Below, piece by piece: positions 1 to 64,000 of a stretch of 64,000 bases of DNA. Origin of the DNA: an uncultured Bacteroidia bacterium (lineage in GTDB: Bacteria; Bacteroidota; Bacteroidia; Bacteroidales; UBA932); assembly GCA_902797035.1 (NCBI GenBank), contig CADBRH010000035.1, positions 83,810 to 147,809 of the forward strand, read 5' to 3'. The position numbers were made by a program, and so were the translations under genes. Within the stretch, counting starts at the first letter, position 1, and the number at the start of each line of letters is the position of its first letter. The notes beneath the pieces are model-generated. The model was given only the letters and a program-made list of their open reading frames with translations. It had not been told where the DNA came from and did not search any database.

Positions 1-251
1 CGCTTGGATTGAAGACCGGCAGGATCGAGGAAGGATGGGACGCCGACATCCAGATCGTGGACACCGACAGCACCTTCTTCCTATCCCCCGGGCCGTTCTT
101 GGCAAACTACATTTATTCAGCCCACAGCGACAGCGTCGTCTCGCTCATCGCGGGAGGAGAGTTCGTGATGAGGGACAGGAAGGTGCCGGGAGAAGAGGAT
201 ATCCTTAGAGCCGGACGTGAAGAGCTTCGTTTAATCGAGAGATACAGATAA
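1..251 (+). CDS. amidohydrolase family protein, C-terminal fragment
   Basis: The reading frame is open at the window edge, so only the last 82 or so residues are seen and the TTG at 9 is an internal Leu codon, not a start. The fragment shows the closing part of a metal-dependent amidohydrolase of the MTA/SAH deaminase or TRZ/ATZ type: a 'LKTGRIEEGWDADIQIVD' turn, which returns to the small beta-sandwich domain, followed by a 'SLIAGGEFVMRDRKV' strand typical of the last strand in this family. The metal-binding and catalytic residues lie upstream, outside the window, so the substrate cannot be assigned. It ends 14 bases before a purine nucleoside phosphorylase gene. That would fit a purine or nucleoside salvage role, which is an inference from context. 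Confidence 0.7.
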   Translation, partial: LGLKTGRIEEGWDADIQIVDTDSTFFLSPGPFLANYIYSAHSDSVVSLIAGGEFVMRDRKVPGEEDILRAGREELRLIERYR

Positions 252-265
252 TTTTATTCATTGAT

Positions 266-1093
266 ATGGATTCAAGAGTCGCGAGAATACATCAGGCCGC
301 CGATTATGTCAAATCGGTCATCGGCGACCGTCAGCCCGTGGTCGGGATTGTGCTTGGTAGCGGGCTGGGAAAACTGGCTGACGCTGTTAAGGACCCGATT
401 GTCATCCCTTATAAGACAATCCCTGGCTTCCCTGTCTCGACCGCGATCGGGCACAAGGGTAATTTCCTGGTTGGCGAGATCGGAGGCAAGCAGGTCATCA
501 TGATGCAAGGGCGCATCCATTACTATGAGGGATACCCGATGGAGCTGGTCACGCTCCCGACCAGAGTGATGAAGGTGCTGGGAATCAAATATCTCTTCGT
601 CTCCAACGCCGCCGGAGGCGTCAATTATGACTACCATGTCGGGGACCTTATGATAATCAAGGATCATATATGCCTGCAACCCAATCCGCTGATCGGACCT
701 AACATGGATGAGTTCGGTCCCCGTTTCCCCGACATGACAAGACCGTACGACCCGGCTCTCATCGCCAAGGCGGAGGAGATAGCCGCGGAAATGGGAGTCA
801 AAGTCCACAAGGGCGTTTACTTCGGAGGGACAGGTCCGACCTACGAGACCCCCGCCGAATACAAGTACATCAGGATCATCGGGGGCGACGTCACAGGAAT
901 GTCCACGATTCCCGAGGTCATCACCGCGCGTCACTCTGACATCCCGGTTTTCGGGATGTCTGTGGTGACCAATGAGGCTCACGATGATTATGCCCCGGAC
1001 TTCAAGAATGACGGCGAGGCCGTTGTGAAGGCGGCCGACGCCGCGGCGGACAGGATGTGCGCTATTTTCGTCAAGCTGATTGAATCACTTTAA
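266..1093 (+). CDS. purine nucleoside phosphorylase
   Basis: A 275-residue protein of the usual length for trimeric PNP-I (inosine/guanosine type), which splits purine (deoxy)nucleosides with phosphate into base and (deoxy)ribose-1-phosphate in the cytoplasm. Visible family motifs are the N-terminal phosphate loop 'VLGSGLGKLAD' (about residues 30-40), 'GRIHYYEGY', 'VSNAAGGVN', the segment 'GPTYETPAEYKYIR' and the base-contacting 'GMSTIPEVITARH' followed by 'SVVTNEA' near residues 235-245. It follows the amidohydrolase gene by 14 bases and precedes a small membrane protein gene by 13, so the three may be co-transcribed. Nothing looks degenerate. The inosine/guanosine versus methylthioadenosine preference is not settled from sequence alone; the MTA-phosphorylase subfamily is the main alternative. 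Confidence 0.93.
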   Translation: MDSRVARIHQAADYVKSVIGDRQPVVGIVLGSGLGKLADAVKDPIVIPYKTIPGFPVSTAIGHKGNFLVGEIGGKQVIMMQGRIHYYEGYPMELVTLPTRVMKVLGIKYLFVSNAAGGVNYDYHVGDLMIIKDHICLQPNPLIGPNMDEFGPRFPDMTRPYDPALIAKAEEIAAEMGVKVHKGVYFGGTGPTYETPAEYKYIRIIGGDVTGMSTIPEVITARHSDIPVFGMSVVTNEAHDDYAPDFKNDGEAVVKAADAAADRMCAIFVKLIESL

Positions 1094-1106
1094 TTTTTTA
1101 CATAAC

Positions 1107-1307
1107 ATGTTTAAGTATATTAATATCATATATTTCGTGTTCGCCATCTTTATCATCGCTTTCGGTGTCACGGTTTTGGTCACAGGCTCTGGCAAGCTAT
1201 GGGCCAATATATGTATCATATTGATTGGTTTGTATTTCCTCTACCGCGGGATAGCCGTCACGGTCAACAACGCCCGCAGACGGGAAAGGGAGAAGTACAA
1301 CTCATAG
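1107..1307 (+). CDS. small membrane protein, unknown function
   Basis: A 66-residue protein starting at the ATG at 1107. An earlier in-frame start would lie inside the preceding gene and is less likely. Residues 5-25 and 29-48 form two hydrophobic segments with a short 'TGSGKLW' turn between them, and the C-terminal tail 'NNARRREREKYNS' is strongly basic and would stay in the cytoplasm. It lies between the PNP and NadE genes, 13 bases after the former and 12 before the latter, so it is probably part of the same transcript. No family is recognised and there is no catalytic motif. A structural or accessory inner-membrane role is all that can be said. Confidence 0.6.
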   Translation: MFKYINIIYFVFAIFIIAFGVTVLVTGSGKLWANICIILIGLYFLYRGIAVTVNNARRREREKYNS

Positions 1308-1319
1308 ACGCGGCCGGAA

Positions 1320-3515
1320 ATGGACTACGGGTTTTTCAGGGTTGCGGCCGCTGTCCCTCGTGTCAAGGTCGCCGATGTCGAGGCCAACAAGACCGCGATA
1401 ATAACCATAATCGACAAGATTGAGGCGGAGAGGGCCTCGCTCGCCGTCTTCCCCGAGCTTTCGGTCACAGGATACACCTGCCTCGACCTGTTCTCACAGG
1501 ATATCCTCTTGAAAAAGGCGGAGGAGGCCGTGAAGATGATTGCCTGGCACACCAGGGGGAAACATGCCGCGGTGGTTGTCGGCGCCCCTGTCCGCTGCCG
1601 CGGGAGGCTGTACAACTGCGCCATCGTGATACGTAACGGGAGCGTCAAAGGGATAGTCCCCAAGATCTACCTGCCCACTTACGCCGAGTTCGACGAGGGG
1701 CGCTGGTTCGCGTCGGGATCAGACTTCCTCTCCCCCACCAATTTCGCTTCGGGCTCCTTTGTGGACGACGGCCGGGATTATTATCGCGACGGCTTCGACT
1801 CGGTCATCAAATACGCCGGAGGGCGTTGCAACATATCCCCTAACCTCCTTTTCACAATAGGGACAGCAACCTTCGGGATCGAGATCTGCGAGGACTTCTG
1901 GGCACCCATCCCCCCGTCCTCCTTCCTCGCCCCTTCGGGAGCGCAGATAATCGTCAACATCTCCGCGTCCAATGAGGTGGTGACCAAACACAAGCAGCGT
2001 GAGGAGCTGATATCCAACCAGTCGGGGCGCACCGTCTCCGGCTATGTCTATTGCTCGGCGGGCTACGGCGAGTCCACGATGGACACCGTTTACGGCGGTT
2101 CCTCCATGATTTGCGAGAACGGCCGTCTCCTCGCCGAGAACGAGCGTTTCCAGATGGATGACTCGGTTATCTACGCCGACATCGACGTCGGCCGCCTTGA
2201 CATCCTCCGCCAGAAGAAGAACTCATTCCGTGGCATGGCCCCGGACGGGACATCCGCCTGTGAATATTCGAATCTATATTCAAACTACGACCTCGGCGCT
2301 CCAGCCCCCACCGACTTCGAGGAAAGGCTCTACCGCCATGTCGAGAGGCACCCCTTCCTTCCGGAAGGCGACCCTGCCCAGGTGGCGGCGGCCTCGAAGG
2401 AGATTCTTTACATACAGTCGACCGGCCTGGCGGCGAGGATGGAGCATATAGGCTGCCAAAGGGCCGTGATCGGCATCTCAGGTGGTCTGGACAGCACCCT
2501 CGCGCTTTTAGTCACGGCTATGGCCTTCGACAGGCTCAAACTTGACAGGAAAGGTATCATCGGAGTGACCATGCCGGGACTCGGGACCACCAAACGCACC
2601 AAATCCAACGCAGTGGACCTTATGGAGGCCCTCGGGGTGACCTCGAGGGAGATCTCCGTCGTGCCGGCCGTGGAACAGCACTTCAAGGACATCGGCCACG
2701 ACCCTACGGTCATGGACTCCACCTACGAGAACGCCCAGGCCAGGGAAAGGACACAGATATTGATGGACATGGCGAACCAGGAGAACGGTCTCGTGATCGG
2801 CACAGGTGACCTCTCGGAGCTTGCCCTCGGCTGGTGCACCTACAACGGGGACCATATGTCCATGTACGGGGTCAACGCCTCAGTGCCAAAGACTCTGATC
2901 AGGCATCTGGTCCGCTGGGCCGCGGAGAACGTGTTCACCGCTCCGGCTCCCAGGGATGGAAGGAAAGCCTCTGAGATACTCATCGACGTGACCGAGACTC
3001 CCATTAGCCCTGAGTTGGTCCCAGCCAACGAGAAAGGTGAGATCAATCAGAAGACGGAGGATCTGATCGGCCCGTACGAGTTGCATGACTTCTTCATCTA
3101 TAATTTCATGCGTTACGGGTATTCCCCGTCAAAGATTTTCTTCCTGGCTTGTCACGCGTTCGGCAATGAGGGGACGGCGGCAAGTACTGCCCCGGACTCT
3201 CGACGCTTCGCGCCCTATCCGGGTAAATGTTCGTCCGGGGCAGTCTTGCCGCAGCCGCATAACGCGCCCTATCCGGGTAAATGTTCGTCCGGGGCAGTTT
3301 TGCCGCCGTCGCGTCCAGGCGAGACTTATGACAAGGGGACGATACTTAAGTGGCTGAAGGTTTTCTACAAGAGGTTCTTCTCCCAGCAGTTCAAACGTTC
3401 CTGTATGCCCGACGGCCCGAAAATCAGTGTCGTGAGTTTCTCTCCAAGAGGGGACTTCCGCATGCCCTCCGACGCCAAGGTCAAGTTATGGATGGATGAG
3501 TTGGAGCGACTATAG
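1320..3515 (+). CDS. nadE: glutamine-dependent NAD(+) synthetase with in-frame insertion
   Basis: A 731-residue fusion of a nitrilase-type glutaminase and an NAD synthetase, making NAD+ from deamido-NAD, ATP and glutamine. The glutaminase triad is visible as Glu46 ('FPELSVTGY'), Lys115 ('PKIYLPTYAEF') and Cys190 ('EICEDFW'). The ammonia-using synthetase half has the ATP pyrophosphatase loop 'GISGGLDS' at 385-392 and the 'GTGDLSELALGW' segment. The C-terminus ends with the expected 'SFSPRGDFRMPSDAK'. Between 'ACHAFGNEG' (about residue 618) and 'ETYDKGTILKWLKVF' (about 670) lie roughly 50 extra residues, rich in Pro, Gly and Ser, encoded by a repeated palindromic DNA block (annotated separately). 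Family members normally run straight from one flank to the other. The frame stays open, so the enzyme is probably still made with a surface loop. The 3' end overlaps the convergent DUF4252 gene by 6 bases. Confidence 0.95.
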   Translation: MDYGFFRVAAAVPRVKVADVEANKTAIITIIDKIEAERASLAVFPELSVTGYTCLDLFSQDILLKKAEEAVKMIAWHTRGKHAAVVVGAPVRCRGRLYNCAIVIRNGSVKGIVPKIYLPTYAEFDEGRWFASGSDFLSPTNFASGSFVDDGRDYYRDGFDSVIKYAGGRCNISPNLLFTIGTATFGIEICEDFWAPIPPSSFLAPSGAQIIVNISASNEVVTKHKQREELISNQSGRTVSGYVYCSAGYGESTMDTVYGGSSMICENGRLLAENERFQMDDSVIYADIDVGRLDILRQKKNSFRGMAPDGTSACEYSNLYSNYDLGAPAPTDFEERLYRHVERHPFLPEGDPAQVAAASKEILYIQSTGLAARMEHIGCQRAVIGISGGLDSTLALLVTAMAFDRLKLDRKGIIGVTMPGLGTTKRTKSNAVDLMEALGVTSREISVVPAVEQHFKDIGHDPTVMDSTYENAQARERTQILMDMANQENGLVIGTGDLSELALGWCTYNGDHMSMYGVNASVPKTLIRHLVRWAAENVFTAPAPRDGRKASEILIDVTETPISPELVPANEKGEINQKTEDLIGPYELHDFFIYNFMRYGYSPSKIFFLACHAFGNEGTAASTAPDSRRFAPYPGKCSSGAVLPQPHNAPYPGKCSSGAVLPPSRPGETYDKGTILKWLKVFYKRFFSQQFKRSCMPDGPKISVVSFSPRGDFRMPSDAKVKLWMDELERL
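3175..3309. repeat. in-frame palindromic repeat block inside nadE
   Basis: The block contains two direct copies of a 44-base unit (3209-3252 and 3263-3306) that differ at one base and start 54 bases apart. The left edge (3175-3196, CGGCGGCAAGTACTGCCCCG and on) is the reverse complement, apart from a one-base indel and one substitution, of the right edge (about 3289-3309), and the end of copy 1 also matches it. The element is therefore bounded by inverted repeats and could fold as a long hairpin in DNA or mRNA. Both copies translate in the same frame to 'APYPGKCSSGAVLP'. No other copy was noticed in the window. The arrangement recalls the palindromic elements that insert in frame into Rickettsia genes; that comparison is an analogy, not a homology claim. 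Confidence 0.85.
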
Positions 3516-4058
3516 CTGTTTACTCAGCCGGCGGACCACTCGTTCGACATCGCTTGCCAAGACTGTACCTTTGATGCAGACCACCGACTGGCCGTACATT
3601 ATGATGATAAGGTCAGAAACATGTTCACCATCATCGGATACTTGACCGAACGTCTCATCGAACACTTGCCCACCTGTCTTATTGCTAAGGATTAGATTAT
3701 CCTTGATAATAGACTTATTTACAGCTGTTTCTATTTCTTCACGAAGGCCCGGTTCAGCTTCGCTGTACTCGAGTATGTAAACTGTGTTCACCCGCCTGAA
3801 AGCCTTTGCTACCTTTCTCGTCCACTCATTTCCTGCCCTCCCTACCGTCTTGCCCATGGTCATCGCCAGTTTCCCCAACTTCATCAGAGACACGTTTCCG
3901 CGTCCTTCATATTGTTCCATCAAGGAGACAATGCTATCGAAGCATTCCTGATGACTTGAACTGACGACAATAGCGATGTCCGCTTCCTGGCCAGCCACGG
4001 GGATGACCGACACAAACAAAAGCGCGAGCAGCGGCGGCAATGACTTCCAGTTAACCAT
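3510..4058 (-). CDS. DUF4252 family secreted protein
   Basis: A 182-residue protein. The ATG at 4058 gives a clean signal peptide ('MVNWKSLPPLLALLFVSVIPVAGQ'-like), whereas a longer frame to 4106 would add 16 polar residues overlapping the previous gene. The body has the DUF4252 pattern: an early 'LMEQYEGRGNVSLMKLGKLAM' segment, a central 'VNTVYILEYSE' strand and a C-terminal 'DLIIIMYGQSVVCIKGTVLASDVERVV' motif. It is the last gene of a five-gene minus-strand operon with an ECF sigma factor and probable anti-sigma factor. DUF4252 proteins are common in Bacteroidetes and have no proven function. A periplasmic or outer-surface stress role is inferred from the sigma-factor context only. Confidence 0.8.
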   Translation of the reverse strand: MVNWKSLPPLLALLFVSVIPVAGQEADIAIVVSSSHQECFDSIVSLMEQYEGRGNVSLMKLGKLAMTMGKTVGRAGNEWTRKVAKAFRRVNTVYILEYSEAEPGLREEIETAVNKSIIKDNLILSNKTGGQVFDETFGQVSDDGEHVSDLIIIMYGQSVVCIKGTVLASDVERVVRRLSKQL

Positions 4059-4086
4059 TATTGAATAAGAATCACTAATATAATGA

Positions 4087-4578
4087 TTATCTCGTCTCTT
4101 TGGCAACGGTCACAATAGCATTCTCCACATCCTCGCGTCTCATCAGGCCGTCAATGCTGATGAAGACGGTCTCATCTCCATGGAACGCGGTAAGGATCAA
4201 GCCCTTGAGGAAATCATTATCCCCTATGGAGAAGATATTGACTTTCTCTCCCTTGCTCTTGACTTCCAGCAGAGTCTCGAACTTCTTGCTTCCGACAACC
4301 TTGCTGACATCGTGGAATATCTTGTCGGCAAGATCCTTGTCTTCGGTCTGCAACATATAGAAGCCAGTCATGGACTTTATCATGGGCGCGAGATCCACTC
4401 CGGTCTCATCAATGCTGATCTCAGGCAATTTGCCGATCATCTTGAACATCGCGGGAGAGATATAGACAGCAGTGACTCTCTCATCGTCAGAGTACTTTTG
4501 GTACAACCCCTTATAGTCCTGGGCCTTCAGGGCCAAGGTTGCCATAAAAGCGAGCGTGATAACAATTATCTTTTTCAT
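4087..4578 (-). CDS. DUF4252 family secreted protein
   Basis: A 163-residue protein with the signal peptide 'MKKIIVITLAFMATLALKAQ' and a mature chain beginning 'DYKGLYQKYSDDERVTAVYIS', the classic DUF4252 opening of a short helix followed by a strand that ends in a hydrophobic 'MFKMIGKLPEI'. The C-terminal 'DETVFISIDGLMRREDVENAIVTVAKE' corresponds to the conserved end of the domain ('..I.G.m..edi..l'). It lies 28 bases upstream of the next DUF4252 gene and 18 bases downstream of the small anti-sigma-like gene. It is more canonical than its two paralogues in this operon. Function is unknown; the likely location is the periplasm. Confidence 0.82.
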   Translation of the reverse strand: MKKIIVITLAFMATLALKAQDYKGLYQKYSDDERVTAVYISPAMFKMIGKLPEISIDETGVDLAPMIKSMTGFYMLQTEDKDLADKIFHDVSKVVGSKKFETLLEVKSKGEKVNIFSIGDNDFLKGLILTAFHGDETVFISIDGLMRREDVENAIVTVAKETR

Positions 4579-4596
4579 CGTTTATCCTTTTTATTA

Positions 4597-4974
4597 CTAA
4601 TATTCATCATTGACAGCGCGAAACACTTCGGTCGGTTTCCGGAGGATATCCCTGCTTTTCCCGACGGATTTCACGCTTACTTCCACACTGTCTGAAAATC
4701 CCATCAAAGTTTTCTCTAGCATCGCGTAAGCGAGTGCCGGATCATCGAAAGTGTCCTCAAGGGGTTTGTCACGATTAAGCCAAGCGAAACCGATGCCACT
4801 GATAATAAGAAGTGACGCGGCGATGCCGACAACACGTCCGGTTAACTTGTGGGACCAAATCCCCTTCGACCGGAGATTGGACTCTAGATCCACTGGAACT
4901 GGAATGCTCTCATCCAGTGATATCCTCTCCAGATCTTCCAAGCTTAGTTTCTCTATTTCATCTATTGTCTTCAT
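4597..4974 (-). CDS. small single-pass membrane protein, candidate anti-sigma factor
   Basis: A 125-residue protein with a polar, acidic N-terminal part (residues 1-45, cytoplasmic by prediction), one membrane segment at about 48-65 ('VVGIAASLLIISGIGFAWL') and a C-terminal part of about 60 residues outside. Its start overlaps the 3' end of the ECF sigma factor gene by 17 bases, so translation is probably coupled. Position, size and topology fit an anti-sigma factor of the membrane-tethered type, but no zinc-binding anti-sigma motif (HxxxCxxC) is present, so the assignment rests mainly on context. Similar small proteins sit next to DUF4252/ECF operons in Bacteroides. Confidence 0.6.
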   Translation of the reverse strand: MKTIDEIEKLSLEDLERISLDESIPVPVDLESNLRSKGIWSHKLTGRVVGIAASLLIISGIGFAWLNRDKPLEDTFDDPALAYAMLEKTLMGFSDSVEVSVKSVGKSRDILRKPTEVFRAVNDEY

Positions 4975-5470
4975 ATTCCATCATCCTTCTCAAATTCTTC
5001 CGGGCGTTGCTTAACTTAACCCTGACATTGACCTCGGACAGTCCTGTCCTACTGGCGATATCACTAAATGGGAGATTCTCGAACACTCTCATTTCCAGGA
5101 CTTTCTTTTGCATTGAAGGAAGCCTTGCCATGCAGGCCCTAATGTTACCGATGTTCTCCTTGCCGAAAATGAAACGGTCGAGATCAGCCTCCGGATCAGG
5201 GAGAGCAGTGAATATCTCTTGAGTGGGAATCACTGTCTTTGAACACGAGCGGCTCCTTATCCTGTCCAGGCAAATATTCCTGATAGAGGTTATGCCGAAT
5301 GCCGCCGGATTCTTTATGCCGCCAAGACAAGAGCGGAGTTTCCATAACCTGGTGAACAAATCCTGCACGGCATCTTCGGCGTCCTCCCGGGATTCAAGGA
5401 TATAGTAAGCCACCCGGTAGAACCTTCCCGCCAGCGGCAACCATAATCCATTGAATTCTTCAGCACTCAC
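4958..5470 (-). CDS. RNA polymerase ECF sigma factor
   Basis: A 170-residue group IV (ECF) sigma factor. Region 2 is seen at about residues 10-75: 'FYRVAYYILESREDAEDAVQDLFTRLWK' holds the core-binding helix and is followed by 'NPAAFGITSIRNICLDRIRS'. Region 4 is at 115-165 with 'LPSMQKKVLEMRVFENLPFSDIASRTGLSEVNVRVKLSNARKNLR', a complete helix-turn-helix. It is the second gene of the operon, 12 bases after the first DUF4252 gene, and overlaps the small membrane protein that probably restrains it. The expected target set includes its own operon, which is an inference. There is no C-terminal extension. Confidence 0.92.
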   Translation of the reverse strand: MSAEEFNGLWLPLAGRFYRVAYYILESREDAEDAVQDLFTRLWKLRSCLGGIKNPAAFGITSIRNICLDRIRSRSCSKTVIPTQEIFTALPDPEADLDRFIFGKENIGNIRACMARLPSMQKKVLEMRVFENLPFSDIASRTGLSEVNVRVKLSNARKNLRRMMEYEDNR

Positions 5471-5482
5471 GACAATCGCTCG

Positions 5483-5980
5483 CTAATCCATAATCCTGTT
5501 CACGTCCTTCATTCGGACAGTGCCTCTGATACAGATGAGTGTACCGTCTCCGGGAACATTAAGAATAAGGTCCGTCAATTCATCGCCGTTCTCCGATGGT
5601 TCTCCGTAGATCCGCATTATCTCCCCGGAATCCTTCGCTTCCATGAGCAGCGATTCCTTATCCAACAGTCTGTCCAGTTTTGATACAAAACGATCCCGTA
5701 CATCCGAAGGACAATCTTCATAATTGGCGATAGTGATCCTCTTTATGTTTCTCACTGCCTTCAATAAGGCCACGGTGTCATCGTCCAAATCGTGCCGGAT
5801 AGCGGCCTTGATGACAGCCAGTCCCAATCCACCAATACTAATTACCTGAAAATCAGGATGCGTGGAGTACTCACTGACAAGTTGGTTAACGCGTCTGATA
5901 CTCCCTTGATCCGAACTGACAGCGAAAGACGCCGAGCAAAACGACAAAGCAATGGTTAATGTGATTATGATTTTTTTCAT
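5483..5980 (-). CDS. DUF4252 family secreted protein (first gene of sigma operon)
   Basis: A 165-residue protein from the ATG at 5980, chosen because it gives the signal peptide 'MKKIIITLTIALSFCSASFA'. A longer frame to 6013 would add unlikely residues that run into an inverted repeat. The mature part has DUF4252 features: 'LVSEYSTHPDFQVISIGGLGLAVIK', a central 'IKRITIANYEDCP' strand, and 'LTDLILNVPGDGTLICIRGTVRMKDVNRIM' at the end. It leads the operon and sits 12 bases before the sigma factor gene. Between this gene and the CoA-transferase gene lie a perfect 17-base inverted repeat and a good -7 box (separate entry). Function is unknown. Confidence 0.8.
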   Translation of the reverse strand: MKKIIITLTIALSFCSASFAVSSDQGSIRRVNQLVSEYSTHPDFQVISIGGLGLAVIKAAIRHDLDDDTVALLKAVRNIKRITIANYEDCPSDVRDRFVSKLDRLLDKESLLMEAKDSGEIMRIYGEPSENGDELTDLILNVPGDGTLICIRGTVRMKDVNRIMD

Positions 5981-5992
5981 CTTAACAAAATT

Positions 5993-6043
5993 AACATTTT
6001 TCCGGCATGCCAATCATAAAGACGGACATGCCGGAAAAATGTT
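5993..6043. promoter_or_regulatory. perfect 17-bp inverted repeat upstream of the DUF4252/ECF operon
   Basis: Arms AACATTTTTCCGGCATG (5993-6009) and its exact reverse complement (6027-6043) flank a 17-base loop. It lies between the end of the CoA-transferase gene and the start of the DUF4252/sigma operon, both read leftwards, so it may end the upstream transcript, although no clear U-run follows. On the minus strand it abuts TAATTTTG (5984-5991), which matches the Bacteroidetes -7 consensus TAnnTTTG and lies only 3-4 bases before the ATG at 5980. The repeat could therefore also act as an operator over this promoter. Which role applies cannot be decided from sequence. Confidence 0.6.
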
Positions 6044-6064
6044 ACGATAAACCATGAAAAAAAA

Positions 6065-7366
6065 TCATGGAATCAAAGAGAGCCTGTGATAGACGAGGCC
6101 GAAGCGACGTGAGGCCTCGCGGTCCAGAGCCTCGCGGTCGTCTGGATGCGCTATTGAGATCAAGGCCTTCGCCCTCTCCGCCAGATTCTTGTTACGGAGA
6201 TACACGCAACCATATTCTGTGACAACATACTGTGTCTGAAAACGGGTTGTGACAACCCCGGCTCCGGGAGCGAGAGTGGGAACTATCTTCGCGCGGCCTT
6301 TGGCCGTGCGGGAGGGCATAGCTATGAAGGTCTTCCCTCCCTCGGAGAGCGAGGCGCCGTACATGAAATCGTGTTGGCCGCCAACGGACGAGAATATCAT
6401 CTCGCCTATGCTGTCGGCGCAAATCTGCCCTGTGAGATCCACCTCGATAGCGGAGTTTATGGCCACGGCGTTGGGATTCATCCTGATCAGTGACGGGTCG
6501 TTTGTAACACCAACATCATAGAACACGCAATCCTTGTTGTGATCTATGAACTCGTACATTTCCTTGGAGCCGAGGGCCAGCGATGCCACGCTGCGGCCAG
6601 GCTCGTATTTCTTTCTTGAATTATCTATCACCCCGGCCCGCATCAGGCGGAAGACACCGTCGGTCATAGCCTCGGTATGGAGTCCTAGATGGCGATGTTC
6701 CATCAGGCCGTTCAATGTGGCGTTGGGAATGCCACCGACGCCGATCTGGAGAGTCGCTCCATCAGGAATCTCGGCGGCGATATGGGCCCCGATGGCGGCC
6801 TCTATCTCTGTCGGCGGACCGAATCTCATGTCCACGGGAGGGTCATCGCACTCGATGGCGGCCGTGATGTCCGAGACGTGGATCATCGCCGTGCCGTAAA
6901 GATAAGGGATACTCTTGTTGACCTGAGCGATCACCACACGGGCGCTCTCGACAGCCGGCTGGGCGAGATCAGCGGAGATGTTGTAACTGCACCAACCGTT
7001 CTCGTCCGGAAGGGAGCAGTTTATGCAGGCCACGTCAATCGGGATCTCGCGCCTCCTGATCAAGGCCGGGAGGTCGCTCAGGAAGCCGGGGATGAGGCTC
7101 CCGAAGCCCTGGGCGACATACTGCCTCTGGTCAGCGCATAAAAACAGGCTGTTGACCACGAACGAGTCCCTGTACTCAGGCTTGCAGAACGGGGCGGGCC
7201 CTTTGGTCACATTGAAGCCAGAGACTATCTTCACGTCCCTGAGCTCGGAATAACGCCTCGCCAGGGCTTCCTGGATTATGACAGGGACCGAGGTGCTTCC
7301 CTGAAAGAACACCCAGTCGCCCGAACGTACCAGGCTCACCGCCTCATCAGCTGACACATACTTCAT
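6065..7366 (-). CDS. acetyl-CoA hydrolase/CoA-transferase family protein
   Basis: A 433-residue member of the Cat1/AbfT family, which moves CoA between an acyl-CoA and a free acid (usually acetate), or hydrolyses acetyl-CoA. The N-terminal 'MKYVSADEAVSLVRSGDWVFFQG' and the central 'IQVGVGGIPNATLNGLMEHRHLGLHTEAMTDG' are characteristic; Glu232 in 'HTEAMTDG' aligns with the catalytic Glu238 of 4-hydroxybutyrate CoA-transferase. Later 'INSAIEVDLTGQICADSIG' and 'SSVGGQHDFMYGAS' form the CoA-binding half. It overlaps the preceding aminotransferase gene by 4 bases (ATGA) and is the last gene of the iorA-iorB-aminotransferase operon. That points to release of the acid from the acyl-CoA made by IorAB, with acetate or succinate as CoA acceptor. 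The exact substrate is inferred. Confidence 0.85.
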   Translation of the reverse strand: MKYVSADEAVSLVRSGDWVFFQGSTSVPVIIQEALARRYSELRDVKIVSGFNVTKGPAPFCKPEYRDSFVVNSLFLCADQRQYVAQGFGSLIPGFLSDLPALIRRREIPIDVACINCSLPDENGWCSYNISADLAQPAVESARVVIAQVNKSIPYLYGTAMIHVSDITAAIECDDPPVDMRFGPPTEIEAAIGAHIAAEIPDGATLQIGVGGIPNATLNGLMEHRHLGLHTEAMTDGVFRLMRAGVIDNSRKKYEPGRSVASLALGSKEMYEFIDHNKDCVFYDVGVTNDPSLIRMNPNAVAINSAIEVDLTGQICADSIGEMIFSSVGGQHDFMYGASLSEGGKTFIAMPSRTAKGRAKIVPTLAPGAGVVTTRFQTQYVVTEYGCVYLRNKNLAERAKALISIAHPDDREALDREASRRFGLVYHRLSLIP

Positions 7367-8700
7367 GATCGCTCCGCTTTCAGTTTGTTTTCCTCAGACA
7401 TCAGTTCCTCGAACAGATCGAGACGCTCGTCCAGCTTGATGAAATCCTCGTCAGTGTTGAGCATCGACACGCAGACCCTCAATCCTTGCTGCTCGCTCCT
7501 CGTGGCGGTGAGTGTGATGGCGCAAACACCGCAGCGCATAAGGTTGTAGAGCAGCTCGCTACCCTTCATGCCCTTATAGCCGACAGTGTAGAAGAAACCG
7601 TCGCTCACATCCTGGTCAAGATCCTTGGCGTAAACGAGGGAGAACCCGTGCTTGAAGAATATCTCTTTGGACCGATGCGCCCTGCGGGCGTATTCCTTCA
7701 TCTCCGTGACGAAATCATACTTGCCGCTCACTGACGCCTCCATCATCTCCGACATCGCGTTCTGCGCCGACCGGGAACACCCTGACGTGTTCACGTAAAT
7801 GTAAGTCAGCACGAAATTGTCGCCGAAACGAGCCAAGCCATATCTCTCTTTGAGCTCAGGATACTCGCGCTCGTAAAGGTTCTTTGATATGGCCACAAGG
7901 CCTACCCTCTCTCCGGCGTAACTGAATATCTTGGATGCTGAGATCATTATCGCGTAATTATCGGTGTAGCGGGCGACAGTGGGCTGGAAAGGAGGATGGA
8001 AGGGCTTGGAGCGGTCCCGGCGGAAATCCATGCAGAGGTAGGCCATGTCCTCGAGAGCGATCACGTCGTGGCGGGTGCAAGCCTTCCCTATCGACTTGAG
8101 CTCCCCCTCTGTCAAGTTGACCCATGAAGGATTGTTGGGATTGGAGTACACTATCGCGCAGACCTTCCCGTCAGCCATCAACTCATCGAGTTTGGGACCG
8201 AGTTTGTCGCCCCTGTAATCATAGATGTCGAATGTCCTCGCCTCAAGTCCAAGGATCTTCGCCTGGAGGAAATGCGACGGGAAACCGGGGCCGATATAGA
8301 CCACGGCCTTCCTGCCCTCGTGAAGCTGGCTGCACTCCAGAAGAAGATTGAAACAACCCTGCATCGACCCCACGGTCGGGATCACGCAATCGGGGAACAC
8401 GTCTATCCCAACGAAAGCCTTGATGAATGCGGAGGCGTTCCATTTGAACTCGGGAATCCCCCCTGTCGGGGGATAGACCGCGGCGATACCGTAATCCAAG
8501 GCGAGTTTCTGCATATCCACACCGAACTGGGACGCCTTGATCCCGGGAACCCCGAACTCGAGATGGACGAACTTCTCGCCTGAAATCCTCTCGAGTTCCT
8601 GGGTGGCGTTGACACACTGCCTGATCGTGGCGCGTGAAATGTCCTTGATGTCCATCCCATGCAGGACATCGTCAAGGATAACCTTATCGATAATTCTCAT
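7363..8700 (-). CDS. PLP-dependent class I/II aminotransferase
   Basis: A 445-residue fold-type I aminotransferase. Visible motifs are 'YPPTGGIPEFK' near residue 77, the Asn motif 'VYSNPNNPSW' (about 184-193), 'ALEDMAYLCMDF' with the pyridine-contacting Asp, the Schiff-base lysine in 'MISASKIFSYAGERVGLVA' (about 254-272), and a C-terminal substrate Arg in 'QGLRVCVSMLNT'. Length and the 'SMQGCFNLLLECSQL' segment resemble the aromatic or branched-chain class. It starts 4 bases before the iorB stop codon (overlapping) and overlaps the CoA-transferase gene, so all four are one translational unit. The likely job is interconversion of an amino acid and the 2-oxo acid used by IorAB. Substrate not proven. 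Confidence 0.85.
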   Translation of the reverse strand: MRIIDKVILDDVLHGMDIKDISRATIRQCVNATQELERISGEKFVHLEFGVPGIKASQFGVDMQKLALDYGIAAVYPPTGGIPEFKWNASAFIKAFVGIDVFPDCVIPTVGSMQGCFNLLLECSQLHEGRKAVVYIGPGFPSHFLQAKILGLEARTFDIYDYRGDKLGPKLDELMADGKVCAIVYSNPNNPSWVNLTEGELKSIGKACTRHDVIALEDMAYLCMDFRRDRSKPFHPPFQPTVARYTDNYAIMISASKIFSYAGERVGLVAISKNLYEREYPELKERYGLARFGDNFVLTYIYVNTSGCSRSAQNAMSEMMEASVSGKYDFVTEMKEYARRAHRSKEIFFKHGFSLVYAKDLDQDVSDGFFYTVGYKGMKGSELLYNLMRCGVCAITLTATRSEQQGLRVCVSMLNTDEDFIKLDERLDLFEELMSEENKLKAERS

Positions 8701-9290
8701 TTCCTCAAGGTTTTAAATTCCATGAGACCCGCGTCGAAGGCGGCTATGTTTGAGGTGACGACCGCCTCTCCCTTGCGGGCGAACACCTCGGATATCCCCT
8801 CGCGAAGCTCGTCGGGGCCAAGTATCCCGAGCACACCGGCGGCCGCGCCGAGAAGGACCATGTTGGCCCCGCGGGGTGCCGCCGCGGAACGGGCCACGGC
8901 GTCGCAGTCGATGGTCATAACGTTCGGAACCGACTGAAGATCAGCCATAACCTCCTCAATAGGAGGATAATCGGGGATATTCACGAAAGGGTTAGAGCTG
9001 GTGACGATCCAACCGTCCTTCGAGAGCCAGGGAAGGTAGCGGAGCGCCTCCATCGGCTCAAGGGAAAGGATCAGGTCACACTCCCCTTTCGGGATGAGGT
9101 CACTGAATATGTCGCCGGTAGAGAGACGGAGATGACTCTGGACGTCACCTCCCCTCTGGCTCATCCCATGAACCTCCGCCTGCTTCAGGGAAAGGTCTTC
9201 CCTTAAGGCAGCCCGGCCTATCACAGTGGCGATCGAGAGAATACCTTGTCCTCCGACGCCGGAGAGTATGATGTCTTTTTTCATATTCAA
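8697..9290 (-). CDS. iorB: indolepyruvate:ferredoxin oxidoreductase, beta subunit
   Basis: A 197-residue protein, the normal size of the gamma-type (POR_gamma) subunit of 2-oxoacid:ferredoxin oxidoreductases. Residues 5-30 ('DIILSGVGGQGILSIATVIGRAALREDLSLKQAEVHGMSQRGGDVQSHLR') are the hallmark: GVGGQG and HGMSQRGG. It overlaps iorA by 4 bases and the aminotransferase gene by 4. With IorA it converts aryl pyruvates (indolepyruvate, phenylpyruvate, hydroxyphenylpyruvate) plus CoA into aryl-acetyl-CoA and CO2, reversibly, with ferredoxin as electron partner. The gene name follows family recognition; branched-chain 2-oxo acids are an alternative substrate class. Confidence 0.9.
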   Translation of the reverse strand: MNMKKDIILSGVGGQGILSIATVIGRAALREDLSLKQAEVHGMSQRGGDVQSHLRLSTGDIFSDLIPKGECDLILSLEPMEALRYLPWLSKDGWIVTSSNPFVNIPDYPPIEEVMADLQSVPNVMTIDCDAVARSAAAPRGANMVLLGAAAGVLGILGPDELREGISEVFARKGEAVVTSNIAAFDAGLMEFKTLRK

Positions 9291-10912
9291 GATTTATTCT
9301 TCAAAACGGCGTGACGCTTCGCGGTCTGAATACATTCACGGCGGCAGATGACCACCGACACGCCATGGTGGTTGATCTCCTCCTCGATTACTCTCTCCAT
9401 CTCGGGATAATTCTTAGGAAGAGGGATAATAGTCCTAATGTGGGACGGATCCACGCCCAATGCCTCGCATATAGCCTCCAATTTACCTGTCCCGGCCGAA
9501 TCCTGGCCACCGGTCATTCCCGTTGTGAGATTATCTGAGATACAAAGGGTTATGTCAGCGCCAAAGTTGACGGCGTCCAACAGACCTGTCATTCCGCTGT
9601 GGGTGAAGGTTGAGTCGCCGATCACGCCGACCGAGGGCCAGACACCGGAATTCGCGGCACCGATGGCCATGGTGAGGGAGGCGCCCATCTCGACGCAGGA
9701 ATGGATCGCGTGGAAAGGCGGCATGTAGCCAAGAGTATAGCAGCCTATATCGCCGAACACCCTGGAGCCCTCATACTTACGGAGGACGTTGTTCAAGGCG
9801 GTGTAAAAGTCCCTGTGTCCGCAGCCCTGGCAGAGAGCCGGAGGACGTGGTACAGTGGTCTTGGCGACCTGATAAACCTCCGCGGTACCGAGCCCGAGCG
9901 CCGCTCTCACAAGGTCCGGATTCAGTTCCCCGGTTCGTGGCAGTGTGCCGTCCAAGCGTCCCTTCACCTTTATTAAACCGTTGCCTTCGGCATCATCGTA
10001 AAGCAGGCCTCGCAGTTTCTCCTCGACAAGGGGCTGGCCTTCCTCGATAACGAGAACCGTCTTACAAGTCACGGCCATCTCCCGCAGGAGAGAAATGGGG
10101 AAAGGATACCTTGTCACTTTCAGGACCGGATAAGGGCAACCATCCGGGAAATTCTCCATCAGATAATTGTAAGCGATGCCGCATGTCACGATACCGAGGC
10201 TGTGATCCGGCCCGTCAGTGAGATTATTCCTTGGAGACATCTCGCTGTCTTCACGGAATTTAGCCTGATCCTCAGCGAGTTGTTTGACTTTTGCCTTGGA
10301 TATTCCAGGAAGTGTCACCCAGAAACGCTCAATGTCCTTCGGTGGGAAGCGCATCGGGTTCTCCGCCCGGACGGGGCCCTCTGTGACCAAAGCGCGGGAA
10401 TGGGCCATCCTCGTGGTCAATCTCATCAGGACCGGGATATGGTTCTTTTCGGAATAATCGAAGGCCTCCCCTGCCATCTCATAGGCTTCCTGCTGGCTGG
10501 ATGGCTCGAAACAGGGCATCATGGCGAAATCGGCGTAGAAACGGGAGTCCTGCTCGTTCTGGGAGGAATGCTGGGAGGGATCGTCGCACGCGGCGACAAC
10601 GAGACCTCCGTTCGCGCCAGTCACCGCCGAATTCACAAAGGGGTCGGCGCAGACATTCATTCCCACATGCTTCATGCAGACGAGGGCCCTTTTGCCAGCG
10701 TAGGAGACACCTAGGGCGGCCTCCATGGCGGTTTTCTCATTCGCGCACCATTGACTATGGATTCCCCTCTCCTTGGTCAGGGGATGTGACTGGATGTATT
10801 CGGTGATCTCTGTGGAAGGTGTTCCCGGATAGGCGTAGACACCGGACAAACCGGCGTGCAAAGCGCCCAACGCGAGGGCCTCGTCGCCCAGAAGGAGCTT
10901 CTTTTCTGACAT
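9287..10912 (-). CDS. iorA: indolepyruvate:ferredoxin oxidoreductase, alpha subunit, without ferredoxin domain
   Basis: A 541-residue thiamine diphosphate enzyme. The N-terminal pyrimidine-binding domain has 'LALGALHAGLSGVYAYPGTPSTEITEYI' and 'EKTAMEAALGVSYAGKRALVCMKHVGMNV' (about residues 11-85). The C-terminal pyrophosphate-binding domain has 'CQGCGHRDFYTALNN', 'FGDIGCYTLGYMPPFHAI' and 'GVIGDSTFTHSGMTGLLDAVNFGADITLCISDN', which binds the Mg-diphosphate. The protein stops soon after 'VSVVICRRECI', where archaeal IorA continues with two 4Fe-4S ferredoxin motifs; no CxxCxxC cluster motif exists here. The electron path must therefore differ or use a separate ferredoxin. It is the first gene of the operon. 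A short inverted repeat lies in its leader (10931-10964). Confidence 0.9.
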   Translation of the reverse strand: MSEKKLLLGDEALALGALHAGLSGVYAYPGTPSTEITEYIQSHPLTKERGIHSQWCANEKTAMEAALGVSYAGKRALVCMKHVGMNVCADPFVNSAVTGANGGLVVAACDDPSQHSSQNEQDSRFYADFAMMPCFEPSSQQEAYEMAGEAFDYSEKNHIPVLMRLTTRMAHSRALVTEGPVRAENPMRFPPKDIERFWVTLPGISKAKVKQLAEDQAKFREDSEMSPRNNLTDGPDHSLGIVTCGIAYNYLMENFPDGCPYPVLKVTRYPFPISLLREMAVTCKTVLVIEEGQPLVEEKLRGLLYDDAEGNGLIKVKGRLDGTLPRTGELNPDLVRAALGLGTAEVYQVAKTTVPRPPALCQGCGHRDFYTALNNVLRKYEGSRVFGDIGCYTLGYMPPFHAIHSCVEMGASLTMAIGAANSGVWPSVGVIGDSTFTHSGMTGLLDAVNFGADITLCISDNLTTGMTGGQDSAGTGKLEAICEALGVDPSHIRTIIPLPKNYPEMERVIEEEINHHGVSVVICRRECIQTAKRHAVLKNKS

Positions 10913-10930
10913 CGTTAATAGTTTTCGTGA

Positions 10931-10964
10931 TATTCCGGTCTTAAGTTACAAAATATCCGGAATA
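10931..10964. promoter_or_regulatory. inverted repeat upstream of iorA
   Basis: TATTCCGG (10931-10938) and CCGGAATA (10957-10964) form an 8-base perfect inverted repeat with an 18-base loop, 19 bases upstream of the iorA start. On the minus strand a near-match to the -7 box (ATATTTTG, around 10949-10956) lies in the loop. It could be an operator or a leader hairpin. The CpsB-like gene ends just upstream at 11005, so a terminator role is possible, though there is no strong U-tract. Confidence 0.35.
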
Positions 10965-11004
10965 ACCCAAAAAAATCTTTCACTTTTGAAGGGATCTCGC
11001 GGTA

Positions 11005-11706
11005 TCAGAAAGACTTGAAAACGGGAAATGTTTTAGGTGAGATGGAATGTGTGAGCGATGTCTGAAGCATTCTGGCCGAGTGGATGTCGGTGCCGGCGAA
11101 GTCATAATAACCTGACTTCAATAACGCCTCGGCCACTTTCCTGACGGAAGGGCCATAATAGCCCGCTAGAGAGAAAACGTTGAGCTGGAAAAGGATGTTC
11201 ATCCCTTTCAAGCGGTCATAATCCCTTGAAGTCATATAGACATACCTCTCCGGATGAGCCAGGACAGGATAGTAACCGTTGGACTTCACTTTCTCAAGAA
11301 TATCATGGAACCCGTACGGCGGAGTAAAGTAGGAAGTCTCGACAAGAAGATGGTCCCCATTTGGCCCCATGGTAAGGAAGTCATTATCCTCCAATCGTTT
11401 CTCGAACAGGTTGTCTATCATGTTCTCAGCTCCGAGACGCAATTCGACACTACCCTTGTAAAACGACCGGAAGCGTTCGAAACGCGTCTTAAGGTCAGCG
11501 GTGGTGTTAGGGAAATCCTCCATGATGTGGGGGGTGAGCCAAACTCTCCTGACACCAAGCTCCTCATAACGGGCGAGGATCTCCAAGGACTCCTCTGTCT
11601 CTTGAACACCATCGTCAACACCCGGAAGGATATGCGAGTGGCAGTCGGTGAAACCATCAAAAAGACCGGAGGATAACAACGATTTTGAACGCGAGAAAAG
11701 ACCCAT
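11005..11706 (-). CDS. CpsB/YwqE-type PHP-domain phosphatase
   Basis: A 233-residue metal-dependent tyrosine-protein phosphatase of the PHP superfamily. Metal-binding motifs are 'DCHSHILPGVDDG' (about residues 21-33), 'LGAENMID' (Glu), 'VLAHPERY' (His) and 'AGTDIHSAR' (Asp and His), in the family order. Homologues regulate tyrosine-autokinase-driven polysaccharide export. No capsule gene lies nearby, so that role is inferred. The start is one base after the stop codon of gltS, so the two are probably co-transcribed. The N-terminal 'MGLFSRSKS' is short and there is no signal peptide, consistent with a cytoplasmic enzyme. Confidence 0.88.
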   Translation of the reverse strand: MGLFSRSKSLLSSGLFDGFTDCHSHILPGVDDGVQETEESLEILARYEELGVRRVWLTPHIMEDFPNTTADLKTRFERFRSFYKGSVELRLGAENMIDNLFEKRLEDNDFLTMGPNGDHLLVETSYFTPPYGFHDILEKVKSNGYYPVLAHPERYVYMTSRDYDRLKGMNILFQLNVFSLAGYYGPSVRKVAEALLKSGYYDFAGTDIHSARMLQTSLTHSISPKTFPVFKSF

Positions 11707-11707
11707 C

Positions 11708-12943
11708 TTATCTGATAATATTCAAGAAAACAGTGATGACGCCTGTGTTTATTATGTCCACGAACATGGCGCCGACAACTGGGACGATTATGAACGGGTT
11801 GACAGCGAAACGGTATTTCAGGCAGACGGCGGACATATTAGCCATCGCGTTTGGAGTGGCGCCCAAACCGAAGCCGCAGACGCCGCTCACAAGGACAGCC
11901 GCGTCATAATCCTTGCCGAGCGCGCGGAAAGCGACGAGATACGAGAACAGCGCCATGAACAGTACCTGGGCGAGCAGGATGACAAGCAACGGCACGGCCA
12001 GTCCCGCGAGCTCCCATAGTTTGAGTGTGGCCATGGCCACCCCAAGGAACACCGAGAGGCAGATATCCCCAAGAGAGATGATTTTATCTATTCTCAACGC
12101 CTCGCCGCCGTCGGAGAAAACCTCGACGATATTCCTGATCAGGCAAGCCGTGATAAGGGCTCCGAAATATGTCGGGAAGGTGATTCCAGTAAGGGCAAGA
12201 GCTTTGCTGAGGCACATCCCGCCGGCCATCGCTATAATCAAAAGATACACGGCCCTGGTGTAGTCCCTGAACGATTTCTCACCTGACTGGGGACGCTCGC
12301 GCTTAGACTCTGGTGAGGCCTCGCTTCCCTCGAGCGCCGCGGCGACATCATCAGACCCCGACTCCTCGGCGAGACCGCGTCTTCGTATCAAACGCTCGGC
12401 GAGCGGACCTCCTATCATCGATCCGGCGATAAGACCGAATGTGGCACAAGCCATTGTTATCGATGACGCCCCTTGGAGCCCAAGACTCTCAAGAACGGGG
12501 GCGAAACCTCCCGAGGTGCCATGTCCCCCGCACATCGGTATGGATCCGGCGGCCATCCCGAGCAAAGGGTCAAGTCCCATAAGTCTGGCCGCCCCGACGG
12601 AAATGAAGTTCTGGCAAACAATCAGCGCGCCGACGAGAACAACCATCATCATCAGTGGCTTTCCGCCGCTTTTCAACGCCTTCATGTTGGACTGGAAGCC
12701 GACCGATGTGAAAAAAACCATCATGCAGATGTCCTTGATGGTACCGTCGAAAGAGAACTCCACTCCGGCCAGATAATAAGACGCCATGGTCAGGATGGAG
12801 ACCAACAGCCCACCCGATACAGGAGCGGGTATGCAGAACCTCTTCAGGAAAGGAATCTTCCTTGTGAGAAACATCCCCAGCGCGAGGGCGGCGACACCTA
12901 TCCCGGCGGTCTGGTACATGTCTAAAGAGATCGAGTGGAGCAT
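11708..12943 (-). CDS. gltS: sodium/glutamate symporter
   Basis: A 411-residue polytopic membrane protein of the ESS (GltS) family, importing glutamate with Na+. It shows the two inverted repeats: 'LALGMFLTRKIPFLKRFCIPAPVSGGLL' at residues 20-47 and, in the second half, 'YFGALITACLIRN'. The conserved 'GSIPMCGGHGTSGGFAPVLESLGL' loop (about 134-157) corresponds to the GGHGT substrate-binding region, and 'GVCGFGLGATPNAMANMSAVC' (about 350-370) is its second-half counterpart. A charged cytoplasmic linker ('RRRGLAEESGSDD..') divides the halves. It is upstream of and nearly abutting the PHP phosphatase gene, and divergent from the DUF1846 gene. Confidence 0.93.
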   Translation of the reverse strand: MLHSISLDMYQTAGIGVAALALGMFLTRKIPFLKRFCIPAPVSGGLLVSILTMASYYLAGVEFSFDGTIKDICMMVFFTSVGFQSNMKALKSGGKPLMMMVVLVGALIVCQNFISVGAARLMGLDPLLGMAAGSIPMCGGHGTSGGFAPVLESLGLQGASSITMACATFGLIAGSMIGGPLAERLIRRRGLAEESGSDDVAAALEGSEASPESKRERPQSGEKSFRDYTRAVYLLIIAMAGGMCLSKALALTGITFPTYFGALITACLIRNIVEVFSDGGEALRIDKIISLGDICLSVFLGVAMATLKLWELAGLAVPLLVILLAQVLFMALFSYLVAFRALGKDYDAAVLVSGVCGFGLGATPNAMANMSAVCLKYRFAVNPFIIVPVVGAMFVDIINTGVITVFLNIIR

Positions 12944-12982
12944 CTTACTCTGTTTTGAAGCGTGAATATCGGAAAAAAATTT

Positions 12983-12990
12983 TAAATTTG
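12983..12990 (+). promoter_or_regulatory. Bacteroidetes -7 box for the DUF1846 gene
   Basis: TAAATTTG matches TAnnTTTG exactly, 26 bases before the ATG at 13017. A TTTTG at 12953-12957 lies 25 bases upstream, longer than the usual 19-21, so the -33 element is uncertain. Confidence 0.45.
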
Positions 12991-13016
12991 TAACCCGTAT
13001 TCAAATCAAGTCTCTT

Positions 13017-14510
13017 ATGAAATACGGGTTCGACAACGGGAAATACATCAAAATCCAGTCTGAACGCATCAAGGAGCGCATAGCCGCGTTCGGTGACAAG
13101 CTGTACATGGAGTTCGGCGGCAAGCTTTTCGACGACTACCACGCCAGCCGCGTCCTCCCCGGTTTCGAGCCGGACAGCAAGCTCAAGATGCTCATGCGGA
13201 TGAAAGACGACGCTGAGATCATCATTGTGATCAGCGCCCTCGACATCGAGAAAAACAAGGTTCGGAGCGATCTCGGGATAACCTACGACATGGATGTGCT
13301 GCGCCTACGGGACGAGTTCATGGACCGTGGCCTGAGCGTGAACAGCGTTGTCATAACCCATTTCAACGGCCAGTCAAGCGCCGAGGCCTACCGCAAGAGG
13401 CTGGAGAATATGGGGATCACCGTTTACTATCATCACACGATCGAGGGTTATCCCAACAATGTCGCCCTTATCGACTCCGACGAGGGCTTCGGGAAAAACG
13501 ATTATGTCGTTACGAGCAAGCCTCTTATCGTCGTCACCGCGCCGGGGCCGGGCAGCGGGAAGATGGCCGTCTGCCTGAGCCAGCTTTATCAGGAGAACAA
13601 GCGGGGCGTCAAAGCCGGCTACGCCAAATTCGAGACCTTCCCGATCTGGAATCTCCCACTCACCCACCCTGTCAACCTGGCCTATGAGGCCGCCACCGCC
13701 GATTTGGAGGATGTCAACATGATCGATCCCTTCCACCTCGACGCGTACGGCGAGACAGCCGTCAACTACAACCGGGACGTGGAGATTTTCCCTGTGATGA
13801 ACGCCCTGTTCGACGACATCTATGGATACTCCCCGTACAAGTCCCCGACTGACATGGGTGTCAATATGGTAGGGAACTGTATCAGCGACGACGAGGTCTG
13901 CCGGGAGGCCTCCCTTCAGGAGATCATAAGACGCTACTATAAGGCGCTTTGCGATTTCGCCGACGGGAAAGCTACCGAAAGCGAGGTGAGCAAGCTCGCC
14001 TTGCTGATGAAGAAAGCGAAAATCACCACGGCGTACCGTAAAACCACGGTCGCGGCCAAGGAGAGGCTGGAGGACGACGGTGTAGCCACCGCCGCCATCG
14101 AGTTGAGCGACGGCACCATTCTGACCGCAGCCACGAGTCCGCTGCTCGGGCCCAGCGCGGCGCTGTTGCTGAACGCCCTGAAGCATCTGGCCGGGATCGC
14201 GCACAACGTGAAACTGATCCCCCAGACCATGATCGAGCCCATCCAAAAGACAAAGGTGACCTATCTGCACGGACGTAATCCCAGATTGCACACGGACGAG
14301 GTCCTCGTGGCGATCTCCATGATGAGCCTTATCGACGAGAACTGCAAGATGGCCCTCGACCAGTTACCCAAACTTTTCGGGGCTCAGGTCCACTCCACCG
14401 TGATCCTGAGCGAGGTTGACCGCAAGACATTCAACAAGTTAGGCATAGGTTTGACCTGTGATCCTGTAAGAAGAAGAGTATCCATCAAACAACAAGAATA
14501 TGAAGAATAG
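13017..14510 (+). CDS. DUF1846 domain protein
   Basis: A 497-residue cytoplasmic protein that matches the DUF1846 family along its full length ('FDNGKYIKIQSERIKERI' at the start, then 'GGKLFDDYHASRVLPGFEPDSKL', 'EIIIVISALDIEKNKVRSDLGITYD'). Residues 175-190 contain a glycine-rich phosphate-loop-like segment, 'TAPGPGSGKMAVCLSQLY', resembling a Walker A loop. The family has a solved structural-genomics fold related to nucleotide-binding enzymes, but no reaction is established. The last 11 bases overlap the start of a sugar isomerase-like lipoprotein gene, so translation is probably coupled and the two may share a pathway. Gene length and flanks look intact. Confidence 0.88.
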   Translation: MKYGFDNGKYIKIQSERIKERIAAFGDKLYMEFGGKLFDDYHASRVLPGFEPDSKLKMLMRMKDDAEIIIVISALDIEKNKVRSDLGITYDMDVLRLRDEFMDRGLSVNSVVITHFNGQSSAEAYRKRLENMGITVYYHHTIEGYPNNVALIDSDEGFGKNDYVVTSKPLIVVTAPGPGSGKMAVCLSQLYQENKRGVKAGYAKFETFPIWNLPLTHPVNLAYEAATADLEDVNMIDPFHLDAYGETAVNYNRDVEIFPVMNALFDDIYGYSPYKSPTDMGVNMVGNCISDDEVCREASLQEIIRRYYKALCDFADGKATESEVSKLALLMKKAKITTAYRKTTVAAKERLEDDGVATAAIELSDGTILTAATSPLLGPSAALLLNALKHLAGIAHNVKLIPQTMIEPIQKTKVTYLHGRNPRLHTDEVLVAISMMSLIDENCKMALDQLPKLFGAQVHSTVILSEVDRKTFNKLGIGLTCDPVRRRVSIKQQEYEE

Positions 14511-15441
14511 AATCATGAGAATCGCGGCCGTGGCTCTGGCCGCCCTCCTTCTGGCCGGATGTACCGGCGGTAAGGCCCCCAAGACCGTCTTCCCTAAGAA
14601 GCTCCCTGTCGGAGTACAGCTCTACAGCGTCCGCACCGACCTTGAGGCCGATTTCTACGGCACACTCAAAAAGGTCAGCGAGATGGGTTACACAGGAGTG
14701 GAGTTCTACGGCGAGTATTATGGCAACTCAGTGACCCAGGTCAAGCGCTGGTGCGTGGAACTTGGACTTATCCCCTTCTCGAACCATGTCCCTTTCCAGC
14801 AGATGATCGACGATGTCGATAAGGTGATCGAGGAAAACACCATCCTTGGGGTCCAGTACATCGTGTTCCCCTACATGGATGAGGCCAGCCGTCCCGGGAT
14901 CGATCCGGAACAGTTTAAAGAGACTGTGGCTAAAATCGGCGAGGTCGGCGCCAAAGTACGCGAGGCCGGTTTCCAGCTTCTTTACCACAATCACGACTTC
15001 GAGTTCGTGACCCTCCCTGACGGGACTCTCGCTTACGACTATATCTTCTCGTCAAACGCCCGTGAGAACCTGCAGAACGAGCTTGACGTCTGCTGGTGCG
15101 ACTACGCCGGCCAGGATGTGATCGAGACACTGCGCAGGTACGGGAACGGCGGCACCCCTGTTGTACACGCCAAGGACTACAAGCTTGAGGGCCACCTCAG
15201 CTCCGCGCCTTACGCCCTGATCGGTGTCAATACCGACAACTCGATGAAGGATGAGGGTGGCTGGTTCGAGTACAGGCCTCTCGGCTGCGGCCAGCTTGAC
15301 ATGGAAAAGATCCTTCTTACCGCCATGGAGACCGGCGCCCGCTGGATCTGCGTCGAGCAGGATGAGCCCAGCATGGGCTTGAGCCGTCTGGAAGGCATCC
15401 AGAAGAGCATCGAGTATCTTAAGGGACTTGACCTTATCTAG
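14500..15441 (+). CDS. TIM-barrel sugar phosphate isomerase/epimerase-like lipoprotein
   Basis: A 313-residue protein with a lipoprotein signal ('MKNRIMRIAAVALAALLLAGC', lipobox LAGC) and a xylose-isomerase-like (AP endonuclease family 2) barrel. Family landmarks are 'PVGVQLYSVRTDLEADFYGTLKKVSEMGYTGVEFYG' at the start of the barrel, 'YHNHDFEF' (about residues 163-170) with a metal-binding His, 'ELDVCWC' (Asp) and 'VHAKDYK' (His). The closing 'WICVEQDEP' provides the final Glu. In Bacteroidetes such exported barrels are often annotated as sugar phosphate isomerase/epimerase; the natural substrate is unknown. It overlaps the DUF1846 gene and is followed by convergent genes. Confidence 0.85.
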   Translation: MKNRIMRIAAVALAALLLAGCTGGKAPKTVFPKKLPVGVQLYSVRTDLEADFYGTLKKVSEMGYTGVEFYGEYYGNSVTQVKRWCVELGLIPFSNHVPFQQMIDDVDKVIEENTILGVQYIVFPYMDEASRPGIDPEQFKETVAKIGEVGAKVREAGFQLLYHNHDFEFVTLPDGTLAYDYIFSSNARENLQNELDVCWCDYAGQDVIETLRRYGNGGTPVVHAKDYKLEGHLSSAPYALIGVNTDNSMKDEGGWFEYRPLGCGQLDMEKILLTAMETGARWICVEQDEPSMGLSRLEGIQKSIEYLKGLDLI

Positions 15442-15456
15442 CGACTGCCGGGACGC

Positions 15457-16461
15457 TTACTTCCCGCCGATAATATCCGCCCGCCAGGTGACTCCGAGCT
15501 CGAAGTTATTCTTGCGGGCGGAATTGTCTCTGTAATAAACCGCGTGAAGGCGCAGGTTGTCTTTACTTAGAGGAAACCACTCCAGCCCGGCCCCGGCGTA
15601 GACATATTCGGTTCCGGGAGCGATCACCAGGTCATAGGCCCTTCCCTCGGAGTCGATGTTCCTCGCGTTGTTGAACTCATACCCACCTTTCGCGCAAATA
15701 TTCCAGCGGCCGAGACTCCAGATGAACTTCGAGATGAATGACATGTCCCCGAACAGGAAGTCGCTCTGACCCAACCCCGCCCTGTTCATCACGTCCAGGT
15801 CAAGAAGGACGTTCCCGAAAAGGAAACGATTGCCGAACGCGATGTAGTTGACGAGACGCTTATCCTGGTCTTCAACGAGATTGGCGCTCCATATGGTGTT
15901 CCACCAAGGGGTGAAACGCCCGCTCCACGCGAGATTGTACGCGTAGATGCTCTGGAAGCCCAGCGATAGCGGAGAGTTGCACACTTGCGCGACGAGGCTC
16001 TGGTCATCCTTGAACTTATAAGTGGCCGAGAACCCGAAAGTGAAGCACTGGTAGATATTGTTGCAGAACTGGCTGTAGTAATACACGTCGATGGGCGCGG
16101 CGTCATACTCATATCCTCCTATAAGGACAGTCTGTTTCCCCGCCATAAGACTCCAACGGTCGTTGGCGTCCCAGTTGACATACATGAAGTCAGTGGCGTT
16201 GAACATATTACGCTCGTCAAAGACTTTCTTGTTGAGCCGCTGGCGGATGCGATAGCTGACATTCGGAGCTATATGGCCGAGAAGATGGAGATTAAGGTAC
16301 TCCCCTATCATCTGGCTATTGTACTCACCGTCCTCAGTCTCCTGATGGAAAGAGGCGCGCATGTCCAGAAAGAACCTGTCCACTCCTCCCTGGGCGGACA
16401 TCAGGACGGGCGCCCAGATAAGCAGGAACCCGACAACTAATTTCCTCATAACCTTTTTCAA
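15457..16461 (-). CDS. outer-membrane porin coupled to DPP11
   Basis: A 334-residue protein with a signal peptide ('MKKVMRKLVVGFLLIWAPVLMSAQG') followed by alternating strands typical of a 14-18-strand beta-barrel, such as 'FDERNMFNATDFMYVNWDANDRWSLMAGKQTVLIGGYEYD' and the terminal 'NFELGVTWRADIIGGK'. The 'W.L.AGKQ.V..GGYE.D' segment recurs in the porin at 20472-21455 and resembles phosphate-selective porin O/P-type proteins. Its ATG overlaps the stop codon of the dpp11 gene by 4 bases. The coupling suggests a pore that passes DPP11 products or similar small peptides; that is an inference. Confidence 0.72.
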   Translation of the reverse strand: MKKVMRKLVVGFLLIWAPVLMSAQGGVDRFFLDMRASFHQETEDGEYNSQMIGEYLNLHLLGHIAPNVSYRIRQRLNKKVFDERNMFNATDFMYVNWDANDRWSLMAGKQTVLIGGYEYDAAPIDVYYYSQFCNNIYQCFTFGFSATYKFKDDQSLVAQVCNSPLSLGFQSIYAYNLAWSGRFTPWWNTIWSANLVEDQDKRLVNYIAFGNRFLFGNVLLDLDVMNRAGLGQSDFLFGDMSFISKFIWSLGRWNICAKGGYEFNNARNIDSEGRAYDLVIAPGTEYVYAGAGLEWFPLSKDNLRLHAVYYRDNSARKNNFELGVTWRADIIGGK

Positions 16462-18527
16462 TCAGCGAAATCCATCTCGTCGAACAAGTATGAGGCACCG
16501 CCTATCTTGTCCACGACGAAGAGCAGGTAACGGATATCGATCGAGATGTTCCTGCATACTTCGGGGTCGAAGACAATGTCGCTCATGGTGCCTTCCCAAA
16601 CCCGGTCGAAGTTGATTCCTATCAGATTGCCGTCGGCGTTTATGACCGGCGAGCCGGAGTTGCCTCCCGAAGTGTGGTTAGTGGCGATGAAACAGACCGG
16701 TTGGTCTTCATGACCGCCCTCGGCGTAAATGTCCCTCAATGCCTGCGGGATGTTGTAATCGAATATCTCAGGGTTATCCTTCTCTATAATTCCTTTCAGG
16801 GTGGAGACCGGCGCGTAGGTCATTCCATCAGCGGGGCTATAGCCCTCGACATGACCGTAAGCGACTCTCAACGTAAGGTTCGCGTCGGGATAGAAAGCCT
16901 TGTCAGGCTCGAATTCCATCTGGGCCTTCATGTAGTCCCTGTTGGCGAGACGGATCTTGGCGTTCGCGTCGGTGATGACCGGAGCCAAAGTCTCGGCATA
17001 CCACACGTTGAAAGCGTCCTGAAGCTCATAGGCCGGGTCGGACATAAGCGCGTCCACATCATCCTTTGTGAGGGCGGACACCTTAGCCGCGCTGGTGAAC
17101 ACCGAGTTTTTGAACAGGTCGTCTTTCCAAGCCTCGACACTGCCGTAGGCTGAGAGTTTCTCCTTGAAATACTCAGGCTTGAAAGAGTCGTCCATATTCT
17201 TGTCGAAGGCGTCCAGCATGGCCACGAATATCTCCTCGTCGATAGGCTGGTAATAGTCTTTGAAAAAAGACTCGGCGGCTCCGGCGGCCGACCTGCCAGT
17301 CCTCAGCGTGTTAACCACATTCGAGGCGAACTGGAGGAGCTCGACCCCACGTATGGTCTCGGTGTAATACTCATAGGCGTGATAATAAGGGTTACGTTCA
17401 GCGTAATACTCGCCAATCTTATCAACAAGTCCCTCATACTTAGTTCCTTCCGCCCATTTATTGAAGCGAGACTCAAACTCCCGCTTGGCGGCCACGGTCT
17501 TCATCTTCTTGAGTCCCTTGACCTCTCCCTGCCATTTCTTCCACGCGTTGGAGATGCCGGCGTTCTTCGAGGAATACTGGATGCGGACAGCCTGGCTCTC
17601 ACTCATGTGTTTTCTCTGGATATCCAGCCTCTTGGTACGGAGATCTATTTTCTGGGGATCGGAGACCTCCGCGACATATCTGACCTCCTCGGACATCACA
17701 TATTCCTTGGTGCTTCCCGGACACCCGTAAACGAAGGTGAAGTCCCCGGGCTTGACGCCGGCGCGGGAGATTTTGAAAGACCTCTTGGGACGGTAGGGGA
17801 CATTGTCCTCGGAATAATCCGCCGGCTCATTGTCTTTGTCGGCGTAGATCCTGAAAATCGAGAAATCGCCGGTATGACGGGGCCACATCCAGTTGTCGGT
17901 GTCTCCCCCGAACTTACCGATCGAGGACGGCGGCGCTCCCACAAGCCTCACGTCGCGGTATATCTTGTACACGAAAAGGAAATACTGGTTCCCGTAATAC
18001 AAGGCCTCGACCGTGGCCCTTAGTCCTTTGCCTTCCCCCATCGCCGCTCTGATGATGGGGGCGGAGTTGGTCCTGACGACCGAGTCCCTCTGGGCCTCGG
18101 TCATTGAGGGGTCATAGCCTTTCAGGACCTCATCGGTCACATCCTCCATCCTCTGGAGGAAACTCACCGACAATCCCCTGTTCGGCAGTTCCTGGCTCCT
18201 GTCCATCGCCCAGAAACCGTCTTTGAGATAATCATGCTCGACACTGCTGTGCCGCTGGATGAAACTGTAGCCGCAGTGATGGTTCGTCAGCAAAAGTCCC
18301 TGGTCGGACACCACCTCTCCGGTGCAACCGCCCCCGAAGAGGACAACAGCGTCTTTAAGGGACGCCTGGTTGACACTGTAGACGTCCTCAGCCGACAGTC
18401 TGAAGCCTTTGGCCTGCATGTCAGCTATCCTTTGTGAGATAAGGACTGGAAGCCACATCCCCTCGTCGGCAATGGCGGAACCCATGGCGACCATAAGGAT
18501 AAAAAAGGATAAAACGATTCTTTTCAT
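16458..18527 (-). CDS. S46 dipeptidyl-peptidase, DPP11 type (Asp/Glu-specific)
   Basis: A 689-residue periplasmic serine peptidase. The ATG at 18527 is chosen because it gives the signal peptide 'MKRIVLSFFILMVAMGSAIA', whereas the frame extends upstream to 18551. The mature N-terminus 'DEGMWLPVLI' is typical of S46. The catalytic His is in 'LTNHHCGY' (residues 83-84) and the nucleophile Ser624 in 'SGGNSGSPVI'. Eighteen residues after that Ser stands Arg642 in 'INFDRVWEG', the same spacing as Ser655/Arg673 in Porphyromonas DPP11. That Arg dictates acidic P1 specificity, while DPP7 has Gly there. The enzyme removes Xaa-Asp/Glu dipeptides from peptide N-termini. A strong promoter lies upstream, and a porin gene follows with a 4-base overlap. 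Confidence 0.93.
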   Translation of the reverse strand: MKRIVLSFFILMVAMGSAIADEGMWLPVLISQRIADMQAKGFRLSAEDVYSVNQASLKDAVVLFGGGCTGEVVSDQGLLLTNHHCGYSFIQRHSSVEHDYLKDGFWAMDRSQELPNRGLSVSFLQRMEDVTDEVLKGYDPSMTEAQRDSVVRTNSAPIIRAAMGEGKGLRATVEALYYGNQYFLFVYKIYRDVRLVGAPPSSIGKFGGDTDNWMWPRHTGDFSIFRIYADKDNEPADYSEDNVPYRPKRSFKISRAGVKPGDFTFVYGCPGSTKEYVMSEEVRYVAEVSDPQKIDLRTKRLDIQRKHMSESQAVRIQYSSKNAGISNAWKKWQGEVKGLKKMKTVAAKREFESRFNKWAEGTKYEGLVDKIGEYYAERNPYYHAYEYYTETIRGVELLQFASNVVNTLRTGRSAAGAAESFFKDYYQPIDEEIFVAMLDAFDKNMDDSFKPEYFKEKLSAYGSVEAWKDDLFKNSVFTSAAKVSALTKDDVDALMSDPAYELQDAFNVWYAETLAPVITDANAKIRLANRDYMKAQMEFEPDKAFYPDANLTLRVAYGHVEGYSPADGMTYAPVSTLKGIIEKDNPEIFDYNIPQALRDIYAEGGHEDQPVCFIATNHTSGGNSGSPVINADGNLIGINFDRVWEGTMSDIVFDPEVCRNISIDIRYLLFVVDKIGGASYLFDEMDFAD

Positions 18528-18550
18528 CTCATTAACGGTGTTAAAGCACA

Positions 18551-18580
18551 CAAAAATAAGAATTAATTGTATATTGTCAA
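18551..18580 (-). promoter_or_regulatory. Bacteroidetes-type promoter of the dpp11 gene
   Basis: On the minus strand TTG (18580-18578) is followed after exactly 19 bases by TATTTTTG (18558-18551), matching the -33/-7 consensus. The start codon at 18527 is 23 bases downstream of the -7 box. The same short spacer also faces the divergent DUF389 gene. Confidence 0.7.
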
Positions 18581-18587
18581 GGATTAG

Positions 18588-19949
18588 ATGGTTTTAGGCA
18601 TGAACGGCACAGAGAGATTCACCAATTGGCTGAAGAATGTAATAAGCATCAACGACCAGATAGACACCGAAGTCGCGGCGGCGAAAATCAAAAGCGACAT
18701 CTATTTCAGGGGGCCGAACGTGTGGATCCTCGCCTTCTCCGTGATAATCGCCTCGGTGGGTCTCAATATCAACTCCACCGCGGTCATCATCGGAGCGATG
18801 CTGATATCCCCGTTAATGGGTCCTATCATGGGTCTAGGGCTCGCCCTCGGAACCAACGACACCTCCCTCCTCAAAGGCAGTGTCAGGAACTTGCTGATCA
18901 TGGTCATCGTCAGCCTTCTCGCGGCGTCGCTATATTTCCTGGTATCCCCTCTCAACCTGGTGAATCCCACCGAGTTGACCGCCAGGACCAGACCTACTAT
19001 ATACGATGTGCTTGTGGCCCTGTTCGGCGGTCTTGCCGGCATCCTCGAGAGCAGCCGCAAGGAGAAAGGGACAGTCCTCGCAGGAGTGGCCATCGCGACA
19101 GCCCTCATGCCTCCCCTCTGCACCGCCGGATACGGGATAGCTAAAGGCAACTCGGCCTTTTTCTTCGGGGCGATGCTGCTTTTCCTCATCAACTGCGTGT
19201 TCATCATCCTGGCGACCTATTTGATGACCAAGTATTTACGGTTCAAGGAGGCCGAGTACGCGTCCTCGGCCGCCGCCAGAAGGACAAGGACCCTAATGAC
19301 CATCGCCATCATAGCCGTCATGGTACCGAGCCTCTGGAGCGCCACCCTCATGGTGATGGACAATAACTTCGAGAGGAATGTCCGCTCGTTCGTCGCCGAC
19401 AACAAGAATTTCGGCCAAGGATATATTTACGATTATCACATCACTGAGGGCAAGGACAGGAAGGTGGAGGTGTTCTACGCCGGCAGGAAACTGACCGGGG
19501 AGGAGATGGAGTTCCTTTCGGAGTCCGCCATCTCTCACGGGATCCCGGCCGACAAACTCCAGATTAAAGAGAGGGATCTCGGGGACTCCGACAAGGCGAC
19601 AGACCAGTTGCTCAAGGGCATCTACGAGAGGGCTGAGGATGAGATAAAGCGCAAGGACCTAAAGATTAAGGATTTGGAAAACGAGTTGTCCGAGATGAAA
19701 GGAAGGGATGTCAACTACCGCAGGCTCGCCAGGGAGATCCGTTACAGTTATCCCGAAGTGAATGACATAACAATAACCAAGGGAGCCGAGGTGGATGACA
19801 GTCTGAGGGTTAAAGACAGGACCGTTGTCCTTGCCGTGTCCAAGAGACCGATAGAGCCGTCCAGATTGAGGAAGGTGGAGGAATGGCTCCGCCTGAGGAT
19901 GGAGGACACTACCGTTGTAGTCCACAATATCAATTATCACCATGAGTAA
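18588..19949 (+). CDS. DUF389 family (TIGR00341-type) membrane protein
   Basis: A 453-residue protein. The ATG at 18588 or the one at 18600 could be used. Residues 45-250 form a hydrophobic domain with the DUF389 signature 'LNINSTAVIIGAMLISPLMGPIMGLGLALG' and the second conserved region 'GVAIATALMPPLCTAGYGIAKGN'. After the sixth membrane segment (about 235-260) comes a soluble C-terminal half with a charged, coiled-coil-like helix (about 340-370: 'EDEIKRKDLKIKDLENELSEMKG'). The family is widespread and its function unknown. The stop codon overlaps the ATG of the next gene (a TonB plug lipoprotein) by one base, implying coupled expression. Confidence 0.88.
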   Translation: MVLGMNGTERFTNWLKNVISINDQIDTEVAAAKIKSDIYFRGPNVWILAFSVIIASVGLNINSTAVIIGAMLISPLMGPIMGLGLALGTNDTSLLKGSVRNLLIMVIVSLLAASLYFLVSPLNLVNPTELTARTRPTIYDVLVALFGGLAGILESSRKEKGTVLAGVAIATALMPPLCTAGYGIAKGNSAFFFGAMLLFLINCVFIILATYLMTKYLRFKEAEYASSAAARRTRTLMTIAIIAVMVPSLWSATLMVMDNNFERNVRSFVADNKNFGQGYIYDYHITEGKDRKVEVFYAGRKLTGEEMEFLSESAISHGIPADKLQIKERDLGDSDKATDQLLKGIYERAEDEIKRKDLKIKDLENELSEMKGRDVNYRRLAREIRYSYPEVNDITITKGAEVDDSLRVKDRTVVLAVSKRPIEPSRLRKVEEWLRLRMEDTTVVVHNINYHHE

Positions 19950-20410
19950 TGAGTAAAAAGTGTCTGTTTATTCTTGTCGTTCTTCTCGCGGCGGTGGCAT
20001 GTTCCTCCGGCAAGCAGGCCCTGAGCGTCACGGAAGACGATGAGATTGTTGATCTCGGCTACGAGAAAACCAGCAAGGATGCCCTGACCGGTTCCGTAGG
20101 TCAGGTTAAAAACAAAAACACCCGGGTGTACAACTCGATCTATGATTATTTCCGCGAGAAGGTTCCGGGGGTGGTCGTCGAATACTCCGATAGTCAGACG
20201 GCGAGAATATACATCCGGGGGTTGAACTCGATAAACAGTCCCACCGACCCTCTGTTCATCGTCGATGGCGTTGAAGTTGACGACATCTCGATGATAAATC
20301 CCTACGAGGTCGATTCCGTCACCGTCCTTAAGGACACCGACGCCGCCATGTACGGAGTCAGAGGCAATAATGGAGTGGTGATTATTAATTTAAAGAAATC
20401 GGTTAAATAG
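19949..20410 (+). CDS. free-standing TonB-receptor plug domain lipoprotein
   Basis: A 153-residue protein with lipoprotein signal 'MSKKCLFILVVLLAAVAC' (Cys18). The mature part is a compact plug domain of the SusC type: 'YDYFREKVPGVVV', 'ARIYIRGLNSINSPTDPLFIVDGVEVDD', 'INPYEVDSVTVLKDTDAAMYGVRGNNGVVIINLKK'. In SusC proteins these segments sit inside the barrel and are followed by 800 residues of beta-barrel, which is absent here: the frame ends cleanly, with no barrel remnant before the next gene. Ser-rich spacing after Cys18 would place it on the periplasmic or surface leaflet. Similar solo plug lipoproteins occur in Bacteroidetes and have no proven role. It follows the DUF389 gene with a 1-base overlap. 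Confidence 0.82.
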   Translation: MSKKCLFILVVLLAAVACSSGKQALSVTEDDEIVDLGYEKTSKDALTGSVGQVKNKNTRVYNSIYDYFREKVPGVVVEYSDSQTARIYIRGLNSINSPTDPLFIVDGVEVDDISMINPYEVDSVTVLKDTDAAMYGVRGNNGVVIINLKKSVK

Positions 20411-20425
20411 TTATTTTTTATTTCT

Positions 20426-20433
20426 TATCTTTG
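20426..20433 (+). promoter_or_regulatory. possible -7 box before the porin-pot operon
   Basis: TATCTTTG fits TAnnTTTG, 38 bases before the ATG at 20472, in the only spacer of this gene run longer than 20 bases. No convincing TTG element is found 19-21 bases upstream. Confidence 0.35.
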
Positions 20434-20471
20434 CCGTTCAAGTTGAACTAAATAAATCTTTATGGGTTTAA

Positions 20472-21455
20472 ATGAAGAGACTGGTTGTTTTAGCGGCTTC
20501 GATCCTGCTCTGCACCCTTGCCCAGGCGCAAGAGGCTGACGATTCCGGCGCCGGCGCCGGGATTACCATCATTCCTAGGGTTGACGTCAACCCTGTGTTC
20601 CGAAACGGCGGCTACGATGAGGTGACTCTCGGCAATTCTTCACTTTACTCCCTCTTCGAGGGCAACATCTCTGACAAATTATCATTCAGCGTCTGCAACC
20701 ACTGGCTAAGCGACGAGCCCAAGTACCTGTACCAAAACACTTGGCGCTCGGACGATGTTAACTGGTGCGACTGGGCTTACCTCGAGTGCGCCACGGGGAA
20801 TTTTATCCTCACCGCCGGAAAGCAGGTGGTGACCTTCGGTGGTTTCGAGCTGGATAACAATGACTACGAGATCCACTGGGACATGATGTCCAGCCTGTAC
20901 AACCACTTCCAGTGCTACCAGTGGGGTCTCAAGGCAGGCTGGATGAACGACTCGGAAAGCACCGGGATGTTCGTGCAGGCGGTCAGTTCCCCATTTGGCG
21001 AGAGGCCCTTTGACGCTATGATGTACTCACTTCAGTATCAAGGCAATTACGGTCCTTTGGGTCTTCTATACAGCTCGACTCTTTTCAAGGATTGCGACGA
21101 TGAGTACCATTGCATGGTCTCTCTCGGCCACAACCTTGAGCTCGGCGACTGGAACATCAGCCTGGACGTCACCAATATGGTCGGGAACGAGTACTTCAAC
21201 CTGCTCAAGGGAATAACCGCATTCACGACCGCGAACTACTCCCCCTCGGATAAGTGGGAGTTCATCGGACGCTGCGGCTACGAGAAGGTGTCGGCCTACA
21301 AAGAGCATATGATCTTCGGCGCCGCCGCCCACTGGTTCCCTTTGAGGGAGAGCCAGGATCTTAGGATTCACGCCGCGGCCGCGTATAACACCATGTACAA
21401 GAGCGCCTCCCTGACTTTGGGGGCCATGTTCTACCTCCATATTCCCAGAAGATAA
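20472..21455 (+). CDS. outer-membrane porin linked to polyamine transporter
   Basis: A 327-residue protein with signal peptide '[20 protein letters not shown]' and a beta-barrel pattern of alternating aromatic and polar strands ending in '[15 protein letters not shown]'. Its '[33 protein letters not shown]' segment parallels 'MYVNWDANDRWSLMAGKQTVLIGGYEYDAAP' in the porin at 15457-16461, so the two are distant paralogues. The stop codon overlaps the potA ATG by one base (TAATG). The coupling to a complete PotABCD system makes it a candidate outer-membrane entry channel for polyamines. That function is inferred. Confidence 0.72.
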
Positions 21456-22900
21456 TGGGCGACAAGAGCGACATCATCATCAACATCGAGAACCTCTCGA
21501 AGTCTTTCGGTGACCATCAGGTTCTCAAGGACATTTCCCTGAATATCCGAAAAGGAGAGTTCGTCACACTGCTCGGCCCTTCAGGCTGCGGAAAAACGAC
21601 TCTACTGCGTATGATCGCCGGTTTCCTCCAGCCGGACGAGGGTACCATCATGATGGAATGGGGGAAGAAGAACGGCAAGGAGGAATTCCGCGACGTGGCG
21701 GGAATACCTCCCCACCAGAGGCCGTTGAACACCGTTTTCCAGCGTTACGCGCTATTCCCCCATCTGGACGTTTACGACAATATCGCGTTCGGCCTTAAAC
21801 TCAAGGGTGTTCCCAACGACGAGATCAGTTCAAGAGTACGGAAGGTACTGAAACTCGTGAGCATGAGCGATTACGAGGACCGGGACGTGGACTCCCTCTC
21901 CGGCGGACAGCAGCAGAGAGTCGCGATAGCGAGGGCTATAGTCAACAAGCCGAAAGTGCTGCTGCTTGACGAGCCCCTGGCCGCCCTTGACCTCAAGATG
22001 AGGCAGGACATGCAGATTGAGTTGAAGGAGATGCACCAGAAACTCGGCATCACTTTCATATACGTCACCCACGACCAGCAGGAGGCGTTGACGCTGAGCG
22101 ACACTATAGTCGTGATGAACGAGGGAAGAATCCAGCAGATCGGGACCCCGACGGACATTTACAACGAGCCGGTCAACTCTTTCGTGGCTGATTTCATAGG
22201 AGAGAGCAACATCCTGAACGGCACTATGATAGAGGACCGTAAAGTCAATTTCATCGGGCACGATTTCGAATGCGTCGACGAGGGCTTCGGGGAGAATGTC
22301 CCTGTTGATGTCGTGATTCGCCCGGAGGACGTGTACATCGGCTACAAGCTTGATGGCGCGCAGTTCACCGGGACAGTCAAGTCCTGCGTGTTCAAGGGAA
22401 TACATTACGAGATGTATGTGGACACCGACTCTGGCAACGAGCTCCAGATCCAGGACTATGACGCCTTCGAGCCGGGGAAGACTGTCCAGATGCTCATCCA
22501 TCCGGACGACATCCAAGTGATGAGGAAAGAGCGTGTCGAGAACGTGATTGACTGCGTGGTCTTGAACGAGACCCGAGTCGAGATGTTCGGTGAGGAGTTC
22601 GAGTGTTCCCCCGTCAAGGTTCCCGAGGGCTTCGCCGGACGTCTCGAAGGCGCCCCGGCCAAGGCCCATGTCCAGTTCTCCAAAGTGGATCTCATGGACC
22701 ACGAGGAGGAGGGAGACGCGAGCGGGGAGGTTTGGTTCATCCTTTACAAGGGCGACCACTACCACCTGACGGTTAAGACTGAGAGCGGCGGCCATATTCA
22801 CGTCGACACGAATGACATCTGGGACAAAGGGGATATTGTCGGTATCAAGATACTCCCCGAGGACATCATTGTGGAGCTGAGCGATGAGCAAGAGAAGTAA
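21455..22900 (+). CDS. potA: spermidine/putrescine ABC transporter ATPase
   Basis: A 481-residue ABC ATPase. Walker A 'GPSGCGKTT' is at residues 41-49, the signature '[15 protein letters not shown]' at about 148-162, Walker B '[12 protein letters not shown]' just after, and the switch His in '[14 protein letters not shown]'. The TOBE-type regulatory region begins at about 240 and is repeated or extended to the end (to about 480). That makes the protein about 110 residues longer than E. coli PotA, a length commonly seen in Bacteroides homologues. It overlaps the porin gene by 1 base and the permease gene by 17. It energises polyamine uptake at the inner membrane. Confidence 0.93.
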
Positions 22901-23654
22901 CTGGGCCATACCCTACCTGATATTCCTTATCCTGTTCGTGGTCCTGCCGCTGGTCCTGGTTCTGGTCTACGCTCTGCGGGACGGGAACGGAGGATTCACG
23001 CTGTCTAATATCACCAGGTTCTTCACCGACACCGACGCCCTCAACACTTTCGCCGTATCGGTTGAAGTGGCGATAGAGAACACCCTGATCTGCTTGCTTT
23101 TAGGATATCCGGCCGCCTATATCCTTGCCGACAGGAACCTAAACAAGTCGGCGGTTACGGTTATCCTGTTCATACTTCCGATGTGGATAAACGCCCTGAT
23201 GAGGACACTCGCCACGGCGGAGTTGTTCAACGTGTTCGGGTTCACCCTCGGCAAGGGCACGCTCCTGTTCGGTATGGTTTACGATTACCTGCCGTTCATG
23301 ATCTACCCTATCTACAACGTCCTGCTCAAGATGGACAACTCGTACGCCGAAGCCGCGGCCGATCTGGGGGCGACACCCTCGCAGGTGTTCCGTAAAGTCA
23401 CACTCCCCCTCTCGATGCCCGGCATCTCGAGCGGTATCCTGATGGTTTTCATGCCGACGGTCAGCACTTTCGCCATCTCAGAGTTCCTGACCAACAACAA
23501 GATCAAACTGTTCGGAACCATCATACAGGAGAACATCAACTCATCAATGTGGAACTACGGAGCCGCGCTGTCGCTCATCATGCTGGTTATTATCGGTCTT
23601 ACCACCATGATTCTTGGCGGTGACGAGAGAGAAGTCGAGGGAGGGACTATATGA
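22884..23654 (+). CDS. potB: spermidine/putrescine ABC transporter permease PotB
   Basis: A 256-residue inner-membrane permease with six predicted membrane segments. The cytoplasmic EAA loop that docks to the ATPase is '[28 protein letters not shown]' (about residues 153-180), close to the PotB consensus. It starts 17 bases inside potA and ends 4 bases inside potC, so the operon is translated in a coupled chain. The C-terminus is short ('[14 protein letters not shown]'). Confidence 0.93.
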
Positions 23655-24466
23655 TGAGGAAATTTATAGCTAAAGCATACATCTGGATCCTGCTGGCGAT
23701 CCTTTACGCGCCGATCATCTTCATCGTCGTGTTCTCTTTCACTGAGGCGAGGACATTGGGGAACTGGACTGGTTTCTCAATGGAGTTGTATAAGCACATC
23801 TTCACGGGTGGTGTCAGCGGAGGCGCGGGACTCATCGCCGCCATCAAGAACACCCTGATCATCGCCTTCGTGGCTGCCATCGTGTCCACAATGCTCGGAA
23901 CCGTCTCAGCCATAGGAATATACAACCTGAAGGGCAGAAAAAGGAAAACTATCCAGCTCCTGAACAACATCCCGATGATCAATCCAGACGTCATCACCGG
24001 TGTCTCGCTTTTCCTGCTGTTCGTGTTCCTGCGTTTCTCGCAGGGTTATCTGACTGTCATCCTGGCCCACATTTCCTTCTGCACGCCATATGTCGTCCTG
24101 AACGTGATGCCGAAGCTGGGACAGATGAATCCGAACATTTATGAAGCCGCGCTTGATCTGGGAGCCACTCCCGCTCAGGCGCTGAGGAAAGTCCTGATCC
24201 CTCAATTGAGGCCAGGGATGGTATCCGGTTTCATACTGGCTTTCACCATGTCGCTGGCCGACTTCGCCGTGACTTTCTTCACGAGGGGGACAATCGGTTT
24301 GGAGACCCTGTCCACCTATATCTACGCCGATGCCCGAAAGGGTGGTTTGACTCCCGAGCTAAGGCCCCTTATGACATTGATATTCATCACTATTCTAGTC
24401 CTTCTCATCATCATGAACGTGAGACAGGCAAAGACACGGGACGAGAAAACAAGCATAATCTCATAG
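23651..24466 (+). CDS. potC: spermidine/putrescine ABC transporter permease PotC
   Basis: A 271-residue permease partner of PotB. It has the family N-terminus 'AYIWILLAILYAPIIFIVVFSFTEA', the EAA loop 'YEAALDLGATPAQALRKVLIPQLRPGMVSGFILAF' (about 163-197) and 'SLADFAVTFFTRG'. Six membrane segments are predicted. It overlaps potB by 4 bases and is followed by potD after a single base. Confidence 0.93.
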   Translation: MMRKFIAKAYIWILLAILYAPIIFIVVFSFTEARTLGNWTGFSMELYKHIFTGGVSGGAGLIAAIKNTLIIAFVAAIVSTMLGTVSAIGIYNLKGRKRKTIQLLNNIPMINPDVITGVSLFLLFVFLRFSQGYLTVILAHISFCTPYVVLNVMPKLGQMNPNIYEAALDLGATPAQALRKVLIPQLRPGMVSGFILAFTMSLADFAVTFFTRGTIGLETLSTYIYADARKGGLTPELRPLMTLIFITILVLLIIMNVRQAKTRDEKTSIIS

Positions 24467-24467
24467 A

Positions 24468-25757
24468 ATGAAAAAGACACTCAGTATCATGGCGGTGGCG
24501 CTGATTCTCACCGCCTGCGCGGCCGACAGGGAACACATCCTTAAGGTCTATAACTGGAGCGATTACATCGACGAGGCTCTTGTCGAGGAGTTCGAGGAGT
24601 GGTATGAGGAGCAGACCGGCGATTTCGTGAAAATCGTCTATCAAACTTTTGATATCAATGAGACGATGCTCTCAAAGATCGAGAAAGGTCATGAGGATTA
24701 CGACGTGGTCTGTCCCTCGGACTATATCATCGAGAGGATGGTTCGGGACGATCTCGTCATTCCCATCGAGATGGACTTCGGGGAAACTCCCAACTACATT
24801 GAGGGTAGTCTTTCGCCATACATCACATCATGCCTGAAATCGTTGGTCACAGGCGACAAAGACGCCAGCGACTACGCTGTGGGATATATGTGGGGCACGA
24901 CCGGTTTCATCTACAACACCAAGTATGTCGATCCGGAGGACCTGCGCACATGGGATGTGCTTCGTAACCCCAAATACGCCGGGAAGATATTCGTGAAGGA
25001 CGCCGCCCGGGACGTTTACAGCCAGGTTATCCAGTATTTGAAAAAGGACGAGATAGCGGCCGGGACGGTCACCCGCGAGGAGCTTTTGGCGATCCCCTCC
25101 AAAGAGAACGTCGACCTGGTCGAGAATTATCTGATGCAGATCAAAGGACAGGTGGCCGGCTACGAGGCTGATTTCGGGAAAGACCAGATGACACAGGGGC
25201 GCGGATGGATAAGCCTGAACTGGAGCGGTGACGCTTGCTGGGCAAGGGACGAGGCGGCTGCGGTCGGAGTGGAACTGGATTATGTGATCCCGGACGAGGG
25301 CGCGACCGTCTGGTTCGACGGCTGGGTAATTCCCAAATACGCCAAGAATGTCAAGGCGGCGAGCTATTTCATCAACTTCATGTGCAAGCCCGAGAACGCC
25401 ATTCGCAACTCCGAGGAGATCGGATACGTCAGCGCCTGCGGCACGCCGGAGATTCTCGAGCATTTCAGAGACGACGAGTATGACCCTATCGATCTCACGT
25501 ACTTCTTCGGTGAGGGGGCGGACTCCATCAGGATAGACCCGGTGTTGTATCCCGACAAGGCCGTTATCGAGAGTTGCGCGCTGGAGCATGACTGGGGCGA
25601 GGACTCCCAGATGCTTATCGAGATGTGGTCCAGGGTAAAGGGCAACGAGGCCAGCGCGATGACCTACATCATCATCAGCGCGTTATTCGTGGCTCTCATC
25701 GCGGGAGTGGTCGCTTCCAAGAGCAAGAAGAATTCCAGAGGGAAGAGAAGAAGATAA
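24468..25757 (+). CDS. potD: polyamine-binding lipoprotein with C-terminal membrane anchor
   Basis: A 429-residue substrate-binding protein of the PotD/PotF type. The lipoprotein signal is 'MKKTLSIMAVALILTAC' (Cys17). The mature chain opens with 'ILKVYNWSDYIDEALVEEFEEWY', the polyamine-binding signature, and has 'YDVVCPSDYIIERMV', 'VGYMWGTTGFIYN' and 'WDVLRNPKYAGKI'. After the normal end of the fold ('EMWSRVKGNEASAM'), about 30 extra residues form a hydrophobic helix ('YIIISALFVALIAGVVAS') and a very basic tail ('KSKKNSRGKRRR'). The protein would thus be anchored at both ends. This is unusual for PotD and may fix it close to PotBC. Confidence 0.92.
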   Translation: MKKTLSIMAVALILTACAADREHILKVYNWSDYIDEALVEEFEEWYEEQTGDFVKIVYQTFDINETMLSKIEKGHEDYDVVCPSDYIIERMVRDDLVIPIEMDFGETPNYIEGSLSPYITSCLKSLVTGDKDASDYAVGYMWGTTGFIYNTKYVDPEDLRTWDVLRNPKYAGKIFVKDAARDVYSQVIQYLKKDEIAAGTVTREELLAIPSKENVDLVENYLMQIKGQVAGYEADFGKDQMTQGRGWISLNWSGDACWARDEAAAVGVELDYVIPDEGATVWFDGWVIPKYAKNVKAASYFINFMCKPENAIRNSEEIGYVSACGTPEILEHFRDDEYDPIDLTYFFGEGADSIRIDPVLYPDKAVIESCALEHDWGEDSQMLIEMWSRVKGNEASAMTYIIISALFVALIAGVVASKSKKNSRGKRRR

Positions 25758-25760
25758 TCG

Positions 25761-26507
25761 ATGGGTGTCACTGTCCAGCCTGACAAGAAGGTCCGCGGCG
25801 ATTTTACCGTGAAATGCCATGAGGTGGATTCGGCCAAACGTCTGAAGCCGTCAGCTTTCATGGACATGGCGCAGGAAATGGCCTACCAAGCCGCCTCCGC
25901 CATGAGATTCGGCTACGACGAGCTGATCGTGAAGAACATGGCATGGGTCATGTCTAGGATGCGGTTCCGTTTCCTGAAGGCTCCCCTTTGGGGCGATGAG
26001 ATAACTGTACTCACTTGGCATCGAGGGGCTTTCGGCCCCTTTTTCGTCAGGGATTTCGAAGTCTTGTCCCCCCGTGGCGAGAGACTGGTCGAGGCCACCA
26101 GTTCATGGGTGGTGATAGACGTATCGAACAGAAGGATGGCGAGGCCGGAAGACATCCTCCCGTCGGATGACACCGCATGCGGGGACTTCGCCATAGAGAC
26201 ACCCGCCGGCAAGGTGACCATGCCGCGGTCAATACAGCCTGAATATGTCACGACCCATAAGGTGGCGTACTCGGACATAGATCTTGTCGGCCACACCAAC
26301 AACGCCCGCTACGTGTCCTGGGCGATGGACTGCCTGGACTACGGGGAAAGAGGAATCAAGGCCGATGAGGTTGAGATAGTTTTTCATCACGAGACAAGGC
26401 CAGGCGACGAGGTGGCGCTTTACAGGGCCACCGATGCCGGACAATGTTTCGTCGAAGGCCGTATCGGGGAGACGTCAGTGTTTCGTGCGAGATTCGGAAT
26501 TAATTAA
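25761..26507 (+). CDS. acyl-ACP thioesterase
   Basis: A 248-residue double hot-dog protein of the acyl-[acyl-carrier-protein] thioesterase (FatA/B-like bacterial) family, which releases fatty acids from ACP in the cytoplasm. The first hot-dog has 'HEVDSAKRLKPSAFMDMAQEMAYQAASAM' and 'WVMSRMRFRFLKAPLWGDEITVLTW'. The second has the catalytic region 'VAYSDIDLVGHTNNARYVSWAMD' (about residues 170-192) with the conserved Asp, His and Asn. It lies 3 bases after potD and 2 before a YiiX-like gene, so it travels in the same transcript, although there is no obvious functional link to polyamine import. Confidence 0.88.
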   Translation: MGVTVQPDKKVRGDFTVKCHEVDSAKRLKPSAFMDMAQEMAYQAASAMRFGYDELIVKNMAWVMSRMRFRFLKAPLWGDEITVLTWHRGAFGPFFVRDFEVLSPRGERLVEATSSWVVIDVSNRRMARPEDILPSDDTACGDFAIETPAGKVTMPRSIQPEYVTTHKVAYSDIDLVGHTNNARYVSWAMDCLDYGERGIKADEVEIVFHHETRPGDEVALYRATDAGQCFVEGRIGETSVFRARFGIN

Positions 26508-26509
26508 AA

Positions 26510-27190
26510 ATGAATATGTTAAAGAAATCAATATTCGCGGTTTTCACGGTCGCGGCCTTACTCCATTCATGCGTGAGATCCTCGGAAGATCGCATACGGA
26601 CAGGCGATCTCATATTCGTCGGGATACCGATAGATTATTCCATCGAGGACGACTCGCTCGAAGGGGCCGTCGCCAGCTCGACCGGATCTCCGGACAGCCT
26701 TAACCTGATCCATGTGGCGATCGCCGAGGTGTCTTCCGACACCACATGGATTATCGACGCGACTATCGCCCACGGGGTGGACCGCCATCCGCTGGACACC
26801 TTCCTCACGGACTTCACCCTGAAGGACGGCTCGTTGCCGGTATTCATAGTCAAAAGACTCAAGGACCCTTCCAATGCCGCCGAGTACGTGGAGAACTGCA
26901 AGAGATTCCTCGGACAGCCCTACGATGTTCATTTCCTGCCTGACAACGACTCGCTCTATTGCAGTGAGCTTGTAAGGGACAGCTACGTCGGTCCTGACGG
27001 GAATTATGTTTTTGACATCGCCCCGATGAACTTCAAGGATCCCGAAGGGAATATGCCCCTCTATTGGGAACAACTCTTCGGCCTTCTGGGACAGAGTGTC
27101 CCGCAGGACGTCCCAGGGACAAATCCCCAGGAGATGTCCCGGTCAGAAGCCCTCAAAACAGTGGAAGTATCATTAGACAAACGATATTAG
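26510..27190 (+). CDS. YiiX-like permuted papain-fold hydrolase, lipoprotein
   Basis: A 226-residue protein with a lipoprotein signal ('MNMLKKSIFAVFTVAALLHSC', Cys21). The NlpC/P60-related YiiX/YaeF pattern is present: 'IRTGDLIFVGIP', His68 in 'NLIHVAIAEV', and the Cys nucleophile Cys151 in 'SLYCSELVRDSY'. In the permuted fold the His precedes the Cys, as seen. Family members are amidases or acyl-hydrolases of unknown natural substrate. It lies 2 bases after the thioesterase gene and 16 bases before a C69 dipeptidase gene; a shared envelope-remodelling role is possible but unproven. Confidence 0.82.
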   Translation: MNMLKKSIFAVFTVAALLHSCVRSSEDRIRTGDLIFVGIPIDYSIEDDSLEGAVASSTGSPDSLNLIHVAIAEVSSDTTWIIDATIAHGVDRHPLDTFLTDFTLKDGSLPVFIVKRLKDPSNAAEYVENCKRFLGQPYDVHFLPDNDSLYCSELVRDSYVGPDGNYVFDIAPMNFKDPEGNMPLYWEQLFGLLGQSVPQDVPGTNPQEMSRSEALKTVEVSLDKRY

Positions 27191-27206
27191 AAAAACGAAT
27201 CGTACC

Positions 27207-28901
27207 ATGAAGAAAGCAATCCTTACGGTCGCGATGGTATTCGTCACCGCCGCCGCTTTCGCCTGCACGAATCTGATCGTGGGCAAAAAGGCTTCCATAG
27301 ACGGAAGCGTGATCTGCACCTACAACTGCGACGGCTTCGGCTTCGCGTCTCCCCTTACCTACAGCGCCCCCGGCCGTCACGCCGAAGGAGAGATGATCGC
27401 CTTGAGGGGCTGGGGACCCAGCGCCGGGAACCGTCTTATCCCTCAAGCGTCATACACTTACGGGGTTGTGGGCCTGATGAACGAGAACCAAGTCTCCATC
27501 GTCGAGACAACCTGGGGCGGCCGCGACGAGCTCACGAACCGTGAAGGCTGGTTCGACTATTTCACCCTGATGGGCATTGTCCTCCAGAGAGCCACCACGG
27601 CGAGGGAGGCTATCGCGTGCATGCATCAGCTCGTCCAGGAATATGGTTACAGCAGCAGCGGCGAGTCCTTCGCCGTCTGCGACAAGGACGAGGCATGGAT
27701 AATGGAGCTTATCGGAAAGGGCAAGGACCGCAAAGGCGGTGTCTGGGTGGCCATGAGAGTCCCCGACGACTGCATCTGCGCCTATGCCAACTCCAGCCGC
27801 ATCCAGAAGTTCCCCCAGGCCAAGAAGGTCGACAAGAAACTCGGATTCTGCGTTGTCGAGGGCGAGTGCATGTACTCCGCCGACGTGATCTCATTCGCCA
27901 GGGAGATGGGTTATTACGACGGTCCTGACTCCGAGTTTAGTTTCCGCGAGGCCTATGGCCCGATGGACTTCGGCACCATCCGCTACTGCGAGGCAAGAGT
28001 CTGGAGCTTCTTCCGCCACCACTATGACACCGATGTCATGGACAGCTACCTGCCCTACATCAACGGTGACATGAGCCAGATCGATCACCTCCCCCTCTGG
28101 ATCAAGCCTGTCAAGCCCGTGTCCGTCCGCGACATAATGAATGACATGCGCGACCACTACGAGGGAACGGCCCTTGACATGACCGCCGACCTCAGCGCTG
28201 GTCCTTGGGCGTCACCTTACCGCAACCAGCCTGTCAACTACAAGTCCAGCGACGGGACCGACATGTTCCGCGAGAGGCCGATCGGATGCCAGCAGAGCGG
28301 CATGACCATGGTCTGCCAGATGAGGGATTGGCTCCCCGACGCCGTGGGCGGTGTCACATACTTCAACATGGATGACGCCTCCATGATCGCCTATGTCCCC
28401 GCGTATTGCGGAATCAACCGCGTCCCGGACCCCTTCCGCGCGGAGAACAACAGCATGAACGAGTTCAGCGTGAAGAGCGCTTTCTGGATGAACAATTTCG
28501 TGGCGAATATGGTCTATCCACGCTACAGCGCCATGATCGGCGACCTCAAGGAGGCCCAGACCGAGCTCGAGGACTTCTACGCGAAAGACCAGGAGGAGGT
28601 CGAGAAGCGGGCCGTGGAGATGACCCCGACAGACCTTACCGAGTACCTGACCGGCAAGACAATCTCCTACACCGACATGATGATGAAGCGCTGGGACAAG
28701 CTCGCCAAGCTCTTGATAGTCAAATTCAATGACCAGAGTATCCGTGCCAGCCAGAACGGCGAGATCGTCAGCGGACGTCCCGGTCCGGGATTCCAGAGGC
28801 CCGTGGCTCCCGCCTACTCCCCGGTCTTCATCGACGCGGTCAAAGCCCAGACCGGTAACCGTTACGTCAAGCCTCAGGAAATCAAGATAAAGGAAAGATA
28901 G
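27207..28901 (+). CDS. C69 family dipeptidase
   Basis: A 564-residue Ntn-hydrolase dipeptidase. The signal peptide 'MKKAILTVAMVFVTAAAFA' is removed so that Cys20 ('CTNLIVGKKASIDGSVI') becomes the N-terminal nucleophile. Further family motifs are 'GVVGLMNENQVSIVETTWGGR', 'EAWIMELIGKGKDRKGGVWVAMRVPDDCICAYAN' and the late 'WMNNFVANMVYPRY'. The length is normal for secreted Bacteroidetes members. It ends the long plus-strand run that began with the DUF389 gene and is convergent with the phosphoesterase operon 10 bases away. A second C69-type domain is found in the fusion at 58872-61118. Confidence 0.9.
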   Translation: MKKAILTVAMVFVTAAAFACTNLIVGKKASIDGSVICTYNCDGFGFASPLTYSAPGRHAEGEMIALRGWGPSAGNRLIPQASYTYGVVGLMNENQVSIVETTWGGRDELTNREGWFDYFTLMGIVLQRATTAREAIACMHQLVQEYGYSSSGESFAVCDKDEAWIMELIGKGKDRKGGVWVAMRVPDDCICAYANSSRIQKFPQAKKVDKKLGFCVVEGECMYSADVISFAREMGYYDGPDSEFSFREAYGPMDFGTIRYCEARVWSFFRHHYDTDVMDSYLPYINGDMSQIDHLPLWIKPVKPVSVRDIMNDMRDHYEGTALDMTADLSAGPWASPYRNQPVNYKSSDGTDMFRERPIGCQQSGMTMVCQMRDWLPDAVGGVTYFNMDDASMIAYVPAYCGINRVPDPFRAENNSMNEFSVKSAFWMNNFVANMVYPRYSAMIGDLKEAQTELEDFYAKDQEEVEKRAVEMTPTDLTEYLTGKTISYTDMMMKRWDKLAKLLIVKFNDQSIRASQNGEIVSGRPGPGFQRPVAPAYSPVFIDAVKAQTGNRYVKPQEIKIKER

Positions 28902-28911
28902 TCTCTCTCCC

Positions 28912-30030
28912 CTATTCGATGACCATGTCGAACTGGTCGTGAGGGGCGACGCGCCTCGAGAGGTGCCTTGTCAAAGGGGATATCCCGAACAAAGGTGAGT
29001 AAGTCCTGACCTTGACGGTTTTCCCGTCTGGCATGAACTCAAGGATACGAATCCATCCGTCTCCACCGTTCCCTTCCCAGCCTCCGCCCAGAGTCTGAAC
29101 ATTGAACATCATCTGATGAACCGGCTTACCGGCGACATTATTGTCCACCCGGTAAGCCGTGCTCATTATGTAATCCTCCTCGGGATCTCCGCTCTTGGCT
29201 GGAGAGCCGGTGTGGCCGCAAATCACCATACGGATATTGGGCACCTGGCTTATCAGGTTGTCCCAGAGCATCTTCCCGGAGTGATTACCCTCCTGCTTTG
29301 TGACCCAGTAGCCCTCATTCTCGGTGTACTTGGCGGTCTTCTCATGGAGATAGGAGTGCGTCAGGTAGATGACATAATCATCCTTGTACTTGTCCGATGT
29401 GACAAGTCCCCTGGCCCACTCGACAGCGCCCGCGGACGGAGCGAACTCGGAGCTTATCACGAGTATCTTGTGGTCCCATCCCGGCATCTCGAACTCGAAA
29501 GCCGCGTTCTCCATCGACGCGTCTCCTTTCCTATTGGGATACTCGGCCTTCAGGCACTCCTTGTACGCCGAGCTCCTCTCGAAGGTTATATATTTCGGGA
29601 AATTGGTATTGTAGTTCTCGCTGCGCCGGAAACCATAGTCATGGTTGCCGCCGCAGGAGATGAAAGGGACCCTGTCATCTATCCTCTCCAGCGAGCGGCT
29701 AACGCTCTCCCACATCTGCGCGGAGCTCTGATTGAGCATGTCGCGGTTCAGGGCGTTATTGTCATTCTGCTCCACAAGGTCACCCGTACATAAGACCGCC
29801 TTAATGTTCAAATGGTCCACATTATCTGAGACCCAGAGCGTGGTCAACTCGAATATCGGCTGGTTGATGTCGTATTTGACATATCCCTGCGGATCCCCGA
29901 AAAGGATTATCGTGGAGGAGGCCGGATCGGTCAGATCCTGCCTGTCAGCCCTGTGCTGGGCCGACGAGACGGCCGCGGAAATAATCGCCACCGCCACCAA
30001 CGCTATTCTTCTCATGCCGGTATAAATCAT
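28912..30030 (-). CDS. secreted calcineurin-like metallophosphoesterase
   Basis: A 372-residue protein with an N-terminal signal ('MRRIALVAVAIISAAVSSAQ', starting at either the ATG at 30030 or the one at 30015). The five metallophosphatase motifs appear in order: 'ILFGDPQG' (D-x-Q variant of D-x-H), 'CTGDLVEQND' (GDxxxxxD), 'CGGNHDYGF' (GNHD), 'YLTHSYLH' (His) and 'VICGHTGSP' (GHxG). It acts in the periplasm or on the surface; the substrate is unknown. The ATG overlaps the PqqD-like gene stop by one base (TAATG), so it belongs to the kinase/peptidase/PqqD operon. Confidence 0.87.
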   Translation of the reverse strand: MIYTGMRRIALVAVAIISAAVSSAQHRADRQDLTDPASSTIILFGDPQGYVKYDINQPIFELTTLWVSDNVDHLNIKAVLCTGDLVEQNDNNALNRDMLNQSSAQMWESVSRSLERIDDRVPFISCGGNHDYGFRRSENYNTNFPKYITFERSSAYKECLKAEYPNRKGDASMENAAFEFEMPGWDHKILVISSEFAPSAGAVEWARGLVTSDKYKDDYVIYLTHSYLHEKTAKYTENEGYWVTKQEGNHSGKMLWDNLISQVPNIRMVICGHTGSPAKSGDPEEDYIMSTAYRVDNNVAGKPVHQMMFNVQTLGGGWEGNGGDGWIRILEFMPDGKTVKVRTYSPLFGISPLTRHLSRRVAPHDQFDMVIE

Positions 30031-30305
30031 TATCTAGCCACAACTCCCGCCTCTATCCATCTGGCGGCCACCTCAGAGGCGGCGGAGAAAGCCTTCTCAT
30101 AAGTGACGTCGTATTTGTCAGTCAGGAGATTCGCCAAATCCTCCACTGTGAAATCCTTTCCCTCGACATTATTCCACAGATACGCCGCGGAGTCATTCAT
30201 GGAGACCATCTTCTTGAAATCGACCTGAGCCACGCCCTCGCCTATCACGATATGATGCCCGGCGATGGAGCGTAACGCGAAACCATCTTTAATTCTCATT
30301 TCCAA
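30030..30305 (-). CDS. PqqD-like (RRE-type) small protein
   Basis: A 91-residue protein with the winged-helix PqqD pattern: 'IKDGFALRSIAGHHIVIGEG' (N-terminal beta-hairpin), 'VSMNDSAAYLWNNVEGKDFTVEDLANLLTDKYDVTYEKAFSAASEVAARWIEAGVV'. The 'LNDSAAYLW' turn and 'TVEDLANLL' helix are the usual landmarks of PqqD or RiPP recognition elements, which bind leader peptides. It overlaps the S24-like gene by 10 bases and the phosphoesterase gene by 1. No precursor peptide gene is visible in or next to the operon. An alternative start at 30299 is equally good. Confidence 0.82.
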   Translation of the reverse strand: MEMRIKDGFALRSIAGHHIVIGEGVAQVDFKKMVSMNDSAAYLWNNVEGKDFTVEDLANLLTDKYDVTYEKAFSAASEVAARWIEAGVVAR

Positions 30306-30745
30306 ATTCTTTTATGTATAACCACTAACACTTTCCGTATCGGTAGAAGAAGGCGCCAAATCCTCCCTTTGCCAGGCTTGACTCTTCTTCCGCTCTCTTT
30401 ATGGATCTCACTCACGATACCTTTCACGTCATCAACGACGCAACGCTCGGTTCCCTTGACATTACCATCACCCATCAGAGTGAGGCGAGAGCCTTCAACC
30501 ATGATCACTCGGTGCATGATATATCTTCCCTTAACCATCGCCAGGACTATGTCCCCGACTTCCGGCGATCGGCTGAGCGATGTCAAGACCACACTGTCCC
30601 TGCCGCCTATGATGAAAGGACGCATGCTGTCGCCTTTAGGTGTTATCCGGACCTCTTTCCCCTCCTTGAGGAAAGACTCGACCAAATTGAAATAATTCTT
30701 AAGCTCCAGAAACCGGACTTCTGTGACTTGAGGTATCTTATCCAT
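30296..30745 (-). CDS. S24/S26 family peptidase, Ser-His type
   Basis: A 149-residue protein with the signal-peptidase-like fold of LexA/SPase: Ser40 in 'PKGDSMRPFI' (nucleophile), 'GDIVLAMVKGRYIMHRVI' (residues 64-81) and 'MGDGN' (91-95). In bacterial SPase I the partner of the Ser is a Lys. Here His78 stands at that place ('HRV'), as in archaeal and ER-type signal peptidases (Sec11). No membrane segment precedes the catalytic Ser, so the protein looks soluble or peripherally attached; the C-terminal 'WRLLLPIRKVLVVIHKRIWK' could be amphipathic. It overlaps the kinase-like gene by 8 bases and the PqqD gene by 10. Confidence 0.8.
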   Translation of the reverse strand: MDKIPQVTEVRFLELKNYFNLVESFLKEGKEVRITPKGDSMRPFIIGGRDSVVLTSLSRSPEVGDIVLAMVKGRYIMHRVIMVEGSRLTLMGDGNVKGTERCVVDDVKGIVSEIHKESGRRVKPGKGRIWRLLLPIRKVLVVIHKRIWK

Positions 30746-31613
30746 GGCCTATAACCTCTTTGGAGCAAACAATGGCGGCGTTGTCGTCAGGCAGGCAGTC
30801 CAGCAGGTAGGAAGGTACTTTCTCAACCACGGCGGAGACAGTCGCGAAAAGGCCGTCCGCGACACTTTTGATGGCCCTTAAGCCAGAGGATGATGAATAT
30901 AATGACGCGAAGGCGTCGATGACCTCCATACGGTGGATGGCGTCATGAGGGGCCCTGTTGATCCTGACTATCGCCCCCACAGGGAAATCCCTGGCGATAT
31001 AACATGGAGTCTTGCCGCTCCACGGGGTCCCGAAAACCCTCGGCACCCCGTCAACGATCCTGATGACAGGGTTGTCGTCATTCAGGAGTCTGGATCCGGG
31101 GATATTCTTAAGCCACAGACGGCTGTGAGTGCTTTTCCCGGTGCCGCTTTTCCCGAGGAACAGGAAGCCCTTGCCCTCATTCACCACGCAGGAGGCGTGA
31201 ATCTCTATCGTGTCCAAAGCGGCGGTCCTGAAAGCGTACAGAAGCATCAGGGCGTTATTAATGCAGAAGACCTTGTCCGAAACGGTCGTCAGGCGTCCGG
31301 CCGAGAAATCCCCGGACACTATCATCCTGCCGGATATATCCTGATGGCCGAAAGGAGCCAACTCGAAAAGATAACCCCCATCCACGGTGTAAATGTCTAT
31401 TCTCTGCTCCATGGTCTCGGGCTTGGAAAGATACAAATCCCTCTTTCCGGACATTTCAAAACCCTGAACTAGTTCCAGCGAGAAAAGGACCTCCCCTGTC
31501 CCGCTGACAACGAAGGGTTCATAGTTAGCTAGACTGTCCCATGTGTTGTCCCCTTCCTCAAGAGACAACGAGAAAAGATGCCCGGCGACACAGTATGTCT
31601 TTTTCACCGCCAT
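30738..31613 (-). CDS. HPr-kinase-like protein (RiPP-type serine kinase homologue)
   Basis: A 291-residue protein from the ATG at 31613. The open frame extends to 31868 but would read through the divergent antiporter gene, so the later ATG, placed after a -7 box, is preferred. Walker A 'GKSGTGKST' lies at about 154-162, followed by 'SRLLNDDNPVIRI' (about 175-187), the HPrK-type acidic motif, and 'VFGTPWSGK'. True HPr kinase has the P-loop in a longer conserved C-terminal domain and a partner HPr. Homologues in lasso and other RiPP clusters phosphorylate precursor peptides. It begins an operon with the S24-like, PqqD-like and phosphoesterase genes. Confidence 0.78.
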   Translation of the reverse strand: MAVKKTYCVAGHLFSLSLEEGDNTWDSLANYEPFVVSGTGEVLFSLELVQGFEMSGKRDLYLSKPETMEQRIDIYTVDGGYLFELAPFGHQDISGRMIVSGDFSAGRLTTVSDKVFCINNALMLLYAFRTAALDTIEIHASCVVNEGKGFLFLGKSGTGKSTHSRLWLKNIPGSRLLNDDNPVIRIVDGVPRVFGTPWSGKTPCYIARDFPVGAIVRINRAPHDAIHRMEVIDAFASLYSSSSGLRAIKSVADGLFATVSAVVEKVPSYLLDCLPDDNAAIVCSKEVIGHG

Positions 31614-31632
31614 GGATTGTGGATGCACACCA

Positions 31633-31640
31633 CAAATATA
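31633..31640 (-). promoter_or_regulatory. -7 box of the kinase/S24/PqqD operon
   Basis: On the minus strand TATATTTG (31640-31633) matches TAnnTTTG exactly and ends 19 bases before the ATG at 31613. No TTG is found at the right distance upstream; the spacer here is shared with the divergent antiporter gene. Confidence 0.45.
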
Positions 31641-31685
31641 GCAATAGTCGGGCAATCGATAAAATTTTAGTAAATTCGCGTATAT

Positions 31686-33947
31686 ATGTCCGAAGAACTG
31701 AACCTGGTGAAAGACCTCGCGGTCATCCTCATCTCCGCCGGTATATTCACGATAATCTCGAAGGCGTTGAAGCAGCCCCTCATCCTGGGCTATATCATCG
31801 CCGGCTTCCTTATCGGCCCGAACATCGGTTTCTTCCCCGGCATCTCCAGCCAGGAGACGGTCCACCAATGGTCCGATATCGGCATAATCTTCCTCATGTT
31901 CGGCCTGGGGCTCGAGTTCAGTTTCAAGAAACTGATGAAGGTGGGGTCCAGCGCCATAGTGACCGGTCTCGTCAAATTCGTCGGGGTTTTCATTCTCGGT
32001 TTCGTCTCGGCACAGGCATTGGGTTGGACATTGATGGAAAGCGTCTTCCTTGGAGGTCTGCTCTCCATGTCATCGACAATGGTCGTCATAAAGTCCTACG
32101 ACGAGATGGGACTGAAAGACAAGCCGTACGCCGGCATGGTGTTCGGGACGCTAGTGGTCGAGGACCTGATCGCGATACTGCTGATGGTGCTCCTCTCGAC
32201 AATGGCGGTCTCTCAGTCGTTCGCCGGGAAGGAGCTGATTCTCAATATCGTTAAGTTGGTCTTCTTCCTGCTGCTATGGTTCCTGGTCGGGATATTCGTG
32301 ATCCCTACAATCCTCAAGAAAGCCAAAAGATACCTCAGCGAGGAGATTCTCCTGATCGTGAGCATAGGCCTTTGCTTCTCAATGGTTGCCCTCGCCACGG
32401 CCGTCGGTTTCTCATCCGCCTTGGGAGCGTTCGTGATGGGTTCAATCCTCGCCGAAACCACCGAGAGCGAGCATATTGACAGGATAGTTGAACCCATCAA
32501 GAATCTCTTCGGAGCCATCTTCTTCGTCTCGGTCGGAATGATGCTCTCCCCGGGAGTCATCGTTGAGCATTGGGCGCTTATCCTTCTCATCGCGATAATC
32601 GTCATCATATCCCACATCCTTTTCGCCGGAGCTGGAATGATAATTACCGGCAACAGCCTCTACAACTCGGTCCACACCGGATTCAGCCTCGCCCAACTCG
32701 GCGAGTTCGGATTCATCCTCGCCGGTGTGGGATGCTCGCTCGGTGTCATGAGAGAATTCATCTATCCGGTCATAATAGCGGTGTCCGTGATCACCACGTT
32801 CACGACACCGTACATGATAAGACTCGCCGCCCCCTGCTTCCATCTTCTGAGCCGTAAACTTCCCGCGGCATGGATCGAGAGAATCGGCTCGTCCTCAAAC
32901 GGCGGCTCAAGACACACGGCCGCCGAAGACAACGAGTGGAAGAAACTATTGACCGCCTGGTTCACAAGGATCCTCCTCTATGGGGTCATCATACTCGCCA
33001 TCTACATAGGCTCCAGGCTGTACCTCACTCCGCTTGTGGACAGGCTGCTCCCCCAGCTCGGTGAGACAGCCCGGAAACTCGTGTCAGCCGGGATCACCCT
33101 GGCCTTCATGGCCCCATTCCTTTTCGGGTTGGGAGTGCATTCCGGCTCTATCGGCAAGAGCGCCCCGAAACTCCTGAAAGAAAAGCCCGGAAATATTTGG
33201 CCCATAATGGGTTTGGTGCTGACACGCTCCTTCCTCGCCATCAGTGTTATCCTAGGTGTGCTGGCCACGTATTTCAATCTCGCGGGATGGACTGTCCTCG
33301 CTATAATAATCGCCGGTATCGTGTTCATCTTCCTTTCCAGGAAATCAATGCACAAGTATTCCGGTCTGGAAAAGATATTTCTCCAGAATTACAACGAGAG
33401 AGAGGAGAACGAGCGCCGGAGCAAACCGGTGAGCTCTTCCGTGAGGCAAAAACTCTCGACTTACGATGTCCGGACCGAGGCGTTCACAATAGCCCCGGAG
33501 TCCTCGTTCGCCGGCGCCAAGTTGATGGATCTTCCGCTCAGGGACCAGTCGGGCGCCAATATCATCAAGATCCAGCGAGGCTCGATGTCCATTATCATCC
33601 CATCGGCTGACACGAAGGTATTCCCCGGCGACAGGCTTCTGGCTGTCGGCACCACCGATCAGCTTGAGAGGCTCAGGAACCTCATCTCTGACTCTGTCTC
33701 CGATTCCGCTTCCGACTCGCCTGACGACGGGTTCGGCATCGAGCCCAGGACACTCACCGCGGATTCTTTCCTCACAGGGAAAACCCTAAGGAGCGCCGGT
33801 TTGAGGAAATACCAGTGCATGGTCATCAGCGTCCTAAGGGGCGACCATTTCATCACCAATCCGGAGCCGGACATGGTGTTCCAGGAAGGGGACACCGTAT
33901 GGGTCGCGGGAGTGATAGCCAACATTGAGGCCGGCTGGGGCGATTAG
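31686..33947 (+). CDS. CPA2 cation:proton antiporter with two TrkA-C domains
   Basis: A 753-residue protein. The first 400 residues form the Na+/H+ exchanger-type membrane domain with the KefB/GerN-like motifs 'LKQPLILGYIIAGFLIGPNIG', 'GLGLEFSFKKLMKVG' and 'LSMSSTMVVIKSYDEMG'. Further membrane segments follow to about 560. Two soluble RCK/TrkA-C-like domains close the protein: about residues 600-665 ('AFTIAPESSFAGAKLMDLPLRDQSGANIIKIQRG') and about 680-750 ('LTADSFLTGKTLRSAGLRKYQCMVISVLRG'). No TrkA-N (NAD-binding) domain is seen. It likely exchanges K+ or Na+ for protons. It is divergent from the kinase-like gene and 18 bases from an NhaC gene. Confidence 0.9.
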   Translation: MSEELNLVKDLAVILISAGIFTIISKALKQPLILGYIIAGFLIGPNIGFFPGISSQETVHQWSDIGIIFLMFGLGLEFSFKKLMKVGSSAIVTGLVKFVGVFILGFVSAQALGWTLMESVFLGGLLSMSSTMVVIKSYDEMGLKDKPYAGMVFGTLVVEDLIAILLMVLLSTMAVSQSFAGKELILNIVKLVFFLLLWFLVGIFVIPTILKKAKRYLSEEILLIVSIGLCFSMVALATAVGFSSALGAFVMGSILAETTESEHIDRIVEPIKNLFGAIFFVSVGMMLSPGVIVEHWALILLIAIIVIISHILFAGAGMIITGNSLYNSVHTGFSLAQLGEFGFILAGVGCSLGVMREFIYPVIIAVSVITTFTTPYMIRLAAPCFHLLSRKLPAAWIERIGSSSNGGSRHTAAEDNEWKKLLTAWFTRILLYGVIILAIYIGSRLYLTPLVDRLLPQLGETARKLVSAGITLAFMAPFLFGLGVHSGSIGKSAPKLLKEKPGNIWPIMGLVLTRSFLAISVILGVLATYFNLAGWTVLAIIIAGIVFIFLSRKSMHKYSGLEKIFLQNYNEREENERRSKPVSSSVRQKLSTYDVRTEAFTIAPESSFAGAKLMDLPLRDQSGANIIKIQRGSMSIIIPSADTKVFPGDRLLAVGTTDQLERLRNLISDSVSDSASDSPDDGFGIEPRTLTADSFLTGKTLRSAGLRKYQCMVISVLRGDHFITNPEPDMVFQEGDTVWVAGVIANIEAGWGD

Positions 33948-33965
33948 CAGACACAATTGACCTGT

Positions 33966-35261
33966 ATGAGACGAACTGACATAACTCCCCTGAAAATAAA
34001 CGGCTGGCTCGCGTTGAGCCCGCTCGCGGTCTTTCTCTCGACATATCTTATAACGTCGCTTGTCTGCCGCGACTTTTACAAGGTCCCGGTGTCCGCCGCT
34101 TTCCTGCTCGCCTCAATCTATGCTGTCTTGGTCACTCCAGGACGTCTGCCTGACAGGATCGGGGTATTCTCATCCGGAGCCGGGGACAAGAATGTCCTGA
34201 TGATGATTTGGATATTCATCCTCGCCGGCGCTTTCGCCTCAACCGCGAAAGCTATAGGAAGCGTCGAGGCCACAGTCAATCTCACCTTGATGATACTTCC
34301 GGGGAAACTGATCCTGGCCGGGCTGTTCCTAGCCGCCTGTTTCATCTCGATGTCCATCGGCACAAGCGTAGGGACAATCGTCGCCCTGCTTCCTATCGCC
34401 ACGGGGATATCCTCGCAAGCGGAAATATCCCTGCCTATGCTCACAGCCCTCATCGTGGGAGGAGCGTTCTTTGGGGACAACCTGTCATTCATCTCCGACA
34501 CGACGATAGCCGCCACCACGACCCAGGGCTGCTCCATGTCGGACAAGTTCAAAGCGAATATCCGGATCGCCGGGCCGGCCGCGTTGATCGTGATGGTGAT
34601 CTATGTCTTCATCGGGCTGAATCTTGACGCGCACCCGGCGATCGGAGAGGTCAACATACTGAAGCTCATCCCCTACCTATCAGTGATCATTCTCGCCATA
34701 ATGGGAATAAACGTCCTAGCTGTTCTGACCATCGGCCTCTGCCTTTGCGGAGTGATCGGATTCGCCGACGGGATGACCTGGAGCGGTTTTCTTGTGAATA
34801 TCGGTGATGGTATAGCCGGGATGGGAGACTTGATAATAGTCACCATGCTCGCGGGAGGCATGCTTGAGATTATCCGCCATAACGGTGGTATCGACCTGAT
34901 AATAAAAGGATTGACCAAGGGAGTGAGAGGGCGCCGCGGAGCCGAGTTCAGCATTGCTGGCCTGGTGGGGCTCTCCAATGTTTGCACGGCCAACAACACC
35001 ATAGCCATCCTCACTACAGGAAATATCGCCAAGGATATCTCTGCCAGGTTCGGAGTCGATCCCAGAAAGAGCGCCAGCATCCTGGACACATTCTCCTGCG
35101 TGGTACAAGGTTTACTTCCCTATGGAGCCCAGCTGCTTATGGCCTCAAGTTTCTCAGGGGTACCCTCAACATCCATCATCCCGTACCTTTATTATCCCCT
35201 CACCCTGGCCGTCGTGGCCTTCTTGTCAATAATCCTCCGGTTCCCGAAGAAATACTCATAA
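33966..35261 (+). CDS. NhaC family Na+/H+ antiporter
   Basis: A 431-residue polytopic membrane protein. The ATG at 33966 is preferred over an upstream TTG. Characteristic segments are 'SIGTSVGTIVALLPIA' (about residues 126-141), 'ALIVGGAFFGDNLSFISDTTIAATTTQGCSMSDKF' (about 160-195, the family signature with the SDTT motif) and 'GLSNVCTANNTIAILTTGNIAKDIS'. NhaC-type carriers export Na+ or exchange malate and lactate, and the substrate here is not fixed. It follows the CPA2 antiporter and precedes a dicarboxylate symporter, forming a compact ion/solute block. Confidence 0.9.
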   Translation: MRRTDITPLKINGWLALSPLAVFLSTYLITSLVCRDFYKVPVSAAFLLASIYAVLVTPGRLPDRIGVFSSGAGDKNVLMMIWIFILAGAFASTAKAIGSVEATVNLTLMILPGKLILAGLFLAACFISMSIGTSVGTIVALLPIATGISSQAEISLPMLTALIVGGAFFGDNLSFISDTTIAATTTQGCSMSDKFKANIRIAGPAALIVMVIYVFIGLNLDAHPAIGEVNILKLIPYLSVIILAIMGINVLAVLTIGLCLCGVIGFADGMTWSGFLVNIGDGIAGMGDLIIVTMLAGGMLEIIRHNGGIDLIIKGLTKGVRGRRGAEFSIAGLVGLSNVCTANNTIAILTTGNIAKDISARFGVDPRKSASILDTFSCVVQGLLPYGAQLLMASSFSGVPSTSIIPYLYYPLTLAVVAFLSIILRFPKKYS

Positions 35262-35265
35262 CACC

Positions 35266-36426
35266 GTGAAAAAGAATATCCGCCTCGGGCTGCTGCCCCG
35301 CATCATCATCGCGATCATCCTCGGCATCGTGATAGGCCTCTTCCTGCCCAAACCGATCGTCAGGGTTTTCGTCACGTTCAACGGAATATTCAGCAACTTC
35401 CTCCAGTTCCTGATCCCGCTGATCATCATCGGGCTGGTCACTCCGGCCATATCCGACATCGGGAAGGGAGCCGGGAGACTCCTGCTCATCACGGTGATCA
35501 TAGCCTACTGTGACACAGTGTTCGCCGGTCTGCTCTCCTACGGTACAAGCGTCACGGTTTTCCCGAGACTGATTGGTGAGGCGGGACCTTCATCCGTGGC
35601 CGAATTCGAGAATCTGGAGCCATTTTTCACCATCCAGATCCCTCCTATGGTCGATGTCATGGCGTCTCTTGTCTTCGCCTTCACTTTAGGCCTCGGGATG
35701 GCGTTCTTCGGTTCACCGACACTTAAGAGATTCGCCGACGAGTTCAAGGAGATTATCGTCAAGACAATCGAGGTTGTCATCATCCCGCTGCTGCCGGTCT
35801 ATATTTTCGGCATATTCCTCAGCATGACCCACACAGGGCAGGCGCTGCAGGTAATCAAGGTGTTCATCTCCATCATCGGGGTGATATTCATCCTGCATGT
35901 CTTCCTGCTTGTCCTTCAGTATTGCGTGGCCGGAGGGATAGTCAAGCGCAACCCCTTCAAACTGCTCGGGAAGATGCTCCCGGCCTATTTCACCGCCCTC
36001 GGGACCTCCTCCTCGGCCGCCACTATCCCCGTGACCCTGGAATGTGCCAAAAGGAACGGTGTGAGCGACGAGATCGCCGGATTCACCGTTCCTCTCTGCG
36101 CCACGATACACCTCTCCGGAAGTTGCCTCAAAATCACAGCCTGCGCCGTCGCGCTGATGATGATGCGGGGGATGCCGTTCGATTTCTGGATGTTCCTCGG
36201 CTTCATCATGATGCTTGGAGTGATGATGGTGGCCGCCCCCGGGGTACCTGGGGGAGCGATAATGGCCGCCCTCGGAGTGCTGGCGGCCATGTTAGGTTTC
36301 GGTGAGCAGGAGCAGGCTTTGATGATAGCCCTCTACATCACCATGGATAATTTCGGGACGGCTTGCAACGTCACAGGTGACGGCGCGATAGCCCTTGTCA
36401 TGGACAAGATTTTCCGGAAGGGCTAA
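35266..36426 (+). CDS. dicarboxylate/amino acid:cation symporter
   Basis: A 386-residue carrier of the DAACS (GltP/DctA/YhfA-like) family that begins with GTG at 35266, 4 bases after the NhaC stop. The family's HP1 hairpin is 'YFTALGTSSSAATIPVTLECAKRNG' (about residues 240-264, with the SSSAAT motif). TM7 and HP2 follow as 'VPLCATIHLSGSCLKITACAVALM' and 'APGVPGGAIMAALGVLAAM'; the C-terminal 'DNFGTACNVTGDGAIALVMDKI' has the NxxGD cation and substrate motif. The N-terminal 'LLPRIIIAIILGIVIGLFLP' is typical. It imports glutamate, aspartate, serine or C4-dicarboxylates with Na+ or H+. Confidence 0.9.
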   Translation: MKKNIRLGLLPRIIIAIILGIVIGLFLPKPIVRVFVTFNGIFSNFLQFLIPLIIIGLVTPAISDIGKGAGRLLLITVIIAYCDTVFAGLLSYGTSVTVFPRLIGEAGPSSVAEFENLEPFFTIQIPPMVDVMASLVFAFTLGLGMAFFGSPTLKRFADEFKEIIVKTIEVVIIPLLPVYIFGIFLSMTHTGQALQVIKVFISIIGVIFILHVFLLVLQYCVAGGIVKRNPFKLLGKMLPAYFTALGTSSSAATIPVTLECAKRNGVSDEIAGFTVPLCATIHLSGSCLKITACAVALMMMRGMPFDFWMFLGFIMMLGVMMVAAPGVPGGAIMAALGVLAAMLGFGEQEQALMIALYITMDNFGTACNVTGDGAIALVMDKIFRKG

Positions 36427-36434
36427 GGCTCTTT

Positions 36435-37019
36435 TCAGAATCCTCCAGGACCCCCACCGGGGCCGCCGAATCCGCCAGGTCCTCCGGGACCGCCGAATCT
36501 ACCTGGTCCGCCAGGACCACCAAAGCCACCGGGACCGCGTCCCTGAGGACGGCGGTTCTTGTTCTCCTGATAGGCCTTGAACTGATCCTCGGTCAGGATT
36601 TCCTTTAGCTCGTTCTCATAGGCCTCCATCGCGGCCTGGGCCTCGTCGGCGGCCTTAGCCTCCTCTTCTTTCTTTTGGGCTTTCTTGGCCTTCTTGGCGG
36701 CCTTCTTGGCAGCCTTAGGATCGGTGTCAGGATTGACTTCCACCTTTTGCTCCTCCTGAGGATTTCTTGGAGGTCTTCCCATACCGGGGCCGCCGCCGGG
36801 CCTCATCATAGATATGGGATACTTCTTGTTAAGCTCAAGGAGCTTGGCAGTCTGGGTCTCGTCAAGACCGAGCTGCTGAGCCATGCGATCGGTACGCATC
36901 TGGGCCATCTGCTCATCATCGAACATCCTGCCCTGAGGCGGGCCCTGGGGGAAGTCCTGGGCCGCCGCGCCGATGGAGAGCGCCAAAGCCGCGGCCATAA
37001 TGATAATACTCTTTCTCAT
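36435..37019 (-). CDS. DUF4890-like secreted protein with Gly/Pro-rich tail
   Basis: A 194-residue protein with signal peptide 'MRKSIIIMAAALALSIGAAAQ'. Residues 30-70 ('MFDDEQMAQMRTDRMAQQLGLDETQTAKLLELNKKY') and 137-155 ('YENELKEILTEDQFKAYQE') are the paired helices seen in DUF4890 and Spy/CpxP-like proteins. Between them lies a Lys/Ala-rich stretch ('AAKKAAKKAKKAQKK'). The last 40 residues are a near-pure Gly-Pro-Phe repeat ('GGFGGPGG' units). The function is unknown; a periplasmic chaperone-like role is suggested by the helix pair only. It is read opposite to the symporter gene and ends 8 bases from it. Confidence 0.78.
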   Translation of the reverse strand: MRKSIIIMAAALALSIGAAAQDFPQGPPQGRMFDDEQMAQMRTDRMAQQLGLDETQTAKLLELNKKYPISMMRPGGGPGMGRPPRNPQEEQKVEVNPDTDPKAAKKAAKKAKKAQKKEEEAKAADEAQAAMEAYENELKEILTEDQFKAYQENKNRRPQGRGPGGFGGPGGPGRFGGPGGPGGFGGPGGGPGGF

Positions 37020-37097
37020 GCTGATTGAATTATTGTGTGTGATCGTTCTCGTCTCGCGACCATTTTTTTGACAAGAAAGAGGTTAATAGGTTTAAAA

Positions 37098-37919
37098 TCA
37101 GGAATACATCTTTCCAAGCACCCAGAGGACGACGCCCTGGGGGAAGCGGCGGATCACCCACACGAGGAAGCTGTAGATGAATGTCGGTGTGACCTCTGGC
37201 CTCATGCGGCGCCTTCGCAACTGGCGGAGAATCGCCTTGCCGATAACCTCGGGCTCCATCCCTTCCCTCTCGTCTTTGGACATGGCCTCGACCCCCTTGA
37301 CGGTATATTCATAATACGGGGAATTCTTATCAGTGGCCTTGACAGCGACTTTCCGGGCGGCGGTGAAACCGGTCCTGACATCTCCAGGCATCACGGAACA
37401 GCATTGGATCCCGAACCGGCGTGTCTCGATCGCCAGAGCCTTCGTGAGATTCAATATCCCTGCCTTGACAGCGGAGTAGAAACCTTGATAAGGCAGCGGG
37501 GCGACAGCGGCCACCGACGACACAGTAACTATCCTGCCCCTCCTCTGTTTCCTGAATACAGGAAGACACGCGTCGATGGTCTTCACGACTCCGTAAAAAG
37601 TGGTCTGGAACTGGACCTGAACCTCATCGATGGATGTCTCCTCGATAGGCCCGGCTATTCCGTTGCCGGCGTTGCAGACCACCGCATCCAACCCGCCGCG
37701 CTCCCCTATTATCCTAGACACCACAGAGGCGATGGCGGCCTCGTCATTGACATCCATAACCACAGGGATAATCGTACCGTTCCCTGAGACCTCGGGGGCC
37801 TTGCCGCTCCTCGAGGCGGCGTACACTGTCATCCCGGCCTCGGCCAGAAGCCTAGCGGTAGCGGCTCCGATACCCCCGCTCCCGCCGGTGAGCAGCACGG
37901 TCTTCACTTGTTCTTTCAT
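37098..37919 (-). CDS. short-chain dehydrogenase/reductase
   Basis: A 273-residue classical SDR. The Rossmann motif is 'LTGGSGGIGAATARLLAEAG' (TGxxxGIG, about residues 10-29), with 'DVND' at the adenine site, 'VVCNAGNGIAG' (NNAG variant), catalytic Ser in 'VTVSSVAAVAPLPYQGFYSAVKAGI' with the YxxxK pair 'YSAVK' (about 158-162). The C-terminal 20 or so residues ('FLVWVIRRFPQGVVLWVLGKM') are hydrophobic and may attach the enzyme to the membrane, as in lipid-acting SDRs. The substrate is unknown. An AT-rich promoter region and the palindromic element at 37976-38111 lie upstream. Confidence 0.87.
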   Translation of the reverse strand: MKEQVKTVLLTGGSGGIGAATARLLAEAGMTVYAASRSGKAPEVSGNGTIIPVVMDVNDEAAIASVVSRIIGERGGLDAVVCNAGNGIAGPIEETSIDEVQVQFQTTFYGVVKTIDACLPVFRKQRRGRIVTVSSVAAVAPLPYQGFYSAVKAGILNLTKALAIETRRFGIQCCSVMPGDVRTGFTAARKVAVKATDKNSPYYEYTVKGVEAMSKDEREGMEPEVIGKAILRQLRRRRMRPEVTPTFIYSFLVWVIRRFPQGVVLWVLGKMYS

Positions 37920-37975
37920 ATTGTAAATATAACGTTTTTTTCACTTTGCAACCCGGTTGCGTCGTGATTTTCTGA

Positions 37976-38111
37976 CCTTTGTCCCTAGAGGGAGCCTCCA
38001 TCCCCCAACCGCCGCTTCGCGGCCCCACCGCTCGCTTCGCTCCGGTCCCCCCTCTTAACGTGCCGAGGGTGGCAGTGGTTGGGGGACGGAGCCCCTCCAG
38101 GAGACAAAAGG
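37976..38111. repeat. 136-bp palindromic element with imperfect terminal inverted repeats
   Basis: The left end (from 37976, CCTTTGTCCCTAGAGGGAGC and on to CCCCCAACC at 38010) is a near reverse complement of the right end (GGTTGGGGGA at 38078 to GACAAAAGG at 38111), about 35 bases with a few mismatches and indels. The centre (38011-38077) is GC-rich with small internal repeats ('CGCTTCGC' twice). The whole block would fold into a long hairpin. It has no coding capacity and sits between the SDR gene and the P-type ATPase gene, ending 19 bases before the ATPase ATG. It resembles a MITE or REP-like repeat; no second copy is present in the window. Confidence 0.75.
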
Positions 38112-38130
38112 ATACAAATGAACATAAAAC

Positions 38131-40014
38131 ATGGATAAGGAGAATAAAGAGAGATTGGTGAAGATCATCGCTGGAGGAGCGCTTCTGGCGGTGGCGGTCA
38201 TTGTCTGCAAGATGTGTGACCTGAAGACTTGGCAGGAGCTTCTCGTCTTCATGGTCCCGTATCTGATTGTAGGAGGTGAGACGCTGCGGGAAGCGGGAGA
38301 GAAACTCTTGGACAGGGAACTGCTCGACGAGGACTTTCTTATGAGCGTCGCCACTCTCGGCGCGATGTCAATCGGCTTCCTTCCGGGAGCGGAGAGCCAA
38401 TTCGCGGAAGCGGTTTTCGTGATGCTGTTCTTCCAGGTCGGAGAATTGTTCGAGGATATGGCGGAAGACCGGAGCCGAAGATCAATCACGGAGTTGATGG
38501 ATATAAGGCCCGATACCGCAAGCGTGGAGAGAAACGGGAGTGTAGAGACTGTCGCCCCTTCGGAAATATCAGTAGGCGAGACAATTGTGGTAAAACCAGG
38601 CGAGAGGGTCCCGTTGGACGGAATCGTCACCGATGGTATCTCCACAATCGACACTGTCGCCTTGACAGGAGAGAGTGTCCCCCGGAAGATCGCGGCCGGT
38701 GACGAGATTCTGTCAGGATGCGTGAACCTCACAGGCGTCTTGAAAGCGACTGTCTCCAAATCGTTCGGGGAATCCACCGCCTCCAGAATCCTTGACCTTG
38801 TCGAGAACGCCTCGGAGAGCAAATCCAGGAGCGAGGGCTTCATCACCCGATTCGCCAAGGTATATACCCCCATAGTCGTGGCCTGCGCCGTCATCCTCGC
38901 TTTCCTTCCCCCGATCGTTTCCGGCGACTTCTCAGGAACGATTTCCAAATGGCTCTACAGGGCCCTGACATTCCTCATCGTGTCATGCCCGTGCGCACTT
39001 GTGATCTCGATCCCACTCGCGTTCTTCGGAGGCGTCGGAGGAGCCTCCCGTAAAGGGATACTGGTGAAAGGATCCAATCATCTCGAGACACTCGCCAGGC
39101 TAGGGACCGTTGTCTTCGACAAGACCGGCACCCTCACCGAGGGGGTGTTCGAGGTGACAGCGGTACACCCCGAGACTATAGGCGAGAGGGATCTCCTGCA
39201 TCTCGCGGCGCATGTCGAGAGGTATTCCACCCATCCTCTGGCCGTCTCTCTGAGAAAAGCCTATCCTGACGAGGCTGACAGTTGCTCCGTGGAGGACATC
39301 GAGGAGGTCCCAGGACAAGGGGTCAGGGCAAAGGTGAACGGGAGAGAGGTCAGCGTTGGCAACAGCGCCATGATGGAATCCTCCGGCGTTATCTGGAAGG
39401 AGTGTGAGAAGAAAGGCACGATTATCCATGTCAGCATGGACGGAATGTACGTGGGACATATTGTGGTGTCCGACAAGATCAAGGAAGACTCGGCCAAGGC
39501 TGTGGCCAGACTGAAGGGATATGGTGTCTCCAGAACCGTGATGCTGACTGGGGACAAGGAAGAGGTCGCAGCGTTCGTGGGGTCAGTCGTCGGGATCGAT
39601 GAATACCGGTCAGGGTTGCTTCCGGAAAATAAGGTGAAGGAGGTAGAGAGGCTGCTCCGTGAGAAGCCTGACGGGAAAGCGCTGGCTTTCGTTGGAGACG
39701 GCATAAACGACGCCCCCGCGCTGGCCAGGGCGGATGTCGGGATAGCTATGGGCGCGCTCGGGTCTGACGCGGCGCTCGAGGCGGCCGATGTGGTTCTGAT
39801 GGACGATAAGCCCTCCAAAGTGGCCGAAGGTGTGAGAACCGCCAGGAAGACGATAGGGATCGCCAGGGAAAACACAGTGTTCTCGATCTCTGTGAAAGTC
39901 CTTGTCCTGGCGCTGGCCACGTTAGGTCTGGCCTCAATGTGGATGGCTGTCCTGGCCGATGTGGGAGTGATGGTCCTGGCGACCCTCAACTCCACCAGAG
40001 CGCTCAAGGCTTAA
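38131..40014 (+). CDS. heavy-metal translocating P1B-type ATPase
   Basis: A 627-residue metal exporter. The ion-binding motif Cys286-Pro-Cys288 ('VSCPCALVIS') and phosphorylation site Asp330 ('FDKTGTLTEG') are clear, as are 'TGDKEEVAAFVG' and 'VGDGINDAPALARADVGIAMG' in the P domain. Conserved 'VALTGESVP' marks the A domain. The N-terminus has no heavy-metal-associated domain (no GMxCxxC); it starts almost at the first membrane helix ('IIAGGALLAVAVIVC'). The CPC pair suits Zn/Cd/Pb or Cu export. A Fur-family gene lies convergently 15 bases downstream and could sense the same metal; this is inferred. Confidence 0.92.
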   Translation: MDKENKERLVKIIAGGALLAVAVIVCKMCDLKTWQELLVFMVPYLIVGGETLREAGEKLLDRELLDEDFLMSVATLGAMSIGFLPGAESQFAEAVFVMLFFQVGELFEDMAEDRSRRSITELMDIRPDTASVERNGSVETVAPSEISVGETIVVKPGERVPLDGIVTDGISTIDTVALTGESVPRKIAAGDEILSGCVNLTGVLKATVSKSFGESTASRILDLVENASESKSRSEGFITRFAKVYTPIVVACAVILAFLPPIVSGDFSGTISKWLYRALTFLIVSCPCALVISIPLAFFGGVGGASRKGILVKGSNHLETLARLGTVVFDKTGTLTEGVFEVTAVHPETIGERDLLHLAAHVERYSTHPLAVSLRKAYPDEADSCSVEDIEEVPGQGVRAKVNGREVSVGNSAMMESSGVIWKECEKKGTIIHVSMDGMYVGHIVVSDKIKEDSAKAVARLKGYGVSRTVMLTGDKEEVAAFVGSVVGIDEYRSGLLPENKVKEVERLLREKPDGKALAFVGDGINDAPALARADVGIAMGALGSDAALEAADVVLMDDKPSKVAEGVRTARKTIGIARENTVFSISVKVLVLALATLGLASMWMAVLADVGVMVLATLNSTRALKA

Positions 40015-40029
40015 CAGCAGTCCGGGCTG

Positions 40030-40455
40030 TCAAGCGATCGAATACCCGTTGCAATAAGGGCAGATCCCCTTCAGGACATAATTCGACGTCCTCGCTTCAT
40101 ATCCTTTCGGCAACCCGACCGGAGGGATATGGATATTCTCCAGACAGAATGTGCGGTGACATCTCTCGCAATAGAAATGGATGTGGGTGTCATCGTCGTG
40201 ACTGGAGTCATGGCTGAGGCACAACTCGTACCGGGTCCCTTCCGAGTCCTCGATAGTGTGAACGAGATGGTTCTCCTTGAATATGGAAAGACTGCGGAAT
40301 ATCCCGGACTTGTCCACGGAGCCGATCAGGTCCTCGAGTTCCGTCATGCTTAACGGCCTGCCGGCGTCAGCGAGAGCCACGGCCACCAGTATCCTGTTGG
40401 CCGTGGCTCTTATCCCACGCTCTTCCAATAGCTTCGCGATCATCTCCTTTGACAT
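40030..40455 (-). CDS. Fur family transcriptional regulator
   Basis: A 141-residue metal-responsive repressor. The winged helix occupies residues 1-75 ('LLEERGIRATANRILVAVALADAGRPLSMTELEDLIGSVDKSGIFRSLSIFKENHLVH'). The dimerisation domain carries the structural zinc site Cys96/Cys99 ('CERC') and Cys132/Cys135 ('CPYC'), plus a His-rich sensing segment at 82-93 ('HDSSHDDDTHIH'). Its size and motifs fit a Zur/Fur-type protein. It faces the metal ATPase convergently, which supports a metal-homeostasis role. Whether it responds to zinc, iron or peroxide cannot be read from the sequence. Confidence 0.9.
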   Translation of the reverse strand: MSKEMIAKLLEERGIRATANRILVAVALADAGRPLSMTELEDLIGSVDKSGIFRSLSIFKENHLVHTIEDSEGTRYELCLSHDSSHDDDTHIHFYCERCHRTFCLENIHIPPVGLPKGYEARTSNYVLKGICPYCNGYSIA

Positions 40456-40477
40456 GCCGCGAAGATAAGAAAAAAGA

Positions 40478-41737
40478 TTATTTCTTCTCGATGGCCTGTC
40501 CTATGAAGTAGCAGCAAGCCGCCACGACCATACCATTGATCGAGGGGATACCCCACTTGACGAGATTGGCCACGACGGCGCCGAGAACCACTCCGATGAC
40601 AGCCGCCCAATTGACCTGACGCTTGGGGACATTATCCTCCTGATATTCTTTCCTATGAGAGAAATAGCTGCAAATCAGGATGATACCGACAGGCGGCAAG
40701 GTGCAGTTGAGGATATTCAGCCAGCCGCAGAAATTCCAGTAGAGCCACACGGCGGCGAGCGTTCCGATCAGACCGCCGATGAGCACCATCGTCTTCTTGG
40801 ACAATCCGAAGATGTTGGACAGACCAAGGCCGGAGGTGTAAAGGGCGTTGTCGTTGGTGGTCCAGATGTTCAGGCCGAGAACCAGGATGGCGATGTAGAA
40901 CAGGTTAAGGTTGAGCATGACCTCGAAAATATCGTTACCGCCGACATAGATGCTGGAGACCGCTCCGAAGAAGAACATCAGCGAGTTGCCGATGAAGAAG
41001 GCGATCACGGTGACGATCAGGCCGATCTTCGGTGTCTTCGCGAACCTGGCGAAATTCGGTGTCGCCGTTCCTCCGGACACGAAACTGCCTATGACCAGTC
41101 CGGCGCCGGCGATTATTCCCAGGTCTTTGGTCCCTTGGGCGAACTGCTCGACCAGACCGGCGTCACCCCTGGAGACAGCCATGATCATAGCCACGGTACC
41201 GAGTATAGCGACGAGCGGGACAGCGATGTAGCTGATGATCGTGAGGCTCTTGATACCGAAATAGGCGCTGGCGGTCATTAGGATACCGGCGATCAGGACT
41301 AGGAGATAACCCTGCCATGGCATGCTGTCAGGGGTGACGTCAAGTCCCATGATCTCTTTGGCCACAGGGATGGCGAACATGGCCAGGCCGACGCCGAACC
41401 AGCCTATCTGGGTGAAACTGATCATGGCGCTGGGAAGGTAACTGCCCTTCTCGCCGAAACTCCTGCGGGCGAGCATATCGAGAGTCAGGCCGCTCTCCGC
41501 GCCGATCCAGCCAAGGGCTCCGGTGTACGCGCCGAGGATGAGACCGCCGAGCAGCAAGGCCCAGATGAAGCCCGCGAAATCCAGTCCGGCGGCCAGGTTC
41601 TGGCCGGCCCACATGGACGCTGAGAAAAAGGTGAAGCCAAGCATCACCATGAACATGCTCAGGGTACTCTTGCGACCCGAGGCGTCGACACGACTGTTAG
41701 TGTAGTCGATGTCAACCTTTTGGTTTTGTTTACTCAT
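40478..41737 (-). CDS. codB: cytosine permease
   Basis: A 419-residue NCS1 nucleobase transporter close to E. coli CodB in length and motifs: 'LGFTFFSASMWAGQNLAAGLDFAGFIWALLLGGLILGAYTGALGWIGAESGLTLDMLARRSFGEKGSYLPS' covers the first three helices, and 'QIGWFGVGLAMFAIP' the substrate site region. Twelve membrane segments are predicted. Its start overlaps the 3' end of the phosphoribosyltransferase-like gene by 8 bases. No cytosine deaminase gene is present in the window, so the imported base would be handled elsewhere or by the linked protein. Confidence 0.92.
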   Translation of the reverse strand: MSKQNQKVDIDYTNSRVDASGRKSTLSMFMVMLGFTFFSASMWAGQNLAAGLDFAGFIWALLLGGLILGAYTGALGWIGAESGLTLDMLARRSFGEKGSYLPSAMISFTQIGWFGVGLAMFAIPVAKEIMGLDVTPDSMPWQGYLLVLIAGILMTASAYFGIKSLTIISYIAVPLVAILGTVAMIMAVSRGDAGLVEQFAQGTKDLGIIAGAGLVIGSFVSGGTATPNFARFAKTPKIGLIVTVIAFFIGNSLMFFFGAVSSIYVGGNDIFEVMLNLNLFYIAILVLGLNIWTTNDNALYTSGLGLSNIFGLSKKTMVLIGGLIGTLAAVWLYWNFCGWLNILNCTLPPVGIILICSYFSHRKEYQEDNVPKRQVNWAAVIGVVLGAVVANLVKWGIPSINGMVVAACCYFIGQAIEKK

Positions 41738-42803
41738 ATCCCTTTAAGGTTTGTTTGATTTGATCAAGTCTTTTCGAGGCGACCTCCCTGAGTGTCAGCG
41801 CCCTGGCCTTGGCCAGGAAAACCCTCTCGTCGCTGTACAGCACGCTCTGGTCCCCGAGTTCGGTGAAGTGGGTCACCTTAAGCCAGTCATCATAGGAGAT
41901 CGGGGCCTTGTAGCCGAGACGCTCCTGGGTGAGTTCCATGATGTCCACCCTGTCGGAAGCCTCGAGCACCTCGTTCCAATATGCCATGACCTCCCTGTAA
42001 TGGTCTGGTATCTCGTAGCGTCTGGCGCCCCCGTCGTAGATTATGCATTTCTCATAGAGGGAATACCCGTGGGCCACCACATATTCCCTGAACTCCGGGC
42101 TGATGATCCCGTCTCCCCAATAAAAATCGATGTCCGGGACTTGGAAGCCGAGGAGGCCCTTATCCTGATAGACATTGAATATCCCCTCATAGAAGAAACA
42201 GGTGAAACCTTCGAAAGAAGGCGAGAAACTCTTAACCTCAACGGCAAGATCCTCCATGAAATCGATAGCGTTGGAGCCACCTATCGTGAAGAACACTATC
42301 CTCTTGAACGAACCGCCGTGATCCCGGAACCAATTGATGACGTGCTCCATGCACATCCTCAAAGTCGCTCCTGAAGCGATGATGTCCCCCACTATCATCA
42401 CACAGTCCTTGCAGGTGCGGACTTTCTGGTAGCGCACATCCAGCCCCTTGATCACGTCATTCTCGATGATCCTCTCGCACGAGAGGAAATCCATGTTCGT
42501 GACACGCAGCCCGGCCCTGAAGGCGCATTCCTCGATCGGATAATTCAGGCCGCCACGGAGAATCGTGAGAATGTTCACGTCATCGGCTAGACCGTTGTCG
42601 ACAAGATACTGCATTCCCTTCATCGTCGCGGGAACCATGCTCTGGTATGAGCCGAAGCCAACTACCTCGGGAGAGGCCATGAGACGGCGAGTGCCGTCAC
42701 CGCTGACTATAAGGTACTCGTTCTCAAGTCCTTCCTGCCAAAGCTTGTAGACACTTTGATGCCTGGTCTTCTTAAGGACCGCATCATCAAGATTATGTTT
42801 CAT
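41730..42803 (-). CDS. phosphoribosyltransferase-like protein with altered PRPP loop
   Basis: A 357-residue protein. The PRTase-fold core sits around residues 75-170: 'VNILTILRGGLNYPIEECAF' is like the first loop of uracil or orotate PRTases, and 'CVMIVGDIIASGATLRMCMEHVI' (about 135-157) is the PRPP-binding loop. The usual pair of acidic residues (DD or ED) is replaced by Gly-Asp ('VGDIIASGAT'). The remaining 180 residues, with aromatic-rich segments such as 'FEGFTCFFYEGIFNVYQDKG' and 'PDIDFYWGDGIISPEF', are unlike PRTases I know. It overlaps codB by 8 bases, suggesting a role in pyrimidine salvage. The function is not established. Confidence 0.6.
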   Translation of the reverse strand: MKHNLDDAVLKKTRHQSVYKLWQEGLENEYLIVSGDGTRRLMASPEVVGFGSYQSMVPATMKGMQYLVDNGLADDVNILTILRGGLNYPIEECAFRAGLRVTNMDFLSCERIIENDVIKGLDVRYQKVRTCKDCVMIVGDIIASGATLRMCMEHVINWFRDHGGSFKRIVFFTIGGSNAIDFMEDLAVEVKSFSPSFEGFTCFFYEGIFNVYQDKGLLGFQVPDIDFYWGDGIISPEFREYVVAHGYSLYEKCIIYDGGARRYEIPDHYREVMAYWNEVLEASDRVDIMELTQERLGYKAPISYDDWLKVTHFTELGDQSVLYSDERVFLAKARALTLREVASKRLDQIKQTLKGYE

Positions 42804-42833
42804 TGGTGATTCCGATTAGTCCTAACCGGGTTA

Positions 42834-42841
42834 CAAAGTTA
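42834..42841 (-). promoter_or_regulatory. -7 box upstream of the phosphoribosyltransferase-like gene
   Basis: On the minus strand TAACTTTG (42841-42834) matches TAnnTTTG and lies 30 bases before the ATG at 42803. An identical TAACTTTG on the same strand lies at 42895-42888, so the region could hold two start points. No clear TTG partner is seen. Confidence 0.4.
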
Positions 42842-42953
42842 ATAACAAATCTCTTCGGTCACCAGGTCAGACCCAAGAGGTTACTAACAAAGTTATCAAC
42901 TGGACGGACATCATTTTTTTTTCGTATATTAGCGGGACTGAACTGAGGAAGCG

Positions 42954-44078
42954 ATGGCTATTATCATTAAGGAAGTAACTGACAAGAAGGGTCTCAGACA
43001 TTTTGTACGGTTCCCTAACGATCTTTACAAAGGTGACAAGTATTATGTGCCTCAAATCGAGTCCATGGACATGGACACCCTCTCTCCGGAGAAAAACCGG
43101 GCTTTCGAGGTCTGCGAGGGAAAATATTGGCTGGCGCTCGACGGGAGCGGGAAAGTGGTCGGAAGGATAGCGGGCATCATCAACCACAAGTACAATGACA
43201 AAGTCGGAAAGAAGATCTGCCGCTTCGGCTGGATAGACTTCATCGATAGCCAGGAGGTCGCGTCAGCGCTCCTCGCGCGGGTGGAGGAATACGCCAGGGG
43301 CAAGGGAATGGAGATGGTGGAAGGTCCGGTCGGTTTCCTCGAGTTCGACGTGGCCGGTGTGCTGGTCGAGGGATTCGACCAGATTCCCACCGCTTACGGG
43401 AAATACAACTATCCATATTACGAGCCGATGATCCTCAAGGAGGGATATTCAAAGTCCACTGACTTCGTCGAGTACCGGATATCCGTCCCCGACAACATCG
43501 AGCGGTACATCAGATTCGCCGACCTGGTCGGCGAGAGATTCAATCTCCGTCAGGGCGATTTCAAGAACAAGAAGGAGCTTCTGGACAAGTACGCCGACGG
43601 GATTTTCTCAGTCATGAACTCCTGCTATTCACAGCTTCACGGATTCTCCGAGCTATCCCCGGCGCAATGCGAGGATCTGAAGAAGCAGTTCCTCCCAAAC
43701 CTTAGGCTCGACTATGTGTCGGTCGTCGTGGACAAGAACGACAAAGTCGTGGGCTTCGGTATCACCCTCCCCTCCCTCTCCATCGCTTTGCAAAAGGCTA
43801 AGGGACACCTCTTCCCCTTCGGGTTCATCCACATTCTCAGGGCTTTGAGGAAGAACGACACCATCGACGCCCTGTTGATCGCGATCCTGGAGGAATACCA
43901 GGACAAGGGAGTAAACGCCCTTATCATATCCAAGATCGGGAAGGGTATGCACAAGAACGGGATAAAGTTCGTCGAAAGCACCCGGGAGCTTGAGGACAAC
44001 CACAGCGTGCAAAACATCTGGGGAAGGTTCGAGCACCACCTGCACAAGAGAGCCAGGGTCTATCTGAAGTATATTTAG
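42954..44078 (+). CDS. GNAT-like acyltransferase-fold protein
   Basis: A 374-residue protein of a type common in Bacteroidetes. The opening 'FVRFPNDLYKGDKYYVPQIESMDMDTLSPEKNRAFE' and 'GKVVGRIAGIINHKYND' match the N-terminal part of a GNAT-related fold. A second region, 'DYVSVVVDKNDKVVGFGITLPSLSIALQKAKGHLFPFGFIHILRALRKNDTI' (about 250-300), also looks GNAT-like, so a tandem arrangement is likely. No signal peptide or membrane helix is evident. It is followed after 21 bases by a CDP-alcohol phosphatidyltransferase gene and an acyltransferase gene. A lipid-related transfer reaction (N-acylation or similar) is suggested by context only. Confidence 0.68.
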   Translation: MAIIIKEVTDKKGLRHFVRFPNDLYKGDKYYVPQIESMDMDTLSPEKNRAFEVCEGKYWLALDGSGKVVGRIAGIINHKYNDKVGKKICRFGWIDFIDSQEVASALLARVEEYARGKGMEMVEGPVGFLEFDVAGVLVEGFDQIPTAYGKYNYPYYEPMILKEGYSKSTDFVEYRISVPDNIERYIRFADLVGERFNLRQGDFKNKKELLDKYADGIFSVMNSCYSQLHGFSELSPAQCEDLKKQFLPNLRLDYVSVVVDKNDKVVGFGITLPSLSIALQKAKGHLFPFGFIHILRALRKNDTIDALLIAILEEYQDKGVNALIISKIGKGMHKNGIKFVESTRELEDNHSVQNIWGRFEHHLHKRARVYLKYI

Positions 44079-44099
44079 GCCACCTGAAACCTTTTTGAC

Positions 44100-44804
44100 A
44101 TGACAGACAAGAACGCGGTCCGAATCCAGAACTCGATCCTCAACGGAGCCGAGAAAAAAGCCCTTGTCTGGTTGGCCGAGAGGCAACCGGGATGGATAGT
44201 TTCGGACACCCTGACCCTGATAGGGGTATTCGGGGCGATGATGATCGCCGCCGGGTTCATCCTCTGCGGGAAAGACATCCATTGGCTATGGCTCAGTGTC
44301 GCCGGATTTCTCGTTAACTGGTACGGCGACTCTCTTGACGGCACCCTCGCCAGGGTGCGCGGTACCCAAAGGCCTGTTTACGGCTACTACCTTGACCACA
44401 CCGTGGACATCATAAACGAAGCATTCATGTTTTTCGGTGTCGGTCTCTCTTACCTGATGAGGCTGGACATAGCTCTCACTATCTTCATCCTCTACCTTTG
44501 CCTTACCCTCAACGTCAGCATAAACGCCCATCTTAAAAGCGAGTTCAAACTCACATACGGGAAACTCGGCCCTACCGAGTTCCGTGTTATCGCCTGCGTT
44601 TTGATTATGCTGATCATATTCATCCCGTCCTTGAGAGAGTTTCATCTCTCAACAACTCTGTTCGGGAAAGAGATAATTCTTGGGCCACTCGACTTGCCTG
44701 GGATTGTCATAGCCCTTTTCCTCGCTGCGATCTACATCAACACGGTCATCAAGGACGCTAAGAGTTACGCCATGATTGACCCTATGCCAAAAAAAGACAA
44801 ATAA
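44100..44804 (+). CDS. CDP-alcohol phosphatidyltransferase family protein
   Basis: A 234-residue membrane enzyme with the class-I catalytic motif: Asp77-x2-Asp80-Gly81-x2-Ala84-Arg85, then nine residues, Gly95-x3-Asp99-x3-Asp103 ('GDSLDGTLARVRGTQ' and 'YGYYLDHTVDIIN'). The spacer is one longer than the textbook eight. Five or six membrane segments surround it. It condenses a CDP-lipid (such as CDP-diacylglycerol) with an alcohol such as glycerol-3-phosphate, serine or inositol; the alcohol is not predictable here. It stands between a GNAT-like gene and a lysophospholipid acyltransferase-like gene, 2 bases before the latter. Confidence 0.85.
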   Translation: MTDKNAVRIQNSILNGAEKKALVWLAERQPGWIVSDTLTLIGVFGAMMIAAGFILCGKDIHWLWLSVAGFLVNWYGDSLDGTLARVRGTQRPVYGYYLDHTVDIINEAFMFFGVGLSYLMRLDIALTIFILYLCLTLNVSINAHLKSEFKLTYGKLGPTEFRVIACVLIMLIIFIPSLREFHLSTTLFGKEIILGPLDLPGIVIALFLAAIYINTVIKDAKSYAMIDPMPKKDK

Positions 44805-44806
44805 AG

Positions 44807-45628
44807 ATGCCACTCCTCCCTGTCAGCGAGCTGGAGCGGCTTTCCCCTTTGTTCAAAGGGAAAGTAGGTAACGCTTTCGCCTCCGCCCTGAGGGAACTGT
44901 TGTCAGTAAGGAGGTTATCCGATTATCACGACGAGTTTCTGGACAAAGGTGGAGCAGATTTCGCCGGAGCCATGCTCGAGCGTCTGAAAGTGAACGTGGA
45001 GATAGGCGGGGCGGACAGGCTCCGCCACCTCCCGGAAGGTCCTTTCATCACGGTGAGCAACCATCCTTACGGAGGCTTGGACGGGATTATCCTGCTCGAC
45101 CTTGTCGGCCACGCCAGGGACGGTTTCAAGGTGATGGTCAACGAGTTCCTGAACAGGATAGTCCCCCTCCGGCCTTCCTGGATAGTCGTCAACCCGAAAA
45201 TCAATTCCAGCGATGGAGTGACCTCGAGGAATATCAAGGGAGTGAGGGAGGTCCTGGACACATTGAGAGGAGGCTCCCCTGTCGGTTTCTTCCCTTCGGG
45301 GGCGGTTTCGGATTTCAAGATAAAAGAGATGAGAATACGCGACCGGGAATGGCAGGTGCCTCTCATAAGACTAATCCAGAAAGCGAAAGTGCCAGTCGTC
45401 CCGATCCGGTTCTTCGACCGGAACTCCGCCTTCTTCTATTTCCTCGGCCTGATCGACTGGAGGATAAGGACGCTCAGGCTCCCACGGGAGGTTGTGAACA
45501 AGAAAGGATTGACGATAAGGGTCGGTGTCGGGGAGACGCTCTCTGTCGAGGAGCAATCGCTCCATCCTGATATAAAGGACTTCGGCGCCTGGCTCAGGGA
45601 AAGCGTTTACGGAATGTCATTCCGATAA
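44807..45628 (+). CDS. lysophospholipid acyltransferase-like protein
   Basis: A 273-residue protein of the PlsC/hemolysin-type acyltransferase family. The catalytic block is 'TVSNHPYGGLDG' at residues 82-93 (His86 and Asp92, the H-x5-D spacing of the GlsA/OlsA-like subgroup rather than H-x4-D). A Pro-rich second block is 'VGFFPSGAVSDF' (FPSG, about 163-173), and 'VPVVPIRFFDRNSAFFY' lies near 200. Homologues in Bacteroides O-acylate glycine lipids or lysophospholipids. It is the third gene of the GNAT/CDP-alcohol/acyltransferase set, 2 bases after the second, supporting one lipid pathway. Confidence 0.85.
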   Translation: MPLLPVSELERLSPLFKGKVGNAFASALRELLSVRRLSDYHDEFLDKGGADFAGAMLERLKVNVEIGGADRLRHLPEGPFITVSNHPYGGLDGIILLDLVGHARDGFKVMVNEFLNRIVPLRPSWIVVNPKINSSDGVTSRNIKGVREVLDTLRGGSPVGFFPSGAVSDFKIKEMRIRDREWQVPLIRLIQKAKVPVVPIRFFDRNSAFFYFLGLIDWRIRTLRLPREVVNKKGLTIRVGVGETLSVEEQSLHPDIKDFGAWLRESVYGMSFR

Positions 45629-45671
45629 TAATTCCAAAATTAAAGATTTTTAGGGTTAATAGATAGAAAAA

Positions 45672-45704
45672 TTGTATCGAAAAGTCGATTTTTTGTTATA
45701 TTCG
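45672..45704 (+). promoter_or_regulatory. possible promoter of susC
   Basis: TTG (45672-45674) and TATATTCG (45697-45704), one base off TAnnTTTG, are separated by 22 bases, slightly more than usual. The start codon at 45776 gives a leader of about 65 bases, typical for susC genes. Confidence 0.35.
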
Positions 45705-45775
45705 CAATTATGTGTTTGTTGACAAAAACAACTTGATAGATACAACTATTTATTTCAACCCTAAAAATTATCGTA

Positions 45776-48700
45776 ATGTTTAAAAAACACATTGTTCTCG
45801 CTATGGCCGGCTTGCTGTTGGCCATAGGTATGAACGCGCAGAACATTACTGTCAGGGGAACGGTTAAGGACAGCGCCGGAGAGCCCGTCATCGGGGCCGG
45901 TGTTGTGATAAAGGGCACCACACAAGGTGTTTCCACCGACCTTGACGGTAGGTACACGATCAACTGCGCGCCAAACGCGACCCTGGTGTTCTCCAGCATT
46001 GGCCTGACGACTCAGGAGATAGCTGTCGGCGGACGCGGCGTCATTGACGTCGAGATGGCCTCTGACGCGAACTTCCTGACTGAGTCCGTGGTCACTGCCC
46101 TTGGTATCACAAGGGAAAAGAAGACACTGGGATACGCCATCCAGGATGTCGGCGGCTCAGCCCTTTTGGACGCCCGCGAGGCTAACCTGGCCAACGCCCT
46201 CACGGGTAAGGTGGCCGGTGTCGAGATCATCCGTTCCTCCAATGGTCCTGGCGCTTCCTCAAGGATTGTCCTCCGCGGTAACAACTCTCTGACCGGTCTG
46301 AACCAGCCTCTCATCGTCGTTGACGGTGTGCCTATGGACAACTTCGTGGGAGCTTCAAACAATGACTTCTGGAATCCTTCAGCCGATATGGGTAGCGGCC
46401 TCCAGGACATCAATCCGGAGGACGTCGAGTCCATGACAGTATTGAAAGGTGCCTCCGCCGCGGCCCTCTACGGATCCCGGGCCGGTAACGGCGTCATTCT
46501 CATCACGACCAAGAAAGGTCGCCAGAACCCGGGTTTGGGTGTGACCATCAACGGGACAGTCGCTCTCACCACCGAGTTCACACGTCCCGGCATGCAATCC
46601 AGATACGGACAAGGCTCCCTGGGCGTGTATGACAACGCCGACGCCCAGAGCTGGGGTCCTGAGATCAACGGACAGAGCGTGGTCAAGTGGGACGGCACGT
46701 CCGCTCCCCTTCAGGCCTTCGACAACGTGAAAGGTTTCTTCGGCACAGGAATTACCGACACCGAGAACATCACCTTCTCACAGCAGTACGGCAAGACAGG
46801 AATCTACTCATCATGGACCCGCACCAAGGACCTGAGCCAGGTACCGGGCGCGACTCTGGGGCGTAACAACATGATGCTCCGCGGGACATCAACCTTCGGA
46901 AAGAATGACAAGTGGCATTTCGACGGCAAGATCCAGTACATCCGCATCCAGGCCAATAACCGCCCGATTTCCGGTTCCAACGTGAACGCGAACTACATGC
47001 TGAAGATGTACACCCTTCCTGTCTCTGTCAACATCCTCGACTTCAAGGACGCTGTCGACTCCAACGGCGAGATGTTTTTCTTCGGGAACAAGGACCGCAT
47101 GGGTTCCAACCCTTGGTGGTACGCCAAGTACAGCACCAACCAGGATGTCCGTAACCGTTTCCTGATGAACGCCAGCGTCTCCTACGACTTCACCAAGTGG
47201 CTGAGCCTAGAGGTCAAGGCCGGTACCGACATGTACTTCACCGAGACCGAGAACAAGTTCTACGCCGGCAACAAGATCGCCGGAAGCGTGACCGGTTCTT
47301 ATGGAGTGGGAGAGAGCCGTTTCTATGCGAACAACTTCTCCTTCCTCCTCAAGGCCCAGAAAGACAACCTCTTCGGTGACTTCGGCGCCTCGGCGACTCT
47401 CGGCGGCAACTTGATGGACCGCGAGAACCGCGGCCTCTCCGCCTCACAGAGCCAGCTACTCATCCCTAACCTGTTCGACCTGTCTAACGCGAAGAGCGAC
47501 AAGCCGAGCGTCTCAGAGAGCTATTCACACCGCAAGATGAACTCCCTGTACGGTTCGGCGCAGATCAACTACGGCGGCTGGATATTCCTCGACGCGACCC
47601 TTCGCAACGACTGGACCTCCACTCTGAGCCCGAAAAACCGCTCGTACCTGTACCCGTCCGTTTCCGTCGCTTGGGTCATCACGGACATGATCAACAAGTA
47701 TTCATCGCTTCCGAACTGGCTCACATTCGCCAAAGCCCGCGTCTCCTACGCGGAAGTGGGTAATGACATGGGCCCTTACCAGTTGTACAACGTGTACACG
47801 ATGGGTACCGACGCCCGCGCCAACGCGAAGCCGATCATCAACTCCCAGAGCACCCTGTACAACGATGACGTGAAGAACGAGCTCATCAAGTCATGGGAGG
47901 CTGGTTTGGACCTCCGCTTCTTCGACAGCCGTGTCGGACTGGATGTGTCCTGGTACAAGACCAACGCCACCAACCAGCTCATCAACCTTCCCATCGCCGC
48001 CATCGGTTACTCAAGCAAGAAGGTTAACGCCGGTAACATCCAGAACACCGGTTGGGAGGCTGTCCTGAACGTCGAGCCCATCCGCAACCGCGACTTCCTG
48101 TGGCGTTCGACCGTGAACTTCTCCACAAACAAGAACACCATTCTCGAGCTCGCTGACGGCGTGGAGGACTACAACCTCGGCGGCTATGACAAGCTCAGCA
48201 TCAAGGCTCACGTGGGTGGCGGCTACGGTGACATCTATGGCACCAAGTACGCGCGCGTGGAGGACGAGAGCAGCCCTTATTTCGGCAAGCTTATCCTCAA
48301 CTCCGACGGTCTTCCCACCTCTGACGGTTCCAGCAACTTCCTTGGTAACCAGAACCCGGTGGCCAACATGGGCTGGATCAACAGCTTCACATGGAAAGAC
48401 CTCACCGCCAGCTTCCAGATCGACGCCAGGATAGGAGGCAAGATGTTCTCCGGAACCCTTGGCACCATGGAGTATGCCGGTACCGCCGCCTGGACCGTTG
48501 ACGGTCGCGACAAGATGCTCGTTGACGGTGTCCAGAAAGATGGTGACGGTTACAAGGTCAACACGACCGAGACCACCGGTGAGAAGTATTGGAAGCAGGT
48601 CTCCGGAGCCGCCGGTTCCAACCTCGGTATCACGGAGGAGAATCTCTACGACGCGACCAACGTCCGTCTAAGGAACGTCTCCATCGCTTATTCGATTCCG

Positions 48701-48901
48701 AAGAGCGTCCTGTCCCGCCAGGAAGTCTTCCAGTCAGTGAAATTTGGATTCACCTGCACCAACGTCTTCATGGTCTACAGCAAGATGAGGGGTCTTGATC
48801 CTGAATCCATCTACGCCACTTCCACAAACGCCATCGGCTTCGAGTATGGAGCCGCGCCGACTTCACGCGCCTATGTCTTCAATGTTTCCTTCGGATTCTA
48901 A
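45776..48901 (+). CDS. SusC/RagA family TonB-dependent outer-membrane receptor
   Basis: A 1041-residue nutrient importer with signal peptide 'MFKKHIVLAMAGLLLAIGMNAQ'. It has a carboxypeptidase-D-like domain (about 22-100, 'ITVRGTVKDSAGEPVIGAGVVIKGTTQGVSTDLDGRYTI'), then the plug (about 110-235: 'LGYAIQDVGGSALLDAREANLANALTGKVAGVEI', 'GLNQPLIVVDGVPMDN', 'DVESMTVLKGASAAALYGSRAGNGVILITTKKG') and a 22-strand barrel ending in 'YVFNVSFGF'. It forms a pair with the SusD-like gene 13 bases downstream. The barrel is complete and without frameshifts. There are no adjacent glycosidase or regulator genes, so its substrate is not apparent. Confidence 0.95.
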   Translation: MFKKHIVLAMAGLLLAIGMNAQNITVRGTVKDSAGEPVIGAGVVIKGTTQGVSTDLDGRYTINCAPNATLVFSSIGLTTQEIAVGGRGVIDVEMASDANFLTESVVTALGITREKKTLGYAIQDVGGSALLDAREANLANALTGKVAGVEIIRSSNGPGASSRIVLRGNNSLTGLNQPLIVVDGVPMDNFVGASNNDFWNPSADMGSGLQDINPEDVESMTVLKGASAAALYGSRAGNGVILITTKKGRQNPGLGVTINGTVALTTEFTRPGMQSRYGQGSLGVYDNADAQSWGPEINGQSVVKWDGTSAPLQAFDNVKGFFGTGITDTENITFSQQYGKTGIYSSWTRTKDLSQVPGATLGRNNMMLRGTSTFGKNDKWHFDGKIQYIRIQANNRPISGSNVNANYMLKMYTLPVSVNILDFKDAVDSNGEMFFFGNKDRMGSNPWWYAKYSTNQDVRNRFLMNASVSYDFTKWLSLEVKAGTDMYFTETENKFYAGNKIAGSVTGSYGVGESRFYANNFSFLLKAQKDNLFGDFGASATLGGNLMDRENRGLSASQSQLLIPNLFDLSNAKSDKPSVSESYSHRKMNSLYGSAQINYGGWIFLDATLRNDWTSTLSPKNRSYLYPSVSVAWVITDMINKYSSLPNWLTFAKARVSYAEVGNDMGPYQLYNVYTMGTDARANAKPIINSQSTLYNDDVKNELIKSWEAGLDLRFFDSRVGLDVSWYKTNATNQLINLPIAAIGYSSKKVNAGNIQNTGWEAVLNVEPIRNRDFLWRSTVNFSTNKNTILELADGVEDYNLGGYDKLSIKAHVGGGYGDIYGTKYARVEDESSPYFGKLILNSDGLPTSDGSSNFLGNQNPVANMGWINSFTWKDLTASFQIDARIGGKMFSGTLGTMEYAGTAAWTVDGRDKMLVDGVQKDGDGYKVNTTETTGEKYWKQVSGAAGSNLGITEENLYDATNVRLRNVSIAYSIPKSVLSRQEVFQSVKFGFTCTNVFMVYSKMRGLDPESIYATSTNAIGFEYGAAPTSRAYVFNVSFGF

Positions 48902-48914
48902 TATTCGCATGCAT

Positions 48915-50927
48915 ATGAAAATCAACAAAATACTTGCTTTGACCGTTGGCGCCGTCGCCCTCCTCGCTTCATGTTCCGATTTCGAGGAGATCAACAAGAA
49001 CCCGAAAGCCGCCAACGCGTCCGACCTGATGCCCTACTGGGCCCTGAACAAGGCCATCATGTCCGACCAGCAGAACCCGAACGACGCCGAGCGAGTGTTC
49101 GTTCTCTACTGGGCCGATATCGCGCGTCAGGACGGTGAGAACAGCAGCCGTTCCGTCGGCGCCTCTAACGACGAGTGGGCGGGTTGCCTCTACAACCTGA
49201 CCCGCAATTGCGTGAACGCCTCCAACCTGGCCATCAAGATCGCCGACGCCGCCATAGAGGGTGGCTCCCTGGGTGACCATGAGGCGGGACTGTTCGCCAA
49301 CGTGAAACAGTTCGCCCGTATCTGGAGAGTCTATCTTATGACAGAGTTCGTGGATTCATTCGGTTCCTTCACTTTTGACTTCGAGGCCAATACCCCTGAG
49401 TACAAGAGTGTCCAGGATTGCTACAACTTCATGCTCACCGAACTCAAGGAAGCGGTTAACGCCATCGACCTGAATTACTCCGGCGAGTCCTCAACCGAGC
49501 AGGACGCCGACGCCGCCTACCTGCTGGACGCGGCTAAGTGGAAGAACTTCGGTATCTCCATGTGGATGCGCTGCGCCATGCGTCTTTCCGAAGTTGACCC
49601 CGGCACCGCCAAATCCAACTTCGAGGCCGCCGTGGCCGCCGGATCCGGCATCAGGACCGCCGACGGCATATTCCGCATTCAGGAGCGCAACGCCTGGAAT
49701 GACCTGGCCGGCGTCATGAGCCGTACCTGGGACTGGCAGGAGGCTTCCCACACCTTCGCGAACCTCACCACCAACCTCGGTGGCGCGAAAGCCGCGGACA
49801 TCCTTCAGGACAAGGGCAAGCGCCTTTATAAGAACGCTCCCCTCACCGCCGCTCAGGTGGAAGAGATCTATGGTGACTACATCAAAGACGCCAGCGAGTA
49901 TCTGGGTGTTCACATGGTGGACAAGGACGGGAACAACCTTTACGAGTCCAACACCGACAGCCCTACCTGGGGTTACTTCTTCGACGGAATCCCGTCCAAC
50001 TTGGATCCCCGCGCGCTGGTTTACTTCACTCTTCCCAGTGACTACAGCAACCGCGTCGAGACCGGTTACGCGAGTTTCCCCAACTCGACCGCCCCGTTCA
50101 ACGTCGCGCTCGACAAGGCCAACAAAGCGCTTGAGATCAACACATCTTTCTCATGGAACGGTCTTATCGCCGGCTATGGACGTGACGACAAAGCCAAGGG
50201 TAACGGCTTGGTCGACGCCAGCGGCGGCACCTACGGAAAGACCTACCCGGCTCTCGCCGAGCGTTACCGCAACAGCCAGGAATACCGCGTGTTCTTCGGT
50301 CCTTGGGAAACCTACTTCCTTCTGGCCGAGGCCGCTGTCCGCGGGTGGAACACCGGAGGCATAGGCGCCCAGCAGGCTTATGAGGATGGCATCAAGGCCA
50401 GCTTCGAGTACCTGAACGTCGCTGACAACTTCGACGCTTACATCAACTCCGAGGACTACAACCGTGTCGGCACTTCCGTGAAGTTCAGCCACACCGCCGA
50501 GCCCGCCAACTACACGATCAACTACACCGATCCCGTGTCCGGTAACGTCATGACCACTGAGTACAAGTACCCGGACGCCGGCAAGATCTTGTACAAGGGC
50601 GGCAAACTCAACGACCAGCTCACCAAGATCATCACCCAGAAGTACATCGCCAACACTCCCTGGCTGCCTCAGGAGAACTGGTGCGACCACCGTCGTCTGG
50701 GATTGCCGTTCTGGGAGCTCGCCGTGAGCACCACCGACTTCCCTTACCTGATGGACGGCGCCAAGAACGCTTACCAGACAGGTCAGAAACCGGGATGCTA
50801 CGCTCAGAGAATGAACTATCCCAACTCATTCAAGAACGCCAGCCCGGAGCAGTACAAAAACGCCATCACTTTGATGGGCATGAGCAACGAGAACACCATC
50901 ACTCCGCTATGGTGGGCTATTCAGTAG
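48915..50927 (+). CDS. SusD-like nutrient-binding lipoprotein
   Basis: A 670-residue surface lipoprotein starting at the ATG at 48915 (48909 is possible), with 'MKINKILALTVGAVALLASC' and Cys20. The mature part fits the SusD-like_2 group: 'DFEEINKNPKAANASDLMPYWALNKAIM', 'FARIWRVYLMTEFVDSFGSFTF', and the late 'KIITQKYIANTPWLPQENWCDHRRLGLPFW' (about 598-627). It ends with 'NENTITPLWWAIQ'. It binds the substrate above the SusC barrel. A strong terminator follows (50950-51000), so susC and susD form a two-gene transcript. Confidence 0.95.
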   Translation: MKINKILALTVGAVALLASCSDFEEINKNPKAANASDLMPYWALNKAIMSDQQNPNDAERVFVLYWADIARQDGENSSRSVGASNDEWAGCLYNLTRNCVNASNLAIKIADAAIEGGSLGDHEAGLFANVKQFARIWRVYLMTEFVDSFGSFTFDFEANTPEYKSVQDCYNFMLTELKEAVNAIDLNYSGESSTEQDADAAYLLDAAKWKNFGISMWMRCAMRLSEVDPGTAKSNFEAAVAAGSGIRTADGIFRIQERNAWNDLAGVMSRTWDWQEASHTFANLTTNLGGAKAADILQDKGKRLYKNAPLTAAQVEEIYGDYIKDASEYLGVHMVDKDGNNLYESNTDSPTWGYFFDGIPSNLDPRALVYFTLPSDYSNRVETGYASFPNSTAPFNVALDKANKALEINTSFSWNGLIAGYGRDDKAKGNGLVDASGGTYGKTYPALAERYRNSQEYRVFFGPWETYFLLAEAAVRGWNTGGIGAQQAYEDGIKASFEYLNVADNFDAYINSEDYNRVGTSVKFSHTAEPANYTINYTDPVSGNVMTTEYKYPDAGKILYKGGKLNDQLTKIITQKYIANTPWLPQENWCDHRRLGLPFWELAVSTTDFPYLMDGAKNAYQTGQKPGCYAQRMNYPNSFKNASPEQYKNAITLMGMSNENTITPLWWAIQ

Positions 50928-50949
50928 CGACGATTCGCTTTTGATTTCA

Positions 50950-51000
50950 GAAACCGGACCGTGTCTCGCGGACAGGCTGAAGAAACGGTCCGGTTTCTTT
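50950..51000 (+). terminator. intrinsic terminator after susD
   Basis: GAAACCGGACCGT (50950-50962) pairs perfectly with ACGGTCCGGTTTC (50985-50997), a 13-bp stem with a 22-base loop, and is followed by TTTATTT. It lies 22 bases after the susD stop. Confidence 0.9.
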
Positions 51001-51025
51001 ATTTCCATGATAAAGAAGTCCGGGA

Positions 51026-51691
51026 ATGAGACGTTTTATTACGGTTATCGCCTTGTCTGTGCTCTGGGTACAATTATCCATGGCTCAGGACCAATACTAC
51101 CTTTTCCCTTCTTTCCAGAAGGGGCATTTTGTTTTCAACGACAACACGGAGGCCGAGGCGATGGTAAATTTCGACGCTAATAGGCAAAAGATACTCTATC
51201 TCGACGGAGAGACGCTTATGGAGATGAACGGAATCTCAAGGATAAAGGCGCTGCGGGTGGAAGACAGGGCTTTCGTGGTAAAGGATGGGAGACTTCACGA
51301 GGTATTCGACTTGGAGTCCGGCCCCGTGCTAGTGAATTGGAGATTCCGGAGAATCAACAAGGGTTCCAAGGGGGCCATGGGAATCCCGACGCAAGGCAAG
51401 GTAGAAGCTCTGAGAATATATCCGTTCGACTTGAATTCGGTGGACGCCGGCGTTGACAGTCCCGTCCAAGGGACATACCTGGTTGAGATATGGGAGAAAG
51501 AGAATGACAACATTTACTGTTTCGCCGTGGGAGACGAGGAATGCAAGATACGCTCAATCAAGGATATCCGCCGGTTGTTCCCTACCGTGAGCGACGACAT
51601 CAAATCTTTCGTGAGGAGCGAGCGCCTGACGATGGCGAGGATAGAAGACGCTTTCAGGATAATAGAACACATTCGCTCTGTTGTCAAATAG
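51026..51691 (+). CDS. secreted protein of unknown function
   Basis: A 221-residue protein with signal peptide 'MRRFITVIALSVLWVQLSMAQ'. The body has a beta-rich half ('KGHFVFNDNTEAEAMVNFDANRQKILYLDGETLMEM', about 32-68) and a helical end ('RSERLTMARIEDAFRIIEHI'). The 'VFDLESGPVLVNWRFRRINK' section is also unassigned. No family is recognised. It lies alone between the susD terminator and the tRNA-Ala promoter, and its GC and codon use resemble the neighbours. Confidence 0.7.
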   Translation: MRRFITVIALSVLWVQLSMAQDQYYLFPSFQKGHFVFNDNTEAEAMVNFDANRQKILYLDGETLMEMNGISRIKALRVEDRAFVVKDGRLHEVFDLESGPVLVNWRFRRINKGSKGAMGIPTQGKVEALRIYPFDLNSVDAGVDSPVQGTYLVEIWEKENDNIYCFAVGDEECKIRSIKDIRRLFPTVSDDIKSFVRSERLTMARIEDAFRIIEHIRSVVK

Positions 51692-51719
51692 ACGATTATC
51701 GCGATATTTTCCGCGATAA

Positions 51720-51751
51720 TTTGTCTAAATCATGAATTAAATCTATATTTG
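51720..51751 (+). promoter_or_regulatory. Bacteroidetes promoter of tRNA-Ala
   Basis: TTTG (51720-51723), 20 bases, then TATATTTG (51744-51751) match the -33/-7 consensus. The tRNA begins 11 bases after the -7 box, so transcription would start a few bases before the mature 5' end. Confidence 0.8.
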
Positions 51752-51761
51752 CGGAATAAAA

Positions 51762-51834
51762 GGGGTATTAGCTCAGCTGGTAGAGCGCCAGGTTCGCAAT
51801 CTGGAGGTCAGGAGTTCGATCCTCCTATGCTCCA
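51762..51834 (+). tRNA. tRNA-Ala (anticodon CGC)
   Basis: A full cloverleaf can be drawn: acceptor stem GGGGTAT / ATGCTCC with a G3-U70 pair (the alanine identity element), a D arm with 'AGCTCAGCTGGTAGAGC', anticodon stem CCAGG/TCTGG with loop TTCGCAA, so anticodon CGC is at 51795-51797, and a T arm AGGAG-TTCGATC-CTCCT. The discriminator base is A and no CCA is encoded, so the tail is added after transcription. It has its own promoter just upstream. Confidence 0.95.
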
Positions 51835-51894
51835 CAGACAAAGTAAGGCTGTGAATGAGAATCCGCAACCTTTTTTTTTAATTGGACGATACTT

Positions 51895-52374
51895 ATGAAC
51901 CATAGACTTATGGCTTTTTGCCTGGGTGTCCTGACATTTTCCGCGATTCTCTCATCCTGCGGAAAAGTCCTGGAACAAGCTGACGCCCTCGTTACCGTTG
52001 ACGGGAAAGCCGCTGGAGTTGTCCTGAAGTACAATTCGAGGATTGACGACAAGTCAGTCTCACTGGACACCTATAGTGTCGAAGGAGAGGTTGTTGGACA
52101 TCTTTTCGTCTCCGATTCCAATCCTTACAGGAAGGATCAGGGGACAGATGGCAAAGGAGGAAGATATGTCATTCTATTTCTTAAAGACCAGTCCTCCCTG
52201 TCGGGTGATAACGCTCCCGGCTCTGTCGACATCACAAACGTGATTCCCTTCGTGAGTGTGAAAGTCAAACAGGTTGAGCCGATCAAGACTGTAGATGGTA
52301 AGACAATCAAACCATGGAGGAAGGCGGCGGTGACTGTTGATCGCTGTCAGGTCCAAGGAGGGCTCTTACGTTAA
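51895..52374 (+). CDS. small lipoprotein of unknown function
   Basis: A 159-residue protein with a lipoprotein signal ('MNHRLMAFCLGVLTFSAILSSC', lipobox LSSC) and about 135 mature residues rich in beta-strand pattern ('ALVTVDGKAAGVVLKYNSRID', 'VTNVIPFVSVKVKQVEP'-like segments). No motif or family is recognised. It is the only complete gene between the tRNA and the susC-susD remnant, starting 61 bases after the tRNA. Its low hydrophobicity after the signal suggests a periplasmic or surface location. Confidence 0.65.
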   Translation: MNHRLMAFCLGVLTFSAILSSCGKVLEQADALVTVDGKAAGVVLKYNSRIDDKSVSLDTYSVEGEVVGHLFVSDSNPYRKDQGTDGKGGRYVILFLKDQSSLSGDNAPGSVDITNVIPFVSVKVKQVEPIKTVDGKTIKPWRKAAVTVDRCQVQGGLLR

Positions 52375-52451
52375 TCCGGATATTTCCAATCATTGATCAA
52401 CACATATTTTCACATTATTCATTACTTCTCAACAAAAACCTTTTAAGCATT

Positions 52452-52708
52452 ATTAAATCGTTTTTTAAGGTTCTAATGACAATGGCTCTGCTTTTGGGCG
52501 GAATCTCCGCATTAGCGCAGACCACGGTAAAGGGAACCGTCAAGGACGAAAAGAAGCTCGGTTATGCTGTCAGCACCGTAAACTCCGAGAGCCTCATGGC
52601 CACCGCCTCCCCTACCCTGGGTACAGCCCTTTACGGTAAGGCCGCCGGTGTCCGCGTGACAACGACTCCGCTTACCACACTCTCTTCTGGGCCAAGAAGG
52701 TTCAGTAA
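52452..52708 (+). pseudogene. collapsed susC-susD remnant (susC N-terminus joined to susD C-terminus)
   Basis: The left part encodes a SusC signal peptide and first domain edge ('MTMALLLGGISALAQTTVKGTVKDE') joined directly to a plug start ('KKLGYAVSTVNSES' and 'TALYGKAAGVRV'), so about 90 residues of carboxypeptidase-like domain are missing. The probable original start codon at 52452 reads ATT in place of ATG (ATT AAA TCG TTT); the first ATG now is at 52476. Near 52663 the frame switches, and 52664-52708 encodes 'DSAYHTLFWAKKVQ' and a stop, matching the end of SusD proteins (compare 'TITPLWWAIQ' in the intact susD). A terminator follows. The simplest reading is a large deletion of a former susCD pair. 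Confidence 0.8.
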
Positions 52709-52727
52709 GACCGGGTACATTCAATTC

Positions 52728-52770
52728 AAAAAAAGAGTGACGCGTTTTCGGCGCCACTCTTTTTTTTATA
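52728..52770 (+). terminator. intrinsic terminator after the susC-susD remnant
   Basis: AAAAGAGTGACGC (from 52731) and GCGCCACTCTTTT form a 10-bp stem with one mismatch, closed by GTTTTCG, and a T8 run follows. It would end the old susCD transcript and leave the rhamnosidase gene to use its own start region. Confidence 0.8.
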
Positions 52771-52801
52771 TATTTGTGAATAAGAAAAATCCTACACACA
52801 A

Positions 52802-55387
52802 ATGAAATCCAAACTCAGTTTATTCTCTCTCGCGGCCATTCTATTCCTGGCCGCGGCGGCCATCGGATGCGCCCCGAAACAAGCATGCGTGGCCGGGATC
52901 AGGACAGACGCCCTCGACGGCTCGGCCTGGAACGCTTCCACCTGGATCTCCGCGGCTGACGCCCAGGTCGCCACAGAGAACGAGCACGACAGGGCCGCGG
53001 ACGGTGCCAGCTGGTTCGTCAGCACTGTCAAGAACGACGCTAAAGTCGTGAGCGCCAAATGGATGACCACTGGCCTTGGAGTATATGAGATCTATGTCAA
53101 CGGCACTCTAATAGGTGAGGAGATCCTCAAACCGGGATTCACCCATTTCGCCAAGACTAAACGCTCGTTCACCTATGACATCACGGACGCCCTGAAGACC
53201 AAGGCAGGGGCGGAGAATGTCCTTTCAGCTCAGGTCACTCCAGGTTGGTGGGCTGACAAGATCATCACCCCCGGCGGAATGGGGAATGTGATCGGCAAGA
53301 AGTGCGCTTTCAGGGGAGTCCTGGAGATCACCTACGCCGACGGCTCCAAGAAGCTCTACGGCACCGACACAGAGAATTGGAAAGCCGGTGTGGCCGGGCC
53401 AGTCAAGCACGCCGCGATTTTCGACGGCGAGGAATATGACGCCAGGGAGCTTCCAGGATACGCCACCCCCGAAAAACTCTCGACTCCTGAGATTAACACC
53501 GAGTTCGCCGGCGATATCCTCCCCTCCGACGGCGCCGAGATATATCTCCGCAAGGATCTCGCCCTCTCCCCTGTCAAGGCCTACATCTGGGAGGGCGTCG
53601 AGGGCGATACCGAGGAAGACTACGGCAAGGTGATCATCACCAAGGAGTTCGCTCCCGATGAGGTCATGACCGTCAAGCCGGGCGAGACTCTCGTCATCGA
53701 CTTCGGCCAGAACGCCGCCGCGGTTCCCCATTTTGTCTTCAAGGCCAAGGAAGGGACCGTGCTGACATGCATGCCATCCGAGTTGCTTAACGACGGCAAC
53801 GGCGCCAAGAGCCGCGGGATGGACGGCCCGGAGGGAAGCACCCACCGCAGGAACCTGCGTGTCTCCGACGAGTGTATCAGGCTTCTCTACACCTTCGCCA
53901 AGACAAAGGACTTCGCGGAGTTCATCCCTGTCCGCACATTCTTCGGCTACCGCCTTGTCTCCATAACAGCCACAGACGAGGTGACTATCAAGTCCATTAA
54001 GTCCGTACCTGTCACATCAATCGCGGAGAATCTCGAGACCGGAGTCATCACGACAGGCGACGAGAGTATCAACAAGCTCATATCCAACACTGTCTGGGGC
54101 CAGCGCTCCAACTATCTCTCCGTCCCCACAGACTGCCCTCAGCGCAACGAGCGCCTCGGTTGGACGGCGGACACACAGGTCTTCACCGAGACCGGAACCT
54201 TCTTCGCCAACACCGACGGCTTCTTCCACAAGTGGACCCGCGACATGAGGGATTCCCAGAGCGAGGCCGGCGGTTTCCCGGGTGTCGCCCCCACCGCCCA
54301 GTACGGCAACGACATGATGCGCCTCGGCTGGGCCGACGCCGGCATCATCGTTCCTTGGACGATATGGAAGCAGTTCGGTGACAATGCGATAGTCGAGGAG
54401 AACTGGGAGGCTATGGACAAGTTCATGAACTATGTCCACGAGACCAAGTACGACCACAAGACCCACGCCGCCGAAAACGGAGACTACCAGTGGGCCGACT
54501 GGCTCAGCTACGAGCCACTCGAGAGCTGCGGCGGCGGAGCGTTCATGACCGACAAGTCCGGAAAGAGTGTTCGTCGTCCCGAGGCCTATGTCTATTGGAA
54601 CTATCTCAGCGCCTCATACTGGGCGATCGACGCCGGGATGATGGCCGATATGGCAGCCGCCACCGGAAAGGACGCCGCCAAGTATCAGGCCATGGCCGCC
54701 GAGGCGAAGGAATACATGAGTAAGAATTTCCTCAATCCTGACGGCACATTCAAGACAGCGATTCTCAACACCATGCAGACCCCCGCCCTCTTCGCCTTGA
54801 AGAACGGCCTGGTGGAGGGCAAGGCAAAGGAGAACATGATCGCCAGGCTCCGCGCCAACTTCGACGAGCACGACGGATGCCTGCAGACAGGTTTCCTGGG
54901 CACTTCCATCCTGATGGCCACCCTCACGGACAACGGAATGGTCGACATCGCTTACAACCTGCTTTTCCAGCGCAAGAATCCCAGCTGGCTCTATTCGGTT
55001 GACAACGGCGCCACCACAATTTGGGAGCGTTGGAACAGCTACACCATCGAGTCAGGAATGGGGCCCAGCGGCATGAACAGCTTCAACCACTACGCCTACG
55101 GGGCCGTCTGCGCCTGGATTTGGGAGACAGCCGCCGGTATCGCCGCCGACCCTGCCGAGCCTGGTTTCAAGCACATCATCATGAAGCCGGTTCCCGACAA
55201 GAGGCTCGGTCATCTCGAGGCCGAGTACAAGTCCGCCGCCGGAACGATCAAGAGCGCCTGGAAGTTCGAGGGAGACAAGTGGATCTGGGAATTCACCGTC
55301 CCCGAGGGCGCCAAGGCTTCCGTCACGCTTCCCGGCCAGACCGATGTCAAGGAATATGAGGCCGGAACCCACAAGGTTGAGATTTAA
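52802..55387 (+). CDS. alpha-L-rhamnosidase (GH78), lipoprotein
   Basis: An 861-residue protein with a lipoprotein signal ('MKSKLSLFSLAAILFLAAAAIGC', Cys23). N-terminal beta-sandwich domains run to about 400 ('WMTTGLGVYEIYVNGTLIGEEILKPGFTHFAKTKRSFTYDITDAL' is the carbohydrate-binding module of GH78). The catalytic (alpha/alpha)6 barrel begins near 'NTVWGQRSNYLSVPTDCPQRNERLGWTADTQVFTETGTFFANTDGFFHKWTRDMRDSQSEAGGFPGVAP' with the family acidic residues, followed by 'WADWLSYEP' and 'NNGATTIWERWNSYT'-like segments. It ends with a beta-domain ('KPVPDKRLGHLEAEYKSAAGTIKSAWK'). It removes terminal alpha-rhamnose from plant glycans and lies just downstream of the lost susCD pair. Confidence 0.9.
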   Translation: MKSKLSLFSLAAILFLAAAAIGCAPKQACVAGIRTDALDGSAWNASTWISAADAQVATENEHDRAADGASWFVSTVKNDAKVVSAKWMTTGLGVYEIYVNGTLIGEEILKPGFTHFAKTKRSFTYDITDALKTKAGAENVLSAQVTPGWWADKIITPGGMGNVIGKKCAFRGVLEITYADGSKKLYGTDTENWKAGVAGPVKHAAIFDGEEYDARELPGYATPEKLSTPEINTEFAGDILPSDGAEIYLRKDLALSPVKAYIWEGVEGDTEEDYGKVIITKEFAPDEVMTVKPGETLVIDFGQNAAAVPHFVFKAKEGTVLTCMPSELLNDGNGAKSRGMDGPEGSTHRRNLRVSDECIRLLYTFAKTKDFAEFIPVRTFFGYRLVSITATDEVTIKSIKSVPVTSIAENLETGVITTGDESINKLISNTVWGQRSNYLSVPTDCPQRNERLGWTADTQVFTETGTFFANTDGFFHKWTRDMRDSQSEAGGFPGVAPTAQYGNDMMRLGWADAGIIVPWTIWKQFGDNAIVEENWEAMDKFMNYVHETKYDHKTHAAENGDYQWADWLSYEPLESCGGGAFMTDKSGKSVRRPEAYVYWNYLSASYWAIDAGMMADMAAATGKDAAKYQAMAAEAKEYMSKNFLNPDGTFKTAILNTMQTPALFALKNGLVEGKAKENMIARLRANFDEHDGCLQTGFLGTSILMATLTDNGMVDIAYNLLFQRKNPSWLYSVDNGATTIWERWNSYTIESGMGPSGMNSFNHYAYGAVCAWIWETAAGIAADPAEPGFKHIIMKPVPDKRLGHLEAEYKSAAGTIKSAWKFEGDKWIWEFTVPEGAKASVTLPGQTDVKEYEAGTHKVEI

Positions 55388-55388
55388 C

Positions 55389-56144
55389 ATGAGGTTAGCG
55401 TCATTGATCAAGGGGCTGTTGGTTTTAACAGCCCCTATATTGATAGCTTGCTCGACAGCGGGCAAGTCCGTGGCGATCGCCCCTGAGGAGGATTCAAGGG
55501 ACTTTGTGACCATCACTGATGTCATCCCTGACGCCATCCTTGAGATACGCTATTACTGCACTTATAACTTCGTGGGTGACAGGATTGACGGTTATCTCGA
55601 GCCGACAGCACTGATGACAAGGAGGGCCGCCGACAGCTTGAAAGCCGTCAGCGACGACCTGATCAAGCTCGGCTACAGGATCAAGATTTTCGACGCCTAC
55701 AGGCCCCAGAAAGCCGTTGACCATTTCGTCCGCTGGGCGGCTGATGTGAATGATGTCCGCATGAAACAGTATTTCTACCCTGACCTGGACAAGTCGGTCC
55801 TTTTCGAGCAGGAGTATATCATGGAGAAATCCGGACACACCAGGGGCTCGACTGTGGATCTCACGCTGTTCGACATGGTCACGGAGAAAGAGGTGGACAT
55901 GGGAGGCACCTTCGACTGGTTCGGAGTCGAGAGCCATCCTGACTTTGGAGGCGATCCGGATGCCATGAGATACACCGGGAGCGAATCAATCACGGAGGAG
56001 CAGTTCAACAACAGGATGATACTGCGGGCGGCCATGATCCGTCACGGGTTCAAGACCCTGGACAGCGAGTGGTGGCATTTCACCCTCAAAGACGAGCCCT
56101 ACCCCGACACCTATTTCACTTTCCCGGTCAGACAGCTGCCTTAA
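55389..56144 (+). CDS. D-Ala-D-Ala dipeptidase (VanX-like, M15D), lipoprotein
   Basis: A 251-residue protein; the ATG at 55389 is chosen since it gives the lipoprotein signal 'MRLASLIKGLLVLTAPILIAC' and the longer frame would overlap the rhamnosidase gene. The zinc-binding set is His150, Asp157 ('SGHTRGSTVDLTLF') and His230 in 'DSEWWHFTL', with Glu227 as the catalytic base and Arg105 ('FDAYRPQKA') matching VanX Arg71. 'IRYYCTYNFVGDRIDGY' is the family N-terminal strand. It cleaves D-Ala-D-Ala dipeptides, probably in peptidoglycan recycling. The 3' end overlaps the convergent rhamnosidase gene by 17 bases. Confidence 0.9.
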   Translation: MRLASLIKGLLVLTAPILIACSTAGKSVAIAPEEDSRDFVTITDVIPDAILEIRYYCTYNFVGDRIDGYLEPTALMTRRAADSLKAVSDDLIKLGYRIKIFDAYRPQKAVDHFVRWAADVNDVRMKQYFYPDLDKSVLFEQEYIMEKSGHTRGSTVDLTLFDMVTEKEVDMGGTFDWFGVESHPDFGGDPDAMRYTGSESITEEQFNNRMILRAAMIRHGFKTLDSEWWHFTLKDEPYPDTYFTFPVRQLP

Positions 56145-58800
56145 AGACATGCTCCCCGGGCGGAACCTCGACGACATCCGATCCCGGGATATTCACCAGA
56201 CCAACACATCCGGCGGGGACGACGACCTTCCAGGTCACTTCCCCGCCCTCTTTATTCCAGGAGCTCGAGATATTCCCGTAGCGGCTTCTGATCGTGGCGG
56301 AGGCGCTCTCAAGGCTGATGTCTTTCCAGCATGGAGCGAATTCAATCCTCTTATAGCCAGGGGCTTCCGCCATTGGACGGATCCCGGCGATGTCCTCATA
56401 AAAATATATGTCCAGCCCCGCCTGCATGGGATGGGAATGGGAGCAGCCAGAGGTCTCCTCGGTATTGCCGTCACAGACAGGAAGGACCTCCCACATCGTC
56501 GTGGCGTCATACTTCGACCACATCCACTCAAAGCTGTATTTGCCCTTTTTCATGAAAGTCTCATAGGCCAGCTTTGCCTGACCGTTCCTGGCGAGAGCGG
56601 AGCCGATCCTGCACATCCCGAAGATGCCCGCGTCGAAGAAATGACGCTGCACCGAGATATGCTTTGATATTCCGAAAGCCACATCCTTCTCTTCTCCTTC
56701 GGGGCAGAGACCGAGGTCAAGAGCCATGGCGTCAGCGGTCTGGGTGCCGAAAGTCTTCGCCAAAGGGTTGTAGAACCGGGCCACGAAAGCCTCTTTGACA
56801 GCCTTCCGCTCGGAAGCGAAACGCTCATGGTCCGCGGTCTTGCCCAGAAGGTCCGAGACTTGTTCCATAATATAAAGATCGTAATAATGGAACGCGGTGG
56901 AAGTCAACTCGACAGGGGTCGCTATCTTATGAACCCCATAAGGAGGATCCCAGTCCCCGAGTCCAGTGAAAACAATATGCCCGACCGATGTCGATGTGAT
57001 GTAGTCCGTCCACTGGGCCATCATGTCGTAATACTCCTCCAGAGCGGCCGTGTCTCCCCCGTAAAGATAGACATGCCAAGGCAGCTGGACAACGGCTGTG
57101 CCCCAGTCCGGCGAAGCGACCCCGCAAAGCCTCTTCCCGGGGGCGATCATGAACGGGATTCCCGACGCCTTGTCCGCGAAATAGAACAGGCTGTTCTTCA
57201 GCTGGTGATGCAGCGTGTTCTTCAATTCCACCGCTGCCCCGGAACGAATGTCCTCCAGATACTTGAAGAGGAAATTCTCCATCTCGTACCCCACCATGGC
57301 CATCTTGATGTAGGCGTGCGCGTCTCCGAGCCAACCGCATTTCTCCCTGGTCGGACAGTCCATCGGAACGCCCACGATGTTGCCCTGGACCGTGCGGAGG
57401 GCCATCTCATGTATCCTGTTAAGCTGAGGCTCAGAACACTCAAACGAAGCGGTCTTCTCAAGATCCGTATGGACCAACACCGCTCGCAGCCAATCTTTGG
57501 CCGGCGTGACAGAAGCGTCGCATGATAACTCGGCGTACCTGAAACCATGGTAAGTGCCGCGTGGCATCCAGGTCTCCTCCCCTGTCCCGGCGCAGATATA
57601 TTCATCGGTCTGGACCGGCACCACGCTTATCCCCGTCGAGCGGAAATCCACACCCATGCCTTCCCAGTACACTTCCTCGCCGGTGCGGACGGTAAGCCGT
57701 GTACCCCCCGGAAGTGAGACTCTAAGGAATATGTTCGCGGTGTTATTTGTCCCGAAATCATAAACCCAAGTACCTTGATCCGTCTTCCACATCCTCACGG
57801 CAGGCAGGACATCATGCAAGCGTATCGGAGGCATAATCTGGGACATGGTCATAGGAGGCACTCCCTCCGTCGCCTTGAGGCAACGCTTCCACCCCTTGGT
57901 GTCAGCTCCGGCCAAAGACCATCCCGGAATCTCGAGACGCGCGTCATAGACCTCGCCGCTATAAATATTCGCCTTGACCACAGGACCTTCCTTCCAGAGC
58001 CACTCCGTGTCAGAGGCGAACGTCTCCCTGCGGCCGTCTTTATATTCCACGACCAACTGGAAACGGAGCATCGGCTTGCCGTAACTGAAATCGGCGAACA
58101 CCGTGTCCTGGTTGAACCATCCGTCGTACAAGGCAACACCGAGGCAGTTCACCCCGGGTTTCAACAGAGAGGTCACGTCCAGGGCGCTGTACAGCGCGTA
58201 ACTCTCGTAATTCGTCTGCGCGGGATCGAGAACCCTTGTGGAGTCGGCGTATTCCCCGTTGACGAACAGGTCAGAGGCTCCCAAACCACATACGAACGCG
58301 GTCGCCCGCACTATGTTCTTCCCTACCGTGATCTCCCTTCTCAGGTACGGCATCCTCATCCCGTCGCGCCATTCCGGGGCTATCCACTCCGCTTCCCAGT
58401 CAGACTCCCTCAAGCCTGTGGAGAATGAAGCGGGATCGCTCCATCCGGACCTTTTTCCGGCGGCGTCCCAGACTCTAACTCTCCACCAATATGTCGTCGC
58501 CGAGGCGAGACTCAGTCCCTCGGGTTTTATCCCGAACTGCTTATCGGACAACGATTTCCCGGAAGACCAGACATCGGCCTTGCCGGAGGAAAGCTTCCCG
58601 GGCGAAGAGGCTATCTGGATCTCATAGGCGGATTGGAAAGCGCCTGTACCATTCCCTTCCAGCGCCCAGCCCAGAGAGGGGTTCGTGACACCGAGAGGGT
58701 TGTCGAGATAGTCACATTGAGGTTTGACAGGCTTGATGTCGGCGGCCATGAGCGAGAGGCTCAGAAAGACCATCAGGGAAATGAGGATAAAGCGTTTCAT
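56128..58800 (-). CDS. alpha-L-rhamnosidase (GH78), secreted
   Basis: An 890-residue protein with signal peptide 'MKRFILISLMVFLSLSLMAA'. The N-terminal fibronectin-type/beta-sandwich part ('KPVKPQCDYLDNPLGVTNPSLGWALEGNGTGAFQSAYEIQIASS', 'WIAPEWRDGMRMPYLRREI', 'LFVNGEYADSTRVLDPAQTNYESYALYSALDVTSLL') is standard for multi-domain GH78. The barrel starts at 'VGVPMDCPTREKCGWLGDAHAYIKMAMVGYEMENFLFKYLEDI', with 'VFTGLGDWDPPYG' and 'MWEVLP' further along. The C-terminus 'VKWKVVVPAGCVGLVNIPGSD'-like is a beta-domain. It differs strongly from the neighbouring GH78 and may act on another linkage. It overlaps the VanX-like gene at its 3' end. Confidence 0.9.
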   Translation of the reverse strand: MKRFILISLMVFLSLSLMAADIKPVKPQCDYLDNPLGVTNPSLGWALEGNGTGAFQSAYEIQIASSPGKLSSGKADVWSSGKSLSDKQFGIKPEGLSLASATTYWWRVRVWDAAGKRSGWSDPASFSTGLRESDWEAEWIAPEWRDGMRMPYLRREITVGKNIVRATAFVCGLGASDLFVNGEYADSTRVLDPAQTNYESYALYSALDVTSLLKPGVNCLGVALYDGWFNQDTVFADFSYGKPMLRFQLVVEYKDGRRETFASDTEWLWKEGPVVKANIYSGEVYDARLEIPGWSLAGADTKGWKRCLKATEGVPPMTMSQIMPPIRLHDVLPAVRMWKTDQGTWVYDFGTNNTANIFLRVSLPGGTRLTVRTGEEVYWEGMGVDFRSTGISVVPVQTDEYICAGTGEETWMPRGTYHGFRYAELSCDASVTPAKDWLRAVLVHTDLEKTASFECSEPQLNRIHEMALRTVQGNIVGVPMDCPTREKCGWLGDAHAYIKMAMVGYEMENFLFKYLEDIRSGAAVELKNTLHHQLKNSLFYFADKASGIPFMIAPGKRLCGVASPDWGTAVVQLPWHVYLYGGDTAALEEYYDMMAQWTDYITSTSVGHIVFTGLGDWDPPYGVHKIATPVELTSTAFHYYDLYIMEQVSDLLGKTADHERFASERKAVKEAFVARFYNPLAKTFGTQTADAMALDLGLCPEGEEKDVAFGISKHISVQRHFFDAGIFGMCRIGSALARNGQAKLAYETFMKKGKYSFEWMWSKYDATTMWEVLPVCDGNTEETSGCSHSHPMQAGLDIYFYEDIAGIRPMAEAPGYKRIEFAPCWKDISLESASATIRSRYGNISSSWNKEGGEVTWKVVVPAGCVGLVNIPGSDVVEVPPGEHVFKAAV

Positions 58801-58807
58801 GATAATT

Positions 58808-58815
58808 CAAATTTA
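58808..58815 (-). promoter_or_regulatory. -7 box of the second rhamnosidase gene
   Basis: On the minus strand TAAATTTG (58815-58808) matches TAnnTTTG exactly and ends 7 bases before the ATG at 58800, so the transcript would have almost no leader. No TTG lies 19-21 bases upstream. The divergent fusion gene has TAAGTTCG at 58838-58845 on the plus strand, one base off the consensus. Confidence 0.35.
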
Positions 58816-58871
58816 CGCGAAAATCTCGGTTTTTTCGTAAGTTCGCGTGAAGACATTCCATTCAAACGACC

Positions 58872-61118
58872 ATGAGACTGCTTTTCCTGCTCTGCTTCGG
58901 GATCATCGCCGGCCGTGACGCCACCACCGACGGCTATGTGTACCTCGGCCACAACGAGGACATCATAGGCGAGAAAATGCTGAACATCTACAATGTCCCC
59001 CGGAACGAGGAGCGGACAGCCTATCTGTGGTTCGAGTTCCCGGGGAGCTGTTCGGACAGTTACGCCAATGAATATTCAGTGAGTCTCGCCTCGAACCCTT
59101 GCCTCTCAAGAGAGGACAGGGCGGGCGGAGGATTGATCTACGAGATCATGACCTCCGCCATCCAGAAAGCGCGGTCAGCGAGGGAGGCGGTTCACGTTAT
59201 AGGAGATATGGTGGAGAGATTCGGTTACGGCGAGTCCGGCCGCACCTTTCTCATCGCCGACCAGAGCGAGGGATGGGTCTGCTCGGTGGTAAGGGGCCGC
59301 CATTGGGTCGCCCAGAGGGTTGGAGATGACGAGATAGCGACCGTCCCTGACTATTTCACTATAGGTGAGATAGACCTCAGTGACACTCTTAACTTTCTGG
59401 CTAGTAAGGATTTGATTAAATATGCCCGGAAGCGTGGCTGGTATCGCCCCAGAAGGGACGGCGCCTTCAATTTCAGCCGGGCATATTCACATCCAGCCAC
59501 TTTAGAAGATAGCGGCGTGGAGGATAAGAACACCTTCGCCCAGAGATTCTTCTTCGGGGACGCCCTCCTCGGAAAGGACACCCCGTTCTCGAGAAAGCCC
59601 TACAAGAAATTCCACCGGAGGGATCTCTCCAACCTGCTGACCCAGCCTCCGGTCAGGACTGAGAACACCTCCCTCACCACTGTGTTCACCATGAATCCCG
59701 CCTTCCCTCCGAGGCAAGGCACCGTGATTTGGGTAGGGCTGCCCAACCAGGACGCCGCGAACCAGACGCAGTGGACCGTGTTCACCAAGTCTCCCGAGGT
59801 TTGCCACCGCTTCGAGACCGCCGACGAGGCTCTCGATAAGCATTTCACCGACACGGGCGGTTACAAGTCCCGCTGGCCGGGGCATTTCTATTGGCACTAT
59901 CTTGACCCCTCGACCAACATAGACGTGACACCCCACGACCTGACTGTCTATGTCCCCAAGCAATCAAGAATCGAGTCAGACAGGGACATATTTTCAATCG
60001 GAGACACTTTCAACGATCATTTCCATGTACTCGACGACCCGGCCAAGGGAATGCTTTACGCTTTCTGGACGCAAGGTTCCTATGAGGCCGCCAACGACGA
60101 GCATGTGGTTTTCTCTAAAAGCGCCGACGGTGGTTTGACCTGGACCGAACCGAGGATAATCGCCGGCTCCGCGACCCTGGCCGACCCTAAACCTGTCGCC
60201 GCCTGGCAGCAGCCGATGATCTCGAGAAGCGGGCGCCTGTACTGCCTCTGGAATCAGGAGACCACTCTCAAGAAACACCTCTGCGGCGAGATGTGGGGAA
60301 GATATTCGGACGACGGGGGCGAGACCTGGTCCGAGCCCGAGACGGTCCCCTTCCCTGTCAGGTTCGACGTGGACCCGGAAGACCCGTCCATCCCTCCGGT
60401 GTGGTGCATGTGGCAGAGGCCGCTCCGTCTCGGCGAGGGCGGGAGATACCTCGCGGGCTGCTCCCGGTACGACCGCAAGGGAATAAGCCGGGTGGAGTTC
60501 TGGAGATATGAGAACATCGACGACGACCCGGAAGTCAGGGATATTCGCATATCGTTCTTCAACACCGGCAAAGACTCCTTCGACGCCTCGAAGGTCGAGA
60601 ATGACCACCCCTACACTCCCCGTGACGGGTTGAACATCGAGGAGGCCTGCGTTGTCGGCCTTCCGGACGGCCGCCTGTTCGCGGTGATGAGAAGCACTAT
60701 CGGGCATCCGGTGTGGTCGGTCAGCGCCGACAACGGAGAGACATGGTCACGGCCGGAGATCCTCCGGGAGCGTGACGGCGGCCCGGCCATCCTCCATCCG
60801 TGCTCCCCCTGCCCCATCTACGACCTGAACGGGCCTGAGACGAGAAGCGGGGAATATTTCCTGATGACGCACGACTCCTTTGACTTCAACGGGCTCACCG
60901 CCTACCAGATCCGCGGCCCTCTCTACCGCAGGGATGGCCACTATGTCCCCGGTGCCCATCAGCCGGTTTGGTTCGGGAAGGGCGTTTTGTTCTCGCCGAG
61001 AGACACGGGTAACTCGTTCTACACCAGCTACACAGCCCTAGACGGGGAAGGTACGCTCTGGTTCGGGGACCAGAAGTTCTACTTGTTCGGCAAAAGAATG
61101 AACCCGACTGCCCCGTGA
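58872..61118 (+). CDS. C69 dipeptidase-sialidase fusion protein
   Basis: A 748-residue protein with two unrelated catalytic domains. Residues 8-330 are a C69-type Ntn-hydrolase: Cys8 ('CFGIIAGRDATTDGYVYLGHNED') aligns exactly with Cys20 of the C69 dipeptidase at 27207, and 'GYGESGRTFLIADQSEGWVCSVVRGRHWVAQRVGDDEIATVPD' matches the rest. Residues 390-745 are a BNR/sialidase-like six-blade propeller with Asp boxes at 417 ('SADGGLTWTEP'), 479 ('SDDGGETWSEP') and 618 ('SADNGETWSRP'). Only seven residues precede Cys8 and an in-frame stop at 58848 blocks a longer start, so no normal signal peptide exists. No clear RIP motif was seen. The 3' end overlaps the convergent lipoprotein gene by 40 bases. 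Confidence 0.85.
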   Translation: MRLLFLLCFGIIAGRDATTDGYVYLGHNEDIIGEKMLNIYNVPRNEERTAYLWFEFPGSCSDSYANEYSVSLASNPCLSREDRAGGGLIYEIMTSAIQKARSAREAVHVIGDMVERFGYGESGRTFLIADQSEGWVCSVVRGRHWVAQRVGDDEIATVPDYFTIGEIDLSDTLNFLASKDLIKYARKRGWYRPRRDGAFNFSRAYSHPATLEDSGVEDKNTFAQRFFFGDALLGKDTPFSRKPYKKFHRRDLSNLLTQPPVRTENTSLTTVFTMNPAFPPRQGTVIWVGLPNQDAANQTQWTVFTKSPEVCHRFETADEALDKHFTDTGGYKSRWPGHFYWHYLDPSTNIDVTPHDLTVYVPKQSRIESDRDIFSIGDTFNDHFHVLDDPAKGMLYAFWTQGSYEAANDEHVVFSKSADGGLTWTEPRIIAGSATLADPKPVAAWQQPMISRSGRLYCLWNQETTLKKHLCGEMWGRYSDDGGETWSEPETVPFPVRFDVDPEDPSIPPVWCMWQRPLRLGEGGRYLAGCSRYDRKGISRVEFWRYENIDDDPEVRDIRISFFNTGKDSFDASKVENDHPYTPRDGLNIEEACVVGLPDGRLFAVMRSTIGHPVWSVSADNGETWSRPEILRERDGGPAILHPCSPCPIYDLNGPETRSGEYFLMTHDSFDFNGLTAYQIRGPLYRRDGHYVPGAHQPVWFGKGVLFSPRDTGNSFYTSYTALDGEGTLWFGDQKFYLFGKRMNPTAP

Positions 61119-62722
61119 TCGGGAACCAACTTGAACACTTTGCCGGGGCCCTCCTCATGAATATCCTCGGCCACGCCCTTGGTGAGCGAGACTCCATAAT
61201 CTATCCCGAACATCGAAGCCCGGATTTCCGAGGGTGAGATCATGGTGAACGGCAGGTCCGCCCCAGGCACCGTGGTCAGCTCAAGATGCCACTGCCCGGT
61301 CTTCCCTTTTGACTTTATCATGATCCCTTCCTCTGTCATCCTGATAGTGAACACGCCACTTCCCGTGGCCGATGGCCAACGGATCTCCTGAACTCCGTCC
61401 CTGGAGATAAATTCCGGATCGCCCCCATCGAAGGAAGGTGCGACGAAACGAAGTCCCGCCATATTCTCGGGAGAGCTCCAGAGGCAGCCGTCGACGACCG
61501 GGAGCGTCTCATAACGGAAGACCGGCAGAGTGTCGGGATGGTCCATATATTCAGAGCGGAGACTCTCGTTGAATATGTGTATGTCCCTGAATTTCAGGCA
61601 GCCGCCCTCCCAAAGAAGGTTCGCCCTGTAATTCCGGCTGTTGAACCATAGAGTCTTCTTCCCCGTGCCCCTAGTGTCCTCGGTCGTGATGACGGAAGTC
61701 GGAGGAGTCTGTGAATATAGTTCCTTGAACCAGCGGCCGGTCTCCCCGAGGGTCTCGATACGCACTTTACCCTCGTCAGAGAGTTGGCGCAGACGCTCGG
61801 TCTGGATCACGAAGCCCTTCTCCATCGCGTTCCAAGTGAATGAGTTCTCCTGCCCCACCTGAACATAATTATAGCCAAGGTGCGGCTCTCCGGTGAACAT
61901 CCTGAAGAACCAGTCGATCCATTTAAGGTTCCCGCCGCCCTCTGTATAAACAGGCTCCAGGGACTCCACACTCTGAGAGGCTCCCCCGACCCGGGCCTCA
62001 TATTGATAGATCGGGTCGCTGCCCAACATCCTGAAGACCGGCACATGGATGTCGCCCTCGGCGGTCTGGGCGGGCATATAGCCGTTCTGTCGGCTGGGAT
62101 AGTACGCCCCGTTCCAGTATCCTCCCCACAGGGTGTAGCCGTCGGTCCCGACCTGGTCTTTGCAGTTACACGAGGCGTCGATCGAGTATTTGTCATAGAG
62201 ATAGGCCAAGGTCGCGGCGTCTATGAACCATGAGCCCACAGATTTTGGATATTCCCCGAATACCTCCTTGAACTTCTCCATATAGACATCGACAAGTTTC
62301 TCCCGCTCCGGGATGGTGTAACCGACCGAGAAATCCACATGGGCGTGCCAGTCCCATGGGAAACGGCCCCGCCAGACCATGCCGGCCGCCTCGACATGCG
62401 GTTGTGTGATCTCCCACCAGGCGCCGACCTCGCAGCCCCTCGCCATCTCCTCTTTCATCAGCTTCTGGTATGACGAATCGATAAGGGCGTCATACTGAAG
62501 CAGATAGGTCCCGATAAGGTCTTTCGAGCGCAGGTCCTCCGCCTGAGAGACAACGGTCTGGTAAAGCACCTCCTCGGTGATCTCGTCACTCCGTGGCTCC
62601 GTGTAGCGGATGAAATTGATGATGTTCACTATCCTCGGGCTGGGCTGCTCCGACTCGGTTTTAGAGCATGCTGACAGCCCGCAAACCGCCGCCAGAACCA
62701 ATGGTAAAAAGAATCGTCTCAT
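61079..62722 (-). CDS. large lipoprotein of unknown function
   Basis: A 547-residue protein from the ATG at 62722, chosen because it gives the lipoprotein signal 'MRRFFLPLVLAAVCGLSAC'. The longer frame has 28 extra residues without signal features. The N-terminal half, with 'RIVNIINFIRYTEPRSDEITEEVLYQTV', 'GCEVGAWWEITQPHVEAAGM', 'FPWDWHAHVDFSVGYTIPEREKLVDVYMEKFKEVFGEYPKSVGSWFIDAATLAYLYDKY', resembles a glycoside-hydrolase or deacetylase-type barrel (helix-strand repeats, acidic loop). The C-terminal 200 residues look beta-rich. No catalytic set can be named. It lies in a glycan-degrading neighbourhood and overlaps the fusion gene by 40 bases at the 3' end. Confidence 0.65.
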   Translation of the reverse strand: MRRFFLPLVLAAVCGLSACSKTESEQPSPRIVNIINFIRYTEPRSDEITEEVLYQTVVSQAEDLRSKDLIGTYLLQYDALIDSSYQKLMKEEMARGCEVGAWWEITQPHVEAAGMVWRGRFPWDWHAHVDFSVGYTIPEREKLVDVYMEKFKEVFGEYPKSVGSWFIDAATLAYLYDKYSIDASCNCKDQVGTDGYTLWGGYWNGAYYPSRQNGYMPAQTAEGDIHVPVFRMLGSDPIYQYEARVGGASQSVESLEPVYTEGGGNLKWIDWFFRMFTGEPHLGYNYVQVGQENSFTWNAMEKGFVIQTERLRQLSDEGKVRIETLGETGRWFKELYSQTPPTSVITTEDTRGTGKKTLWFNSRNYRANLLWEGGCLKFRDIHIFNESLRSEYMDHPDTLPVFRYETLPVVDGCLWSSPENMAGLRFVAPSFDGGDPEFISRDGVQEIRWPSATGSGVFTIRMTEEGIMIKSKGKTGQWHLELTTVPGADLPFTMISPSEIRASMFGIDYGVSLTKGVAEDIHEEGPGKVFKLVPDHGAVGFILLPNK

Positions 62723-62874
62723 GTGAAATAAGTTGGTCAGGTAAAGATAGGAATAAAAAACGTATGGCGTTAAGTAAGCGATATTCTCATTATATTTGTA
62801 AGCCAAAACCAGAAAACTTTGACGAAAGAAACTTCATCTCTATTACAACGATGCCGCTCAGCATATAGAACCGC

Positions 62875-62887
62875 GATTCTTAGAATC
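62875..62887. promoter_or_regulatory. palindrome upstream of dinD
   Basis: GATTCT-T-AGAATC is a perfect 13-base palindrome 65 bases before the dinD ATG. The position suits an operator, possibly for an SOS or other repressor, but it does not match a LexA consensus I can vouch for. A -7-like TATATTCG lies at 62922-62929, one base off TAnnTTTG, downstream of the palindrome. Confidence 0.35.
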
Positions 62888-62951
62888 ACGAGATGTAATA
62901 TCAATTCTAATCATTTTTATATATATTCGTAATAAAAGAAAACGACATAAT

Positions 62952-63779
62952 ATGAATGAATTAACAAAAGAATCAGCATTTCTCTTTGAGAGTATCCGCC
63001 ATATTAACGAGAACGGTGTAGAGTATTGGTCAGCGAGGGAATTGGCGCCTTGTCTTGGCTATAAGCGTTGGGAAAGTTTCCCCGAGGTTATAGAGAAAGC
63101 AAAGAGGGCCTGTGAATCGGCTGTAGGAACAACTGACAACGATTTTCGGGAGGTGACGAAAATCGTGCGGGCCGGTGCAACCGGAAAGCCTGTCAAGGAT
63201 GTCCATCTGACCCGTTACGCTTGTTACCTTGTCGCTCAGAACGGCGACCCGCGTAAGACTGAAATAGCACAGGCTCAAACATACTTCGCGATCCAAACAC
63301 GATATGCGGAGATACAGCAATCGGAGGCATATCAGCAACTAACAACAGAAGAAAGCAAACGGTTGTTCCTTCGTGAACAGTTGCGTCTGCATAACTCTAA
63401 ATTAGCCGATGCCGCTCATGCGGCTGGCGTGATAACGCCCTTAGAATATGCGGTATTCCAAAATTTTGGGTATAAAGGGATGTATGCTGGTCTTACTGCC
63501 AAAGGAATAAGGAAAAAGAAAGGACTTTCGGACAAACAAGATATTCTTGATCATATGGGCAGTACTGAATTGGCCGCTAATCTTTTCCGGGCCACACAGG
63601 CGGCCGAGAAAATTAACAAGGAGAAAATCCAAGGAAAAGAAAAAGCCAACGCCACTCATTTTGAAGTCGGGAAAGAGGTTAGAGAAGCTATACGTCGTAT
63701 AGGTGGAACTATGCCTGAAGAATTGCCCACGGTAGAAAGCATCAAAGTAATAGAGTCGAAAAAGAGGAAGCTATTGTAA
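62952..63779 (+). CDS. dinD: DNA damage-inducible protein D homologue
   Basis: A 275-residue protein. Residues 10-115 form a BRO-N-like domain ('SARELAPCLGYKRWESFPEVIEKAKRACESAVG', 'DVHLTRYACYLVAQNGDPRKTEIAQAQTYFAIQTR'), and the C-terminal part ('LADAAHAAGVITPLEYAVFQNFGYKGMYAGLTAKGIRKKKGLSDKQDILDHMGSTELAANLFRATQAAEKI') is the DinD-specific region. In E. coli the gene is SOS-regulated, and the protein antagonises RecA filaments. Codon use and base composition are clearly AT-richer than in the flanking genes, and no partner genes follow, pointing to recent acquisition. Confidence 0.9.
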   Translation: MNELTKESAFLFESIRHINENGVEYWSARELAPCLGYKRWESFPEVIEKAKRACESAVGTTDNDFREVTKIVRAGATGKPVKDVHLTRYACYLVAQNGDPRKTEIAQAQTYFAIQTRYAEIQQSEAYQQLTTEESKRLFLREQLRLHNSKLADAAHAAGVITPLEYAVFQNFGYKGMYAGLTAKGIRKKKGLSDKQDILDHMGSTELAANLFRATQAAEKINKEKIQGKEKANATHFEVGKEVREAIRRIGGTMPEELPTVESIKVIESKKRKLL

Positions 63780-63920
63780 TCCTCGGCAAAACCGAAGCGA
63801 CTCCAGAGAAAGAAAGGTAATCATTCATAATATCGCTTTACTTATTGAATGGTTCATATGATTAGTATCCTTTTGTTCCTGGCTTGTGTTTTGCAAAGAA
63901 TTGAGTAAAACCAACTTGCG

Positions 63921-64000
63921 ATGAGACGTTCACTTCATATAGTTATCGCCGCCGCTCTGGCGGCGATCTGCGTTCTCCCTGCGGCTGGGCAGAGCTACAA
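63921..64000 (+). CDS. start of a secreted protein (truncated by window end)
   Basis: The ATG at 63921 opens 'MRRSLHIVIAAALAAICVLPAAGQSY', a typical signal peptide with Ala-x-Gly cleavage, and the frame runs off the window end after 26 codons. No function can be inferred. The 141-base gap after dinD holds only AT-rich sequence, with no clear promoter match. Confidence 0.6.
   Translation, partial: MRRSLHIVIAAALAAICVLPAAGQSY

Follow-up and report, generated by a model that had tools for sequence, protein, structure and literature searches.

An in-frame insert in a Bacteroidales nadE gene as a probable site of a dispersed palindrome with a nearly constant loop and a site-specific stem

The nadE gene of the window (the whole stretch of 64,000 nucleotides analysed here, from an uncultured Bacteroidia bacterium) carries an in-frame insert that is probably one site of a lineage-specific, dispersed and non-autonomous mobile palindrome, termed family A. 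Template switching is the most likely process by which its stem would be remodelled and turned round at the site. A family A unit is composed of one arm on either side of CTCCCTGCGCTTCGCGCCCTRTCCGGGTAAATGGTCG, which occurs in small variants, and it combines a conserved loop of ~36 nt with a self-complementary stem of ~20 bp that differs by site. A sequence-only reading of the window had suggested a Bacteroidales equivalent of the mobile or amplifying palindromes of Rickettsia, and this suggestion is supported by 35 distinct copies extracted from the host genome and by element-free sites in relatives. Judging from open frames and homology, the hairpin appears to be read as extra protein.

NadE contains the Pfam domains NAD_synthase and CN_hydrolase, and its best match in the PDB, 3dla, aligns in two separate blocks, one with residues 3-616 and the other with residues 667-730. 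The insert was delimited in an alignment of 13 NadE proteins, that of the window and 12 chosen relatives (L111 among them), as the sequence-only reading had proposed; 10 of the 12 relatives have nothing at the insert position, and L111, from the RUG790 MAG, has one APYPGKCSPGAVL unit. The earlier estimate of about 50 residues added to the enzyme is borne out by the ~53 counted here, and its placement in NadE stands, although the residue range 618-670 shifts to nearer 616-668. An unrelated insert of ~22 residues occupies the same position in the NadE of L178, and therefore this loop of the protein tolerates insertions. In an AlphaFold2 model built from the 13-row alignment (mean pLDDT 73.5), residues 618-666, between helices 603-614 and 672-688, have pLDDT values below 50, as do other stretches of the model, and the ~53 added residues are predicted to be disordered.

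Table 1. Features of the nadE gene and its insert (positions in the window)
Feature	Position	Strand	Basis or remark
nadE, the gene that carries the insert (glutamine-dependent NAD+ synthetase of 731 aa)	1320..3515	+	ORF, Pfam, PDB 3dla
In-frame insert, ~53 codons (residues ~616-668)	3165..3323	+	13-protein NadE alignment
Left stem arm, site-specific sequence	3173..3197	+	complementary to both right arms (3233-3252, 3287-3310)
Conserved loop, copy 1 (core 3210-3229)	3198..3232	+	core common to extracted host-genome copies
Right stem arm, first copy	3233..3252	+	inside the 54-nt tandem unit
Loop copy 2, left end truncated (core 3264-3283)	3263..3286	+	
Right stem arm, second copy	3287..3310	+	left arm's partner in minimum-energy folds

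The insert consists of one unit and a 54-nt tandem repeat (Table 1). Its direct repeat (3209-3258 and 3263-3312) covers 50 nt at 94% identity and includes the two 44-base copies with one mismatch that had been noticed earlier, while the inverted repeats reported to bound the block are the left arm and two right arms, which share 12-nt perfect cores. The frame is open throughout, and the repeat unit is translated twice as APYPGKCSSGAVLP, again in agreement with the sequence-only reading. The folds of the insert have z values of -3.9 as DNA and -4.8 as RNA, and none of 200 shuffles was equally stable. Tandem duplication, which had been taken as a sign of copying at the site, recurs in the host, where gcvPB has the unit twice and an epimerase gene three times. 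Such growth of family A adds a loop, a right arm and a spacer, with a spacing of 54 in nadE, 60 in gcvPB and twice 60 in the epimerase gene, all of them multiples of three. Spacings of 63, 67, 68 and 73 occur at four places not known as genes (L004, L005, L016 and L069), and no Pfam match was obtained for L005 and L016.

The unit is dispersed in the host genome (2.27 Mb, 83.9% complete). The nadE region gave 26 BLAST matches at E<=0.001, its own place included, and the 16-nt loop core gave 41 matches with up to two mismatches, compared to 3 for a reversed control. The expectation that the repeat would be found elsewhere therefore holds for the unit, but not for the ends CGGCGGCAAG...CTTGCCGCCG that had been named as search terms; these, like the arms, are specific to the nadE site, and the other copies have the loop surrounding GCGCCCTATCCGGGTAAATG in common with it. 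When GTDB genomes were scanned for GCGCCCTRTCCGGGTAAATG, at least 109 stretches matched, and those listed all come from ten MAGs of the Bacteroidales or Bacteroidia, some of which are named after rumen, omasum or abomasum samples. From the 109 listed loci 110 copies were extracted, and each of the ten genomes holds 2-46 copies at up to two mismatches, with 0 for the control. In a sample of 393 genomes of the host's order, only the host has the 21-nt core at up to one mismatch, and the remaining 392 lack it. In the sample drawn from the host's family, 18 of 98 other genomes have a two-mismatch match, and the six of these sequences that were inspected by eye show no flanking arms. With regard to a viral origin, IMG/VR contained 0 exact matches. 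The sequence-only reading had named two outcomes that would count against it, namely the same segment in NadE of distant Bacteroidales with no repeats elsewhere, and the lack of both another copy and an empty site; neither was encountered, in view of the core's absence from the other sampled genomes of the order, the BLAST matches and the empty NadE relatives.

Together, the 35 host copies and the 110 copies from all 109 listed relative loci make up a set of 145. An open frame of 150 codons or more spans 125 of them, and in 113 the frame extends for 30 codons or more to either side; for random places drawn from these loci, the corresponding counts are 684 and 590 of 725. Copies are thus found in ORFs about as often as random places, which gives little sign of gene avoidance. 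Besides nadE, 15 of 18 host ORFs tested belong to a Pfam family, and the host genes with a copy include GcvPB, an ATP_bind_3 protein, a radical SAM protein with Radical_SAM_C, a sugar epimerase, BacA/UppP and DsbD, and further TldD/PmbA, WbqC, HAD, MnmA, MetG and a second radical SAM protein. Gene names that go further than the Pfam assignments are putative, such as TilS-like for the ATP_bind_3 protein and HemW-like for the second radical SAM protein. Several of the element-bearing genes are essential elsewhere. The element-bearing stretch is extra or unaligned with respect to solved structures in MetG, MnmA, GcvPB and UppP. In L025, MnmA is longer than its solved counterparts by ~160 residues (query 231-392), among which there is a family A unit.

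Reading phases were counted in a subset of 119 copies (host copies and those of 80 of the 109 relative loci). Ninety have 30 codons on each side, and they occur in both orientations and in five of the six phases (30, 22, 15, 13 and 10 copies). None is in the sixth phase, which holds TAA, but such counts from spanning ORFs are subject to a bias, as any phase interrupted by a stop escapes them. Likewise, all ten copies in reverse phase 0 have G where A would give TAG, partly because an open frame was required.

The arms of family A match each other within most copies. In the 145 copies the median local score of arm complementarity is 15 for a copy's own arm, whereas arms taken from different copies reach a median of 6, and the own-arm score exceeds the 99th percentile of these swaps in 115 copies (94 in the earlier 119-copy subset). 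Three units that were folded display an outer stem followed by two mini-hairpins (CGC-TTC-GCG and CCC-TATCC-GGG) and then unpaired bases. To compare sites, 131 copies were grouped by flank homology into 71 sites. They were taken from the host loci, from L291-L350 and from 80 of the 109 relative loci, the copies of L144-L172 being left out, and the counts of orthology, orientation and compensation given below rest on this set. A stem score of at least 11 was reached by 53 of the 71 site representatives, in which the stem has a median length of 20 bp with 93 mismatches in 1181 pairs; since the 18 representatives scoring below 11 are left out of the stem statistics, the paired fractions describe copies chosen for their stem.

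Conservation is concentrated in the loop. Beside the core, 14 of the 21 loop columns listed hold 1.17-1.82 bits, values that overstate the conservation in relatives because their loci were found by the exact loop pattern; the 20-nt core is itself the search pattern, and its conservation is therefore no independent result. The left-stem columns hold only 0-0.66 bits (one 1.22), yet they are paired in 66-98% of copies up to 35 nt left of the core, and at 36-40 nt, where information drops to at most 0.06 bits, 23-58% of copies are still paired. The right-stem columns hold up to 0.88 bits, and columns outside the stem at most 0.17 bits, so that there is no conserved terminal tag.

Comparison of sister genomes by joined-flank queries revealed that the presence of the element varies between close relatives (L119 versus L321, L096 versus L327, L071 versus L334, and L135-3975 versus L328). 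L096 is filled and L327 empty with a flank identity of 97/94%, and L071 and L342 are filled in frame after a CxxxCxxC motif while L334 is empty. No clear target duplication was seen by eye in the filled/empty pairs. The orientation also varies: the hairpin is reversed between L068 and L348 (flanks 98/93%) and between L135-3650 and L345 (94/98%). Orthologous pairs, which share members and are not independent, have the same orientation in 53 cases and the inverted one in 46; the counts are 14 and 13 at flanks of at least 80%, and 4 and 2 at flanks of at least 90%. The left arms are more alike than the 95th percentile of random arms in only 29 of the 53 same-orientation and 18 of the 46 inverted pairs. 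In some orthologous pairs the two copies may have been inserted independently at a hot spot, because sister species hold other repeats (family B or a GTCATTCTGAGCG-type repeat) at several sites and because the likeness of the left arms is limited. The element at L291 has decayed and retains a single arm, as judged by eye.

The source of the arms was also considered. The idea that the inner arm is an inverted duplication of the native flank was rejected, as the arm was not seen by eye in the empty member of four pairs (L119/L321, L071/L334, L096/L327 and L135-3975/L328), although parts of the outer stem may possibly have such an origin (L103/L252). Insertion only into pre-existing palindromes is not general either; there is one clear case, in which L079 is filled and the corresponding site of L076 reads AAACGACA-A-TGTCGTTT without the element.

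Changes in the two arms are coordinated. In 46 same-orientation pairs there are 81 paired double changes, compared to a mean of 17.6 and a maximum of 29 in 500 shuffles in which the right-arm changes were permuted, next to 25 unpaired double changes, 137 one-sided changes and 606 unchanged positions. The 35 inverted pairs have 58 paired double changes versus 13.6 in the shuffles, with 40 unpaired double and 120 one-sided changes. In the 25 pairs with flanks of at least 80%, 19 paired double changes versus 5.1 are accompanied by 69 one-sided ones, and this excess of one-sided changes at close sites indicates that stem repair is not immediate. Paired stem change is thus above chance, but it is not instant.

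A model in three steps could account for these features. On arrival, a unit would reach a new site by some enzyme or process, and it seems to carry the inner stem with it because inner arms were not seen in the empty sites compared. For upkeep, template switching during replication would most likely copy one arm from the other and could also flip the hairpin. An insertion would then be tolerated, and persist, where its length keeps the frame and the peptide sits in a tolerant loop. According to passages of PMC8794818, template switching can create or repair stems, give rise to multi-base compensation and turn a loop in place; the same source describes loop inversions as very rare, unlike the nearly random orientation found here, and the evidence for stem upkeep as circumstantial. 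A far-reaching form of the model, in which the element is a genetic parasite defined by sequence only in its loop and template switching rewrites the stem and flips the hairpin in place wherever it has landed, is a tentative proposal that we regard as possible rather than likely. If true, the stem would be regenerated as a structure and not inherited as a sequence, and genes of basic enzymes would carry invertible in-frame peptide cassettes.

The compensation could also have arisen by selection on the stem, either because the folded strand is needed for mobilisation or because it has a role as RNA or DNA in the host, with changes being selected singly. We consider this explanation somewhat improbable, but it shares part of the evidence: compensation exceeds the shuffles, one-sided changes are common, as under stepwise compensation, and stem mismatches on the loop strand lean to A.C over G.T (54 versus 31 in the 119 copies; ~31 versus 15 in site representatives). 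Seen from the complementary strand, the A.C mismatches of the loop strand become G.T wobbles, and folding of that strand would lead one to expect them, although the asymmetry is weak. The hairpin, however, occupies genes that are unrelated to one another, and it does so in either orientation and five reading phases, which makes a host RNA role per gene unlikely, and an Rfam search of window positions 2900-3600 returned no family at the gathering score (best 16.2 bits versus 36). Moreover, stepwise change does not predict inversion in place; template switching fits compensation and inversion together, whereas selection on the folded strand fits the former but not the latter. As for mobilisation, family A might be a REP-type element that a Y1 (HUH) transposase of its genome moves, in the manner of the TnpA-REP subclass 2.6 of Bacteroidetes. 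In that subclass, as parts of PMC6006769 describe, atypical hairpins lie on the flanks of the genes and further copies of them elsewhere. PF01797 has two matches in the host genome (one above the cut-off) and 1-6 in each of the ten repeat-rich MAGs (28 in total), two host Y1 genes have palindromic repeats on their two sides, with 96% identity over 112 nt in one case, and this latter repeat holds CCATTTAC, which is also found within the complement of many family A loops. Nevertheless, such an origin appears unlikely: the 16-nt loop core occurs at up to two mismatches in none of 30 Y1 loci from 11 genomes (~1.5 kb on each side, shorter in 6 of the 30) and at three mismatches in one of them, compared to 2 of 30 control loci. 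Several Y1 genes also have different repeats of their own nearby, and REPs are mostly intergenic according to sections of PMC3733652, while family A copies are not.

Two further readings have very little probability. The related unit at the same position in the RUG790 NadE would fit a functional loop specific to NadE that diverged by local duplication, but this is refuted by the dispersed copies, which place the same loop in unrelated genes, and the empty site in most NadE relatives and the predicted disorder of the segment also speak against it. An artefact of assembly or binning comes to mind since the relatives are MAGs, as are all named genomes with the loop among the matches listed; it is hardly credible, given that the loop was recovered in ten separately named MAGs and in the host genome, that frames are mostly open, and that the arms are site-specific, unlike the product of misassembling one repeat. 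A mobile palindrome, most likely maintained by template switching, is our preferred reading.

Family A is accompanied by other repeats. The loop of family B, GGCCGTACTCAGCCGCAGCG...ATGGACGCGGCC, has 28 matches in the examined loci and 10 in the host genome (control 1). Its median arm score is 13.5 versus 7 for swapped arms, and only 2 of the 28 exceed the 99th percentile of swapped pairs, a weaker test because the inner arm of family B is itself partly conserved. In 12 of the 28 matches, e.g. in L074, L104 and L118, the loop itself contains another short palindrome, CCCTGAGC...GTCGAAGGG or a sequence close to it, and palindromes are therefore nested. A family D palindromic repeat, CCACTGCCACCCTCGGCAC, is situated in the window at ~37998-38090, with a minus-strand motif at 38060, between ORFs labelled by eye as short-chain dehydrogenase-like and P-type ATPase-like; its motif is also present in L077 and in a ksgA-like gene of L062. 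In L062 (136-1131 and 1261-2430), this RrnaAD (KsgA-like) gene, which has a long in-frame repetitive stretch, adjoins a Y1 transposase gene, and the latter is flanked by the two direct copies of the 112-nt palindromic repeat mentioned above. Tandem REP-like arrays (CATGTGG..., GGTAGAGGTC...) were seen by eye beside Y1 transposase genes in L270, L284 and L289.

Family A occurs in Bacteroidales relatives inside ORFs, including genes of translation and cofactor synthesis. The combination of a near-constant loop with a changing but paired stem separates selection on sequence from upkeep of structure, which are usually mixed, and the many sites provide natural replicates for telling selection on the stem from a copying mechanism. 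As family B is of similar build, palindromes of this kind could represent a general source of new disordered segments in bacterial proteins.

A search of the openly licensed PMC literature gave no recognised description of the family A element, which can be compared to several known systems. In the palindromic elements (RPEs) of Rickettsia, the sequence is conserved over the whole palindrome, stem included; in family A the stem is site-specific, only the loop is conserved, and either orientation may occur at a site. In-frame palindromes are best known from Rickettsia, and family A, although it belongs to another bacterial group, resembles the RPEs as described in parts of PMC10969869 in its lifestyle, being a short palindrome dispersed in frame in unrelated genes, with several families per genome. 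REP and REPIN elements with TnpA-REP (RAYT), of the GTAG/CGTC kind, are likewise small hairpins with complementary stem changes, and some lie in ORFs; the relevant sections of PMC3733652 also mention that CGTC repeats occur in Bacteroidetes and that REPs are found within genes of other taxa. REPs have stems of 5-13 bp and a terminal tag, whereas family A has longer stems, a conserved loop and no GTAG/CGTC tag, and its core at up to two mismatches does not flank the Y1 genes in the 30 loci scanned, even though each of the 11 loop-bearing genomes examined has Y1 transposase matches. Because of this lack of stem conservation, the stem length and missing tag, and the Y1 neighbourhood, family A is classed as neither RPE nor REP. 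With respect to MITEs, its arms are site-specific and the filled/empty pairs show no clear target duplication by eye. Inverted repeats inside protein genes are also known from the mitochondria of Nematomorpha, for which template switching is one possible mechanism of concerted arms (PMC6649704, abstract); there the arms encode conserved protein regions, and the abstract describes no dispersed family with a constant loop. Finally, template-switch mutations, as treated in passages of PMC8794818, are a process inferred in RNA genes and not a mobile family, and this process is proposed here for the upkeep of the family A stem only.
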